This document shows, one piece after another, positions 1 to 64,000 of a stretch of 64,000 nt of DNA. The translations under genes and the position numbers were made by a program. Each line of letters opens with the position of its first letter. Position 1 is the stretch's first letter. Source of the DNA: Isoetes taiwanensis (Eukaryota > Streptophyta > Lycopodiopsida > Isoetales > Isoetaceae); NCBI GenBank assembly GCA_021234155.1, contig JAJEKV010000001.1:16437491-16501490 (forward strand). Direction: 5' to 3'. Below the pieces are notes generated by a model. That model saw nothing but the letters and a program-made list of their open reading frames with translations, was not told the DNA's origin and ran no database searches.

Positions 1-1350
1 CCTCCAGCACCCCCATATACATCATGAGGCCCAAACATGGGCCAATAATGGGGTCTCAAATAAAGAATCACCTCACATGGGGTGTCCATGGGAGAGACCC
101 TTCCCATGGGGGTCAAGAAAAATACAAGTCCACCATATAATTTTTCATTTTTTTTTGGACACCTTGTACACCTCAGCTGAAACCTCCTTCAAAACTGGCC
201 TGTTTTCTTGTGATTTCAGCCCCACAAGACCATAAACTCCACAAATGAATTCGGATATGCCAAATCCAGCCTCGGAGCCCTTCTTCTTCGTGAGTAGCTT
301 CCACAAAACTGCCCATTCAGCCCCCGAGATTGGCCAATGGGACTTACAAAAACCTCGTTAGATGACGAATAATGGCAAAACCGACCCCTTCTAAGCCAAA
401 ATCCGAGCACATATGAGGGGATAATCATCTTGGGCACCTCCTTGAAGCTCCATCCCCTGTTTTCCATGGCAAATCAGCTCCTCCATCACCCATTTTCACC
501 AAAATCCTGCTGAAAATCTGCGGCAACAACCCCTTTCTTGGCCGAAACTTCAAACCTCAATATCTTGAGCAAATCTTCGTCAAATCCATCAAGAGATGGT
601 TCTCCGGATTGGTTTGGAGATGGCGCTTCCAATGGTGGCTGCTGCAGCTCAAGATCATGCTTGGAATGAGCACTGATCGATGAAGAATGGGCTGAAGAAA
701 ACACAAAATTAGAGATGAAGGGCGTGAAGGGCTATGAAGGGCGCGCCCTTCAAGCGCCTTTCAAGCGCCCTCCTCCTCCAAGCGCCCTATCACTTAGGGT
801 TCGATGTGGTGTAGGGAGTCATGTGTGAACCCAAAAACAACTAGCATGAGCCCTGAGAAATACGAAGGAAAAAACATGAGAAAATCACCAAGGAATACAT
901 GCCAACTCCAAACAACTCCAATCAGAGAACCAGAGGAAGGCAAATCATCGAAAAAGAGGAAGAACGTCAGACACAAGTAAGCATCCACGCAACACTCAGC
1001 TCAGCGATGCCTACAGATGAAGAAGCAAGGGTAGAGAGGGACGTCAGACGCCATGCATCCACGCAGCCTACCATGCACAAGAACAACCAAATGGGGGGAC
1101 GGGGAAAACCCACACTCGGGAGAGGGTTACAGATAAAGCAAAGAAGCACGGCCCCACTTTCCCCAAACAGGATCCAGAACATCCAAGAACAACAAATCAG
1201 GATGCTAGATGGGTAACAAGTATAATCATATTCCAACCACATCGGACCCTAATGGTTCCAAAAAGGGCCCCAGGCACTGGGGTCAGAGGGGGTGGAACCT
1301 TCCTCCTCTGAGAGCTAAGTCGCCAAGCTACAACAACTAACGAGCCTTGT
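1..1350 (+). repeat. R1 LTR-like repeat, 3' part plus downstream unit
   Basis: From about 170 to 800 the sequence matches 23935-24600 closely and 41730-42345 more loosely, ending in the same ...TTAGGGTTCGATG motif. From about 800 to 1310 it resembles 24600-25100 and 25190-25720, with shared phrases such as AACTAGCATG and ACCACATCGGACCC. No coding sequence convinces me. I read this as the end of a long terminal repeat followed by a non-coding internal region (LARD-like), but no primer-binding site or TG/CA edge is certain here. Confidence 0.6.
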
Positions 1351-1483
1351 GCCCCCTCCATCCCTTAAAGACGGAGGGGGGGAACAAGCTAAGGGACTAG
1401 AGCTCGGGCGAGCATGTTCGCGAGAGCAAACCATGCCAGCAAGGCAATCATGTCTACGAGAGCAAACATGCTTGCACGAAAAA

Positions 1484-1680
1484 ACCCTATTTTTATTTTT
1501 ATTTTTATTTTTATTTTTATTTTTTTTTTATTTTTTTTTTTTCTCTGGGAGAAGGGGGGCAGAGGGGGGGAGAAGAGAGAGGCGAGAGAGAGAGAGAGAG
1601 AGGGGGGAGAGGAAAGGCGGAGGGGGAGAGAGAGAGAGGGGGGGCAAGAAAAAAAGAAGAAGGGGGGGAAAGATAAGACA
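1484..1680. repeat. (ATTTTT)n and GA-rich simple repeats
   Basis: A run of ATTTTT hexamers (about 1490-1541) is followed by a purine-rich GAGAGA/GGGG tract to about 1680. Open frames crossing this area are low-complexity artefacts. From 1680 to about 2030 I see nothing identifiable. Confidence 0.9.
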
Positions 1681-2035
1681 CACGAAGAAGGAGCCTGGAG
1701 GGGGGGTTGGGGATTTTACCACCCCACCTATCAAAAATCAACAACTGGTTTGAACACCCACCTATGACAAAACGGGGCAAACCCAATAGGCCAAGGGCCC
1801 AATAATAAATAACAAAGGGTGACAAAAAACCAAAACTTGGCTCCTTCCCACTGTGAGCCCCAAGAACTAAAAATTATTTTTATTTTTTATCCTTGGGCCT
1901 TGAGCCCCTAACCACATGAAGTTGGGCCAGGTGACTATCCAACATGTCAACCATTTGGAGGTGGAAGTAAGAGGCTAAATCTTCCCCTTGTAAGAAATAA
2001 GGGCGGATCCTCCAGAGTTGGCTAAATGATAAGAT

Positions 2036-2096
2036 GTTGGAATCGAACCACCGGTCAGAAATAGCTGGGCCAGCCCCCCTACCATGATGTCAGCCC
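2036..2096 (-). repeat. tRNA-derived SINE-like box A/B pair
   Basis: On the minus strand an A-box-like TGACATCATGG (2092-2082) is followed 32 nt later by a perfect B box, GGTTCGATTCC (2049-2039). The same arrangement recurs at 33681-33743, which suggests a tRNA-derived SINE family rather than a functional tRNA. No complete cloverleaf was found. The rest, to about 2400, is featureless. Confidence 0.45.
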
Positions 2097-2399
2097 GGGA
2101 GAAGGTGATGTAAATGCTAGGTGACATTTGTAGATTTGGAGGGGGGGCTCTCTAAAAAGAGAGCTTGGGAGCTTGGCCAGCCAAAACTCATGCCTTAGGC
2201 CATACTCGAGCCTAGGACTTACTGTCATGAAGATAGTTCTGCTGACCACTTTTGCACTCTTTTATCATTATAGTGATAATCATGTATCTCCTTAATTGCA
2301 TGTGGTTTCCTCCTGCCCATGCATATTAGGCATGCAAATTAAGCATGCAAGAGCATGCAAGACAGGGTTCGAAATTGGGGGGTTCGACCCTTAAAAATC

Positions 2400-3015
2400 C
2401 GACCATTTCAAAAAATTTCCGATAGCCAAAAAATATTCCCGGCGTTTTTTCAGGCTATTTTTGGAGAAATTTCTAAGGATTTCCGACAAAGTACACTATA
2501 ATTTCATGTATTTCCGGCAGCCTTGAATGTAAGCAGGCATTTTTAATGGTTAGGGCAAATTCTAATTTCGAACCCTCAAGTGCATGCGTGAAAGTTGTCG
2601 CATGTGGCCCACCTGGTTCATGAAGAATTCTAGTTACTGGCCGAGTTTTATTTCCTGCTCTGTTTTCTGCTCTGATTACTCCTGGGCCATTGTTGCGCTT
2701 CAAGCTCCCCCTGCCCGGATTAGGACGGAGCTATTGCCATGGCCGGCTCAGTTAGAACTGACCTTTTCACATAAGGATTGCTGTTTACTGTTGTTCTACC
2801 TGTGAAAACTCTGAGTACTAATGAAATCCTTGATCTTGTGTAGCTGGGGAGGATGGAGGCTGCCCACTATCACCAGATCTTATTTGCAGGAGCGAGGGGG
2901 TTTGCTTATGCGGCATGGAAGTGCACTGACCCCTGTTTTGCCCCTGTTTTTTGTAGAGCTCAAGAATCCAAGCTGGGGGAGTCCAGATCCACTTAGGTTG
3001 GTTCTATCTCCCTTG
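2400..3015 (-). other. Probable 3' untranslated region of the L1-type LINE
   Basis: This stretch lies directly downstream, on the minus strand, of the last recognisable ORF2 codons. It has no convincing coding sequence. I could not find a clear poly(A)/poly(T) end or target-site duplication, so the LINE 3' boundary is unresolved. Confidence 0.35.
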
Positions 3016-6000
3016 CTACGTACAAAAGGATGGGCTCCAGGTTTCAATCCATTTCCTGGCCTCTTCTTCTTTCTTATCGTCTCTTTTTTTTTTTTCCAGG
3101 ATCCATGCATGCTGAGCTGCTATGGTTGTTACTATGTTCGTCCGCTGCTCCACCATAAGCATGTTCATGGGCATCTCCCTTTGTTCGAAAAGCTTGACTG
3201 TGTAGCATCTCCAAATGGACCAGACTGTGTAAGTTCTCAGAACATTCCATACTTCTTGATCATTTTTTGTGCCATTGACCTGGTATGGTCCTGCTGTTTC
3301 ACTAAGCATGGGTTCTAAGGTTCCTTCCCAGCTCCAGGTTGACACGTTTTGATCATAAGCCATATCATCTTCTCGCATACCTGTGAGGACCATGTGCCAT
3401 GTGAAGCTGCTCCTCTAGTTGGTGGTTATCAGATTATGCCAAATCTTTATTGTCTTTCTCCATATATTTTTGGCTTGTTGGCATGACCAGAATACATGTT
3501 TCTGTGTTGCAGGTTCTCCACACCACTTGCAATCATTATAGGCTGGAGGATGTCCCCTTACATATTTCCTGGGGATTGCACTCTTGTTTGCCATGAGCCA
3601 AGCTAAGTATTTGACTTTAGCTTGACAGCCATTGTTCCAAATGAGCTTGAGCAGTCTTTCTTTTTTTATATCTCTTTCAATTCCCAACGTTAAAGCTTTC
3701 TGAAATAGTTTGGATGCTTCATTCTCTTGTACAGCTTGCATGATTCTACCTATCTTTGGGGTGAAGGAGAAGAAGTCATACTGTCTAGCATTGCCAAACT
3801 TCCAGCACCACATACGGGGATCCCATTCCAGCTCAGAGGCATTGCAGTTCCTGAAGATCATAAGATTTACAGGTAGGTCTTTTTCTACTTCTGGGTCCAA
3901 GATCATTTCCTTGCCTTTGAGGTCCAGTACCCTTATCTTTCTCCATTGTCTTTGGGTTGCTTGAGGGATGTTTTGTATGTCAGCTACCACTTTTTGCTGA
4001 ATCACGCCTAGATCATTGGCTATGAATTTGTACCCTCTGTTTTCTAAGGTAGAGGGTTGGAACCATACCTCTTTTTCATTGTTTCTGTTGGGTGTTGGGG
4101 TCCAATGCCACTTTTCCTGCCATGCAGCATTTGGTTGAGTTAACTCTGCCCACCCATCCTTTACTGCCTGCATTAAGATTTCGACATCACTAACAATTCT
4201 TTTTCTCTTGCAGGGTCCCAGGACTTGGATGATTTTTTGGAGGGTGGCCTCCCTTGTTGGCATGACGATCTTGTCTAGATCCTTAATAAGCCTGATGCCC
4301 TTTTCATGGAGCCATCTCCATCCTGCTTTATATATGTCCTCGCCTAGTTGTTGTCCCCTAAATTTTATTCTAGAGTTGTGATAAAGAAGCTGTTCAGAAA
4401 CTGATCAGGAGATGTGTGTTCCAGTTGCATCAACATTGGTTTGAAATGCTCCCATAAGTTAAACAATCCAGCTGAAAAACCCTGCAGACCTTTAGCATTT
4501 AGAGGGCAGTTAGCATAGATCCAAAGGGGGTCAGGGTGCCATTTCATTCCCTTTTTCCTGTTGGGAGTTGCCTTGAGGAGCATATGTCTAAAAAGTATTT
4601 TCCAAGGTTGTTGGCCAGGTGAAAAGGCTTTCACAAATAATTTGAAAAGCAAGGCTTTAGCCTGTTTGACTGGATCAATCAGTCCCAATCCCCCTCTGTC
4701 CCTTGGCAATATGACATTTTTCCATCCCACTTTGGAAGCTGGGTTCATAATTCCTGTTTTGCCCCTCCAGAGGTATATTCTAATATATTTTGTAATTTCC
4801 TCTAAATAATTCTTTCGAAGTACCCAGCCACTTGTAAGGTACCACAGGGCCCCTAATATTATACTGTTTATAACAGTGACTCTGGCGGGGAGGGAAAGGC
4901 CCTTATTGGCCCATTCGGCAAGATGATTCTTTATTAGGGCAATCATATGAGTTTCTTGGTCTGTTTTATTGATATCAGGTCCAACTTGAAACCCCAGGTA
5001 TCTCACTGTCTGATTCTGCTCCAGCCACTTGAATCCCCTATCAATACCCCAATTTGGCCTTTGCTTGCTGGACACCCATATTCCATAGGATTTTTCCCAG
5101 TTAATTGCTGCTCTAGCTGCCAGGCAAAAGGTGGAAAGGCAAGTTTCCATTTTATCCAAGTTCCCAACTGTGCCCTTAATGAACAAGGCTGTATCATCAG
5201 CAAATTCACATTCCCTAAGGTCCATGTCCTGAGGAGTTAGGTCTCTTAGGAATTCATTGTGGTTGGGAAGCTCTAGGCCCTGGGGACCCTCATTGCTGGC
5301 TAGGTAATATCCTAAGGCCTCGGTCATTAGAATGAAAAGGGCTGGGGCCAGAGGGCAGCCCTGTCGGACTGACCTATGCAATAGAATCTGCCTGCCCATG
5401 TAGCCATTGATGCAAGTTCTGCTTTTGGTGCCCCTATAGAGTATCGAGGCCATGGATATGAACCTGTTCGAAATGTCCAGCTTAGCCATGACTTTCTCCA
5501 TGAAGAACGTTATGTCATAAGCTTCCTCAAAATCCAGCAGGATGATTGCCAAGTCTTTTCTGGATTCCATTGCCCACTCTTGGGCTAGCTTAAGTGTTGC
5601 TATATTCTCAAAAATCAGCATTCCTTTCACAAATCCTGTTTGGGAGCTTCTGGTAATGCCTGGGAGGATATCTCTAAGTCTTATAGATAGAGTTTTTGCA
5701 ATGATCTTATAGATGGTGCACATCATAGAAATCGGGCGCCAATTTTTTAACTCTGTTAGATCTCCTTTTTTTGGGACCAATGTTATACATCCCTCAAGAA
5801 AGTCCTGATCCCAATTCCCTTGCTCCATGGCATTGTTCCATGATTGATGGATGATATTGCCTATCCATTCCCAGTTTTTGAGAAAGAAAGAGGGGTGGAT
5901 ACCATCCATACCTGGGCTCTTTTCCTCATTCAATTCTTTCAGGGCCTTTTTAAGCTCATCTGTAGAGAAGGGTTTGGTCAGTCCTATATTCAGAAGGGTT

Positions 6001-7378
6001 TGGTCAGTCCTATATTCATATCTTCACTTAATCTTCTTGGGACCTTATCCAAAATCTTTTCAATTGCCTCCCTTCTGCTATAATCTATTGGGATTGCCTC
6101 AAATACTTCCTCGAAGTAATTGTCAACCATATCCTGCATTTCAAGCTGGTTAGTTACCAATTGCATGTTTTGATTTTTTAACCCCAGGATGGGAGGAGTG
6201 ACTGATTTGCCTTTTAGAGCTGTGTAATGTGCATGGGACAGTTTCCTCTCATTCAAAAGCCACGAGACATTACTCTTTTCAAAGTAGTTTAGGATTTTGT
6301 CCTGTTCAACTTTTATTATTTCCTCTTTGATCCTTTCAACTTGTCCCCTGGCCCATCCATTGTTTGGGTCTCTTTCAATCATGTTGGTGGCAGCAGCCAA
6401 ATTATTTCTGAGTGCAACTTCTTTGCCAAACAACTTCCTTTTTAGATCTGATTGCATCAGTCTAGCTTTCTTAGAAATCCATTGAATTAGTCCAGCCAGG
6501 CCCTGCTCTTGATTTAATTCCCAATGTTCAATGGCTGATCTCTGAAGTTCAGCATCCTCAGCAATTGATTTTCTGATGCTAGCTTTACGCCTTTCCCCTT
6601 CAATGTTAATATTTCTATTGAGGTATATCAGGGGTCTATGGTCTGAGAAGTCAGAGAATTCCGTCCTTATTTGTAAACCTCCACCCCTGTTGCAAAACCA
6701 GTCTGTGGCATAGATTCTGTCAAGTCTTTCTTGTACTTGCCTGGCATTGGAAACCCAAGTGAATCTGGGGTAATGTGGTGTGAAGTTTTCATGTAGGTAA
6801 CAATCAGTGATGCCAAGGTCAAAGCACATCTCATACCACATGGTTTTTTCCGCTTCAGTCATCTGGAGTTCATTGCTGCCTCCCAATCTGTCCTGGATGT
6901 CTTCAAGCATGTTAAAGTTCCCAAGGATCATGAGGCCCTGCAGATTGTCAGGTATGAGCGGAAAAATTTGTTTCCACATTGATACTCTAAGTTCAGATTG
7001 TCTACTAGGGGTATACACATTCAAAATTCCAATTTTTTCATTATCATGTTTGATTACGACAAGTTGAGCCCTTCCTGGGTACAAAATTTGGTGGCTTTCC
7101 ACCAGGGTGGTTCATTTCGGACCAACAACCAAAAGGGTGCCTCCACCTGCTCTAGATTCTATGATAGTGGCAGGATTCCAAAAATGTTGCCCTGAGGCTA
7201 TCTTCCTTCTTTCATTTCTGTCTGCTATTTTGGTTTCTTGTATTGCTAATATGTCAAATTTCCCTGATTCAGCTTCTATTTCTTTTATGTGCAGTTTCAG
7301 CCTATCCAATTTGGTGACCCTGTTATCCCTTGAGCTTATTCCCTGCATGTTCCAAGTCAAGAAGTTGAGGCTCGTCAT
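3016..7378 (-). pseudogene. L1-type LINE ORF2: endonuclease, reverse transcriptase, zf-RVT (broken)
   Basis: ORF2 normally nicks target DNA and primes reverse transcription on it. The N-terminus (7378 downward) has an APE-type endonuclease: LTWNMQGISS, then QETK, and later SDHRPL near 6630. The RT core lies at 5933-4365, with GMDGIHPSFF, VPKKGD, NWRPIS, RQGCPLAPALF and FADDTALF. A zinc-binding C-terminus follows near 3500 (CKWCGEPATQKHVFWSC). Lesions I can place: an in-frame TGA at 7112-7114, where a Trp is expected; a frameshift from a 26-bp tandem duplication (5966-5991 and 5992-6017); another frameshift between 4264 and 4365; and an in-frame TAG at 3415-3417, after which related sequence continues to 3016. 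It lies 127 bp after ORF1, the usual dicistronic L1 order. It is inactive as it stands. Confidence 0.92.
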
Positions 7379-7504
7379 TTAGGCACATTTATCCCTCTAC
7401 TTCTGAGGGTTTGAGGCTTGAACCAAAAGAATCCTGGTTTGGGGCCATCCCTGGGATTCCTTTCACCAATCAGCACCATGAAGTTGGTCTTTTCCTTTGT
7501 GGCT

Positions 7505-8008
7505 TCAATTGTTCTCAGCCTCTCGGGGCCATCCAGTTAGATCAATCATCATGTTTGTGGCCATTTCCATTCTTTCCTTTTCATTTTGTGGCAGCATTAC
7601 TATTGGGAACTCACATGAGTTTTTTTCCGCTAGCCAATGCTTTTTCCCTTTGTAGTACCATTCATGTGTTACAGCTAGAGTGTACTGCAACATTCCAGTC
7701 CGATCAGCTTGGCTTATTACATTTTGCAGGTTTTTATCTACTCCATCTGGATTAACAGCTGCAGGATTGAACTGGATGGTACTAACCATTTTGTTGTCTT
7801 TTCCTTGAGCAGGGGTGCTGTTAGTTGCTTCTCCAGCTGCTGCTTTGCTGAGCACACTCGTTTCAGGGAAGTTTCCTTCTTTTTGAACCTTATTGAATTC
7901 CATGATGAGGTCTGTTGCAGTGTTCTCATTGAGGTCCATATCTTTCACCTGTTGCTTATCCTTCCGGATCCATTGTTTGGTGACCCTTGGTTTTTTGGCT
8001 CTTCTTTG
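7505..8008 (-). pseudogene. LINE ORF1, C-terminal part (distal side of the gypsy insertion)
   Basis: About 165 codons on the minus strand, ending at 7505, are the distal end of ORF1. They are basic at first (RRAKKPRVTKQWIRKDKQ), with no further zinc knuckle. The open frame appears to extend to 8245, but everything above 8008 is gypsy LTR. The true continuation is on the far side of that insertion at 19066, as shown by the CTTTG duplication at both ends and by the position next to ORF2. No family domain is recognisable in this part. Confidence 0.75.
8004..8008. other. Target-site duplication CTTTG, left copy
   Basis: CTTTG directly precedes the LTR edge TGTTTGGGG at 8009. The identical pentamer follows the other LTR edge at 19061-19065. 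This 5-bp duplication is the standard signature of LTR-retrotransposon integration. Confidence 0.9.
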
Positions 8009-8588
8009 TGTTTGGGGTCTGGGTTCGGGAACTCCTGCAAGACAGCCCTCTGTGAGGACCTTTGTATCTAACAGGAGAATCCGGGGAACTATGTCACGCG
8101 GGATTTGCAAGAAGGGAACAAAAAAAAGGAAACAGAACAACCAAAATGAGAGGAAAATGATAGGCTTCCTTGATATCAATGATGAACATACATGAGCTCT
8201 CGCAATGGAGAGAAAAACTGAAAGGAGACAAGACTCAAAACTCATCTAGAACTCATGTGCGAGCTCTAGTCATATATATAGTACAATGGCCTCTGGCCCA
8301 ATATAGACACTCTGACTGATCTCGGTGCCGACTCCTGGAAGGAGGCCTGATTTGCAGGAATGCTGGCGGTGCCTCTTGAGGTGCCTGGAATCATGCTGAC
8401 GCTGACGCGGTGACGGGCCGTCACTTCTCTGAGCGGCGCCTCTTAGGCTGAGGAGGCTTTGGGCGTATGGTCTGTTTGCTTGGTCTTAGTGAGACCTTTG
8501 ACGACCGACCGGGGACTGTGGATCCTTGAGCTTGACCTGGTCCGTTGTATGCATGAATAGTCCTGTACCAGGAGGCACAGGACTAACA
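8009..8588 (-). repeat. Gypsy 3' LTR
   Basis: This matches 18493-19060 over its length with scattered substitutions and small indels. It starts and ends with the TG/CA dinucleotides expected of an LTR. A TATATATA box at about 8271-8280 lies in the same place as in the other LTR. The adjacent G-rich tract at 8589-8600 (minus strand) is a plausible polypurine tract. Confidence 0.92.
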
Positions 8589-9336
8589 CTCCCCCCCACC
8601 AAACGACACTCGTGAGTGAAGAAAAGGAGGAAGTGTTTCGAGGGTGGGAAGCCATCTGTCTCGAAAGTGATCCTCACGGGAGTGAGGATCGCACCATTAT
8701 GATACCGCCAATGAGATCCCGTGTTTGAAGAGCGGGAGGTGTGTTGAGGCCAAGGGCGGGATCTCGCATCAATAAAAATCGAGATCTTACCATGTCTTCA
8801 AAGGGCGATGGGCGCCGGAGGTAACGAACTCGACATTCCATGAGGAGGCAGTCCGGAGGCCGAAGGCGCGACACCGGCATTCGGATTGCAAAGTGAAAAA
8901 ATTAGGCCGGCCGATTTAAGAGCCGAGCAAGATGCATTTGAGAGCAAAGACAAAAAACTCGCTTGAAGATGGATCAAGGATCGGGTGAGGTGGTGGCATT
9001 CCAGAAGAAGGTGTCAAGACCATGAAGCGCATCACCCGGGGCGCTACCAACCACGCTCATTAGCAATATAGATCCATTCGTGGTGGTATCAAGAGTGGCA
9101 CCCTCCTCCCAATGGGAACGGCCGAACAAAGCGGGGATCCCACCGAGATCCGTCGAGATCCGAGGGGGGAGTCCATCCAAAGATGGCCATCCATGACCTT
9201 TGTCCAAAAGGGAGCGCCAATCGAAGTCGAGAACACAGGGCATGGAGGAACACCCGGGGAAGCATAGGGAGAAGGAACCATGCCCGTGGGCGTGGGTTCT
9301 TGAAATGTCTCCCTAATTGGATGACAAGATCCGGGA

Positions 9337-10456
9337 TCAAGTGCTTGACACCAACGATCCCAAAGAGAAGCAGAGAGTTGAGAGTTGATGGGGAGGGCTA
9401 TCCCATCCCGTGGGGACCGGTCTTGCTATCCAACGAGCCCTTAATTGATTATAACTGCGAGGTCTTTGCGCATATAAACTTGTGCATAGGGAAGATCCTC
9501 GGGATGTCCCGAATACTTCCTTATCATTTGCGGGCCTCCGCTTGCCAGAGAGGTAAATGATTGGCAAGCTCAGGCATGTACTCCTGATGAAGAGTGTGGG
9601 TCTGAGCATGATCAGCAAGGTAGGGGTTGTTATCCTGAAGCAACCATTGCAAAGTGGGGTCACCCTGAAACATCTGGCGTCGCCCATCCCGAAAGTTTTC
9701 CTGTGTATCCCCCAGGTAAAAATCATGAAAAAGGTAGGCCATGGGCTGAACAACTCTGAAAGTGACAAAGTCTGGATCATCGCAGTGTATGAGATCAAAG
9801 ACCAAAAGGGCACAGCATAAACCTTTGTCCTCAATGGTGAGTTCCGGCCAGATCCTAAGAAAATCTGCATTGCGCAGGGGAACATCCACAGGTCCATCAG
9901 CCGCATGCCACTTCAGAAGGAATAGGTGGCGGCGGGCAACCACATAATCATGATAGGAGGAAGGAACTGGGAAGTCAAAAGGCAGTCTGGTGACAATGGC
10001 GTGATGGCCGTCGAGTTTTGCTTGAGCCTCATCAGCAGACTGAATAGCTTGCTGCAGCTGTTGTTCAAGGTCACGGATCCGGTTGTCCTTTTCTAGCAGC
10101 AGGCGTGATTGGTCACGGACCCATTTCTGCGAAGTGTTGACCTGGGAGGAGGATTGCCCTGGTGTATTGAGACGAAGCACGGCAATCTCCGCGTCATCAA
10201 GAATCTTCTGTTTCTGCACCTCTGTAAGCTGATCTTGAAGAGAGGTGAGCTTAGAGGTCTGTGTAGAAAGCTGAGCCGTCAAGGAGGCAATTTGAGCGTC
10301 CCGCTCTGTAAGGTTTTGAACTTGAGTGCTGTAATTGTCACAGAGCTCAGAGTACAAGGCATCGAGCTTAGAAATATCTTTGTCCTTGGCACCCAGAAGA
10401 GTGTCTTTGGACTTGTTTTGCTCCAACAAATTACGAATTTGGATTGGGCCGAGCAC
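9337..10456 (-). pseudogene. Gypsy accessory ORF: coiled-coil protein
   Basis: A 310-codon frame (10456-9524) lies between integrase and the 3' LTR, in the sense direction of the element. Residues of roughly 1-140 are a heptad-rich coiled coil (LLEQNKSKDTLLGAKDKDI, then QLSTQTSKLTSLQDQLTEV). The second half is globular and rich in aromatic and acidic residues. I do not recognise a family. It may be the C-terminal half of one protein with the frame at 10717-11481, because nothing but a degenerate 260-bp stretch separates them. Functions proposed for extra ORFs of related plant elements are not settled, so I assign none. From 8600 to 9337 I see no gene. Confidence 0.6.
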
Positions 10457-10716
10457 AGTGTGATCTGCAAGTTGGCTGACCTGATCCCGTGCACTTTTGA
10501 GATCCGTATGAGCACAGAAGAGAGCTCAGCGGCTTGTCTTGAAGTTTGGTCTCCAAAGTTGCAACTTGGGCGCGCGGGCGACTTGAAGGTCACGGTGGAC
10601 CACATCCGAGGCCTCTAGTGCCGCTTTGAACCCCGCTCATAAGAGCTTCCCGGGATTCTTGTAACTTAAGAACAAAGCGGCTTTTGAGCATCCTGGCGAT
10701 CTTGATACAACAAAAT

Positions 10717-11583
10717 TTACGAGGGTGTTGTGGTGGTGGAGCCCCATTGCACGGTTTGTGATGTTTGGGAGATATGGTGTGAACTGGATGGTGTAGGCCG
10801 AGGAGGAGAGACAGTGACATGGGAGTGCGGATTTTGGACATGACCCGGTGGAAGGCGGGCGTGAAGTGCCAACTTTGTGAGTCCAGGGAAGGGACCGAGT
10901 GGAATTATGAGAATTTTGTGGTGTGGGAGGAAAGTAATGACGGATGATGGCTTGAAGGTGACCTCCCACGAAAACTTCAAAATGGAAGTGGCAACCGGAA
11001 GGCGGTCCACTTCTTGGAGAAGACGGTAGAAACAAAGAATTGGGGCCAATCTATGTGGTGGTTGGAGTGTGTAGCAAAGGAGCACCATATTATAGAAAGG
11101 CTTATTGATATGGGTGTTCTTGATAGAATACCCAAGGAACTTTATCGCCAGAAACTTAACAAAGGTTTCGTGAGGCTTATCTATATTGGTCAGGCGATGC
11201 ACATTGGCATGATAAGGAGGTGCACCAAACTCTGTGACATCCAGATCCTGTATGGCAGACCATGATAAACAAGGGGTTTGTAAGGGAATATGGAATACCT
11301 CGGAAATCAAATGTTGAGTCAGCGAAATGGTGGTGCCATCGACTACCGCGGGTGTATCCATGCGAGTCATTAACGATATTGGCGATGAACCGCCGGTTGG
11401 TCGATTTGGAGCCTGGAAGTTCCATTTGAGAGAATTCGTAAAGCTTTTGGCGTTCAGCGACTTCTCGATTTGGGCCAACAAGGGCAGCTCGGAAAGTGGG
11501 CGTCAAGAAGGATACAGACTCGAAAAGAGCCGGGTCCCTGGGAGCAGTAGCTTGAAGTGTAGAAAATCTTGGTGCAGCCATGG
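10717..11583 (-). pseudogene. Gypsy accessory ORF: unknown plant retrotransposon-type protein
   Basis: A 254-codon minus-strand frame (11481-10717) follows an N-terminal piece in another frame starting at an ATG near 11583. The globular part includes SLTQHLISEVFHIP, FGAPPYHANVHRL and KFLGYSIKNTHINKPFYNM. It reads like the long accessory proteins that some plant gypsy elements carry after pol, but I cannot name a domain. It lies downstream of integrase in the sense direction and heads towards the coiled-coil ORF at 10456. A frameshift near 11450 breaks the reading frame, so this copy is probably not functional. Confidence 0.55.
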
Positions 11584-11877
11584 TAAAGATTTGCAGAAAA
11601 GAAGAGTGATTCAAAGGCGGAGGACGAAAGCCAAGAACGAAGGCGCAGAGGAACGACAAAGTTTAGGGCGCGCAACTGGAGGGGAAGAGGTATGATGAGG
11701 GCGAAACTGCAACCGTTGATGGTGCCAGGTGTCGAAAGATGCCAAGGATGAGATTGAGAGGCAAAAATTTGGCTAAGTCCCCGAACAACTTAAGGGAGAA
11801 GAAATGAACGGTGGAGATGGGTCGTGAGAGAATGAGCGGATGTGACAGGTGGCCAAAGGACACAGTTTAATGTTGGA

Positions 11878-11893
11878 CGGGTATAAAAAGAAG
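11878..11893 (+). promoter_or_regulatory. TATA-like box on the strand antisense to pol (upstream)
   Basis: GGGTATAAAAAG sits on the plus strand in a 450-bp non-coding gap between the sense accessory ORF (from 11583 leftwards) and the antisense ORF (from 12109 rightwards). A second TATA lies nearer the antisense ORF at about 12071. Confidence 0.4.
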
Positions 11894-12068
11894 CAAGGGC
11901 ATTTAATGCTGGCAACTCGAAGTGGGATATCATTAAAACGAATGTGTCAGAAGGTACCCTGGCTAGATATGCGGCGGGAGAAAAGATTTTCCGTTTAGAA
12001 AGAGCCTTGCATTGCAAACACGTTGGCAAATTTCTGATTGGTCCACGTCGACTAGCAGTTCCTCGGTG

Positions 12069-12080
12069 GGCTATATAAGA
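12069..12080 (+). promoter_or_regulatory. TATA box of the antisense ORF
   Basis: GGGCTATATAAGACG lies about 35 bp upstream of the ATG at 12109 on the plus strand, which is a normal TATA-to-start geometry for a short leader. Confidence 0.55.
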
Positions 12081-12108
12081 CGAACCGGGAGTGAACTGAA
12101 GGCATTCT

Positions 12109-12375
12109 ATGGCGCTGAGCATGGCTGCTGCTGGTTTGAACGAAAACTGCACTATGCCCACCAATTGTCAGGAGTGGATCACCTGTAAAATGAACTGTCT
12201 GGATCTCTGGCGCTGCCACAACCGTGGCGTGCGAATGGATGGCTGGTGCTCCGGGATGGCTGAACATCCCGACCCGATGACCAACGGGATGGAGGTGGTT
12301 CTGCACCTTCGCTGGGACCCTGAGCAGAACCTCTACCATCTCCTCCGCATCACCTCTGCTCCGAACCCGGAGTAG
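12109..12375 (+). CDS. Antisense 88-codon ORF inside the gypsy element
   Basis: The frame runs from an ATG at 12109 to a TAG at 12373-12375, antisense to gag-pol. It sits between the integrase C-terminus and the sense accessory ORF. The product has five Cys (for example CTMPTNC, CKMNC), several Trp and an acidic end, with no signal peptide or membrane segment. It is intact, while pol around it is full of lesions, and a TATA box lies 35 bp upstream. I do not recognise the protein. Antisense genes in this same position are known from Grande-type maize elements (gene 23), so the arrangement has precedent. Chance openness remains possible, since the opposite strand is also open over much of it. 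Confidence 0.45.
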   Translation: MALSMAAAGLNENCTMPTNCQEWITCKMNCLDLWRCHNRGVRMDGWCSGMAEHPDPMTNGMEVVLHLRWDPEQNLYHLLRITSAPNPE

Positions 12376-12516
12376 AGGGTTTTTCCTCTTAGGTTTGTAG
12401 TAGAGGGCTCTGAGCCCGTTTTTGTATATAGGGCAGTGCCCATAGCGGAAGTAGCTGGGCTGTGCCCACATTTTGTAAAAAAATATCCACTATAATATAA
12501 TATGCCGCCTTTCTAG

Positions 12517-13640
12517 TCACTTTCTGTGGTATTTGCTTCTTGAACTCAGATCTGTTTGTTGATTGTCGCCTTTACGTGTGATGAAATGTTTTGAGGCTAA
12601 ACCATTAACCAAGGTAGGTAATGGAGTGCCATCTAACTCTGCCCGGTTGGAAAACGGGTCGACCACTTGAACAATTTGATAAGGGCCAAGCCAACGAAAC
12701 CGAAGTTTACGGGAAAATTTTTGTACAGGAATCATAAAGAAGAACCAAATCGCCTTCTTTGAATGTTTTTGTCTTCGACACGTTTGTCATGTAAAGATTT
12801 TTGCAAGCTGTTGTCCATGAAGAACACGAATATAAGCATCCCTTCGAAGTTCATCCAACCTGTTCTAATTGATAGACCCTTTCTTTGAGTGCGGCCGAGG
12901 TGGATTATGAGCGGTAGCGGTTGGAAACGGAGTGTTGGAAGGATGTATTCAAAGCGGCATGAGAGCTTCGACCATAAACCAATTTGAAAGGAGTGTGACA
13001 CGTAGCAATTTTGAAACAAGTATTGTAGGCCCAAAGAACAGTAGGAAGTTTTGTTTGCCAGTCTGTGCGTGAAGCGTCACAAATTTTCTTGAGAATGGTG
13101 ACCAGAGTTTTGTTGGTGCTTTCTGCCAAACCATTACCTTGAGGATAGTAAGGTGTGCTCTTGTGATGATGTATCGAGAGATAATCCACGGCTCCTTGAT
13201 AGTATGATTGATGAAATGTACACCACGATCAGCGACCCACTCAGGTAAGGGCAGCAATCGCTGCGATGATTTGTTGATAAAGGACCCTGGCTGTGCTTGC
13301 TGCAGTGTTGTCTGGAAGTGCACAAGCTTCCGCCCATTTGGTAGCGTAGTCAGTGAGAACCAGAATGTAACGGGCACGGGTGTGCCGCGCAGGAGGATCT
13401 ATGGGTCCCACAAAGTCCATTCCCCATTTGGTTGAAGGGAAGTGGCGTGGCGATCGGCGTCAAAGGAAGAGCGTCCACGGGCGTCGGGTCGTCCCACACG
13501 CCGGCAAGCATCACACGCGGCGGGCGTGGGCGTGGCGTCTTTGAAGAGTGGGCCAAAAATACCCGCTAGAAGGATTTTGCGTCGTGGGTGTCACCATGAA
13601 AATGACCACCACCTAGCCCTTGATGAGCTTCTCTAACAAT
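12517..13640 (-). pseudogene. Gypsy integrase (broken)
   Basis: Integrase inserts the DNA copy into the genome. Reading leftwards from 13640: an HHCC-type zinc region (EAHQGLGGGHFHGD), then the catalytic core with WVADRGVHFINHTIKE near 13230 and STPYYPQGNGLAESTNKTL near 13140, then a C-terminal GPY module (FRWLGPYQIVQV) near 12680. These pieces occupy at least three frames, so several frameshifts have accumulated. The spacing between motifs is otherwise normal for a full-length Ty3/gypsy integrase. No chromodomain is visible after the GPY module. Confidence 0.88.
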
Positions 13641-13789
13641 ATCCGGAACTTCATGAGGTAGAACACGCCGTCGAAGGATGGTGTCCTTACCCTTTTGTAG
13701 AGATGTCCCGCAACCATGGTGTAGTCACGGACCTCAGCGGGAGAAATTGATGTCGACAGGGATTGCCGCTTGGCGAGAGAGCGTCGCTG

Positions 13790-15250
13790 TCTTCACGGTG
13801 GAAGAGCACCCGTGAGAAGGTACTGCTGAAAATCATGGAACCAATGTGGTGTGGCCGTGACTAAAAAAGAGTTGAGCGTCGGGAAAGGCGTCCCGAGACT
13901 CCGTTGAGGGATCATCCGTGGTGGATGCGTGAAAGATAATCCGATCGACATGAGATTTGCCACCTTTATGAACAATTTCAAAAGGGCAAATTCTTGAGAA
14001 GAAGGACCCAACGAGCAATGCGGCCCGTGGGCGGGACTTGTTGATCAAATAAAGGAGTGCTTGGTGGTCCACAAAGAACTTGATTTGACCGCCAAAAGGT
14101 AGTGACTAAGCGTGGACACGAGAAAATGAGACCCAAAGCTTCACGCCTGTGGCGAGAATAGTTGCGCCGCCAAATTGAGTTTTCTCCTGGCGTGGCGATT
14201 TGGTTTGTCGGTTAAGCATCATATTCTTGAGAAAGAACAGCTCAATAGCAAACGCCGAGACATCTACATGAACATGAAAGGGCTTGTCCCATTGAGGAGG
14301 AACAAGAACCTGTGTGCGAGTAAGCAAAAGCTTCACCGTTGAAAGCAAAGATCCTTTGGAATTCCAAGCCCGTGGATTCGCCACCCGTGAGTTTATGAAT
14401 GGGATCTGCAATGGCCGCTAGTCTAGGTATGAAGGTGGAGTAATAATTGACCTTACCCAGAAAGAGCGTGTCTCCTTGATATTGGGCGGGTGCTTGAGCC
14501 TTGAGCACACAATAACCCGATTTTGGCGGGATCTCGTGGTGATACCCGCTTTGCGACAACGTGGCCTAACGAGGAACTCCCCGAGGTGACGCAAAAGGTG
14601 CATTTCTCAGATTGAGACTAATGCCGACTCATCACATTTCCGGAAGACGAGTTCCAATTTATCCAAATGGTCGCCATGGAACCGTAGGCGGAGAAGTCAT
14701 CTTGAAAGATTTGTAAGATCGGGATTTTCCTTCATGAAATCATGAAAAACGAGAGCATGATGCGTTGAAACGTTGATGGAGAGTTTGATAATCCAAAAGG
14801 AACCACCTTGTAGGCAAAAAGTGCCCCACGGGTGGTGAAAGTAGTCTTGAGTTGATCGGATTCGCGTGATTGAGATCCGATTGTAGCCGAAAAAACCATC
14901 CATGAAGGAGTACATCTCATGTCCAAAGAACCTCTTCCAAACTCAGTCTGCGTGAAGGAAGTGGAAAGTGATCACGCCCGTGGCCCCGATTGAGTTTTCG
15001 GTGAGTCCACACGCACGCGGATCTTACCATTGTGTTTGAGGGCAATGACGATGGGGCTCACCCATTTCGAAATGTTTGACCTCATAGATCAAACCCCGCA
15101 GCAAGAGTTTGTCAATTTCCGCCTTGGACGCGATCACGGTAATTAGGGTTGAGCCCATGATCGCGTTGCTAAACGGTCGTGCATCGATTTGGTAGGAATG
15201 GTGAGTTCCCCAAGCTTTTGTTGATTCCCCAAGATCTCAGAGCTCCGTGC
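13790..15250 (-). pseudogene. Gypsy reverse transcriptase and RNase H (broken)
   Basis: Around 14930-14700, two overlapping frames preserve RT landmarks: SFMDGFFGYN (the residues before the first catalytic Asp are conserved), TTFTTRGALFAYKVVPFGLS, then FQRIM. RNase H follows at about 14400-13990 with FHVHVDVSAFAI and MDHQALLYLINKSRP. An upstream segment near 15100 looks like the start of RT (GEPHRHCPQTQW). Frameshifts separate almost every motif. Domain order RT, RNase H, integrase places the element in Ty3/gypsy. Confidence 0.85.
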
Positions 15251-15589
15251 TAAAATGTGTTTGAACTTTTGAAAAGCTTGATGACCTGATTTTCGATAAG
15301 GGGCTGGAAGATTTGCGCCAAAGTCCGGACGGGCCGATTGTTGCCAACGTCCACGATCTCGACTTCTGGAGTCTGAATATGGGGTATCACTTCAGTATCC
15401 TGGACAATGTGTGCGGGAGGTTGAAGCATAACAGGATGCGTGGCACTCTGCGTGGTGAAAAAGAGAGGTGGCTGAGTTTCATCCAGCAGAGGTTGCTTCA
15501 TGACAGAGTGTACATCAACAGGTGTTGCAGGAGGTTCCGCATCTGAAAAATGATCAACACGTTGGATTCTATTGCACGGGCCGTAAGGG

Positions 15590-16590
15590 TCAAGCAAAGC
15601 GACCACACACGTCCTGATCAAGAGTCATTTCTCCCCAAGGATCGGATATTCGGGGTAGGATGACGAGACGGCACTTTCGCAGGTGGAGCTCGAACTTGAT
15701 AAATATTCCGAGCTTCTTGAAATCGTAATGCGAGAGAGGGTTCCGCATGTTCAACGTAAATGATCCCGCCTGCTTCCAAGTCCATGGTGGCATTGAGGTG
15801 ACCATCGGTGATGACTAACCGTCCGCGGGCCCAAGAATGGATACTCTTGGCCCGGCGGAGAAAAGGTCTCGCCGACCAACATTTCATAATCACCGGATCT
15901 TCGCCACCTTCCAAACTCCAAATTCCATGGGGAATCTGGAGATCACCTATGTTGATGTGAAGAAGAGGCGCCGCCTTGAGGTTCGGGTGATATGGCCATT
16001 GGCCAATTTGATGTCATATGGGGCACACGAAAAAGTTGTTTGATGCCCATTTGTTTTGCGAGTTTATCCGTGATGAGATTGATCAAGCGCTACCCCGGCC
16101 AATTTGAACATGATTGACTTGTTGATTGCCCACCGTGGCATGCACCGTGGGTGTAGAGGTAGCAACAGCCCCAACTAGAACAGTCGGGAGTGGTAACCGG
16201 TCCTTGAGAGCGGAATGAAGTTTCAAAATGGTTGCCAAGCTTAAAGGAATCTTGATCTTGGCGAGCTCCTCTTGGAGTTCCGGAGGCACATGAGAAAAAG
16301 GATCTCACCGGTTCCACGGGTCCGGAGTGCGTGGTAATGAAGCGGCAACTTCTTTGAGTAAGTCAACCTCAGCAATATTGGGATATGTCCGAGAGCGTAG
16401 AGAGGCCGAGATGTGGAAGGTGTATCGTGGCGTTGTTGAGCTCGTGGTGGCATGAACATTTGCCAAGGTGCGCCTTCAAAGCAGCTTGCATGAGGTTCAA
16501 AATGCTTTGGCGAACTTTGGGCATGACATGTGGCATGAGTTTCTCCAAGTCAGGTGCAAAGTGAACCTTTTTTTCGTCCTCATGAGGAAT
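15590..16590 (-). pseudogene. Gag-pol linker and protease region (degenerate)
   Basis: This stretch lies where the aspartic protease should be, between the gag zinc knuckle and RT. Several short minus-strand frames are open, but I cannot identify a D-S/T-G active site with confidence. It is annotated by position only. Confidence 0.4.
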
Positions 16591-16594
16591 GGTG

Positions 16595-18040
16595 TCAACT
16601 GCAAAGGCAGGTTGCGTGCCATTTGGAATAATGGTCAAGGGACGTGATGCCACAGTCCGGGCGTGAAACTAAACCAACCCAATTTGATGGCTGGACCGGA
16701 GGATTAAGTGCCCGAAAAATTTCCTCCCCGTGCTTGTTGATCCAGCTGAGGTTGATTTGCTGGAGCTGGTTGATAGCGTGATTGCTGAGGCGCTCTTGGT
16801 GGCTTCTTAAGAACTGGTCTCGGGCCTTGTTTGCCATTAGCAATCCAGAGTTGGTAAGCCGTGAGGCGGACTGATGTGGTCTGATTGGTGCCAGGAAGCT
16901 GTACCTGAACTTGTGGAAGTTGAGGGCACGCCGTGGTGGTATGACCCCATTCTTGACGCGATAACACCGAAGCTTTAGAAGGATCAAAAGGAGGACGGGG
17001 TTGGGTCCCCGTTGTTGCTCCCCTGCTCGATAGAGTTGAGTTGGTTGCACCTGAAGTGGTGGCTGCTGATAGTGCGATTGTTGCTGAGGTGTGGTTTGCA
17101 CTTGATAAACCAGTTTGTTGCGGAAAGGTGTGGGATGAGTGCGAGTGCACTCTTCCGTGGCATGATTGCACATGTTGCATCTCTTGCAATGAGGCGGGCC
17201 ATTGGTGGAGTTGCACTCATTTGCCAAGTGGCCTTGGTATTTGCAATATATGGCACCGTGATCCGACCGCTACCGTGGATTGGCGTGTTGAGGCTGGACA
17301 GCCGTCTGTGGAACCATAACAGGGGGAATGAAAGGGAGCTCCTGAAGAGCCACGCCACGGGAGGATACATTGACGGAGTGATTGACAAGATCAATAGCCT
17401 GCTCCAAAGTCTTGGACGCAGTATTCCGTCATGAGAGTAATAGTCGGAGGAAGTCCTTGGAGAAACCAGACCAAAATCCGGCTCGTGTTTGGGTACTCCT
17501 TGAGTTTACCGGCGAGAATGTGAAGTCGATCGCAAAAATCCCTGCGGAACTCTGTGGGCTCTTGTTGAAGTTCATTGAGTTGCTTGAGATGAAGTTGATC
17601 ATCATCCGTGGTTCCATAATGAGAAAGAAAAGCGCTTCTCATTTCGGACCCGATCTTGTTTCCAATGGCTTTTGTTGGACATGAGCCATTGATGAGGAGA
17701 GCCACCAGGTGATGGAAAAGATGTGGAATTTCAGTTGAGGTTGCGCATGACCATTTAGGACAGCTAGAGCCTCAAATTCTTCCATGTGGGCCCGAGCACT
17801 CTGGTCTAAGGGTTTGCCTTTCGTGTTGCCAAAGGTGGGATAAGTCGGTTTAGTCCGAAAGGTAGATGTGAAAGTGCTTGGCTGGACAGAACAGCCGATA
17901 TAGTGAGGATATTGAGGTTGAGTTGGAGGTGGCATGGTGCCCGAAGGACCCCGATGAAGGGGTGACTGCGGTTGAGGAACCGGGGTCGCCTCAGCATTGG
18001 TTTTGAGATCCGTAAGGTTGTAAAACGTGAAGGGCAAAGT
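16595..18040 (-). pseudogene. Gypsy Gag (broken)
   Basis: Gag forms the particle and binds the RNA. From 18040 leftwards there is a Pro/Gln-rich start, then the capsid-like segment at 17705-17391 (LKQLNELQQEPTEFRRDFCD, LVWFLQGLPPTI), then a CCHC knuckle near 17180 (CKRCNMCNHATEEC, spacing C-X2-C-X4-H-X4-C) and a Gln-rich tail. At least two frameshifts separate these parts. It starts about 450 bp inside the 5' LTR edge, which is normal. Confidence 0.85.
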
Positions 18041-18492
18041 GGGAAATGTAGGGAAAGGATATTCCCGGTAGGCGCAAAAGAGACTTGTGGATATCCGTGC
18101 CCACCCGGGAGATGATGGTTGTGAAGGAAGAGGCGATGGCCCGGCGAATGATGGATGTAGGCATGTTCAAAATGAAAGTACTGCTGAGAAGGTTGAGCCC
18201 GATAGGGCTCCCCGATAGTGATGAGGTGACCGAGGTTGCGAAAGCAATGTTTGCACGCCAGCGGGAACCGGACGAGACAGACACGAGGGGTTGGTGGTGC
18301 CGACCGAGCCCTAGACCGCAGATGGCCTCCCCTCTATGTCATAAGCGTATCCATACATGTCGCGAATCAGCTTCGACGCCGATGGCGCCCAAGCGAGATG
18401 CCGTTCGAGAAAGGAGTTCTTTCCGCATGAAATTCCTATGCATATGGCGCATGTAAGAAAGTAGGATTGAATCGCACCTCAAGCAATGCAGG

Positions 18493-19060
18493 TGTTTGGG
18501 GTCCGGGTTCGAACTCCCGCAAGACGACCCTCCGTGAGGACCTTTGGATCTAACAGAGAACCGGGAACTATGTCACGCCGGATTTGCAAGAAGGGAACAA
18601 AAAAGGAAACGTAACAACCAAAATGAGAGGAAAATGATAGGCTTCCTTGATATCAATGATGAACATACATGAGCTCTCGCAATGGAGAGAAAAACTGAAA
18701 GGAGACAAGACTCAAAACTCATCTAGAACTCATGTGCGAGCTCTAGTCATATATATAGTACAATGGCCTCTGGCCCAATATAGACACTCGACCGATCTCG
18801 TGCCGACTCGAAGGAGGCCTGATTTGCGGAATGCCGGCAATTGCCTCTTGAGGTGCCTCGAATCATGCCGACGCCGACGCTGTGATGGGCCGCCACTTCT
18901 CTGGGCGCCTCTTAGGGTCGAGGCTTTGGTCAGAGTATGGTGCAACCGCTTGGTCTTCGGCGGAGCCTTTGACGACTGACCCGCTGACTGTGGATCCTTG
19001 AGCTTGACCTGGTCCGTTGTATGCATGAATAGTCCTGTACCAGGAGGCACAGGACTAACA
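18493..19060 (-). repeat. Gypsy 5' LTR
   Basis: Counterpart of 8009-8588. A TATATATA box at about 18748-18757 is the probable promoter, read on the minus strand towards gag. The sequence just inside (18492 leftwards) does not begin with TGG, so the primer tRNA cannot be named. Confidence 0.92.
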
Positions 19061-19065
19061 CTTTG
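19061..19065. other. Target-site duplication CTTTG, right copy
   Basis: Identical to 8004-8008. It marks the right edge of the gypsy insertion within LINE ORF1. Confidence 0.9.
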
Positions 19066-20280
19066 TGATCCTTCAATTGAGGTTTCCCTGTCTTGTAAAA
19101 CAGGCTCCTGGCTTTGTTCATTCTTCTCCTGTTTTGTGGGGCCATAGCCTGCAATGCCTTAAGCTCCTCTTTTGTTGGTGTACTGAGCTTTGCTGCTTTC
19201 ATTCCAGCCAGCAGGAGAATGTTTGGACTGTGACCCTAGTTTTGCTTTTAGGTATGGGCAGTCCCTTTTCCAGTGGCCATCCTCCTTACAGTAGTTGCAG
19301 ATTATGCTCGAGTTTAAGACCTCAATGTTGATGATTCTGCCTGCTACTGCAATTGCTTGAGGGATTTTATCTGGGTACTGGGTGAGAATTGTGACTTTGG
19401 CTTTTCTTCTGATTCCCTGTTGCCCTATGTTATCCAGACCAAAGAGCACCTCTCCAAAACTGCTTATAGCCCTTGTCATGACACTTGGGATTCTGAGTTC
19501 CCCCGGGATGTTGGACAGCAGAATCTGAACTTCTTGCTCCCCTTTCATCAGTTTTTCCCCCTTCTGAGGGTCAAAATTTTCCATCCAAGGGAGGATGGTA
19601 GCTCTATTTCCTCTTGAGTCAATTAATCTTTTCTTTTCCAGAACATTTTTAACCTCTTTGCAGTCATTCAAAACAATCTCAAACCATGCTGGGCTCAAAG
19701 AGGTACACCTGATTCCTGTGGCAGTTGACATTTGTGTATTGAACCATTTGAGCACTTCTTCTGCAGGCATCCAGGTAATGGAATGTTTTAAGAGAATGGC
19801 ACAGTTTTTGAGCTTTTGAGCTTCCATTTCAATGAGGGCCAACTCTGTGTCATCCAATGTAGTTGACAAAATTTCATTCTCCTTGGCCTTAGCCTTTTTT
19901 TCAGCATTTCCCTTACTCATTTCCTGAATATTGATTTGTTGTGGCAGGGGGGTCGTGCTTGATCCAGCACCATTCTGATTGAGCACCTTTGCAGATTGAG
20001 GGAAGCTGATCTGTTTATTTTGCTTTTGGACCTCAGCTTGAGCAGATCCCTGTTGTTGACTTGACTTGAAATTCTGTTGTTGTATCATCAAATTGACACT
20101 AAGGTCTACTGCACCAGGTATTGCACTTGGAGTACCTTCTGAGTTTTCGGCGCTTTGGTGATGTTTGGCCTTTTTTTTGGACAGGTTGACTGGATTTGGC
20201 TCTACTACAACTGATGCTGCCCTGTTCGTTTCTTCATTGGTTTCTTCAGACAAGAATATTTCTGCTGCTTTTTTGCCCAT
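19066..20280 (-). pseudogene. LINE ORF1, N-terminal part with CCHC zinc knuckle
   Basis: ORF1 is the RNA-binding partner of the LINE. The frame starts at an ATG at 20280. It has a Gln/Lys-rich N-terminus, then a domain near residues 160-300 that resembles the region preceding the zinc knuckle in plant L1 ORF1 proteins (WFEIVLNDCKEV, RATILPWMENFDPQ), then CNYCKEDGHWKRDC (C-X2-C-X4-H-X4-C) near 19290. A stop at 19159 is passed by a shift to the frame reading STPTKEELKALQAMAPQNRR, which runs to the gypsy edge. The rest of the protein lies at 8008-7505. Removing the gypsy element restores one LINE. Confidence 0.85.
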
Positions 20281-20419
20281 ACTGGATGTTTATAAGTTTA
20301 GCTCCGGGAAGAGTTGGCAGTGAGATATCTCGTGTTCTGCTCCTTTATAAGTTACAGATGCTTCAGGCTTGAGGATCCACTGCATGCCTGTGGCATTAAT
20401 ACCTGGCTCAAACTTCAAC

Positions 20420-21376
20420 TCAGGCAAGGTCTTCAGAGGTTACAATACCAAATAGGTCTGCAGGGGTTGCAGACGATACCCCATAGTTCTGGGCTGCAGG
20501 GGTTGCAGCCATTACCTCGGTTGAATCGAAGAGGTCTGCAGGGGTTGCAGACAATACTCCATTGTTCTTGACTGCAGGGGTTGCAGTCCTTACCCCAGGA
20601 GAATAATCTGGAAGCTTGCTTCGGGTCTGTTCACTGTGGCTGGGACCTTCCATTGCTGCTCTGTTGTTTTTCTTGGTTAGCCAGCAATATTTAGAAAATG
20701 CCACAATGTCGAACTTTCTGTAGACTACAATCTCTTTTCCTTTTGCATCCACCTCATCCTTCTTCTTTTTTTCTGTAGTTCTACCCGAGCAATCTCCCTT
20801 TTGAGCAGCTGTTGCTTTCATTTTTGCCTCTTGATATTCTTTGTAGGCCACATGAAATCCCTTTGTTTTGTCCTCATATCTTTTTCTGCTAAACCCTTGA
20901 GCTCTTGGATTTCTTTAACTTTGCTCTTCTTTGATTTTTTCTGCTTAGTGCCGGTCTGTATCAGAGGTTGCTCATCGCTGTCTTCATACTTCATAGGATT
21001 TTCCTTTTCCTCCTCAGTCGAGAGTCCATTATTAACGGTGAAGGCCAACCAGCTCTTGCTTTTTTCTTGCTTTTCCGCTTAACAACAAAGTCTGAGTCCC
21101 GAGCTTCATCAGAGTCATTGCTAACATTCGGACTTCCATTGAGTTTTCTTTTTTCCCCTTTGCTGCCGCTTTTGATCCTGATCCCGAAGCTCCTGTCTCC
21201 TTGTTTTTCTTATTTCTTGGGGAGGATCTTATGACAATCGACTTTTGGCCTTCAGCCTGACAGGGGATTATGTGCCCTTTGCCTCTAAGCTCGCCGGATT
21301 TTGATCTTTCGTGCTCCTTGACGTGCTTGCATTTACTTCTGTTCATAGCTATGAGCATGGCACTTGCGCAGGCCAT
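20420..21376 (-). pseudogene. Lys-rich ORF upstream of LINE ORF1 with SATPADLF repeats
   Basis: Three overlapping minus-strand frames (21376-21032, 21048-20818, 20851-20420) read as one basic protein broken by two frameshifts. It opens with several Lys/Arg clusters (RNKKNKETGASGSG, KQKKSKKSKVKEIQELK) and ends with repeats of SATPADLF alternating with a related unit. These repeats correspond to a DNA repeat, GCAGGGGTTGCAG, at 20455-20590. It lies directly upstream of ORF1 in the same orientation, so it may be a LINE 5' ORF (ORF0) or 5' leader. It could also be a separate host-derived fragment. I do not recognise the protein. Confidence 0.45.
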
Positions 21377-22036
21377 TCGAAACAGGGAAACCGTTGAGTA
21401 GCTTATGACTGAAGATCTGATTACTTGGGCTCACTGATTTACAACGGGAGCTTGCAATAATCTTTTAGGTGCTCCGTCAGAGTACCCGCGGGGCCCGAAA
21501 TGGGGCAAATCCGATCTCAATCGAAAGCTTGCAAGTAGATGAACTAGAATCCGTCGAGAAATCTTAGAGCGCCCTTAACGATTCGCTGATTTTTGCTGCC
21601 AATCAAACCTTGGCCCAATGAAGGGCAAAATTAGGCGAAATGGAGCTTAAACGAGAGCGCTTAAGCCGCTTGCTTTGAATCTGCAATCCAATCACCCAGC
21701 CACGATGTCTGAATCAAGAAAAATCCCTGTTAGATCAAGCACCAAGTCTCCTTCCTTCGAATGACGTTTACGGACTGAGCGGGAGACTGGCTCTCAGGTA
21801 CCGTGAAGGTACCAGTGACAGGGGACCGTTGGCTGAGGTGTCAATTGGGGGTTGGCCATTGCAGGCCACCCGTACCTAGAACAAGCGTGTAGAGGGAATG
21901 GACGGGAGAAACAGGGGGGGGAGGGGTGACGGGCGGGGAAGAAGGGCTGTGAAGAAAGGGGGGGAAATAACGAAGGGGGGAGAACGATGGCGCTAGGCGC
22001 CAGCGCCAAGGGAGAGGGAAATCGGGTATCACTTAG
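21377..22036. other. Unassigned region left of the 18S chimera
   Basis: No gene was found. GC-richer DNA with a poly-G/GA tract at 21910-21985. Its right edge reads CACTTAGAGTTCGATTCC, running into 18S-like sequence. Confidence 0.5.
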
Positions 22037-22312
22037 AGTTCGATTCCGGAGAGGAAGCCTAAGAGACGACTACCACATCCAAGGAAGGCAGCAGGCACGC
22101 AAATTACCCAATCCGATACAGGGAGGTAGTGATAATAAATAACAATACTGGGCTTCTACAAGTCTGGTAGTTGGAATGAGTGAGTACAATCTAAATCCCT
22201 TAACGAGGATCCATTGGAGGGCATGTCTGGTGCCTGCAACTGCGGTAATTCCAGCTCCAATAGCGTATATTTAAGTTGTTGCAGTTAAAAAGCTCGTAGT
22301 TGGATCTGGGGG
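22037..22312 (+). pseudogene. 18S rRNA gene fragment, copy A
   Basis: About 275 bp corresponds to an internal stretch of nuclear small-subunit rRNA, roughly positions 360-650 of the gene. Landmarks are GATTCCGGAGAGG, CCACATCCAAGGAAGGCAG, GGTAATTCCAGCTCCAATAG and AAAAAGCTCGTAGTTGG. The universally conserved CAGCAGCCGCGG is damaged (CTGCAACTGCGG), and small indels occur, so this is not a working rRNA gene. A second copy at 42378-42652 shares the same damage and the same downstream sequence, so both derive from one chimeric repeat. Confidence 0.93.
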
Positions 22313-22620
22313 TGGAAAGTTTGTCTTATGTATCTCAGATTTACTAATTTGTATCATTGGCATATAGGGCAAATTGGATATAAATGATGATTTTGAAAAA
22401 ATTGACATATATGACAAATTTGACATATATGATAAATATGAAATATATGACAAATTTGATATAAGATGACAATTTTGACAAATGACAAATGACATTTGAT
22501 ACCTATGAGAAATATGACAAATGTGATATATATGACAAATATGACATGTATGATAAAAATATATGATACGTTTGACATAAGAAAAAGACATATGACGTTT
22601 GATACATATATAATGAATAA
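22313..22620. repeat. ATATGACA-rich degenerate tandem repeat, copy A
   Basis: Short units such as ATATGACAAAT and TTTGACATATATGA recur with many variants. The second copy lies at 42653-42956. Tyr/His/Cys-rich open frames on the minus strand are products of this repeat and not genes. Confidence 0.85.
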
Positions 22621-23023
22621 TCATAATTAATAAGTAGAATAGGGAATGGTCTCCATGTTTTGCACATTTGAGAAGCAAACTGCCCTAAGTGTCCAAAAAT
22701 AAACACGCTCGTCAAACCATCAAAGGTTTTAGATACCAATATTTCTGTGGCACATGGAGGCTTTATTCTTTTCAGCTAACATGGACTGCTTAAACCAATT
22801 TGTAGCTTTTTTCTATTCAGTTAGCATTCTTCAGATTGCATTGTTGCTCTATTCAGTTGCATTTCGCGATGTTGTTGAAGATCATCACAACAACGCTAAC
22901 AAAGCCAGAGACCAACATAGGAGCACATGAACCAATTGATGTAACCAGTATATGGCCCCGCTAGAAGACCATAATTCCCTAATATGATCTTAACTGAATA
23001 GTTCATGTGATGTTTACTTAAGA
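22621..23023. repeat. Distal part of the 18S chimera, with the empty target site
   Basis: This matches 48798-49215 almost base for base. Positions 22621-22644 are the single-copy (pre-insertion) version of the 24-bp direct repeat that flanks the 5.8-kb insertion at 42981-48797. At 23024 the match stops and an R1 copy begins. Confidence 0.9.
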
Positions 23024-23026
23024 ATG

Positions 23027-24600
23027 GGTGCCCACCTCAGCTGTAGGGCACTTGCCACGTGCCAATTCAGCCTGCCACTGTTGACCTGTCAGCCACCCAA
23101 GCATGCCAGCATGTCCTGCTTTCGAGATCAAACTCAAAATCGGTCTATTTTTTTATCAGAATTTCCAATTTCTTCAATTCCGAGCTCCCTACTCCAAATT
23201 GAGATCTGAAAATTTGCTACATGGGTCGGCCCATGCTTCCGAATCCATCCATGTAAAAAGCCCCATCAGATCTTCTCTAGTTTTGGACCCATTTCAAAAA
23301 GACAGTTTCTGTGGGGAATAGAAAGTCTTCAATTGCTCCCCCAATTCTCAAAATTGGCTAATAAAACTTCTTCTATAGATTAACATGGCAATTCCGAGCA
23401 TGAATCAATCAAAAGCCCCATCAAATTCAGCCTAATTTGGGCTTAATTAGATCCTCTGTTCTGCTGTTCTTCCCCAAATCCGAGACTGTCATAAACTAGG
23501 CTGAACAATCCCAAATAATATAGCTTTTAGGTTGATCTAGAGCAGCAAATAGACCATCCTAGGGCTTAAACAACAAATTTACCTACTCCAATGAAGCAAA
23601 ATTGATCAAAGAATCAACAAACCAACCGGGATTTACAATCTTGAAGTGCCCATTTTCTGATTTTCTGATATGGGCAGCCCCTAACCTATTTTGAACTCGA
23701 ATTTGGTGCTTCCTTCCTTGAATCCTGGCTGCTTCCTAGCTTTAAATCCTTCCCATGACTCCATTCTTGCCTCCCAACATCCCTGATACTCCCAAAATCC
23801 TTCAAAAGGATCCAATATTGTGGAGTGAAACCGACCTTTAAGTAGAAAGACTTTTAGGATCAAATTTCAGCAAGAAAGGTGAGAAAGCTTGGGGCTATTC
23901 CATGAATCATGCTTCAAGGCTCTCCACATCTATGATTTCAGCTCAAACCTCCTTCCAAACCGGCCTGTTTTCTTGTGATTTCAGCCCCACAAGACCATAA
24001 ACTCCATAAATGAATTCGGATATGCCAAATCCAAAATTTTCTTCTTGAGTAGCTTCCACAAAACGCCCATTCAAATTCCCCCCCCCTCCCCCCTCCCCCC
24101 CGAGATTGGCCAATGGGACTTACAAAAACCTCGTTAGATGGCGAAGAATGGCAAAACCAACCCCTTCTAAGCCAAAATCCGAGCACATATGAGGGGATAA
24201 TCATCTTGGGCACCTCCTTGAAGCTCCATCCCATGTTTTGCATGGCAAATTAGCTCCTCCATCACCCATTTTCACCAAAATCCTGCTGAAAATCTGTTGC
24301 AACAGCCCCTTTCTTGGCCGAAACTTCAAACCTCAATATCTTGAGCAAATCTTCGTCAAATCCATCAAGAGATGGTTCTCTGGATTGATTTGGAGATGGC
24401 GCTTCCAATGGTGGCTGCTGCAGCTCAAGATCATGCTTGGAATGAGCACGGATCGATGAAGAACGGGCTGCAGAAAATACAAAATCAGAGATGAAGGGCA
24501 TGAAGGGCTATGAAGGGCACGCCCTTCAAGCGCCCTTCAAGCGCCCTCCTCCTCCAAGCGCCCTATCACTTAGGGTTCGATGTGGTGGGTAGAGTCATAT
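23027..24600 (+). repeat. R1 LTR-like repeat, fullest copy
   Basis: It begins TGCCCACCTCAGCTG and contains CACTTGCCACGTG, several AAAAGCCCCATCA-type phrases and a terminal TTAGGGTTCGATGTGG. Matching parts occur at 170-800, 33539-35215 and 41060-42350. The length of 1.3-1.7 kb, the TG start and the lack of coding suggest a long LTR. A 37-bp piece of its end is duplicated at about 24600-24636. Confidence 0.6.
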
Positions 24601-25870
24601 CTATCACTTAGGGTTCGATGTGGTGGGTAGAGTCATACAACAATCCCAGAGAATCCCTAGCATGTGATCCTGAGAGAGAATGAATCAAAGAAGACCGACC
24701 AAAAGCATGCAAACATCAACCCGGAAACCAGAGGGGATTTCCACTCGACCTAAGGAAGGACATCAGGCAAACAGCCTATGCAACACAACAGGACTAGGAA
24801 AACCATATCCATAAAACCATACGCCAGGAAATGAAGAACATCGGACGCAAGCATCCACGCATCATACCAAGCTATGGCAGGCAAAAGAGAGACCAACGGC
24901 CTGGAGAGGGTTACAAGAACATCATGCAAGCACTCGCACATAGAACACCTCATGCCAAACCAAGAAGTCGGAGGGTGCTGAATGGGTATAAAATATAATC
25001 ATCCTCAGAACCACATCGGACCCTAATGGTCCCAAAAGGCTCCCCCAGGGGGGAGCCAATAGCCCAGAGGGGGTGGGACCATCCCCCACTGCTCGACATG
25101 CCAGGAAAGTAGCATCCAGACCTTAGGCAAGGAAGGAGAGGCTACAAGGCTCGGAGAGATTTTGGGGTTCGATGTGGTGGGTGGAGTCATAACCAGAACC
25201 CAAATATAACTAGCATGTGCCCCTGAGTTGACTAACAAATATACATGAAGCATCAGGATAGCGGCACACCTAACTCCGGAAACCAAAGGAAGGCACTCCA
25301 AACAGTCAAGGGAAGGACGTCAGACGCGGGAGCTAATCTACGCAACACACTCGACTGGGGTACCCACAAACCAAGAAATGCAAGCACAAGGACAGAGAGG
25401 AACGTCAGACGCCATACAGCTAATCCACGCAACACACCAAGTGCAAGCATCGACCGGGGGGTGGGAGAGGGAACCGACTCACGGGAAACTCGGGAGAGGG
25501 TTACAAGATATCAGCATATAACACGCACTCACCCCCCAAAAGGATCCATCACAACCCAAGAAATCAAGCCGAACTCGGACTCGACACCAAACCAAGACCA
25601 AACCAAGACTGACTGCTCAGGATGCTAGATGGGCCAAAGATGTAATCATACTCTAACCACATCGGACCCCAATGGTCCCAAACTTTCCCCCCGAACCGGG
25701 AGGTCAAAGGAAGTGGGACCTTCTCCCTTTGATTGCCAAGCCGCCAAACTATGGTCCAAAGGCGCCAATATACCCTTCCTCTCGAAGAGGGGAAGGGCGA
25801 ACATGTTAAGGTGACGGATGTCACCAAGCTAAAGACCTAAGGAACGCCACTTTGCCCCTCCTCCCTTAAG
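24600..25870 (+). repeat. R1-associated tandem units
   Basis: Two related blocks of about 0.55-0.6 kb (24600-25120 and 25150-25760) each run from GTGGAGTCAT-type sequence through AACTAGCATGTG to ACCACATCGGACCC. The same block occurs once at 800-1310. No gene was found. From 25870 to 26071 nothing is identifiable. Confidence 0.6.
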
Positions 25871-26484
25871 GAGAAGGGGCTAGAAATGTACCCCCCTTTT
25901 TTTTTTCCTTGCCCCCCTTAACCCCGATGCATGAAAGCCCTTGCCCTCTAATGCCATGCACGACACATGTACGGAAAATGAAAAGGACACAAGGCACAAG
26001 AGGAAGGTGCGGGGCTTCGTACCTCCAGCACCCCACCATATATTTTTCATTTTTTGTGGACTGAATAGACATTTTTTTTTTTTTGTGATCTGAATAGACA
26101 TTTTCTTTAAACTTGATATGGCAAATAAATGGTAAAAGAACTACCCGTAGATGATTCTAAACATGCGTACCAGGAGTGACTGGTAATACATCTAAAAATA
26201 TGGTCCAGTCTACACCATACAAAAAAAATAATAGGCACAAGCTCAATTACGTCTTATCTCTAGGATTTAATGGTGATTAGAAGGGAAAGTGCCCCCCTAA
26301 GTGACGAGAAATGAATTTACTAGGATTGGATTAGACGGCCGACGAAATTTATGACGAAGATTTAAGGTTCTGACCTAAACAGTATGGCAGACCCTCGAGC
26401 TGATAAAGGACTTTGCAGGTCACATAGGACCAAAAATATCTTCTAAGATTATGGCGGGTAACTGAATCATGGGTTTTAATTCAG

Positions 26485-26804
26485 ATGGCTGGACTGATAG
26501 CCATAGTTCTGAGGATGAGTTTAGATGTAGAGACGGAGAGGGAGCTTCTGTGGTGCAAAAATTCTGAAAAACTTGAGCAACTAAGTATGAATAGGAGAGG
26601 AGGCGGTCGGAGCTTTGACTCCAAAAGAAGTTTCGATGATAGCAGAGGTGGATACAATGCTAAAAGAGGCGGAGGTTTTCACCGAAACCCAGGTGGTTAC
26701 TTCAGGAACAACAATAACGAGCAATATGTTCCCGAGACACAACCAAATGAGGATGATATTGATTCCGAAAACGAAGATCTACAGGTAAAAACGAAGATCT
26801 ACTG
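26485..26804 (+). CDS. Exon 1 of ORF1: RGG-rich nucleic-acid-binding start (in terminal repeat)
   Basis: The frame encodes an acidic start, then MNRRGGGRSFDSKRSF, DDSRGGYNAKRGGG and RNPGGYFRNNNNEQ, an RGG/GY-rich low-complexity segment of the kind that binds RNA, then an acidic tail. It can be joined to ORF1 by splicing from GT at 26805 to the AG at 27732-27733: both sides are in phase 2, giving a continuous frame. In the 3' repeat the same exon starts at an ATG at 32306. In this 5' copy a 5-bp deletion breaks that start, but the ATG at 26485 lies in the right frame and restores it. The splicing is inferred from sequence only. Confidence 0.6.
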
Positions 26805-27733
26805 GTAAAATGAATTACCAAGAAAATGCATAAAGGAGCAGTCTATAAGCTGGACGGATTTGCTATCATATATTTGTTCTAATCTATACGTTGATTATTT
26901 TACTATCATACATCGGAATTATTTTGACTGTACATTTTTAGTAGATAGTCTGATATCAAGAGCAAAGGGTACATTAGGTGAAGGGCGAAGAGCCAAGAAT
27001 CACCTAATGTACCTTTTGGCCCTTGGGTCGTTACCGAGTCTATCGCTAACGTTCTCATGATTGGCTGCAGGTACGTGGTGATTCTTCTCCTAATGTATCA
27101 TCTTTGCTGTTATGGTGTTCTACTGGTCGAAACGGATGTACTGGTCTATATTTACTACACTGTGTAGTAGCGGATTTAGCAGTAATAAAAAATTCATAGT
27201 TTGGGCAAACTTGTGAACAGCCCAATGACAAAAGTATAAGGTTGACGGGTAAGATTAATTTTACTCCTTGTTAAACATTGAACACGTTGAAATAACAATC
27301 AAATGTGGAGCATTTTTTATAAGTAAAGTTCACACATAATACAGGTACGTTTTGCTGTGCATTTTAGGATGTTTTAATGGCAAACACGTTAAACCTTATT
27401 TTATAAGAATAACGTGCATTATGGAATGACTGTCCTAATGATCTGAACATCCCATGGAGTGGAAAAAGTTTTTGTTTTCAAAAAAATGATGATTGAGTCG
27501 GTAGATTCAAAAAAGAGTGTCAATAGTTTCTGAACTTGTTATCCATAGATTGTTGTACCAGACTCAAATCTATCTAGATCTTTGGATGGAATGATAAAAC
27601 TATGGAGGGATTGACCAAAGTAGTATGATGTGCTAGTAGGATTGTTGTCCAGACTAGTTATGTCCGGGTTTTTTTTAGACACTTCATTTCTCTAGTTTAA
27701 CTGGAGTTGCATCGTATCTATTGGCAATAACAG
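26805..27733 (+). other. Proposed intron spanning the terminal-repeat boundary
   Basis: The donor ACTG|GTAAAATG lies in the repeat and the acceptor GGCAATAACAG|GAATGG lies 57 bp beyond the repeat end, in unique sequence. The flanking frames are phase-compatible. An alternative donor at 26785 (CTACAG|GTAAAAA) has a better consensus but is phase 0, so it would break the frame. Confidence 0.5.
26969..27012 (+). other. 13-bp inverted repeat within the terminal repeat
   Basis: GTACATTAGGTGA (26969-26981) is the perfect reverse complement of TCACCTAATGTAC (27000-27012), with an 18-nt loop. The 3' repeat has lost the loop and part of one arm. It lies inside the proposed intron. Confidence 0.75.
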
Positions 27734-29252
27734 GAATGGACTATTGAATGGTATGTTACACTCACAAAATGGTATAACTCAGGAGGAGGCACAAGCGGAC
27801 AATATTGAGTTTGTACCTCCAGTATGGAATAGAGACCTTGGACCGATTGGCTATGCTACAAGCAGGATTACATGTCCAAGCTATGCCGTACAGACGGTAT
27901 TATGTTGCATCAAAAACCACCAGGTACACATACAGTTACTCGAAAAGGAGGCGGCCAGGAAGCCGGAGGAATTATCTGCTATTTCACATTTAGGTTTTAA
28001 TGAATGGTTGGAGTTAGTTCCCAGGCTTAATAGGCTTGGTGAGGATGGGGACGAGATCAGCAAGCTCATTGAGGATATATATGATAGCCTACCTACTAAA
28101 GTATATCACTGCACTATGGAAGAGGATAAGACCAAAAATCAATTCTTCAAAGGGGTGCTAGCTTTGGAAAAAGCCAATAAGATTAAAAAATCCAGCCTTA
28201 GTGATGTGATTATTCAAAAAACAGACACTTGTACTGATCAGGATGATGAAGATGACCCCTTTGGGGAATCGCTCCTGTCCGAACAAGATAAAATTGACAT
28301 CGGTAAAAAAGGAGCCAGCAGTGGTAATGGGGAGGATGATAAAGACTTCAGCTTCACTTTACACAACTGTCACCTTTTTCCCATTATTTCAGAAAGACTT
28401 GTTGAAAGCCACGCCATATTCTGTAATCAAGGGATCTGGAGAACAAAGAACTTTGGAGCCTTAGCCCCCATTAGCCGGGCCTCATGGATCATGCTCGGGG
28501 GGATTACACCCGAACAAGAAAAAATGGCTAAAATAGCAGCAAAAAAGATGGAAAAGATAGTGTACAAGGAAAAGTTTAAACTGAGAATTGATCATCGGTT
28601 CTTTGATAAGAAATGTAACAAGGATACGTCCATATATGTAAGGCAAAAAGGACATATGGCATATTCTACAATTACAAGGGATCCCTTCTACATCAAAAGA
28701 GTTTGGCGAAGCATGTGCCCATATTTCAAGTGCGTATGTGAACCCAGGGTGAAGGGTAATGCTTGTAAGGACAACATGACTTGGATTGACCATGCTATCT
28801 GGTACATGTTTAATAACCTAGACCACATTTTCCCTGATATGTCAGTTGTGGCGCAAATGGTCTCAATGAGGAAGTTTATGAAGACTACTCTAAGGGACAG
28901 CATAATCGCATACATTTCGTATTTGGAAGTAAGAAATACACTTATTACCATGACAATGATGCTGGCCACAGATCCATGGGCAGACCTAAAAATTGGCTTC
29001 CCTGTGTGTAAAATGGCAACTATATGCGAGAAAAGCATAAAACCAAAATCATTCATGAAAGATATGGAGGCTGGTTCCAGTAATGTAGCGGAAAGAAAGT
29101 CAAAACAGTTTAAACCCAGAACACCGTCGTATGGTACAGTTGCAGGTTATGCTCCACCGCGTATCACGGTGTTACCTGGACAAAGTGGCTCTAGTATGGC
29201 TGATAACTCCAACATTGAGCAGATTGGTACTCCAAGTGCCATGGGTGGCTGA
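27734..29252 (+). CDS. ORF1 of the Penelope-like candidate, Gag-like
   Basis: About 505 codons are open from the proposed acceptor at 27734 to a TGA at 29250-29252. No ATG lies near the 5' edge except the one at 27753, which fits an internal exon rather than an independent start. The protein has a helical N-terminal half (LLEKEAARKPEELSAISHLG), a central acidic stretch (TDQDDEDDPFGE), and a C-terminal half with scattered Cys/His (MCPYFKCVCEPRVKGNAC) followed by a Ser/Pro-rich tail. I recognise no database family. With the RGG exon it could serve as the RNA-packaging partner of ORF2, which is inference. ORF2 begins 369 bp downstream. Confidence 0.7.
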
Positions 29253-29620
29253 GTCTCAAAGCAAAGACAAGAGTCAAATGTCAGAGATGGGGATGGTGTC
29301 GTCCAACAGCTTAAATATGACAAATAGATATTGGTACTGTCAATTACAATAACTTTTTCCTTAAGAAATCTTATCACTCTTTAATGACATTTTGTATAAT
29401 GACTTGAGTCGTTGTATGAATCATACGATAGAATATTTTGAATGGTCTTTCTAAGTTATGAAAGTACCTATTGACAAGTGAAGCTGACATGCCATTGTCC
29501 ATGTCATGCTATTACATACTGCTACTCCAGTTTTGAAATTTAAAAAAAAAGGAGTATAGACATGTACAAGTTGACCATGACACCAATCAGATATTACGAT
29601 ATTTATATCTAAATAAGGTA
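29253..29620 (+). other. Inter-ORF region, possible intron
   Basis: An AT-rich 370-bp gap. A good acceptor, TTGTTTATATACAG at 29625-29638, opens directly into the ORF2 frame. I tested several GT sites near the end of ORF1 and found no strong donor in matching phase, so ORF2 may be separately translated. Confidence 0.4.
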
Positions 29621-31705
29621 ATGTTTGTTTATATACAGATTGCTAGGGTAATTACCAAGGATTGCCAAGGCAGGTTTCATCTGCTGGAGAATAAACAAAA
29701 GAGCAAACGAAAAGTAGTACATTGTTTCTTTCTGTCCAAAGTAATGGACAAAATATGCATTCCAAAAATAATACACAGACATATGACTAAATGCCTAGGG
29801 GAAATAGGTGAGCAGATTATGAATCTGACCATGTTCTCATGGAGATACACTGAAAGTTTGAAAGAAATATGCTACAAACCATATTATATTTTTGCACAAG
29901 ATGTGGAGGCAATATGCCCATGCAGTAACCCAAGTCTAAAAGAGTTTATAGATCCCAAGATTGGGCACATCAGAACTACGGATCTCAAAATTGTTAAATG
30001 CAAAAGTCTTAGAAACCTTTTTAGTAAAGGACTTGGGCATATACCAGACAAACCATTAATATGGAGAGACCTAAAAGCAGAACTGAGAAAGGTATGCAAC
30101 TCTATCTTTGAGTGGCACAAATACCAGTTCTCTGATATAAGTGAAAGTGACAAGATTGAAGTGATTAATGGGATACTTGAGCAAGCGGGCTCTGAAATAA
30201 AAGATGCATGTGACACAAGTATGGCTATAAGATTCCCACTAAATGACCCCGTTGTCATAAAGAATATCGAATGGCTGACAAAGAACCTTTACATATCCGG
30301 GGTTAATAAGGCATCCAATAACCCATCCTTTATATGCCCATATCACATAAAAGACATGGCCTTTAAAAGGCTTGGCAGTGAGGATTTTATGCCTTTGGGT
30401 AGTGAAAAGGAGAACCTATTAAAGGACCTCAATAAGGTAATAGAAGAGTATATTAAAGGCATTCCGGAAGAGCCCGGTAAATTACCATATCTGTTAGGCT
30501 TATTCAAGGCCCACAAATCTGAATATAGATGGATTACTAATGCCCATGGCACTGTGTATACAGAATTGGCAGAGATCATCACAGTTGTACTTAATGAGAT
30601 ACTGAACTTATGGCCCGAAATATCAAAAGATATATGTGCTAATATCAGCACTTTTGTGGGTAGTAAATTAAATGTCAACTGGATTGTTAATTCAATATAT
30701 GATGTGACAGTCAACTTATCCACAAGGATTGAGGAGGTGTTTGTAGCAGACATCACTAAATGTTATGAGAGCATATCCTTGCTTGGGGACCATGGTATCT
30801 GCAGTACCAGTGAAATGGTAATCAATGCTGCCTGGAACTATATGAAGAACAAAAATAAGAATTATGAGCTATGGATAAAACATTCCAGCGGAGGTAAGGT
30901 GACAACTAAATGGTTTAAAACAGCCCCAAAGGGAAAATGCTGGTCTATGATGAGCAAGAAAAGGTTTACTATGATAAATAACTGGCTGTTAGAAAATTGC
31001 TATGTCCAAATGGGGAAAGGGATATGGCAGCAAATCATGGGTATACCAATGGGATTTGCATGCAGTCCTAATTGGTGCAATATATACCTTGCATGGTTTG
31101 AATTGGAATTCATCAGAAACTTAGCAAGGCAAGGAAGTTTTGATGAGATTAAGAAATTTAAGCATGTGTTCCGTTATATGGACGATCTCCTCGCCATCAA
31201 TTGTCCTAACATTAAGAGATTCCTTAGTAAGGATGGGCTGGAGAACGGGCAACGAGTACAAATATATGACCTTAACATTTTGGACATTAAGGAAGAAACT
31301 GGATACACGGAATTTGCTCCAGGAATACAATTTGGTAACCAAGCAAACTTCCTTAATATGACAATACGGGTTTATGACAGAGCATTAGGCTTATTTCAAA
31401 CAGTAAAATATGATAAAAAGATGGCATTACCTTTTGACTCTATTAGATTTGTACATGCACATAGCTGCAGGCCATACTTCCAGGCTAGGAATGTGGTCAT
31501 ATCACAGATTATGCCATGTCTATATGTAAACACTAACCCAAGTAAAGCTGCAAAGGATATTATGGACCTAATTCAACAGTTTGTGTCCAATGGATTTGAT
31601 GAAGGAGGGATGAAGAGAAGAATTATTAAATATATCAAAGCCAGCGATTTCCCTGGGATTAAATTTGACGTCAATACCGTAATGCAAATGATCAAGGAAT
31701 ACTAG
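29621..31705 (+). CDS. ORF2 of the Penelope-like candidate: reverse transcriptase
   Basis: A 694-codon frame with no lesion. Landmarks by residue: a CPC pair and GHI (99-117); LLGLFKAHK (292-299), like the K-x-H-K block that precedes RT1 in Penelope-like enzymes; DITKCYESI (377-385), first catalytic Asp; GIPMGFACSP (474-483); YMDD (519-522), catalytic pair; NFLNMTI shortly after; then SCRPYFQARNVVISQ, the thumb-like region. About 170 residues follow YMDD, leaving no room for a GIY-YIG domain, and none is visible at the N-terminus. It probably synthesises cDNA on its own RNA, perhaps priming at DNA ends as proposed for EN-minus PLEs. The first codon is TTG-independent ATG at 29621, but translation might begin elsewhere if ORF2 is spliced. 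Confidence 0.75.
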   Translation: MFVYIQIARVITKDCQGRFHLLENKQKSKRKVVHCFFLSKVMDKICIPKIIHRHMTKCLGEIGEQIMNLTMFSWRYTESLKEICYKPYYIFAQDVEAICPCSNPSLKEFIDPKIGHIRTTDLKIVKCKSLRNLFSKGLGHIPDKPLIWRDLKAELRKVCNSIFEWHKYQFSDISESDKIEVINGILEQAGSEIKDACDTSMAIRFPLNDPVVIKNIEWLTKNLYISGVNKASNNPSFICPYHIKDMAFKRLGSEDFMPLGSEKENLLKDLNKVIEEYIKGIPEEPGKLPYLLGLFKAHKSEYRWITNAHGTVYTELAEIITVVLNEILNLWPEISKDICANISTFVGSKLNVNWIVNSIYDVTVNLSTRIEEVFVADITKCYESISLLGDHGICSTSEMVINAAWNYMKNKNKNYELWIKHSSGGKVTTKWFKTAPKGKCWSMMSKKRFTMINNWLLENCYVQMGKGIWQQIMGIPMGFACSPNWCNIYLAWFELEFIRNLARQGSFDEIKKFKHVFRYMDDLLAINCPNIKRFLSKDGLENGQRVQIYDLNILDIKEETGYTEFAPGIQFGNQANFLNMTIRVYDRALGLFQTVKYDKKMALPFDSIRFVHAHSCRPYFQARNVVISQIMPCLYVNTNPSKAAKDIMDLIQQFVSNGFDEGGMKRRIIKYIKASDFPGIKFDVNTVMQMIKEY

Positions 31706-31788
31706 AAGGTACGCCTAAAATGGTACTTAATATTTGAAAAGGATTTAGTGTTATAATAATACATGAAGCTGTATGGAGCAAACTATAG

Positions 31789-31896
31789 GGTTGTAAAAGA
31801 CCCCTACTGTAACAAGTAGGGGTCTGCTCACCCTATTAGTTACAGTATTAAATGATCTCATTCTATTTGAGTAAAAACAGGGGTCCTTTATAACCT
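31789..31896 (+). other. Strong RNA hairpins in the element's 3' leader
   Basis: AGACCCCTACT (31798-31808) pairs perfectly with AGTAGGGGTCT (31815-31825) around a 6-nt loop. A competing longer pairing links AGGGTTGTAAAAGACCCC (from 31788) with GGGGTCCTTTATAACC (from 31880). This segment lies between the ORF2 stop and the 3' repeat. Confidence 0.7.
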
Positions 31897-31913
31897 TACG
31901 GCAGGAGGTAGGG

Positions 31914-33500
31914 TTTTTTTTGTGATCTGAATAGACATTTTCTTTAAACTTGATATGGCAAATAAATGGTAAAAGAACTACCCATAGATGATTCTAAACA
32001 TGCGTACCAGGAGTGACTGGTAATACATCTAAAAATATGGTCCAGTCTACACCATACAAAAAAAATAATAGGCACAAGCTCAATTACGTCTTATCTCTAG
32101 GATTTAATGGTGATTAGAAGGGAAAGTGCCCCCCTAAGTGACGAGAAATGAATTTACTAGGATTGGATTAGACAGCCGACGAAATTTATGACGAAGATTT
32201 AAGGTTCTGACCTAAACAGTATGGCAGACCCTCGAGCTGATAAAGGACTTTGCAGGTCACATAGGACCAAAAATATCTTCTAAGATTATGGCGGGTAACT
32301 GAATCATGGGTTTTAATTCAGATGGCTGGACTAATAGCCATAGTTCTGAGGATGAGTTTACACCAGATGTAGAGACGGAGAGGGAGCTTCTGTGGTGCAA
32401 AAATTCTGAAAAACTTGAGCAACTAAGTATGAATAGGAGAGGAGGCGGTCGGAGCTTTGACTCCAAAAGAAGTTTCGATGATAGCAGAGGTGGATACAAT
32501 GCTAAAAGAGGCGGAGGTTTTAACCGAAACCCAGGTGGTTACTTCAGGAACAACAATAACGAGCAATATGTTCTCGAGACACAACCAAATGAGGATGATA
32601 TTGATTCCGAAAACGAAGATCTACAGGTAAAAACGAAGATCTACTGGTAAAATGAATTACCAAGAAAATGCATAAAGGAGCAGTCTATAAGCTGGACGGA
32701 TTTGCTATCATATATTTGTTCTAATCTATACGTTGATTATTTTACTATCATACGTCGGAATTATTTTGACTGTACATTTTTAGTAGATAGTCTGATATCA
32801 AGAGCAAAGGGTACATTAGGTGAAGGTAATGTACCTTTTGGCCCTTGGGTCGTTACCGAGTCTATCGCTAACGTTCTCATGATTGGCTGCAGGTACGTGG
32901 TGATTCTTCTCCTAATGTATCATCTTTGCTGTTATGGTGTTCTACTGGTCGAAACGGATGTACTGGTCTATATTTACTACACTGTGTAGTAGCGGATTTA
33001 GCAGTAATAAAAAATTCATAGTTTGGGCAAACTTGTGAACAGCCCAATGACAAAAGTATAAGGTTGACGGGTAAGATTAATTTTACTCCTTGTTAAACAT
33101 TGAACACGTTGAAATAACAATCAAATGTGGAGCATTTTTTATAAGTAAAGTTCACACATAATACAGGTACGTTTATCTCCAGTTTTGCTGTGCATTTTAG
33201 GATGTTTTAATGGCAAACACGTTAAACCTTATTTTATAAGAATAACGTGCATTATGGAATGAATGTCCTAATGATTTGAACATCCCATGGAGTGGAAAAA
33301 GTTTTTGTTTTAAAAAAAAATGATGATTGAGTCGGTAGATTCAAAAAAGAGTGTCAATAGTTTCTGAATCTGTTATGCATAGATTGTTGTACCAGACTCG
33401 GATCTATCTAGATCTTTGGATGGAATGATAAAACTATGGAGGGATTGACCAAAGTAGTATGATGTGCTAGTAGGATTGTTGTCCAGACTAGTTATGTCCG

Positions 33501-33538
<38 letters not shown>
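31914..33538 (+). repeat. 3' terminal repeat of the Penelope-like candidate
   Basis: Matches 26072-27676 and ends in a run of about 36 T. It keeps the unbroken version of exon 1, with an ATG at 32306 and a donor at 32647. Confidence 0.9.
32306..32650 (+). CDS. Second copy of RGG-rich exon 1 (3' terminal repeat)
   Basis: Encodes the same RGG/GY-rich segment as 26485-26804 with the original N-terminus MGFNSDGWTNSHSSEDEF. There is no ORF1 downstream, so unless another element copy follows this exon has nothing to splice to. Read straight through, it ends at a TAA at 32648-32650 just after the donor site. It shows what the 5' copy looked like before its 5-bp deletion. Confidence 0.55.
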   Translation: MGFNSDGWTNSHSSEDEFTPDVETERELLWCKNSEKLEQLSMNRRGGGRSFDSKRSFDDSRGGYNAKRGGGFNRNPGGYFRNNNNEQYVLETQPNEDDIDSENEDLQVKTKIYW

Positions 33539-33540
<2 letters not shown>

Positions 33541-35215
33541 ACCTGGGCACCTGCCACGTGTCCACTCTTTAGCTGTCCCATCAGCCCAACAGCCACTAGA
33601 TGCCATCATGTGAGGGCAATAACCACACACGTGTATGCCCCTGGCCGTCCCATCATATACAAAGGCAAAAGTAGGAGGGAGGTTTGAACCTCCCTCATTA
33701 TGGCTCCAAGGCCCTAAGGTAGGTACCCTGTACCAACTGGTCAGAAGTACCATCATTACACTTTTGTTCCGCCCTGCCCTGTTGAGCCAAGAATAGGCCC
33801 GAACTGTCACAAAATAGTGAAGAATCTAATTGGGCAGCCAGATCTTCAAATTAGGTTCTGATTTTTTCCTGGCTAGGTCGGCCTGCTGGTCCGAATTCAA
33901 TTATCCAAGAAGCCCCATGAGATTTGCTTGCTTATGGGCTTAATTGAGATTTTCCTCTTCTGTACCCAAACCTGTAACAAACCGCCCCAATTTCTTGATT
34001 GATGCTTCCAATTCTTGGTCTTCATGGTCAGATTATCTTCTCTATTGTGCCCACATGAAAAGCCCCTTCAAATTGATCCTAATTTGGGCCGAATTGAATC
34101 TTTACCTCTGTTTTTGTCAAGAATAGCCAAGAAGTACTTACAGACCTGATTTCTTGTTGATTTTGGCTCATATTTCATGATTAATCACCCAATACTAGCC
34201 TCTTGTGGTCGGAACTGATGCCCAATGCCTATTAAAACTGAAAGCCCCTTCAAATTACCACGATTTTGGGCTTGATTGGAAGAACAGGCCTGCTGCCCTC
34301 CATATCCCTGCTCCCGAACTGTAAAATCCGGGTTAATCCCCTGTTTCCTTGAATCTTTTCTAGATGGGTTACTCAATCCTTGTTCCTATGGTCTATCTAA
34401 GCCCTGTAGTAGCAAAAGCCCCTTGAGATTTGAGTGGAAATGGGCTCCAATCCGGTCTGAACCTTGATTACCACAAGAACTTCTGCTACAGCCCGAAAAT
34501 CACTGCCTAAATGCTCTGGATCCTTCATTCCAGCCTGGTTAAACCCTTCCACAAGCTCCCAAGAGAGTATACTACCTTTCTTTGATCCTCCAGCATACCC
34601 AAATCCTCAAGAAACACTCCACAGCCCTCCAAATGGGGAGATATTACGGAATGAGACCAACCATTTAACAAGAGAACTAATGGCTTAGTTAGGACAAAAT
34701 TACAGCATGGAAATCCACAAGTAAGGCAGCAAAACCTCGATTTTTCATGGAAGAACTTCCCCAAAACTGATTACAAAGAGATTCATACCTTTGTTTGAGC
34801 TCAAATCACTTCTAGGCAGGCCCAAGATGGGCTGTATCAGCCCCAAACTAGACTGAAATCCCCTGCAGCTGGCTGCCCCAGCCAGATCCTCATCCAAATC
34901 CGACTTCTTCCTTTAGATCCAAGCCCCTTTTTCGCCTCCCACGGATCTTTCTTAAAGCTCCAGCTATGGCAGCCCAACCCCTTGCTGAAAACAGCCAAGA
35001 ATAGGCTCCTCCGAAAGCTCTAGGCATGGCGAATCCATGGCTGAGGGCAAGAGCAAGGCTAGATTCAAATACGAAGCATGGATCAAGCGAGAAAACGGTG
35101 GGAAAGCACAAACCGTGTTTTCTCCCCCAAGGCGCCCAAGGGGAGAGCGCCTTGGGAATGGGAATTGGGAATTAGGGTTCGATGAGATTTTGGGGTTCGA
35201 ATTATTCAATTATCA
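33539..35215 (+). repeat. R1 LTR-like repeat, diverged copy
   Basis: Begins TGCACCTGGGCACCTGCC directly after the T-run and carries the CACGTG core, several AAAAGCCCC phrases and a terminal AATTAGGGTTCGATG. It has no coding content that I trust. It includes the SINE-like boxes at 33681-33743. Confidence 0.55.
33681..33743 (-). repeat. tRNA-derived SINE-like box A/B pair
   Basis: On the minus strand TGACCAGTTGG (33743-33733) is an A box and GGTTCAAACC (33690-33681) a B box 42 nt away, flanked by a 5-bp T-stem. Similar in order and spacing to 2039-2092. Confidence 0.5.
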
Positions 35216-35430
35216 TGAAAAACCCACAAATACAAATGTGTGTCATAGTGCTTCGTAGTAGGCGAACCCCCACCCTACTACAGCCCCACCAGAGCACAAC
35301 CAAAGAATATCCCAAATACAACTAGTGGACGTCTCCCCCCCAGTCTACAACCAATACTACTAATACACAAAAGGACACACAAGCGTGCCTAATGGCCACA
35401 CGGCCTCCAACGATGTCCTAAGACATCCAA

Positions 35431-35960
35431 ATGGCCTCACGGCCTCCAATGAAGTACACAAATGGCCCTAAGGCCTCCAAATGGCTAAAAAGCCCAAATA
35501 CAGCTCAAGTGGCCCTGATGGCCTCCACATGGCCTCACGGCCTCCAATGTAGTGCTCCAAATGGCCCTAAGGCCTCCAAATGGCTAAAAAGCCCAAATAC
35601 AGCTCAAGTGGCCCTGATGGCCTCCACATGGCCTCACGGCCTCCAATGTGGTGCTCCAAATGGCCCTAAGGCCTCCAAATGGCTAAAAAGCCCAAATACA
35701 GCTCAAATGGCCCAGATGGCCTCCACACGGCCTCCTCACTACCTCAATGTAGTGCTCCAAATGGCCCTAAGGCCTCCAAATGGCTAAAAAGCCCAAATCT
35801 TTGCTCAAATGACCCTCATGGCCCAAATACTACCTCCACCCTCCAATGATGTGCTCCAAATGGCCCTAAGGCCTCCAAATGGCTCAAAAGCCCAAATCTT
35901 TCCCAAAGTGCCACACGGCATCCAATGGCCCGAAGGCCCAAATCCTGCTCAGAAGGGCCT
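35431..35960. repeat. 99-bp minisatellite
   Basis: The phrase AATGGCCCTAAGGCCTCC recurs at 35461, 35560, 35659, 35760 and 35859, giving five units of 99-101 bp. The open frame across it (period 33 residues) is an artefact of a unit length divisible by three. A T-run lies at 36086-36112. Confidence 0.95.
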
Positions 35961-36082
35961 GAAGACACCTCACGTGTTGCCCAAATAATGCCAAATAAGC
36001 TCCCGAAATGACACATCACAAGTGTCACCAAATACTACTCTCAAACTCCCCTGCTGGGAGAACAAAAACTGCAACTCAAATT

Positions 36083-36113
<31 letters not shown>

Positions 36114-36291
36114 CAAATCCTACTGTACCCCTGCCACATAATCCCAATTCTGCTGACTACATCTGCCACCAATCAGCCTAGAAATCTGCCATCTCATCAA
36201 GTCATAATAACCTAGTTGACCAATGGCCCAACCCCCCCGGTTAGCCTGATCGGCTCCCAAATGGAGTTCGGGGCCATTTAGGGTTAAAAAA

Positions 36292-36780
36292 GCGAACCCG
36301 AGAAATTCGCTTACGCCCGAACCCGTGGATTCGCCCATGCGAACCCAAGAAGTCTAGTTGGCGATGAGGTGGCGCTACCCACCGGGTTCGCCCAAGCGAA
36401 CCCGAACCCGAGTTAGGCTTGAAGGCGGGTCGGATCGGTGTCAGGCGGGTCGGATCGGTGTCGGCGTGCGATCTTGCCGGGTTAAGCTTAAAACCGAGGT
36501 CAACCGGGCAGATAAATCCACGGGCGAGCGCCCACCGTGTTAGTACGGGGGTGCCTGTGTATAGTTTATTCATTCGCTGGGCGCCCCCCCGGTCTAATCG
36601 GCGTCGTCACATCGTCACCGCCGTCGGTTGCCAGATCGATACCGGGTTCGCTTCAGCGAACCCGAATTTTTCGAACACAATTCCTAGGCCAATTGAAATT
36701 TTCGGCGAATTCCTAGGCCAAACCTCTTCTTTTCAATATTTGGCAAGGGGAGGAAGGAATTTTTGGTTCGCCTGCGAACC
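36292..36780. repeat. Cluster of TTCGC/GCGAA short palindromes
   Basis: Perfect hairpins lie at 36330-36343, 36384-36403 (8-bp arms), 36644-36663 (8-bp arms) and 36765-36780 (7-bp arms), with loops of 2-4 nt. A looser pair lies at 36292-36310, and a sixth palindrome at 40298-40313. Confidence 0.85.
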
Positions 36781-36904
36781 CTTATTTGAGCCAACATTTG
36801 AGCCAATATTTTTGGCTCACGCTTCATCCGCCAACCGCCATCCGCCAACTTCGTCAAGGTTCCAAGCTATAGTGATTTGGTGCGCCTTTTTTTTAGTACT
36901 TGAT

Positions 36905-37005
36905 ATTGATTAGAAAGATATTGATATTGATACATATTGATACTATTGATAATCATTAGAAACATATTGATATTGATATTGATGTTGATACAATTAGAAA
37001 CATAC
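36905..37005. repeat. ATTGAT microsatellite
   Basis: Irregular runs of GATATT and ATTGAT. Nothing else is visible from 37005 to 37190. Confidence 0.8.
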
Positions 37006-37299
37006 CGATTCTACTACTTGATTTCATCGATTGTACTATTAAAGATATTGAATCTATTACTTATTTCCCATTCAGAAAATAAAAATTATACACTGATTTT
37101 GTCCATGCTGAGGACGTGACAATTTGATGCAACCACTTGCATCATTATCTGCACGCTCAGCATCGTTTCATCTTTATTTGGCTCGTTGAGCCATTCTACC
37201 AATCGTTACGCAGGAACGCCCGGGCGTCAAGGCAATCGAGAGCTCCCTTTCACTCATCCTTGCGGCGATGGTGAAAGGAGGCGCGGAGAAGCTGGGGGA

Positions 37300-37512
37300 T
37301 TGCTGCCCCGCGAGGGAGGAGGAGGAGGAGGGTCAATGGAGACGTCCCTTGGAGGAAGAGGAGGAGGAGGATTGCCGCTAGAAGGGACATACCGCCCTGT
37401 GTGGTCTTTAAATGCCTGGGACCATTATAACGAGATGGGCAAGAAGATTGGAGGAGGAGGAGGAGGAGGAGGAGGAGGAGGCTAGACTTGAGGAGGAGGA
37501 GGAGGATTGAGG
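37300..37512. repeat. (GAG)n trinucleotide tracts
   Basis: Three GAGGAG-rich tracts (about 37312-37330, 37351-37371, 37449-37505). Open frames here are poly-Gly or poly-Glu artefacts. Confidence 0.85.
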
Positions 37513-37532
37513 GATGGACTTATATAGTGGAT

Positions 37533-37533
37533 G

Positions 37534-37564
<31 letters not shown>

Positions 37565-37625
37565 CGGGGTTAGGGTTCGGGTTGGGGTTAGGGTTGGGTT
37601 GGGATTGGGGTTGGGGTTGGGGTTG
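37533..37625. repeat. Degenerate telomere-like repeat
   Basis: TTAGGG and variants (TTTAGGG, TTGGGG, TCGGGG, TTCGGG) in tandem for about 90 bp. Interstitial and heavily mixed, so not a functional chromosome end. Confidence 0.8.
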
Positions 37626-37744
37626 CAAACCACACATTAAGGTTGACATGACAACTAGCATGGAAGTAATAAAGCATATGGATTTGGATTTGGATTCAAA
37701 TGCTATTTGTTCTATTTGTGTTTTGTGAAGACTCCAATGCATCA

Positions 37745-39930
37745 ATAGGTTTGTACTTTCGGGCTTGCGTTAATGTTCACCTGCACCTCGAGATCTCTAT
37801 TCGAGACCGCCGAGAACCATGTCTTATTCGGATGCCACCCCACCAGTTGGCATGGAGGAGCGTCCCCTGCCGTTTGGCCTACAGAGCGGCGCCAGTCTTC
37901 CCGGACGCATCGGTAGCATTATAGAATGGTACCCCAACTGACATTGTCTGAACCCGCCAGGTTTGTTGTGTGTGCTTGTTAACCGTATTCGGTGTTTTGT
38001 GGCGGAATACCATGGCATTTGGTGCCTCGTCCGCAGTGGTCACGCCGGGTTGAGAGCGCCGGGCCCCAACAATTGCGCAATATGTCGTGGATTTGCACAA
38101 AGACTGGGTGCAATCACTATGCCGACAGATACGCCGTGACCCGGATTTCGGTTTGACGCTGATGTTTGAGCATGGGGCCACCACCGTTCTCCACCACCTG
38201 ATCTTTGGTGGCCCACCGGCCATTCTCCGGCCACGGCCCTGAACGACACCGCCAGATGCGGTAGGGTGGTGTCCGAAAGGAGAGGGCAAATAAACGTCGA
38301 AAGATCCCGCCAAAGCCAGCTTTATGTTGGAGGTCACAAGACACGGGGAAGCGAGGCAAGCAAGCAAACAACAATGCGGCTACAACATGTCCTAACCCCG
38401 TGAGGCCTTGGCCTTTCCCGAGGGCCCTGGACGCCATGTTCCACGAGGCTGCCACAAAGACAAAGTGAGGGCCCAGAGGATGCAAACCCTTTATGAAGGT
38501 TGCATTAGAGCCGAGCCGGTGCCACGCGAGTGGAGTCCCGAGGAGGACAGGACCGCACATGCCCTTCTCAATGATCGGGCCATTGCAATGAGGATGGCTG
38601 GTCATTTGCCCACGTAGCAGAGGCGCTAGTCGAAGCTCCTCGGGATCCTGGAGTCTCGGCCTGTTTCTGATCGGTATATGACTCCGCTCAAAAGGGCTCC
38701 GCCTGGTCATACGTATTTTCGCGGTCCCCTAGTCTTGCGATATCCCACGCAACGTGTCATTCCAATGCTTCTAAGCTCTTGTCGCGGCCGACCGCATGGC
38801 GATTCGGGATGCCTGCATGCATGGACCAATCCTCCCATGGGCATTTGTGAAAGGGTCATGGCGAGTGTGTTCTGTGCGCACGTATATTCGTGCACCACGC
38901 TCGATGCAGCACCATTTCCATCTACTTTCACTGTCCGCAAGCGAAACAAGCATCCTCTACGGTCGCGGCCGTCCCTCGATTGCCTATCCCCCTTGGAGTG
39001 CCCCTCTTCCGTGGTCGCTCTCCATCGGTGGCAGGCATAGTCATCCACAACCTCACCCGTTCCAGCCCGCACGCGGTGATGCCCGTGGACCAAACGGACA
39101 CGATGTGTAGTTTGTAGCTCAATCACCCTTTGCTCTAGGCTGTCCATGGTGGTCTCTTCACAGTAGTTGAAGTCACTGTCCTTCATGGTGCGGCCACCTC
39201 TTGCCGCACGCCAAGACGCTTCCATGCACGCCAAGATGCGTATTCTTGCGGGACACCATGCCGTCTTAGGCCGACTTCCCAATCCTCTGAAATCTTTTGA
39301 AGAGTGGCAGTGGGGGAGCGATGGGTGCTTCCATTCAGGTGACCCCTAGCAACTAGCTGCCTCCAGAACTCCACGTAAGGGACTAACTTGTGGGGCCCGG
39401 TTACCCCTAAGGTACAACCAACCTTGCTTGGATTAAAACGGACTCATCGTCAACTGCAAGATCCTGACAATATGCTCTCCATCGGTGCATCAGCCGAACA
39501 TGGTTCTCGACGGGTGCCCTCCCGCTTCTCTGCGGGACCGGGGTAGGCGGGGATCGGCAGCACTTATTTCGGACGGATGGGGAACATAGTGTTCTGTAGG
39601 CACAACCTCATCAATGCATACACACACTCGTTGAATGCGTAACCACCAACCCGAGGTGCACCACGGCCATTGTCTTTGGGTCCGGGTAGAGACCTACCAA
39701 TTCATGAACAAGTTCTTGGGGATCTTGGGTGGGAGTAACTTGTGAAGTGGATTGGCCAAAGGGTTCCACCCATCGTCCGTATCGTCCCTTGGTTTCCTCC
39801 TCGACATTGTGTCATCCCCGGTGTCATGAAGACCATAATCACTATCATTTTCATCCCAAATCGACTCACCGAGTCGTTCGGTGTCTACACCGCCATTCTC
39901 CACACTCTACTAGGAAGACAAATGAGCGTC
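37745..39930. other. GC-rich island with gene-like but unresolved frames
   Basis: Clearly GC-richer than its surroundings, with overlapping open frames on both strands (for example 38117-38710 and 38707-39282 on minus, 38408-38617 on plus). The minus frame at 39903-39694 is acidic (DENDSDYGLHDTGDDT). Openness on both strands is what high GC produces by chance, and I recognise no domain, so no gene is called. A decayed transposase or host gene is possible. Confidence 0.4.
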
Positions 39931-39944
39931 TATCACAACACGAA

Positions 39945-40135
39945 CCTAAAAAATTGCCTCGGTAAAAGTTGCCTATGGTAAAAACAAATAGCCTATGGTT
40001 AGAACTATGGTAAAAAAAACTTCCCATGGTAAAAAATGCCTATGGCAAAAATATGCATGTGCTAAAAATATCCTATTCTAAATGTCTATTGTAAAAATGG
40101 CCTATGATAAATGCAAAAAAATAAGGCCTATGCTC
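39945..40135. repeat. Degenerate GCCTATGGTAAAAA repeat
   Basis: About ten imperfect copies of a 14-20 bp unit. From 40135 to 41050 I see only a CGACG-rich tract (40600-40830) and no gene. Confidence 0.75.
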
Positions 40136-41059
40136 AATATTGAGAATGCAAAAGGATATGAGACATATATGGAGCGCGATTTTGTTTTAGCGCAGTAGCA
40201 GCATGCTATAGCACCAAAGATCGAAGCACCATACCCCCAAACGATATGAGCATACAACGTCTCGGCGCGCATAAATAGCCCTTAGGCTCGTATAAGGATT
40301 CGCCCAGGCGAATAGTTCTTTCTTTCTTGGGCTTTAAAAAAAAACTTGGGCATTAAAATTTCGGGGTTAAAAAATACTCCCGCATTTGAAATTGTGGGGG
40401 CATGGTGGCCCCCCCAGCCCGACCGACAAGCCTCCACGGGTTAAACTTAAAGCGAACCCTACCGCCACCCCGACGCCGTGTTCGATAATTGGGGGCATGG
40501 TGGCCCCCTGCCCGGACGATCATCGACGGGTTACCTCGGGGACCAACTTTCGCCAGCCTAAGAAGACCACCCTGTTCTCCAAAAGAACAAAGTCCACTAG
40601 ACCCCAGCCAGACGCCACGCCAGCGACATCACGCCTCACCACGCGACGCCACGTCAAGACGCTGCGACACCCGCCGCCCACCGGGCGCTAAGCGCCCACC
40701 GGCGTGACAGATCCGCCATGTCACGCTGTCGACGCCGACGAGACGTCGCCGCGACGCGACGTGTTCGCGACGGACGCCGCATGGTCACGCACTTTGCGCC
40801 GTCATGACTCGACGCCGCAGGCGAACGCCGCAAATGTCCATTCTTTGTTGTGAAGGTGGGCCCACGCGTCGGCCCCCCCAATCGGGATGACACGACATAC
40901 CGCGCCCGCCACCAGCCTAGTCACCATGGTTCAATCCCAACAATCTAGTCATCCGTCAACAAATGCCACCAACCCTAATCACCATATGTTCAAGACTTGG
41001 GTCACATCTCACCAACCAAAATTGAGTACCCATGTAAGGAAGGTACTCCCACCAAAAGA

Positions 41060-42350
41060 GGGAAGAGGTAGGTGGGGGAGAATTCAAACCCCGGGTCCCT
41101 TTCCCCGCATAAATCCAAAGTGTGCCACCTGCCATCATGAATGCTGCCACCATAATCATCATGACAACCCTAGGATCATCCAAGATCATGCCAAGAACAC
41201 CAAGAACACTCTGATTTTTCAAATACTGCTACCCCGATTTCAATTTCTTGTAAATCGGGCATCCAAACTCCAAATCTTGATCCGATTTTTTCCTACATGG
41301 GTCGGCCAGCCCTTAGAAGACCAAATCTCCAAAAATCCCCATCAAATCAGCCATGGTTTTGGACCCATTTCCAAATTACTATTTCTGTGGCAAATTTTCA
41401 AAGTTCGATTTCTCAATCCCTACTCAGAAATAGCAACCCAAACTTTTCCCAAAGCTTCACAAGGCAAATCCGCCCATATACAACCAAAAAGCCCCATCTA
41501 ATTCATACTCTATTGGGCCAAATCATCAAAACTAGTTGCTGTTTTTCCAAGAATACTAGACTGTCATAAAAAATCAGCAACTATACCAAGCTTTTCCAAA
41601 CAAATAAGTGATCAAATCACTTAGCAAACTCGTCCAAAGCTTCAAGAACTCATTCCTAAACCTCATGAAGGAAAAAATAGAGCAAATAGCAGCAAAATAG
41701 AACCAAACCGACCTGATTTTCATGCATTAGAACTCTGTTTTCCCAAGATTTCAGCCCCCATAGACTTTCTTCACCTCCAAAGCACCCCAAACTTGATGAA
41801 TCTCGACCCGACTGAGCTCCTTCTTGGTGTAGGCGACCCGACCAGCCCATTTCAACCCTTGAATTACGCATGAAAGCCACAAAAGGTAAATGGGTCTTAC
41901 AAAATCAAAGCCCCGGCCTCAAAGAACCTCCAACCTAGTCCAAATACTTCAAATCCGAGCACCAAAGTGATGAATACTCGCCATGGGCACCTCCTTGAAG
42001 TTCTTACCCCTGTTTTCCATGGCAAATCAGCTTCCCCATCGCCTATTCTTCTTCAAAACCTGCTGGAAATCTACTGTAACAGCCCCAAACCTGGCCGAAT
42101 CTTCAAAACCCAATAACTTGAGCTACACTTCGTCAAATCCATCAAGGGATGGTGCTCCAGATCGGTCTTGACATGGCGCTTCCAATGGTGGCTGTTGCAG
42201 CTCGAGATCATGCGTGGAATGAGCACGGATCAAGCAAGAACAGGCTGGAGAAAACACAAAATCAGAGTTGAAGGGCATGAAGGGCTGTGAAGGGCGCGCC
42301 CTTCCAGCGCCCTTCAAGCGCCCTCCTCCTCCAAGCGCCCTCCTGGGGAA
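41060..42350 (+). repeat. R1 LTR-like repeat, copy joined to the 18S fragment
   Basis: Shares GGTCGGCC, ATTTCTGTGG and AAAAGCCCCATC phrases with 23027-24600 and the CTTCAAGCGCCC end region. Instead of continuing TTCGATGTGG it passes at GAATTAGGGTTT into 18S sequence. Confidence 0.6.
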
Positions 42351-42365
42351 TTACGGGAATTAGGG

Positions 42366-42652
42366 TTTGGGGTTTGATTCCGGAGAGGAAGCCTGAGAGA
42401 CGGCTACCACATCCAAGGAAGGCAGCAGGCACGCAAATTACCCAATCCGATACAGGGAGGTAGTGATAATAAATAACAATATTGGGCTTCTACAAGTCTG
42501 GTAATTGGAATGAGTACAATCTAAATCCCTTAACGAGGATCCATTGGAGGGCATGTCTGGTGCCTGCAACTGCGGTAATTCCAGCTCCAATAGCGTATAT
42601 TTAAGTTGTTGCAGTTAAAAAGCTCGTAGTTGGATCTGGGGGTGGAAAGTTT
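42366..42652 (+). pseudogene. 18S rRNA gene fragment, copy B
   Basis: Same fragment and same damage as 22037-22312, including CTGCAACTGCGG. It is slightly closer to true 18S in places (CCTGAGAGACGGC, AATTGGAATGAGTACAATC). It starts a few bases earlier, with GAATTAGGG, as natural 18S does just before TTCGATTCCGG. Confidence 0.93.
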
Positions 42653-42980
42653 GTCTTATGTATCTCAGATTTACTAATTTGTATCATTGGCATATAGGGA
42701 AAATTTGATATAAATGATGGTTTTGAAAAAATTGACATATATGACAAATTTGACATATATGATAAATATGAAATATATGACAAATTTGATATAAGATGAC
42801 AATTTTGACAAATGACATTTGATACCTATGAGAAATATGACAAATGTGATATATATGACAAATATGACATGTATGATAAAAATATATGACACGTTTGACA
42901 TAAGAAAAAACAATATTAACAAATGACATATGACGTTTGATACATATAATGAATAATTATAATTAATAAGTAGAATAGGG
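42653..42980. repeat. ATATGACA-rich repeat, copy B, ending in the left target duplication
   Basis: Second copy of 22313-22620 with small indels. Its last 24 bases (42957-42980) recur at 48798-48821. Confidence 0.88.
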
Positions 42981-43729
42981 CCATAGGAGCCCTCCTCTTT
43001 ATTTCCAAATAAAAAGATACAACATATTGTTAAAATACTTCCAACAAAAACCCTTATGCCCACCTTTTTGGGTGTACAAGAATAACCTTTTCAAGTGTAC
43101 AGGAATAATCAGCTACCATTAGACAAATTGATAACAACAAAGTTATAATGAAGATTTGTAAACCTTCATCTCCATCATTTGCAACGACGACCCCAACCTT
43201 GCACAAGACGCCACACCCAGAGTGAGGAATAAGTGCATCCAAGCTAACAAACCTCGATCTGTAACCTGCAAAAACCACCAATCCAACATCCACTGGCACG
43301 AGGGCCAATCCTCCAATGCTTGGCCCACAAGGAATCTTTATGAACACCAGCACAGTCACAAGTCCAAATCCATATCCATCTCGAGCATATCTGCAGAAAG
43401 AAAACAACGGAACACCTGGCATGAGGAAATGAAACACCTGGCACGAGGACCTCAATCTTGGCACAAGGACCACCACATCTTTAACACATGAGGGCCAACC
43501 ACCACGGCGCAAGGGCCATTAACATCGTCATCCACTTAAAACCCAAGACTCAAGACTTGAGACTTGCCACAACCACGCTGCTTGGCATGAGAGCCCCAAA
43601 CCCGTTGCGCAAGATAGCATAACAAGATCAAGAAGACAACAACAAAACAATCAACATGAGCAAACTAAGACATCGACTAAAAGAAACTTCAATAGTGCAG
43701 GGCTAAACAGCTTAAATGGGGGAGGGGGG

Positions 43730-43885
43730 GAGGGGGGGTAGGATAGGCAACCACAAAGGGAGAGGCTCAAAGACGGCTGATGAAAATGAAAGAGCTGGAA
43801 AAGGCTATAAATACTCTAAGGGAACTCCCTCAACTAGCCTCAAGAAGCGGATTTATCTGCTAATCTTGAAACGCAGATAAATCAT
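43730..43885. repeat. Internal copy of the insertion's terminal 155 bp
   Basis: From TAGGATAGGC to the hairpin and AAATCAT this matches 48640-48795 with very few differences. Confidence 0.92.
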
Positions 43886-46800
43886 ACTTCTAGAGCCTAG
43901 TTGCACTCAACCAAACAACCAAGCTGAAAAAAGAGGCAGAAAATTAGGAAATTGAATGACTAAACTAAGGGTATCATGTCATCGCTTAAAAAGAAAAAGA
44001 GGCAACGAAAAATGACGAACCGCATAACTACATAACTACAAGGTCCAACACAAGCACGCAAATAACTGTAAGAGACCCTCCAAAGGAGCACTACAAATGC
44101 AATTCATGTAACAAAGCCCGAAGGGCCACCAACTAAAGATGCCTCTCACATCAAGCATGTAAGGAACAACTCTAGAGCAAAACTAGGAAGAGTGAGTTGA
44201 AAGGACTAACAAGAAGTGGACTAACAATTACAAACTCTAGAAAACAAAAGTATAAGAGTTAAGGACTCAAATGGGCATGATATGACATGTACACAACTCT
44301 ACAAAGGGATGAAGGCATGTGACTATGCTAAAGGTGGACATAAGGCTCAAAAGACAACTAGTTTGAACAATCTTGCATGAACCACCACAAGATTGGCACA
44401 AGAGTCGCACGAGGGAACATCGACGCAACTCGTAATTAACAAGCACAAAGCCACATACTGTGCTAGCAACGTAAGCTTAAAGGACCATATTACCATTAGC
44501 AGATATTGGAAAAAGCTAGGCTATAGTATCAAAAATAAAATGTGATGCATAGACGAAGCTCCAACTGTGATAAAACACCATCTAAAAATGCATGACAAGA
44601 TGCAAATCATTCCCCCAAAGCCCAACAAACTAACCCAAACGAAGATGCCTCCTGTATAAAGCGCGTAACTATCAATTCCCAAAGAAACAGACGAGCAAGC
44701 TGGAAAGGTCAATAAGCAGTGAACTAACAATTAAAAACATTGCAAACCAACGTGAGAATCACACAAGAACGAACTGATAAACCTTAAAAGGGCATACCAC
44801 ACCAAATTACCAAAGCTTCAAGATCGCTACGGCGCAACCAAACTAAACTATGGAAAACCAAAGAGGGCCTTCAAGGAAAGCAACTCCCATCCCAAAATGG
44901 TTACTTGATCAACTAGAGTGGAATCTGAATTAAAAGGGTTAAAATCCTGTCAACCTAAAATAAATAGGCTCCCTAAATTGTTGCCTTGCCCATTAAGACC
45001 ACACACATGCAGTAAATTGTGTTACTATACACATACTTCACACTCTTACAATGTGGACACTTGTAGGCGATACGATGTAGCAACTTGAACTAGCTCTTAA
45101 CGTGGTCAAGAAAATGCCATCACCTTAGACCACATCTAGTATGCCTATAAAATGGTCCTAATTGGGTGCAACTACCCATGATAGAAAGCGGTAGACCAAG
45201 TGACCAAAGGAGGGAAGCTCAACTTGGGGACGGCTCTCCCATAGACAAAAACATAAACTTAGGGTGCAAGCCATCTATAAGGGTAAAAAAGTCCCCAAAA
45301 TTACACAAACATGGTGCAAATAAAACAACTAACATTGCAATAAGATGCACATGGTAACGTTGCAATAAGATGCACATTTGAAGACAAGGACCTAACTTAA
45401 TTGGAAAACGACTTAACTGAGCAATACTAAAATAACTCACATGACAACCTAAAGGAGATTTAAGAAAGAGACTAAAATGTAAGAAAAGGAATCGACTAGA
45501 AAAGCAAAACCTGGAATGGACCTAAGGAAAAGGACAAAAATTGACGAAGGAGACCAAACCACCCCAAAATTTATGTTGCTTATTAATTTTATCCACAAGC
45601 AAGCCTAATGTCTAGGAACATATGCCATGCACAACTAACCATTCATGAAAACACACTGAATACAACTCGGGTCCTGCATACTCCCTGCTCTTGATAGAAC
45701 AAATACAATGCACTACTCTAAAACTTTAAATGCTGAAAATGAAATTGCCAAAAGCAAGAAACACTACCAGCTACACTCCAGCGACCCACTGTCAACGTCT
45801 TAAGGTAGCAAGAAGGCAAAGCCTGGTTCACGGCAATAGACCGGGCTTCCATAAAGATGTCCATAAAGGTAGCAAGAAAGCAAAAAACTGGTTCACCACA
45901 AAATGGCACCAAATGGCACCGAGCTTCCTTAAAGCTGTCCAAGGACTTAGAAGTCATACCCCTGCGTGGACTCACGAGCAAACAGATTTCCAACCATTCC
46001 ATGAGCAGAAAGATGTGCCACTAGAAAGATGTGCAACCGTTCTAATAGTTATCTAAATGCTAGAAAGATGTTCAATCATTCCATGAGCAATATGATGTCC
46101 AGCCGTTTCAATTGTTATCTAAATTGCCAGCAGCAACAAGACCATTGGATTAAAAGCCTAAAACCTTTTTAGAAGCTTTTGTAACAGATCTAGACAATTG
46201 ATTAGTATAGTGGCCGAACCTGTAAAGACTTGCGTTATACCCATAGAACTAAGAGCTGCAACACCTCAGCTGCAACACCTATATGCTACAACTATATCCA
46301 CTATCTGGCAGTCTGGTAGCGTATAGTGGCAAATGAATGATCAAGACCAAATAATGAAGACCTCCGACCTCCATCAAATAACCTGTTGAAAAGAGTTTAA
46401 CAATCGTCTAGGTTTACAGTTAGACTGGCTAGATCTACTCTTGTTAATACATGATTTGCAGTGAGAACCAAATCGAAATACGAAATAAAGGATGCTCCAA
46501 GATTTGATAGACTTACCTCCATAATTGATTAGACTCATCTACGATCGACTTGTAGAGAATCACCCATCTAAGTAGTAAATGGTACAACAAATACAACAGG
46601 AACCACCCACCAAGTCCACAAGCAAACATGCCCAAAGGCTTTAGACATACAATGAATACTACATCACAAGACATCGCACAGGAATAGAATCATCCAGACA
46701 TAGGAGCTTACAAGACAACTAGAGATCATGCAAAAGGCTAGTTGCTGCACCAAATGGCTGTATAAGAGAAAATGTAGTAAGAAAATACCAGAATATTGTC

Positions 46801-48639
46801 AACAAGCAAATGATTTTCAGGGAGACCAGCTGTCAAAACAAGATCACAAGATGACTAGGCAAAGAAAGAACTATAGAAAGTTGGTAAAGGGTGGCTAGCA
46901 TACACAGTAGTAAACTGGAAGGTCAAGCGTAGAATCACACAAAGGTAAACTTCCAAACAGAAACCTTATTACCAATACCTTCAAACGATCAAACCCCTGT
47001 CACTGCACTATGAATCGCGATCCTCTGCATGTGCACATTGCATTAGCTTCAGAAATGAGTAGAACAGAGCTCAAATATATAGCATCCGAATCCTATGCCT
47101 TTCAAGAAAGTTCCAAGATAAGTCGTAAACAATACAACATGCATTCTCCACCAAGTTCACAAAGAAACACGGTTTCTCAAAGGCTTTAGACGTAAAGCCA
47201 TGGCTAACCTAGGACTACCATGACTGAGGAAAACAAGAGCCCCCGACCAAATATCATGAGAAAAAATAAGGACTTGTAGCTGCACAAGAGCGAAAAAGGT
47301 AATTGCAATTGCATAGTGCTAAAATTTGAACTTGGAACACAGGATAGCAGAGTCAAAACAAAGCCAGGGCTTGACAGAGATGTTATTGACCAACAACTAT
47401 GAGAAAAATATAGAAAACTAAATAGAGCTAGAGTGGGAACCCTAAACGATAGTCGAAAACCAAAATAAAGCCAAAATTTGACAGAGCTACCATTTGAATC
47501 CAAAGAGTGACATAGTGGAGAGCAAGACAAAGCCAAGATTTGGCAAAACTAGGATTTAAACTTGGGTCTACCAACATAAAATAGAAAAAACTAATTTACA
47601 AGTCATAGGTCACAAGCGGAAGAACAAGAATAAGGAAATCAAAACTGCACTAAAGTAGCAAAGTAGCAAGCAACAACACATCTCTTGGATAAAAGCATAA
47701 TTGTGGTTGAATGGAGGCAGTCACATGGCAAATAGGTGGACAAGATGCCTCCCTGGGAAGAACATGCCCTGATCGTTCTCCCGCTGCATACTGGTTTTAC
47801 AAACATCACGTTAAAAATGCGGGCTTGCAGTGCACAGACCGTGCCCACATGAAATTCTAAGGACTGAAACGCAGTCGAACTCAGATCTACACAACAAGGA
47901 AGGGAAAGAGCTCACCAACAACAAGAACCAGCTGCAATCCTACCATACACTGGCGACAAGCATACTCTCGCTTCCAAAACTGTAGCACCATATGCTTAGA
48001 ACGCCCGAGAAAATCAACCGCCCAAAAATGCTAGCACGAACTCTGCAATCAATATAGGCTGCCATGCACCCGCTTCTGTAAATAAACTACACATTCCAGA
48101 ACATCCACTCTGCATCACTACTGCAGGCACACCGAATGGGGAAAACTCTGAAGCGAATCATGGTCCAAAAAAGCGAAATTTACGACCCAATCCAATACTC
48201 CATCCAACAACCACTCAGACTGGAACATCAAATGGCTACAAAGCTCTAAACTCTACGCCACAAGCACAGCCCAGAATATTGGAAACCATCTAGAAGACAT
48301 CCAAAACGACATCCCAGAGAAACCCATCCAGCAATAGAGCCTGGCACGGTTAGCCCTATCCAGCAAGCGAACCCTTGAGTTCCAGACTTCTCATCCGAAA
48401 TGGCATCAGAGGTTAACCTAGCAGCAGAGAAAACCGAGAAGAAAACATGCAACACAATAAAACAAAATAAACGAAATAACCCCTCGGCCGAAACTAGATT
48501 GCTGGAGATAAAATAAACGACATAACACCATTAAGCCCTTCGGCCAGAACTCTATAGGCAGAGAGACCGCCACGGAGGGAAGCGCATAAAGACATCAATA
48601 AACTAGATCGAACGGATTTAAGATAAAACTAACGGGCAG

Positions 48640-48795
48640 GGGAGGGGGTAGGATAGGCGACCACAAAGGGAGAGGCTCAAAGACGGCTGATGAAAATGAA
48701 AGAGCTGGAAAAGGCTATAAATACTCTAAGGGAACTCCCTCAACTAGCCTCAAGAAGCGGATTTATCTGCTAATCTTGAAACGCAGATAAATCAT
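48640..48795. repeat. Terminal 155 bp of the insertion with hairpin
   Basis: GATTTATCTGC (48760-48770) pairs perfectly with GCAGATAAATC (48783-48793) around 12 nt, four bases from the insertion edge. Read on the minus strand, TATTTATAGCC just inside could act as a TATA box. Confidence 0.9.
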
Positions 48796-48797
48796 GC

Positions 48798-49215
48798 TTA
48801 TAATTAATAAGTAGAATAGGGAATGGTCTCCATGTTTTGCACATTTGAGAAGCAAACTGCCCTAAGTGTCCAAAAATAAATACGCTCGTCAAACCATCAA
48901 AGGTTTTAGATACCAATATTTCTGTGGCACATGGAGGCTTTATTCTTTTCAGCTAACATGGACTGCTTAAACCAATTTGTAGCTTTTCACGTCTCATATT
49001 TCTATTCAGTTAGCATTCTTCAGATTGCATTGTTGCTCTATTCAGTTGCATTTTGCGGTGTTGTTGAAGATCATCACAACAACGCTAACAAAGCCAGAGA
49101 CCAACATAGGAGCACATGAACCAATTGATGTAACCATTATATGGCCCTGCTAGAAGACCATAATTCCCTAATATGATCTTAACTGAATAGTTCATGTGAT
49201 GTTTACTTAAGAATC
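48798..49215. repeat. Distal part of the 18S chimera, copy B
   Basis: Matches 22621-23023. Copy B continues past the point where copy A is cut by R1. From 49216 to 49570 no gene is seen. Confidence 0.9.
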
Positions 49216-49580
49216 CAAGGGAAAAAGTAGTCAAGCGGGTGAAAAATAAGCTTGAACATCTAGCTTCTTTTGTACTGCCTTCCATCAGTGACTATAGATT
49301 TACATTGTTTCCTTCTTGTGATTCTTTCTTACTTTTCTTTGTCTTTTCCTTTTTTGTGGCACTAGATCAGTGAAGTTATCCCTGCTTTACTTGGACCTTT
49401 TTGGTTTGTGATATTTTTTTACTTGAGGATGTTATACCTGTTTTGAAAAGTTCATGAACAGATAGAGCTACATTTATTTTATCACAGTACATGACCTAGT
49501 GCACATCACTTAAGAGGCAATAATATCTTCCTCATGTGATATAGTGCTTTAGTATTTCCATTGATTTTTTTTTGTTAAAG

Positions 49581-50100
49581 AGTGCTCTAAAATGCATCGA
49601 CTTGAATGCTCCCAGCCAATCAAGTTCTTGGAAATTTGCATCCCCCGGTACGAGTGCAAGTTTGGGCGTGATGGAGAGTAGCAGCATTATTAGTTCTAAC
49701 AAAATGCAAACCCACAATTTAGGTCTTAATGACGCGATTATAGATTCTGCTACTTTACCTTTGGATATGTCAAGTTTTGAGGCTCAACCTCGTTCATTGA
49801 TGGTGCTTTGCAAATCCGAGGTAACTCTATTCTTTCTTTTAATGCAGGAAAGTTCAAACTAGTAAACTAGACTTAGCTTAGTTTCAGAGACATTTATGAT
49901 AATGACAGGGAAAGCATTCCATTTGGGTGTACCTATATGGTGAAAATGTAGATTTTGTTCCCCTAACATTCAAAGCAGGATTTTCTTATACTGATATAAC
50001 TCCTCCATCTGTGACAATGGTGTATCAGATTCAAGAAACACGGGTTGTTGGAAATATTCATATCATAATCCAGGGTTCATATTCTGTTGATACAGTGTGA
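49581..50100 (+). CDS. Two-exon gene-like fragment, unknown
   Basis: A pyrimidine-rich acceptor (TTTTTTTTTGTTAAAG) opens an 80-codon exon, 49581-49820 (LNAPSQSSSWKFASPGTS near its start). The GT at 49821 and the AG at 49907-49908 join it in phase 0 to a 63-codon exon ending at TGA 50098-50100 (HSIWVYLYGENVDFVPLTFK). A nearer AG at 49846-49847 would give an early stop. Two adjoining frames compatible through good splice sites argue for a real, or formerly real, gene end. I recognise neither exon. No start exon is visible upstream, so this is a 3' partial. Confidence 0.4.
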
Positions 50101-50184
50101 GAATGAGACAACCATGTGATTAACTTACAGGTGACTATATGTTGCAGCAGGTTGCAAAATTACAGTTAAAGGTTATGAGAGCAT

Positions 50185-50370
50185 GATTTAAAACTAGTGG
50201 TCTATATGACACTATTAGATTGAATGGTTAATGATAAATTCTAGTGGTCTATAGGACACTAGTACATATGCAGGAGATATGGTCTATATGACATTATCAG
50301 CTTGAATGATTGAATGATGATAAACTCTAGTGGTCTATATGACACTAGTGAATATGCAAGAGATATTGAG
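50185..50370. repeat. Imperfect repeat of TAGTGGTCTATATGACACTA
   Basis: Four copies of the phrase, spaced 45-85 bp. The remainder, to 52300, is AT-rich (strongly so at 51000-52200) with no gene visible. Confidence 0.75.
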
Positions 50371-52312
50371 TTAATGGCTAAACCATTAAAGGAGACAAAC
50401 AAGCCTAAGGTAATGGTCTTTATTTGTAAAGTTGACTTTTAAAGAAATTACGGTCCAATCATTGTGGAGCCAAAGAAGATTCAAAACTCGGTCCAATGTG
50501 AGGATGTCGAGTTCGATTCCTGTGGTAGGACGGTTAGGCTTAACCGCAGGAACTGTCTGATAACGATGTATATAAGATGTACAGAATAGGTTGATAGGTG
50601 AGTTTTTTGAGATCAATCGATTAAAGGGGAAAAACGAAGTAAAGGTTTGTATACTGATTGGGAATTAGACATTGAAATATTTTCAATGGTCATGAAGAGG
50701 ATAGTGCATGTAATGTAAAGTTCATTTGGCTTTACTATGAAGACTAATGCATATATGATATATTGAGGATAAAGACACTTAGTTATGCATTACTTGAATA
50801 AGTCTAGTTTTGAAGAGAATCAATATGAATTGCTATCATTATAAAGGTGATGACATGATTCTGAAGTTGTGAATTATTGTGAGTTAAGTTCTTGTTGAGA
50901 ACATGATTGTTAACATCATAATTATTTGATTGTTGGCATCTATTTTCTGACACGGGTATCTCCACAGGTATTACCACGTTTTCTCACATAGTAAGTACAT
51001 AATAATAAGTAATACATACAATGTTGTTAAGTACGTCAAAATCCGTACGTTTAAAAAACATTTTTAGAGATTTTTTAAAGATTTTTAAAATTTTTGGAAA
51101 AAATCTTTAAAAACGTATTTCATATAAAATACGTTAAAAATCCTTAAAAGCCTTGAAAATCCTTAAAAATCTTTAAAAGTCCTTAGATTGCGGTTTTTTT
51201 AATCCAAATATATGATATTCTTGAAGATATTTATCTTTGTATATGAAATTTTTTAAATTTCTTAACCTCTTTAATAATATTTTTCTCAACTTTCTTAAAA
51301 GGTGCATGGCAAAACTGCTATGATATCTTTGTACTTGAACTTAATAGTTTCTAATAGCAACATAAGCTTCTGATTTTCTTTGTGGCATGCTAAGTCTTGT
51401 AACTTGTAGCAAAAATGTGTATTCTAACAGTAGCAAACATGTCCAATAAAGCAGCGCAAAGAATGTGCAATTTTTTTATTTTATTTTTTTGGCCATACCA
51501 AATCATAAAAATCCTTTAAAAAACATGAGAATTTTTATAGAGGTACTTTAAAAATAAAAAACGGGTTTTTTAACAATATTTTTAACAAAATTTAGACTTA
51601 TTTAAATCTAACATATAGATTTCAAAAATGCCATGATAATATTATTCCTTTTTTTTTTTAAATCTTGTTGATTTTAATAGCTTTATTAGGTTATTAAAGT
51701 ATAAAATTGATATTTATTTATAAAGAAAGAATTATATATGATTAAAATATTTTATCTTTTCTAAATTAAGCTTTGGATTGATTTAATTAAATGATATAGT
51801 ATACTAAAATATAAATCTATTATATAATTCGTTTCAACCTAAAACTTTTTTAAAATATTCTTAAAAGTGCTAAGAACTTGCAAATTGTAAAACCCTCTAA
51901 TAGTATTAATCAATTGCTTATCAAACCATCGGGTTTATAACTTAAATTATCCTGACTGCCAAGTTTTAAATTTAAATCACTAGAAATTGAAATTTTATAT
52001 TCTAGAAATCTGTAATTCTAACTACACTCAAGTGAAAATTAGTTGAAAAAACAATTTTATGCTTTGATACTTATATAACTAAAACTTACAAAAATTATTA
52101 AATTTAAGAATGATAAACATTACCTATAATCTTTTAATGACATCCTTGAAGTGCTATATATTAAATCTGAGTAAGTCCAATTTTTGTTGAATATATCATA
52201 AGTACTTTTTTTGTCCCAACTCTAGCTTTGCTGTACATCTGTTTTTGGCTTACTCATCAGACATGCGAGGTGCGGGCTGTGTCATAGCCTATATATACAT
52301 AAGACATCTTCA

Positions 52313-52708
52313 TGACGGGGGGGTCCATCCCGCGCGGAGAGAATATGTGAGACAGGTATCAGGGCTAAAAAAATTGTAAGTGCAATTACAAAAGTGAAGG
52401 AGAAGACCGCCCAAGTTTTCTATCGCATAAGAGAGGCGATCAAGGCAACCGCACAACAAAAGACGCCAAAAGAATACCTTGCAGAGATTAAAGCAAGGCA
52501 GCTATGCAAGTATGACAGCTCAAGCGGACTATCTTTCAATCACTACCATGACCGCTCGCCTGCCGCCGTCGTGCGGGCAGCGTGCAAGGCTGATGGTAGA
52601 GACATGGATTTTATAGTCAAGCGTCATAGGAGGCGGTCTTTTCCCCTCAATGCCGAGGAGTTATCATCTTTCCGTCCCGACAAAACTTTTCTAGAGACCT
52701 TTCGCTGA
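52313..52708 (+). CDS. 131-codon ORF of unknown origin
   Basis: The frame is open from a stop at about 52312 to a TGA at 52706-52708. An ATG is lacking, and a GTG at 52394 is one possible start. The product is basic, with a helical start (KEKTAQVFYRIREAIKATAQ), then DSSSGLSFNHYHDRSP and KRHRRRSFPLNAEE. The ORF is clearly GC-richer than the AT-rich DNA on both sides, which suggests a separate origin such as an element fragment or transferred sequence. I do not recognise it. Nothing is identifiable from 52709 to 53089. Confidence 0.35.
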
Positions 52709-53089
52709 TTGAGTGAATCAGTGTTATAGGGCTCCACAACAAAAATCTAGACTTATGGAGAAGGATATACAATAAAGCCAAGTTTGAATTTCTTTCTATA
52801 GTTAAAAGCAATTTAGAGCAGAGCTCCTAAGTTTCCCATTATATCTCTACTTGACCAAACAAATCTGTTATTTGACAGTGCATTCCAGGGTAATGCTGAA
52901 TATAGCTGGAATAATCATGAGTATATGCTATATGAAAAATCAAAGCCCTACATGGTTAGATGGTCTTTGTCGAGTTGGTGCAGCAAAATTGCAGGACAAA
53001 TTTTCACAGAAATTTCTGGCATCAGAAAGGCAAGCGGGCGGCCAAGCCAGGAAACAAGCAGTTAATTTAGCTGACCTATAGAATGATAG

Positions 53090-53666
53090 TGATATGGTGG
53101 TGCTCGGGGGAGCGGTTTAAATTATGTTTTTAAATTAAGATGTTCTATGGCAGGCAATAAATTTCTTAAGCAATGAACCATTGGTTATTTAATTAAAATA
53201 TGAGCACAGCTGATAACGGGTCACAGACCCTTTCCGTAGAAGCAGCCCGAGATCATATAGATCTCCAGTAACTGGAGATAAAAAGGTAGATCTAGCCTTG
53301 TCAAAGGGCGAATCTCTGATATTTCTAGCCGAAACCCTGATTGAATGATTGCTTACCTTTGTTAAGATATTTTTGAGTTGGAAAAAGGTCATTTTGGAAA
53401 TGTCCGATCTGTGCTTATAAAAGCATCAATTTCTCTTATTTCTGATGTAGAACTTCTGAGTCTTAGTGTAATCATCTGCCTTGCCTGCAGTCAGAGTTAT
53501 TGATCTTGTATTGAACTTTTGGATGCGATTGAGAAGGCAAGTTAACGATTTCTTGCTGAGCCTGGACCCGGTTGGGTGGAGAACTTTGGGCTAAAGGCCT
53601 GGTTTTAGAATAGTTAATGATTACATGTTTGATTTCTGATTTCTGGCTAACTCATGAACTGTATCA
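53090..53666 (+). repeat. Left LTR of the non-coding element
   Basis: Matches 55229-55873 but lacks about 65 bp near its start (after GAGCGGTT). Confidence 0.92.
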
Positions 53667-53668
53667 AG

Positions 53669-53680
53669 TGGTATCAGAGC
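53669..53680 (+). other. Primer-binding site for initiator Met-tRNA
   Basis: TGGTATCAGAGC, complementary to the 3' end of plant initiator tRNA-Met, 2 nt after the LTR edge. Confidence 0.9.
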
Positions 53681-54924
53681 TGCGTTTCTTTCACATGGAG
53701 CTTGTGGGTAGGTTTTCTTAGATAGACCAGCTTGAATAGAATGTTTGGAACTGTCCCTGGACGGATTTACATGCTTAGCTACTAAATGAGATTCAGCTCT
53801 TCTTAAGATGATATAGAAGACAGAAACTAGAATACGATTTTACCTCTCCGGCTCTTGAAAAGAGCAGGCCGCAAACTGTTTCCTAAGCCCTATGACGCAT
53901 GTGGATCTAACCGAAGCCAAGTCCTAATCCATTTTGCTAACCCTTATGCTAGATTTCGGTCTGTCTCTGGAGCAGAGGAGCCGCTTTGAGGCTGTATTTT
54001 TCCTGCACTAAATTTCAATGTTTTAAGATAATAAACCTTTTGAAATTCGAAGCTCTAAACGCCGTTGTTTGAATGAAAGTTTTTTTTTAAGAATTATTTG
54101 ATGCCTTGGAGGATTGTTAATAAGGTTTGAGTTTTCGGTTATTAGTACTTGGCTTACCCAACTTCTTTGAGAGGAATCCTCTGCACGGAAATTTATTTGA
54201 GAGTCAATTAATCATGAAACGAAGTGTTGCGTCTTGGTTTCCTTAGCTTTAGGGCTGAACCGTTTCTTTAAAGTGCGATTGAGTATTATTAAATATGAAG
54301 GAATTATTGAACTAAGCCCCTATTAAAGATAATATTCTAGTTTTTAAACTGTAGTCATAACGGACTAACTAACTTGATGCCGTCAGAACCATATATTGAC
54401 AAGTTAGCAAACAAGGGAGCCATAACAATTAATACTACTGAAATAAAGGGTCGTACCACGTTTTATTTGAAGCTGTAGAGTCATTAGTGGTTTAAATATG
54501 TGTTTGAAGGAGAAGAATCCTTAGTTAATAATTTGCAGTCATGATGGATTGAAGGACATGTTAATGGCATAAACAGCAAATCAGAGGAACCACATTAATT
54601 AGGATGGGTTTGCTAGTCTAACAGTGTTCGTTGAGTTATCGCAGAACATAGACATTACGATGTAAATGAACATCTTGTGGAGGAGTATGAGCGAACTTTG
54701 CAAGTTATCTGCAATTCTTTATCTATGAAAATATACAAAGGTGTCAAGTCCTCTAAATGAATTGAGGCCATTTCTAATAGAATTGAAATGAAAGTCCTTA
54801 TCGATCAACAGATTAAAGACCTCTAAATGAACTGAGGCTATTCTTAGTAGAAACGGGAAATTTTTAGCCTGAAGGGCTGGACTTGAAAATTTTTAGCCTA
54901 AAGGGCTGGACTTGAATATTTCTG

Positions 54925-55185
54925 ATTGTGGATTCAATCAGGGTTGCAATCATGGATTTGGTTGTGGTAGATATTTCTAGTTGAGCATTCAACTAGGGTT
55001 ACAACCATGGATTTGGTTGTGGTAGATTGTCTAGTTGAGCATTCAACTAGGGTTGCAACCATGGATTTGGTTGTGGTAGATATTTCTAGTTGAGGATTCA
55101 ACTAGGGTTGCAACCGTGGATTTGGTTGTGGTAAATATTTCTAGTTGAGGATCCAACTAGGGTTGCAACTATGGATATGCCATAT
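54925..55185. repeat. 55-bp tandem repeat inside the LTR element
   Basis: Five units with the phrase AACTAGGGTTGCAACCATGG, starting at 54941, 54996, 55050, 55105 and 55160 by the same landmark. The first unit can be read as a Cys/Gly-rich peptide (GCNHGFGCGRYF), but later units contain stops. A shorter 27-bp repeat precedes it at 54860-54915. Confidence 0.85.
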
Positions 55186-55228
55186 AATTCCTTGATCGAG
55201 GACGATCAATCCCGGGAAGGGGAGGAAT

Positions 55229-55873
55229 TGATATGGTGGTGCTCGGGGGAGCAGTTCAGGCCAATGCATCCAGAATTAATATTAGTGATTAGTTTGTCAA
55301 GGATAGTCTAGATCCTAAATTATGTTTTTAAATTAAGATGTTTAGGCTATGGCAGGCAATAAATTTTTTAAGCAATGAACCATTGGTTATTTAATTAAAA
55401 TATGAACACGGCTGATAATGGGTCGCGGACCCTTTCCGCAGAAGCAGCCCGAGATCATACTAGATCTCCCGTAACTGGAGATAAAAAGGTAGATCTGACC
55501 CTGCCAAAGGACGAATCTCGAATATTTCTAGCCGAAACCCTGATTGAATGATTGCTTACCTTTGTTAAGATATTTTTGAGTTGGAAAAAGGTCATTCTGG
55601 AAAAGGCCGATCTGTGCTTATAAAAGCATCAGTTTCTCTTATTTCTGATATAGAACTTCCGATTGAGTCTTAGTGTAATCATCTGCCTTGCCTGCAGTCA
55701 GAGTTATTGATCTTGTATTGAACTTTTGGATGCGATTGGGAAGGCAAGATAACGATTTCTTGCTAAGCCTGGACCCGGTTGGGTGGAGAGCTTTGGGCTA
55801 AAGGCCTGGTTTTAGAATAGTTAATGATTACATGTTTGATTTCTGATTTCTGGCTAACTCATGAACTGTATCA
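55229..55873 (+). repeat. Right LTR of the non-coding element
   Basis: The longer of the two LTRs, retaining the segment absent from the left one. Confidence 0.92.
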
Positions 55874-55878
55874 AATAG

Positions 55879-57180
55879 GACCTGGATCGAGATCCAAACC
55901 GTCTATATTGGCCTTATCTCGGCCGTTAAACTTGTCAATGTTGTTTTGGCAAATTTCTACGTGTGCGTGTGTGTAGCATTTTCTTTGAATTATAAATGTT
56001 CTAGGGTGTGCCTTGAGCTACGCCCTAGATCCGACGACCAAGAATATTTTGCCTAGATCAGATGGATGGGCACGACTATGGTTCGAATTTGGTCTTTAGG
56101 TCGGGTTTTGTGCGGAGGGTTTTTGTGCAGGTGCAGTTCAGTTTGTTGGTTGTAGCCTGGCTATGGCTTGCAAACCCTAGAAGAACTTTGCTGCCCAGCA
56201 TGGTCCTTTTGGTAGAAACGCATGGTGGCAACATAATATCTACTTCTGGACACGAGATAGCTGGAAGTACAAACCCAGAAATTGTTATAGCAAATGGTGA
56301 TGCTGAGATTTGCCCTCAAAAGACCCCAACGATCTTAAACTGATCTTTGCTTTGGCTATGGCAACCAGATCCTTCAATTTGCAGGCAAATAACAGGTATT
56401 TTGTTTTTGAAGTTCAAAATCACCATGCTCATCCTTATGATGTCTTTAACATCATAGGGAATATATTGTTAACATCATGGGGAACAATGATGAGTTATAT
56501 ATTGATAACATGGGGAATGTAAGAACAAGAACAAATACATCAGGAGGCATCCATGCAAGTATTGAAGACTCTTATTAACGTCGATTGCAAGATAAAATAG
56601 ACCAAGTCAATTGTCAATATGCACAATGCCATTTTATGGAAAGGACTAGGCTTTGACTGTTCTTATTTAGCAGGGAGGGATCCCAATTGTACTAAGAGTT
56701 GAATTTAAACCGACATCAACAATTACAGTAAGTGAAGGTTGAGGCAGCATTTGGATTTTGCCAATAAATCTTGCGTGTTAACAAGTCCTCTTTAACAGAA
56801 AAATCAAAAGACCGAAAGTGATGATGAGCATGAGACAAAACTAAGGGCCCAGGGAGGCATGACCCTTGTGTTGTTTCAAGAGGTATATTAAAACAACTTG
56901 TTTTATTAATAGCTAAGTCATGCTCTGCATCTGCAGCTGTTCCAATAGTTGAAGCTATGGTGGCTTTAGTTCTGGTTGATCAACTGCTTCAGCAATATGT
57001 GCAATGCCAGTTTTTACCGTTACATTTTGTCATAAGTGAAAGAACCATAAGGCAAAAAGATAAGACTCATGCAATTGAGCACCAAGCTACATGTATTTAG
57101 GGCATTAACAGATGGAGTTGTTTTGGTGCCCATAATTAAACCCTACTAAATCTGTAGGGTTTAGGCTTTGGCAGCCTTCC
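55879..57180 (+). other. Region with short gene-like frames, unassigned
   Basis: Frames at 56062-56343 and 56310-56522 overlap and are modest in length. I recognise neither and see no supporting splice structure. The rest holds nothing identifiable. Confidence 0.35.
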
Positions 57181-57417
57181 CTAAATGCGGTTGACGACAA
57201 GCTGTCTTAACGATGTCAGTTGGCCTGAGCATGCCTCATACAACTTGTATATCGCATTTTGCAAATTCATAATGGTCCCCACCAACTGCCTCAATCTGTC
57301 CCACAACTTATTCCAAGGCACAATATCAAAAGCTTTTGCAAAATCCACAAAGTGGCAGTACAGGTCTTGCATGCGATTCCTGCTATCCTCGACCAAAGTC
57401 CACAGAGTAAATATCAA
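57181..57417 (-). pseudogene. LINE reverse transcriptase fragment, reverse orientation
   Basis: About 78 codons on the minus strand carry HFVDFAKAFDIVPWNKLWDR, the first catalytic RT block. The sequence is the same family as 59440-61041, where the corresponding segment reads CFVDFAKAFDTVPREKLWAR. It is a third, inverted and truncated copy. Downstream motifs are absent. From 57418 to 57935 nothing is identified, apart from two poly-A runs. Confidence 0.8.
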
Positions 57418-57935
57418 TGGGGAGTCGGAATCCTGCCTACTTGAAAGCTCACATCTCTGCTATCTCTACTCATATTGTCAGTTGTTGCTCGAGAATGCCG
57501 GCCAACAGTTTGGCAAAGAGTGAACCAACTAGGGATAGGTTTAATACTTCATACGTTTTACACTTATACGTATAATTCATATGATACGACACTATTTTGA
57601 AGTATAATATGACAAAAAAAGAAAATGGCGTCGAAAAAATTCCGCGTATGCAAAACACACTAAACCGCGTACTTGAAACGTATGCGAAAAAAAAAAAAAC
57701 TGTGTTTCAACTACACAACAAAAAAAAAAAAAGGTTATGGTCAGCGATGAAAAATATGTTTTTCACATCAAAAATACATATTATTCGACTTTATATATCG
57801 GGAATTTTAGTTTTCATATGTATAGAACCTATCCCTGGAACCAACCATTAACTGATAGGACCCCTTTCCAACTTCAATAGATCTCTTTTCGAATTTTAAA
57901 CTGTAGCTAACATTTTTTAAACTAGCCAATAAGCT

Positions 57936-58359
57936 AATATCTAGCATTATAACAGGGGGTTATTTTTATAGTTTTATACGCTTTTTCACATGGTTTTTCT
58001 ATGATTTCGACGTTGTATTCGTGAAGACATACTAAATAGTATTTCTAGAGTGCGCTTGTTTTGGGTCGTTGATTTGGGTTCGATGAAATAATCCAGCGGT
58101 TGATACTGTCACTGCATGCATATGTATCAAGCCCCAATAACTTTTACCCTCTAGATTCTTGTGTTGCTGGCGGCCAGGATTCTTCATGACATGAAGATAT
58201 TGTAGGTAATGGTTTTTTATTCTGGTTTTGGTTTACAATAATAGTTCTGCTTATGCTACACCATAGTCTGAAGCAAAAAGTATGAGCAAAAGTCTGGCTT
58301 TGAATCATTCAGGTACTCTCTACATCCTTCTGTCGTTTGTGCTTCTAGTTCTGACCCTA
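57936..58359 (+). repeat. 0.42-kb direct repeat, left copy
   Basis: Matches 62423-62830 nearly base for base, except for a 16-nt segment (about 58297-58312) missing from the right copy. Together they flank 4.06 kb containing the nested LINEs. Neither end has TG/CA, so an LTR is unlikely. Confidence 0.9.
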
Positions 58360-58423
58360 GTTAGCAATTTGTTAACTAATCTTTTTGCATCTATGTTGGA
58401 GCTTAAAATAAGCAAATGGGCTG

Positions 58424-59440
58424 ATGAACAAAAGGCTAGAGCACATTTGCCAAGCAGGCTTCAGGCCGGAACATTCGACCATTGATCATCTGGTGACATT
58501 ACGTGCTGTAATGGAAGGAGCAAAAGGTAAAAACAACGAAAGATACTTAGCATTCATTGGCTTGGCGAAGGCATTTGACAGTGTTAAAGGGCAAAATCTA
58601 GCTAGCAGGTTGGAACATTTCATGTGCCCATTGAACTTTGCCATGCAGTATCATGTATGTATGAACAAGTCCTCATTCAGCTTTCCGTTCCATTTAACAA
58701 GAGCAGATAACTAGTATCACTGGAGTGAAACAAGAATGCCCTTGTTTGCCGACATTATTTGGTTTGTATATTGATGAAATAGAAGACTGGCTACAAAGGC
58801 AAGGAGGTGTAGGAGCAAATATTTATGGTTATGTAATCCAATTACTACTTTATGCAGATGACATAGTCCTTATCTCACATAGTGCTGCAGGACTTCAACA
58901 ACATCTAGATACATTAAATGAGTTTTGTATCCAGAGAAGTATGCAAGTAAACATAGATAAATCAAAGACGACGGTAAATGATACTAGGATTCAACCAAAA
59001 TTTACAATTTATGGAAGAAATCTCGAACAGTCTGGACAATACAAGTATTTAGGTATTGAAGTATCAGATCATAAGTGGACTGATGCAGTACAAAATAGAG
59101 TCATAGGTGGCTTAAGAGCCTTATATGCTATGTTCCATATATGCCGTCAAAATAACATATGCCACTGGCATTTCAGAAGCTTAATTTACAATGTGCAAGT
59201 ACGAACGGTGGTGCTATATGATCGTCAGGTCTGGGCTCCGGATCTCTCTCAATATCTTTGGAAGAAAGTAGAGCAAATACAGAAAAGATTTCTATCAGAG
59301 GAGCTTGGTGTAAAGGCTCAGACACCTTATTGTATGTTGTTGGCTGAAGCTAGTATGCTACCATTAGAGGCAGAAGCCTTATGTCAGACATTGGACTATG
59401 TAAATAGAATAAGAGAGCTCACTCCAGACCAATTGTCGGG
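58424..59440 (+). pseudogene. LINE copy 1: RT, N-terminal part before the nested insertion
   Basis: Outer, older LINE. It has QAGFRPEHSTIDHLVTLRAV and GLAKAFDSVKG in one frame (58424-58714). After a frameshift near 58710 come GVKQECPCLPTLFGLYIDE, LLYADDIVLIS and VNIDKSKTTV in the frame from 58725. The catalytic Asp expected in the A motif is replaced (IGLAKAFDS for xxDxAKAFD). At about 59440 the frame runs without a break into the second LINE copy, making a chimeric 477-codon frame that is a nesting artefact. Its C-terminal end lies beyond the insertion at 61240-61700. Confidence 0.85.
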
Positions 59441-61041
59441 CTGGGCAGAGGCAGCAGAGGTGCGGGCCCTCACTCAGGCAGGATTTAGACCCCGGCACTC
59501 AACCATTGACCACATATTCACGTTGCGAACTCTGATTGAAGACAGCAGGAACCGCCGTCAGGATCTATATTGTTGCTTTGTGGATTTTGCAAAGGCGTTT
59601 GACACTGTGCCTCGGGAAAAACTATGGGCAAGACTGCAACAGCTGGGGGTTCCTGTAGATTTGCAGAATGCAGTGTATAGGCTATATGAAAGATGCTCGG
59701 GTCGGTTGCAGCAGACAAGCCAACCATTTGATAGTAGTATCGGGGTTCGTCAGGGATGCCCTCTCTCCCCAACATTGTTTGGGCTTTACATTGATCAATT
59801 GGAGAGCTGGCTTGCTGATAATGGGGGCGATGGAGCTCACCTTCTCTATCAGATCATCAGACAGTTAATATATGCTGATGATGTGGACCTCCTAGCTTAC
59901 ACACCAGCAGACATGCAACGACATCTCGATGCCCTGGACACATTCTGCCAAGCGACTGATATGCGCGTCAACCTGGCCAAGACTAAGGTGGTTTTCATAT
60001 CATCTTCCCTCCTTCAGTTACCAAGGCCAGAATGTGGAAGTTGCATCCACATACAAGTATTTGGGAGTGGAGTTTCCTTCTACTATGCATTGGGACACAT
60101 CCATACGACTACGAGTGACGGCAGGCTGGAAGGCACTATATGCAATGCAAAACAATAGTCATAGAGCGGAGTTGTATGATTGGGCCCATCAGTCACACCT
60201 GTTCAAGGTCTTAGTAGAGCCTGTCCTTTTATACGGGGTGGAAGTATGGGGCCCAGTAGTATCACTTGCTACTTGGAATGACTTGGAGTAGGTCCAGAAA
60301 GCCTTCTTAGTACGAGCACTAGGGGTGAAGTCCACAGTCCCATATCAAATTCTACTGCAGGAGACAGGATTCTTGCCTCTTCAGAGGGCGGCCCTTGATC
60401 GCCACATTGTCTATTTTCAGAAGGTAATCAATATGGACGATGCTCGTCTCCCTAAACTAGCTTATATCATGGCAATGGGGCCGCAGCGCCTCAAGGCCTG
60501 CTGGAGGGAAAAGAGAGCTCAATGGTTGGCTAGATGGAATGTGCAGGAGCACAGGTGCATACATGTGCAAACAGAGGCAGATCGCCATAGCTTGAGGCAA
60601 TATCTTGATGCTTGCTTCCTCAGCAAGCTTTGGGATGCCAATGCCCTTGAACATGTCAAGACAGCACACTATCAGCGCCACATAAATCCCACATTGGAAC
60701 GAGGCCCGCAATGCTACCTGCGTACCCATTTGCCCATGAAAAGGCGGAGACTCATTGCCTCCATTCGCACACATCTTCGAATTGAGACGGGTAGATGGAT
60801 TGGTGAGCCACGCTAGGACAGGCTCTGTCAATGCTGCCAAATGGGAGTCATTGAGGATGAATCTCATACCCTTCAAAGTTGCCCAGCATATGATCAAATT
60901 CGGACGCGCTATGCTGAATTGGTCAGGCCTGGCCAGCCGTTACATGTGACATTGAGCACACCATCCGTACGGGTGCTGGGATCATACCTTCAGGAGGTTA
61001 TGGACATGCGAGATCAGCTATGTCCTCGGGCACACACTTGA
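59440..61041 (+). pseudogene. LINE copy 2: RT and CCHC C-terminus, nested in copy 1
   Basis: This copy starts at the RT region (QAGFRPRHSTIDHIFTLRTL) and lacks the endonuclease, the usual 5' truncation. RT blocks: CFVDFAKAFDTVPREKLWAR, GVRQGCPLSPTLFGLY and YADDVDLLAY. After a frameshift near 60010 it continues with STYKYLGVEFPS, passes in-frame TAGs at 60289-60291 and 60814-60816, and ends with a Cys/His segment, LCQCC followed by DESHTLQSCPAY. The TAGs replace codons that look like CAG. The 3' end lies near 61240. Confidence 0.9.
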
Positions 61042-61240
61042 CATGTATATATACATTGATGTATACTTGTACAGTTTGACAGCATTCTTATTACTGCCAC
61101 GGTTTTTCCCTCGAAAACCCTTCGGGGCGGGGGTTTTTTAACCCGGACAGTAATAAGTTTGTTGCGCTCCTTGTGGGTCCCATAGGCCGATTGGCCTCAG
61201 TGGACGATAAAAAATCATTCTCATTCTCATTCTCATTCTT
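61042..61240 (+). other. LINE copy 2 3' UTR with (CATTCT)n tail
   Basis: A G/C-rich hairpin-like segment (61095-61150) precedes TCATTCTCATTCTCATTC at 61216-61236. Tails of short tandem repeats instead of poly(A) are known in several LINE clades. Confidence 0.75.
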
Positions 61241-61700
61241 TTTTAGTTATGTAACATACACGTGAGGTTGGTTGGTTTAATCAAGTGGTCAAGTGGGCAG
61301 AAAGGTGGAATATTATAATCCAATTGATGTTAGGCAGTTTGTGCAAACCAAAGTGCTAGATAAGCTTTGGACATTACGAAAAGATGGAGATGCCAAGAAG
61401 AAATTTTACAAAAATGAAATAAATGCTATGAATATGTATAAAGAGCAGGAATATCTAAAATGTGATATCAGAAGGGGATTACGCAAATTAATCTCCCAAA
61501 TTAGGCTGAGCTCTCATCATCTTGCAATAGAGACAGGGAGATGATAGGGCATCCCCCGCTGCGAACGTCTTTGCCCATGTTGCATAGTAGATCCGTGTGT
61601 TGAGACTGAACATCATACATTTTTCATGTCCGACTATGAACATATCAGGGAGTGCTTTGGTATAACCTACGATACCTTATAGAGTCTATTACATCACTCA
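61241..61700 (+). pseudogene. LINE copy 1, C-terminal part after the nested insertion
   Basis: Aligns with the C-terminus of copy 2: VLDKLWTLRKDG with FLSKLWDA, and RKLISQIRLSSHHLAIETGR with the RLIASIR...IETGRW block. A Cys/His segment follows in another frame (RLCPCCIVDPCVETEHHTFF) at about 61564-61623. This restores copy 1 on the far side of copy 2. Stops and frameshifts are present. Confidence 0.82.
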
Positions 61701-61914
61701 CCGAGTCACCTCGGAAATTACATAAGTGATGTATTAAAAGAAAGGGCTGATACTATAACTTTGTATGAGCACATGAGTGTTCTTGAAGCTAATGGCACTT
61801 TTGATTAGCTTATAACATATCAAATAACTTGTTTTGTAATAGATGTCATATAGATTGGAGGGTCTTTACATGACAAAGCAATAAATTATTTATTTATTTA
61901 TTTTAATAAGTGAT

Positions 61915-62400
61915 TGAGAAAATTTCAAGAAGGAGTTTGAAGCGCAATACCTGCCTTCAGATTACTACCAATAATCCAAAGAGAATGGGGTCATATTCAG
62001 CAAAAAGAGAAGGAGACTGTGAATGATTTCACTATGAAATTCAGTCATTTGGCTGTGCAGATGAATAACATGGACGCTCAAGAATTGACGAGGAAATACA
62101 TCAACGGATTACGCATGGATATCTTCAGCGAAGTTAGTTACTCAAGATCCAAGGACTTAAGATATGCCATAACCATCTGCTGCTTAGTTAAAGATTAATT
62201 TGAAAGCAAAAAGAAGTTATGCATGACATCCATACAACAGCCCAGATGATGAGAATGAGGGGACACAGAAAAAGAGAAAGGAGATAGATGTGGATCTTTT
62301 GAGAATGCATCTGAGCAAAAGAAAGGAAGTATGGTTAAGTCCAAGGGATATACGATGTTTCTGTTGTGGTGGAAATCACGATCAGAAGTATTGTCCTGAA
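61915..62400 (+). pseudogene. Gag relic of an LTR retrotransposon
   Basis: Short frames read FEAQYLPSDYYQ, then ETVNDFTMKFSHLAVQMNNM and TRKYINGLRMDIFSEVS, a retrotransposon Gag pattern. A knuckle-like RCFCCGGNHDQKYC follows near 62350 (C-X2-C-X3-H-X4-C, one residue short of the consensus). A stop interrupts between them. No pol sequence follows. Confidence 0.7.
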
Positions 62401-62422
62401 AATAAAGTTATTATAAGGTCTG

Positions 62423-62830
62423 AATATCTAGCATTATAACAGGGGGTTATTTTTATAGTTTTATACGCTTTTTCACATGGTTTTTCTATGATTTCGACGT
62501 TGTATTCGTGAAGACATACTAAATAGTATTTCTAGAGTGCGCTTGTTTTGGGTCGTTGATTTGGGTTCGATGAAATAATCCAGCGGTTGATACTGTCACT
62601 GCATGCATATGTATCAAGCCCCAATAACTTTTACCCTCTAGATTCTTGTGTTGCTGGCGGCCAGGATTCTTCATGACATGAAGATATTGTAGGTAATGGT
62701 TTTTTATTCTGGTTTTGGTTACAATAATAGTTCTGCTTATGCTACACCATAGTCTGAAGCAAAACGTATGAGCAAAAGTCTGGGTACTCTCTACATCCTT
62801 CTGTCGTTTGTGCTTCTAGTTCTGACCCTA
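62423..62830 (+). repeat. 0.41-kb direct repeat, right copy
   Basis: Second copy of 57936-58359. Confidence 0.9.
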
Positions 62831-62884
62831 ATATCGTCGATCATTGCGTTGATTTTCTAAAAGTGATAGTTTTTCCCCGCTTTT

Positions 62885-64000
62885 TGTCTCGTTGGTCCTC
62901 CCCGCTCCCAAGAAAACCACCGTGCATATGCCTAGAGTTCTTCGGAAAAAGGGGTTAATGATTACGAAGCTAACAAAGAATTTAGGGTTCAGGGTTTTTA
63001 GCAGACAATGCTTGATGGAGTCGCCCGATAGCTATATGGAACACATGAATTTTACGTCACCGGATAAGCCAGAATGGCCTTCTCCATCTATTTGTGTAAG
63101 TTCATACTGTCATTTTCTCCATTCGGTTCCTCATCTGTCTCAAAAATTTACAGTATGTCATATGCTAGTATGCCGGGGGTGAAGAAATGGGAAGGGGGCA
63201 CAAACATGCATGAATTTCAGCGGTTATTGGATGAGGCAAGGCAGGAGAAAAGGTATGGGCGTTCTATCTTAATCTTGGTGAAATCCCTTTTTAGGTAAAG
63301 CAAACAAGAGCAACAGCAGCTTGTTCCTCATGCGAAATCTAAACAGGTTGTGATTTGCTTGTCTATGGTGAAAAATCCTTACAGCGTTATAATTCCAGAC
63401 TTGTTAGCATATTTCCAGTATTCAGTACAAACAAGCTGCGGTTATGCCACTTGAAAAAAATTGTTAAGAGGGCTATGAATGACAAAGAACAGGGTGTCCT
63501 TCGTAAACTTGCTGAAAGTTTAGTGGCAGACGTGAAGAGTGAGAAGAATGGAAGAGATTCTCTTATTCTGGTTCCAGATGGAGATGCTGCAGTGGTTTTG
63601 AATGTATTAGAAATGGTTCTATCAGAAGCCATCTACAAGAATAATAACTCAATGATGCAACTTTCTGGTCCTGCTGCAATGACGAAAATATCTGCTGAGA
63701 GAATAATGGAAAAACTGAGGGAATTAGCATCAAATGATTACAGCAGACCTTTCAATAGAGGTAATGGCAATGGCATGGTGCCACAGTACGCGAAAAAAAG
63801 TATCTCTGTCACTCTGGCTGATATTCAAGAAGCTTTATATCGATCTAGGATCTGCTGTAGGGAAGATGCAAGTAAAACAAATGATTCAGAAAGCAGATTA
63901 TTTGATGCACTGAAAAAAGCCATGAATGATTCTGATGTTAATACAGCCATATATTGGCTTGCCAGGATGCTTGAAGATGGTATGAATCCTATATACTTGA
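62885..64000 (+). pseudogene. WRNIP1/MgsA (RarA) family AAA+ ATPase relic, cut by window end
   Basis: WRNIP1/MgsA proteins are AAA+ ATPases acting at stalled replication forks. The order of segments follows the family: a degraded Walker A near 62894 (GPP then KTT in another frame); FQRLLDEARQEKRYGRSILI near 63240, leading to the Walker B strand, where the acidic DE pair is lost and a TAA follows at 63297; QQQLVPHAKSKQVVI and NPYSVIIPDLLAYF at 63320-63418; then, after a one-base shift, KIVKRAMNDKEQG, VPDGDAAVVLNVLEMVL (sensor-2 region), TLADIQEALYRS and NTAIYWLARMLEDG, a hallmark of the C-terminal domain. From 63419 to the window end the frame is open. A possible intron lies at 63096-63153. 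The catalytic losses suggest a decayed paralog. Confidence 0.78.

Follow-up and report, generated by a model that had tools for sequence, protein, structure and literature searches.

A large retroelement family of Isoetes taiwanensis with long direct repeats, T-run borders, and a Penelope-type-looking reverse transcriptase

We lean toward the view that the genome of Isoetes taiwanensis harbors a large, still selected retroelement family that has a Penelope-type-looking reverse transcriptase (RT), lacks a recognizable endonuclease, and primes on A-tracts with a 3′ U-run. Splice sites conserved among copies suggest that each element carries a three-exon gene, composed of an RGG-rich exon within the repeat, ORF1, and the RT. 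The window, meaning the whole stretch of DNA analyzed, spans 64,000 nt of the forward strand of contig JAJEKV010000001.1 (assembly GCA_021234155.1, positions 16,437,491 to 16,501,490).

The direct repeats of the window element (26077 to 27676 and 31914 to 33510) align over 1,617 columns, with 14 substitutions in 1,580 ungapped columns (0.89%) and 4 indels. This bears out the near-identical 1.6-kb repeats, and supports the young retroelement, of the original prediction; the two long ORFs that it described are also present. The features are as follows.

26050 to 26079, + strand: extra partial copy of the repeat's first bases (29-bp register), just outside the left repeat
26072 to 26084, + strand: left outer T-run, T13
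26077 to 27676, + strand: left LTR-like repeat, T8 to T8
26485 to 26784, + strand: predicted exon 1, RGG-rich, left copy; donor CAG/GTAAAA at 26784/26785
26785 to 27782, + strand: predicted intron 1 (remaining left repeat and leader); acceptor CAG/GA at 27782/27783
27669 to 27690, + strand: conserved left inner border, T8-AGACACTTCATTTC
27783 to 29252, + strand: predicted exon 2 (ORF1), a conserved protein without known relatives
29328 to 29638, + strand: predicted intron 2 of the family; AT at the donor in the window copy, acceptor CAG/AT at 29638/29639
29639 to 31705, + strand: predicted exon 3, the RT (ORF2 of the original prediction)
31706 to 31913, + strand: 3′ region with a strong stem-loop and a conserved block
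31914 to 33510, + strand: right LTR-like repeat
33503 to 33538, + strand: right outer T-run, T36

The conserved block of the 3′ region closes with a purine-rich tract (31900 to 31913) adjoining T8. Codon-position bias is present in ORF1 and ORF2 and absent from predicted intron 1, the ORF1-ORF2 gap, and the 3′ part of the right repeat, and the 722-codon open frame exceeds the longest (214) obtained in 1,000 base shuffles of the internal region. A look for an empty site within the 64-kb window yielded nothing.

An RT search of the window's own 1.66-Gb genome gave 67 reported matches from 4,865 first-look candidates, many of them full length and without stops, and the element is thus not the rarity that had been supposed. 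Twenty places were fetched for family analysis. Ten complete copies, the window copy included, share one architecture, with RTs 52 to 79% identical to that of the window and long direct repeats of 1.6 to 2.7 kb, both full length; copies were selected by RT score, a selection that favors complete ones. Repeat identity in these ten was 93.9 to 99.3% within a copy versus 43 to 81% between copies. Tandem arrangements occur in three of the 20 fetched regions (L106, L113, and L114). The RT is, to judge from substitution patterns, under purifying selection, with dN/dS values of 0.07 to 0.17 in the 4 pairs of 120 that were unsaturated; the corresponding filter kept three ORF1 frames, among which no pair was unsaturated.

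The RGG-rich exon is a third coding piece, carried by each repeat, that the original prediction had missed. The copy in the right repeat (32306 to 32626) is open from its own ATG, and relative to it the left copy has a 5-nt deletion. Of the 22 repeat copies in which the match extends to the end of the exon, 19 have GT at the aligned exon 1 donor; allowing a shift of 3 bases in L115 raises this to 21. The intron 1 acceptor was placed at 27782, and a candidate at 27695 was rejected, because only the former is conserved; ORF1 probably starts at 27783 in the window element, and CAG is in phase at the ORF1 exon in 15 of 17 rows. At intron 2, 14 of 21 regions have a donor-like AAATAG or CAATAG/GTA, and the ORF1 stop TAG lies directly on the GT donor preceding the RT exon in 13 of 18 copies with a located ORF1 end. 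Four copies (the window copy, L109, L113, and L124) lack this donor, and in two others (L121 and L125) it is displaced. At the RT exon the CAG codon is in phase in 17 of 19 copies (in both L108 and L122, this conserved first CAG is in phase), and in 14 of 19 an in-frame stop lies at most 10 codons upstream with no intervening ATG. In L114 the RT is open, yet the exon signals are lost or out of phase; exon 1 is frameshifted in both repeats, one of which has also lost the donor.

Several earlier expectations change with these signals. Since the splice sites are conserved among copies, the two ORFs are better read as exons, and ORF1, which had been proposed as separate, as exon 2 of one gene. ORF2 had been delimited as 29621 to 31705; the open frame stands, but the ATG at 29621 sits 18 bases before the conserved acceptor, so the RT protein probably does not begin there. 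The window copy had been called apparently intact, and its RT frame is indeed open. Its ORF1, however, stops at 29252, probably some 25 codons short of the end of its relatives' frame (at the position of 29325 to 29327, TAG), and its ORF1-end donor lacks GT, so intactness is doubtful.

ORF2 contains the RT motifs named in the original prediction (LFKAHK, DITKCYESI, GIPMGFACSP, and YMDD), and it matched Pfam RVT_1 weakly, with an E value of 6e-5 that lies below the gathering score; RVT_1 was matched in 10 of 10 family RTs. The lack of RNase H, integrase, tyrosine recombinase, and GIY-YIG domains, as predicted, was confirmed by Pfam on the window ORFs, and no nuclease or integrase was found in the 10 RT and 8 ORF1 proteins of the family. 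Among these same proteins there was no Pfam match to RNase H, integrase, or protease, nor to GIY-YIG when six further window-element ORFs were included, and none to a tyrosine recombinase in the family RT and ORF1 proteins or the window-element ORFs. Membership in the copia/gypsy-type LTR elements was rejected on the absence of RNase H, integrase, and protease, and a DIRS assignment on that of the tyrosine recombinase. Several weak Pfam matches in single family members are probably chance.

The best match of the RT is one short block, L097, that looks Penelope-type, in a comparison made up of the window's LINE RTs, this block, and bacterial-type RTs, with no Penelope, TERT, LTR, or DIRS reference; the block was found by a pattern from the family RT's own motif, which weakens the match. 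Profile comparison of the family RT gave probabilities of 94.8 for L097 and 78.1 for bacterial-type RTs, and of 0.2 and 0.1 for the L1 and RTE-like RTs of the window, against 96.8 for L1 compared with RTE. A LINE reading was rejected on this failure to align with either LINE RT, which agrees with what had been expected of ORF2. Outside the motif by which L097 was found, the likeness to it is uneven. At motif C its score was reached by 0 of 1,000 shuffles (37, versus 36 for the best bacterial-type RT), and upstream of motif B by 13 of 1,000; at motif A it was reached by 389 of 1,000, and the RTE-like RT of the window scored 45, above the 26 of the family RT.

Searches farther afield gave little. 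Genome contigs held no relative of the whole RT and, by motif, the single block L097. In viral contigs a single phage match came up, attributable to chance; peptide patterns found no relatives there, and a motif pattern found only RTs of bacterial type. An origin from a phage or plasmid was rejected on tblastn E values of 5 to 10 in plasmids and 2 to 9 in phages. PDB, searched by sequence and by profile, returned nothing useful; NCBIfam, PHROGs, and PADLOC returned only generic RT matches and weak chance ones; and AlphaFold models made without an alignment had mean pLDDT values of 32.8 and 31.7.

Runs of T mark the borders. The inner borders of the ten complete copies are T7 to T8 (T13 at one) with conserved motifs alongside; the right inner run is exactly 8 in 17 of the 20 regions where the border was found, and the left is 8 in 14 of 17 places. 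At the checked outer borders, 12 of 13 copies have a left run of 13 or longer and 11 of 12 a right run of 10 or longer (the left run of L124 is only T6, and the right run of L108 is interrupted); a T-run at 9610 of L121 was excluded from the count because no repeat end precedes it. Outer runs of at least 10 on both sides were found in 8 of the 10 complete copies, whose flanks showed no fixed-length target duplication; within 25 bases beyond the T-runs, shared words reached 8 bases in L107 and no more than 6 in the others. L120, an internally deleted copy, was considered as a 5′-truncated copy ending in poly-T. This was rejected because the left end proved to be the start of the repeat itself, and for that reason L120 gives no evidence on the target. 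Attachment at chromosome ends, which had been part of the original prediction, is not supported by the positions of the copies, which lie beside T-runs deep in multi-megabase contigs (contig C907, for example, is 53.1 Mb long and holds eight places between 16 and 43 Mb), and a telomere-attached Athena/Coprina type was rejected on positions and flanks. A lone CCCTAAA unit occurs in one flank of L108, about 65 bases away from the junction.

These observations suggest the following model. One transcript would start in the left repeat, as the conserved sites imply, and its RGG-rich, RNA-binding-like exon 1 would be spliced in phase 0 to ORF1, which in turn would be spliced to the RT, leaving one UAG precisely where the two exons meet. 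The RT would be made by readthrough of this UAG or, through skipping of exon 2, as an RGG-RT protein. Unspliced RNA ending in the 3′ U-run of the repeat may pair with an A-tract that has a free 3′ end and would prime cDNA synthesis; the poly(A) tail of an older retroelement could provide such a tract. The cDNA would end in A8, the complement of the leading T8, and could be joined to that tract's T strand. At each insertion the identical repeats would be remade, by strand transfer or by template jumping between repeats, giving full-length, LTR-like copies. Complete and precise double repeats, on the other hand, resemble LTR replication more than target-primed reverse transcription. A more far-reaching version, that a Penelope/telomerase-type RT makes complete LTRs without RNase H or integrase, that the T8 ends dock with poly(A)/poly(T) on both sides, and that the junction UAG controls the RT, is offered tentatively, as we doubt that all of it holds.

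A true LTR-type lineage with an RT of non-LTR type is a somewhat unlikely alternative. An RNA whose primer site follows the left repeat, and whose polypurine-like tract precedes the right one, would give rise to double-stranded cDNA with complete LTRs; end joining, or an unrecognized integrase in ORF1, would then insert this cDNA into A/T tracts. Such a lineage would account for both repeats being complete in the ten copies that were measured, although completeness was a criterion in choosing them, and for conserved blocks exactly at the expected primer-site and polypurine-tract positions. It fits poorly with the missing RNase H, integrase, and protease, with repeat ends that are T8/T8 rather than TG/CA, with flanks in which a fixed-length target duplication was not seen, and with the left inner border of the window element, where inspection found no TGG-type tRNA primer site.

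Slippage of the element on its own T8 ends could instead have added the outer T-runs during insertion, in which case they would not be target sequence. Within a copy, the outer runs differ freely in length from one end to the other, as slippage would have it, and the deleted copy L120 retains the repeat start and a T30 run. The inner runs have the same sequence and are exactly 8 in most places, so slippage would need to act on outer ends only, and we think it unlikely. We find it quite improbable that the repeats are ordinary Penelope pseudo-LTRs (pLTRs), arising only from partial tandem insertion, with the poly-T incidental. The tandems in three regions point that way, as do accounts of pLTRs and partial tandems (in the text available of PMC11167929 and PMC3846280), including a pLTR that likewise carries the ORF start. 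The full-length repeats and precise borders of the ten complete copies, and the long outer T-runs on both sides of eight of them, speak against it.

Elements of the copia/gypsy type are defined by RNase H, integrase, protease, a tRNA primer site, and TG...CA ends. The Isoetes family resembles them in its two full-length, near-identical repeats, in the order of ORF1 and RT, and in conserved blocks just inside both repeats, but has T8 ends, and neither the three domains nor, in the window element, a tRNA primer site was found. Murine leukemia virus uses gag-UAG-pol expression; the family likewise has a UAG between frames, in frame after predicted splicing, but exactly at the predicted exon junction. 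Coprina is an endonuclease-deficient Penelope-like element. Such elements (Athena, Coprina, and those of plants), as far as the available descriptions go, share with the family an RT without GIY-YIG, an ORF1 before the RT, and occurrence in plants, whereas the family has complete repeats of 1.6 to 2.7 kb, T8 borders, and a repeat-encoded exon and sits next to poly-T, not at telomeres. Plant examples are described from Selaginella, Pinus, and Picea (available portions of PMC9033089 and PMC6431247); a passage of PMC3846280 describes protist and fungal ones without pLTR organization, plants being unnamed in that statement. Like the family, canonical Penelope/Poseidon elements have direct repeats that carry the coding start and form partial tandems; they also retain introns (passages of PMC3846280 and PMC11167929), to which the conserved predicted donors and acceptors of the Isoetes copies may be compared. 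The family differs in lacking GIY-YIG, in having T-run ends instead of target duplications of 8 to 10 bp, and in repeats far longer than pLTRs of 193 to 218 bp (PMC3846280, in part). No hammerhead was found in the window copy by Rfam (E up to 1) or a core-pattern scan.

Penelope-type RTs share ancestry with telomerase (PMC5718144, in the text available), and the family bears on how forms of them without an endonuclease could insert in the interior of chromosomes. In Isoetes, numerous similar copies, apparently under selection, share fixed landmarks, namely T8 borders, poly-T flanks, and exon signals, which make both priming on A-tracts and expression through a UAG at an exon junction directly testable. 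The poly-T location of the copies hints at an unusual entry into chromosomes and, if the model is true, an LTR-like organization would have arisen with an RT of non-LTR type.

The element in the window is a member of a family and not a lone element. The window covers 16.4-16.5 Mb of contig C907 (53.1 Mb), and a search of the genome, 1,658,258,908 bases in all, with the element's reverse transcriptase (RT) reported 67 matches out of 4865 first-look candidates, 64 of which scored, a result at odds with the rarity claimed in the original prediction. The scored matches were 52-100% identical, and many covered the whole RT without a stop. We retrieved 20 of the reported places with their flanks (named here by handles such as L106), plus four short extensions. 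Repeats were measured in ten copies with two complete repeats, the window's included; the other 11 of 21 regions were left out because they were tandem or disrupted, were truncated by the limits of the retrieved sequence, or yielded no repeat pair. RTs of the nine measured copies besides the window's are 52-79% identical to it. An array of tandem units, each close to 345 bases long, lies downstream of the L118 RT copy (about 7441-9289, oriented).

The direct repeats, ORFs and RT motifs of that prediction are all present in the window sequence, and alignment placed the repeats as follows.

26077-27676, left direct repeat
31914-33510, right direct repeat

These differ by 14 substitutions and 4 indels (1580 ungapped columns). 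The longest internal open frame runs to 722 codons, against a maximum of 214 in 1000 shuffles. Codon-position bias was present in ORF1, ORF2 and the RGG-rich frame of each repeat (left copy, p 0.02) and absent from the predicted intron, the ORF1-ORF2 gap and the 3' part of the repeat. A Pfam scan returned a weak RVT_1 match for ORF2 and no match for ORF1. A palindrome, GGTACATTAGGTGA...TCACCTAATGTACC, is 20 bp longer in the left repeat than in the right (26950-27020 and 32795-32840). Nearby in the window are about five copies of a 99-bp tandem repeat (35426-35897) and, some 4 kb beyond the element's right end, a degenerate interstitial TTAGGG/TTTAGGG-like array (37534-37624).

Comparison of copies predicts that the RGG-rich frame, ORF1 and the RT form one gene in three exons. 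Exon 1 is RGG rich and lies inside the repeat. Among the 22 repeat copies with a match extending to its end, 19 have a phase-0 CAG|GT at the aligned position (21 if a 3-base shift in L115 is allowed); the site is lost in one L117 repeat. L114, a shorter-match copy inspected separately, has a frameshifted exon 1 and one lost donor. At the exon 1 end of the window element (26768-26810 and 32610-32652), a 20-bp tandem duplication creates two donor-like sites, only the first of which keeps the frame. ORF1 homology begins directly 3' of a phase-0 CAG in 15/17 rows, with stops just 5' of this start in several copies, and RT homology does so in 17/19 copies and likewise in L130. The exceptions are TAG in L117 (ORF1) and L109 (RT), and L114, one base out of phase at both starts. 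Upstream of the RT start, 14 of 19 copies have an in-frame stop within 10 codons and no intervening ATG, and L111 has no ATG and a stop at 17 codons; an ATG is present instead in L106, L113, L117 and the window, which is why one was originally seen for ORF2. In 13 of the 18 copies with a located ORF1 end, the stop TAG runs straight into GT, giving a donor-like AAATAG|GTA. L121 has such a donor just past an earlier TGA, in L125 a GT donor lies 9 bases past the stop, and the window, L109, L113 and L124 lack the donor; the bare motif occurs in 14/21 regions, within the stretch searched. Joining this donor to the RT acceptor would place ORF1, UAG and RT in a single frame, as read for L111 and L115.

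The RT appears constrained, with dN/dS of 0.07, 0.08, 0.15 and 0.17 in the 4 of 120 pairs that were unsaturated. In its family alignment (10 of 16 available open RTs; 696 columns, 52-78% identity to the window), the catalytic aspartates, KAHK and GIPMG never vary. An alignment of eight ORF1 proteins (49-76%) shows conserved cysteines, CPYFKC.CEP...C, and the family's ORF1 proteins found no relatives in Pfam or PDB past weak single-member matches. The window ORF1 lacks about 25 C-terminal residues of its relatives and its donor position reads AT; it may thus be a recent copy with impaired function.

The window also holds remains of two LINEs, which we take to be L1-type and RTE-like.

3418-7111, minus strand, L1-type LINE remains with zf-RVT
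58698-60155, plus strand, RTE-like LINE remains, two RT stretches

The zf-RVT domain of the L1-type element points to a land-plant host. The element's RT profile matched the RTs of these two LINEs with probabilities of 0.2 (L1) and 0.1 (RTE-like), whereas these matched each other at 96.8. Against 32 bacterial-type RTs from viral contigs the probability was 78.1, in the motif B-C region, and against a 62-residue block of contig L097 it was 94.8, a match partly preselected because the block was found with a pattern built from the element RT's motif. The block's score was reached by 13/1000 shuffles upstream of the motif. At motif C no shuffle in 1000 reached it, and the highest-scoring bacterial-type RT came within one point; at motif A, 389/1000 reached it and the RTE-like RT scored above the element RT. 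The block presumably resembles animal Penelope-type RT. L097, from a Bathymodiolus (mussel)-symbiont MAG, is probably contaminating host DNA; a decayed animal-type RT (GIPMGTNCAPLLADLF) lies at 3240-3413 on its minus strand.

Repeats in the ten complete copies measure 1.6-2.7 kb, full length at both ends. Because they are 93.9-99.3% identical inside one copy and only 43-81% identical from copy to copy, the two appear to be generated alike with every new insertion. Inner borders are nearly invariant in the family: the left repeat ends ...GTCCGGG-T8 ahead of AGACACTTCATTTC; the right repeat starts with T8 directly after ...CCTACGGAAGGAGGTAGGG. At the right inner border, 17/20 regions have exactly T8 (10 in L117, 13 in L122, none in L118), and at the left one 14 of 17 places have a run of 8 and the other three a run of 7. 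Outer runs reach at least 13 on the left in 12/13 copies (6 in L124), at least 10 on the right in 11/12 (interrupted after 7 in L108), and at least 10 on both sides in 8 of the 10 copies for which both ends were available. Runs of A or T of at least 10 bases occur ten times in the whole 64-kb window, two of them at the element. Up to 25 bases beyond the T-runs, the longest word shared by the flanks of these ten copies is 8 bases (L107), and otherwise at most 6.

Three features suggest A-tract priming at T-runs: the T8 ends, T-runs flanking the element on each side, and the absence of any detected nuclease. A U-run at the RNA 3' end would anneal to an A-tract, which would prime synthesis, and the terminal A8 of the cDNA would pair with the T strand at the opposite side. 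Alternatively, the elements may replicate in the LTR manner, their cDNA being end-joined into tracts; the repeats may be plain Penelope tandems; or the T-runs may arise as additions during insertion. L115 and L125, two independent insertions, have right flanks that begin identically, with GAGGGTAAGA, after the T-run; perhaps, as a guess, this is the reversed 3' end of one A-tailed repeat family.

Earlier accounts give endonuclease-less Penelope elements two ORFs and 4-6 kb (PMC6431247), list Selaginella, Pinus and Picea as having them (PMC9033089), and term plant telomere-associated transposable elements rare, naming those of Selaginella (PMC12477314). PMC3846280 describes retained introns, pLTRs in endonuclease-containing Penelope elements, and an absence of pLTR organization from the endonuclease-less elements of protists and fungi. 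Compared with these descriptions, the Isoetes family unites long, complete repeats, insertion at poly-T and a predicted spliced gene in elements where no endonuclease was detected.
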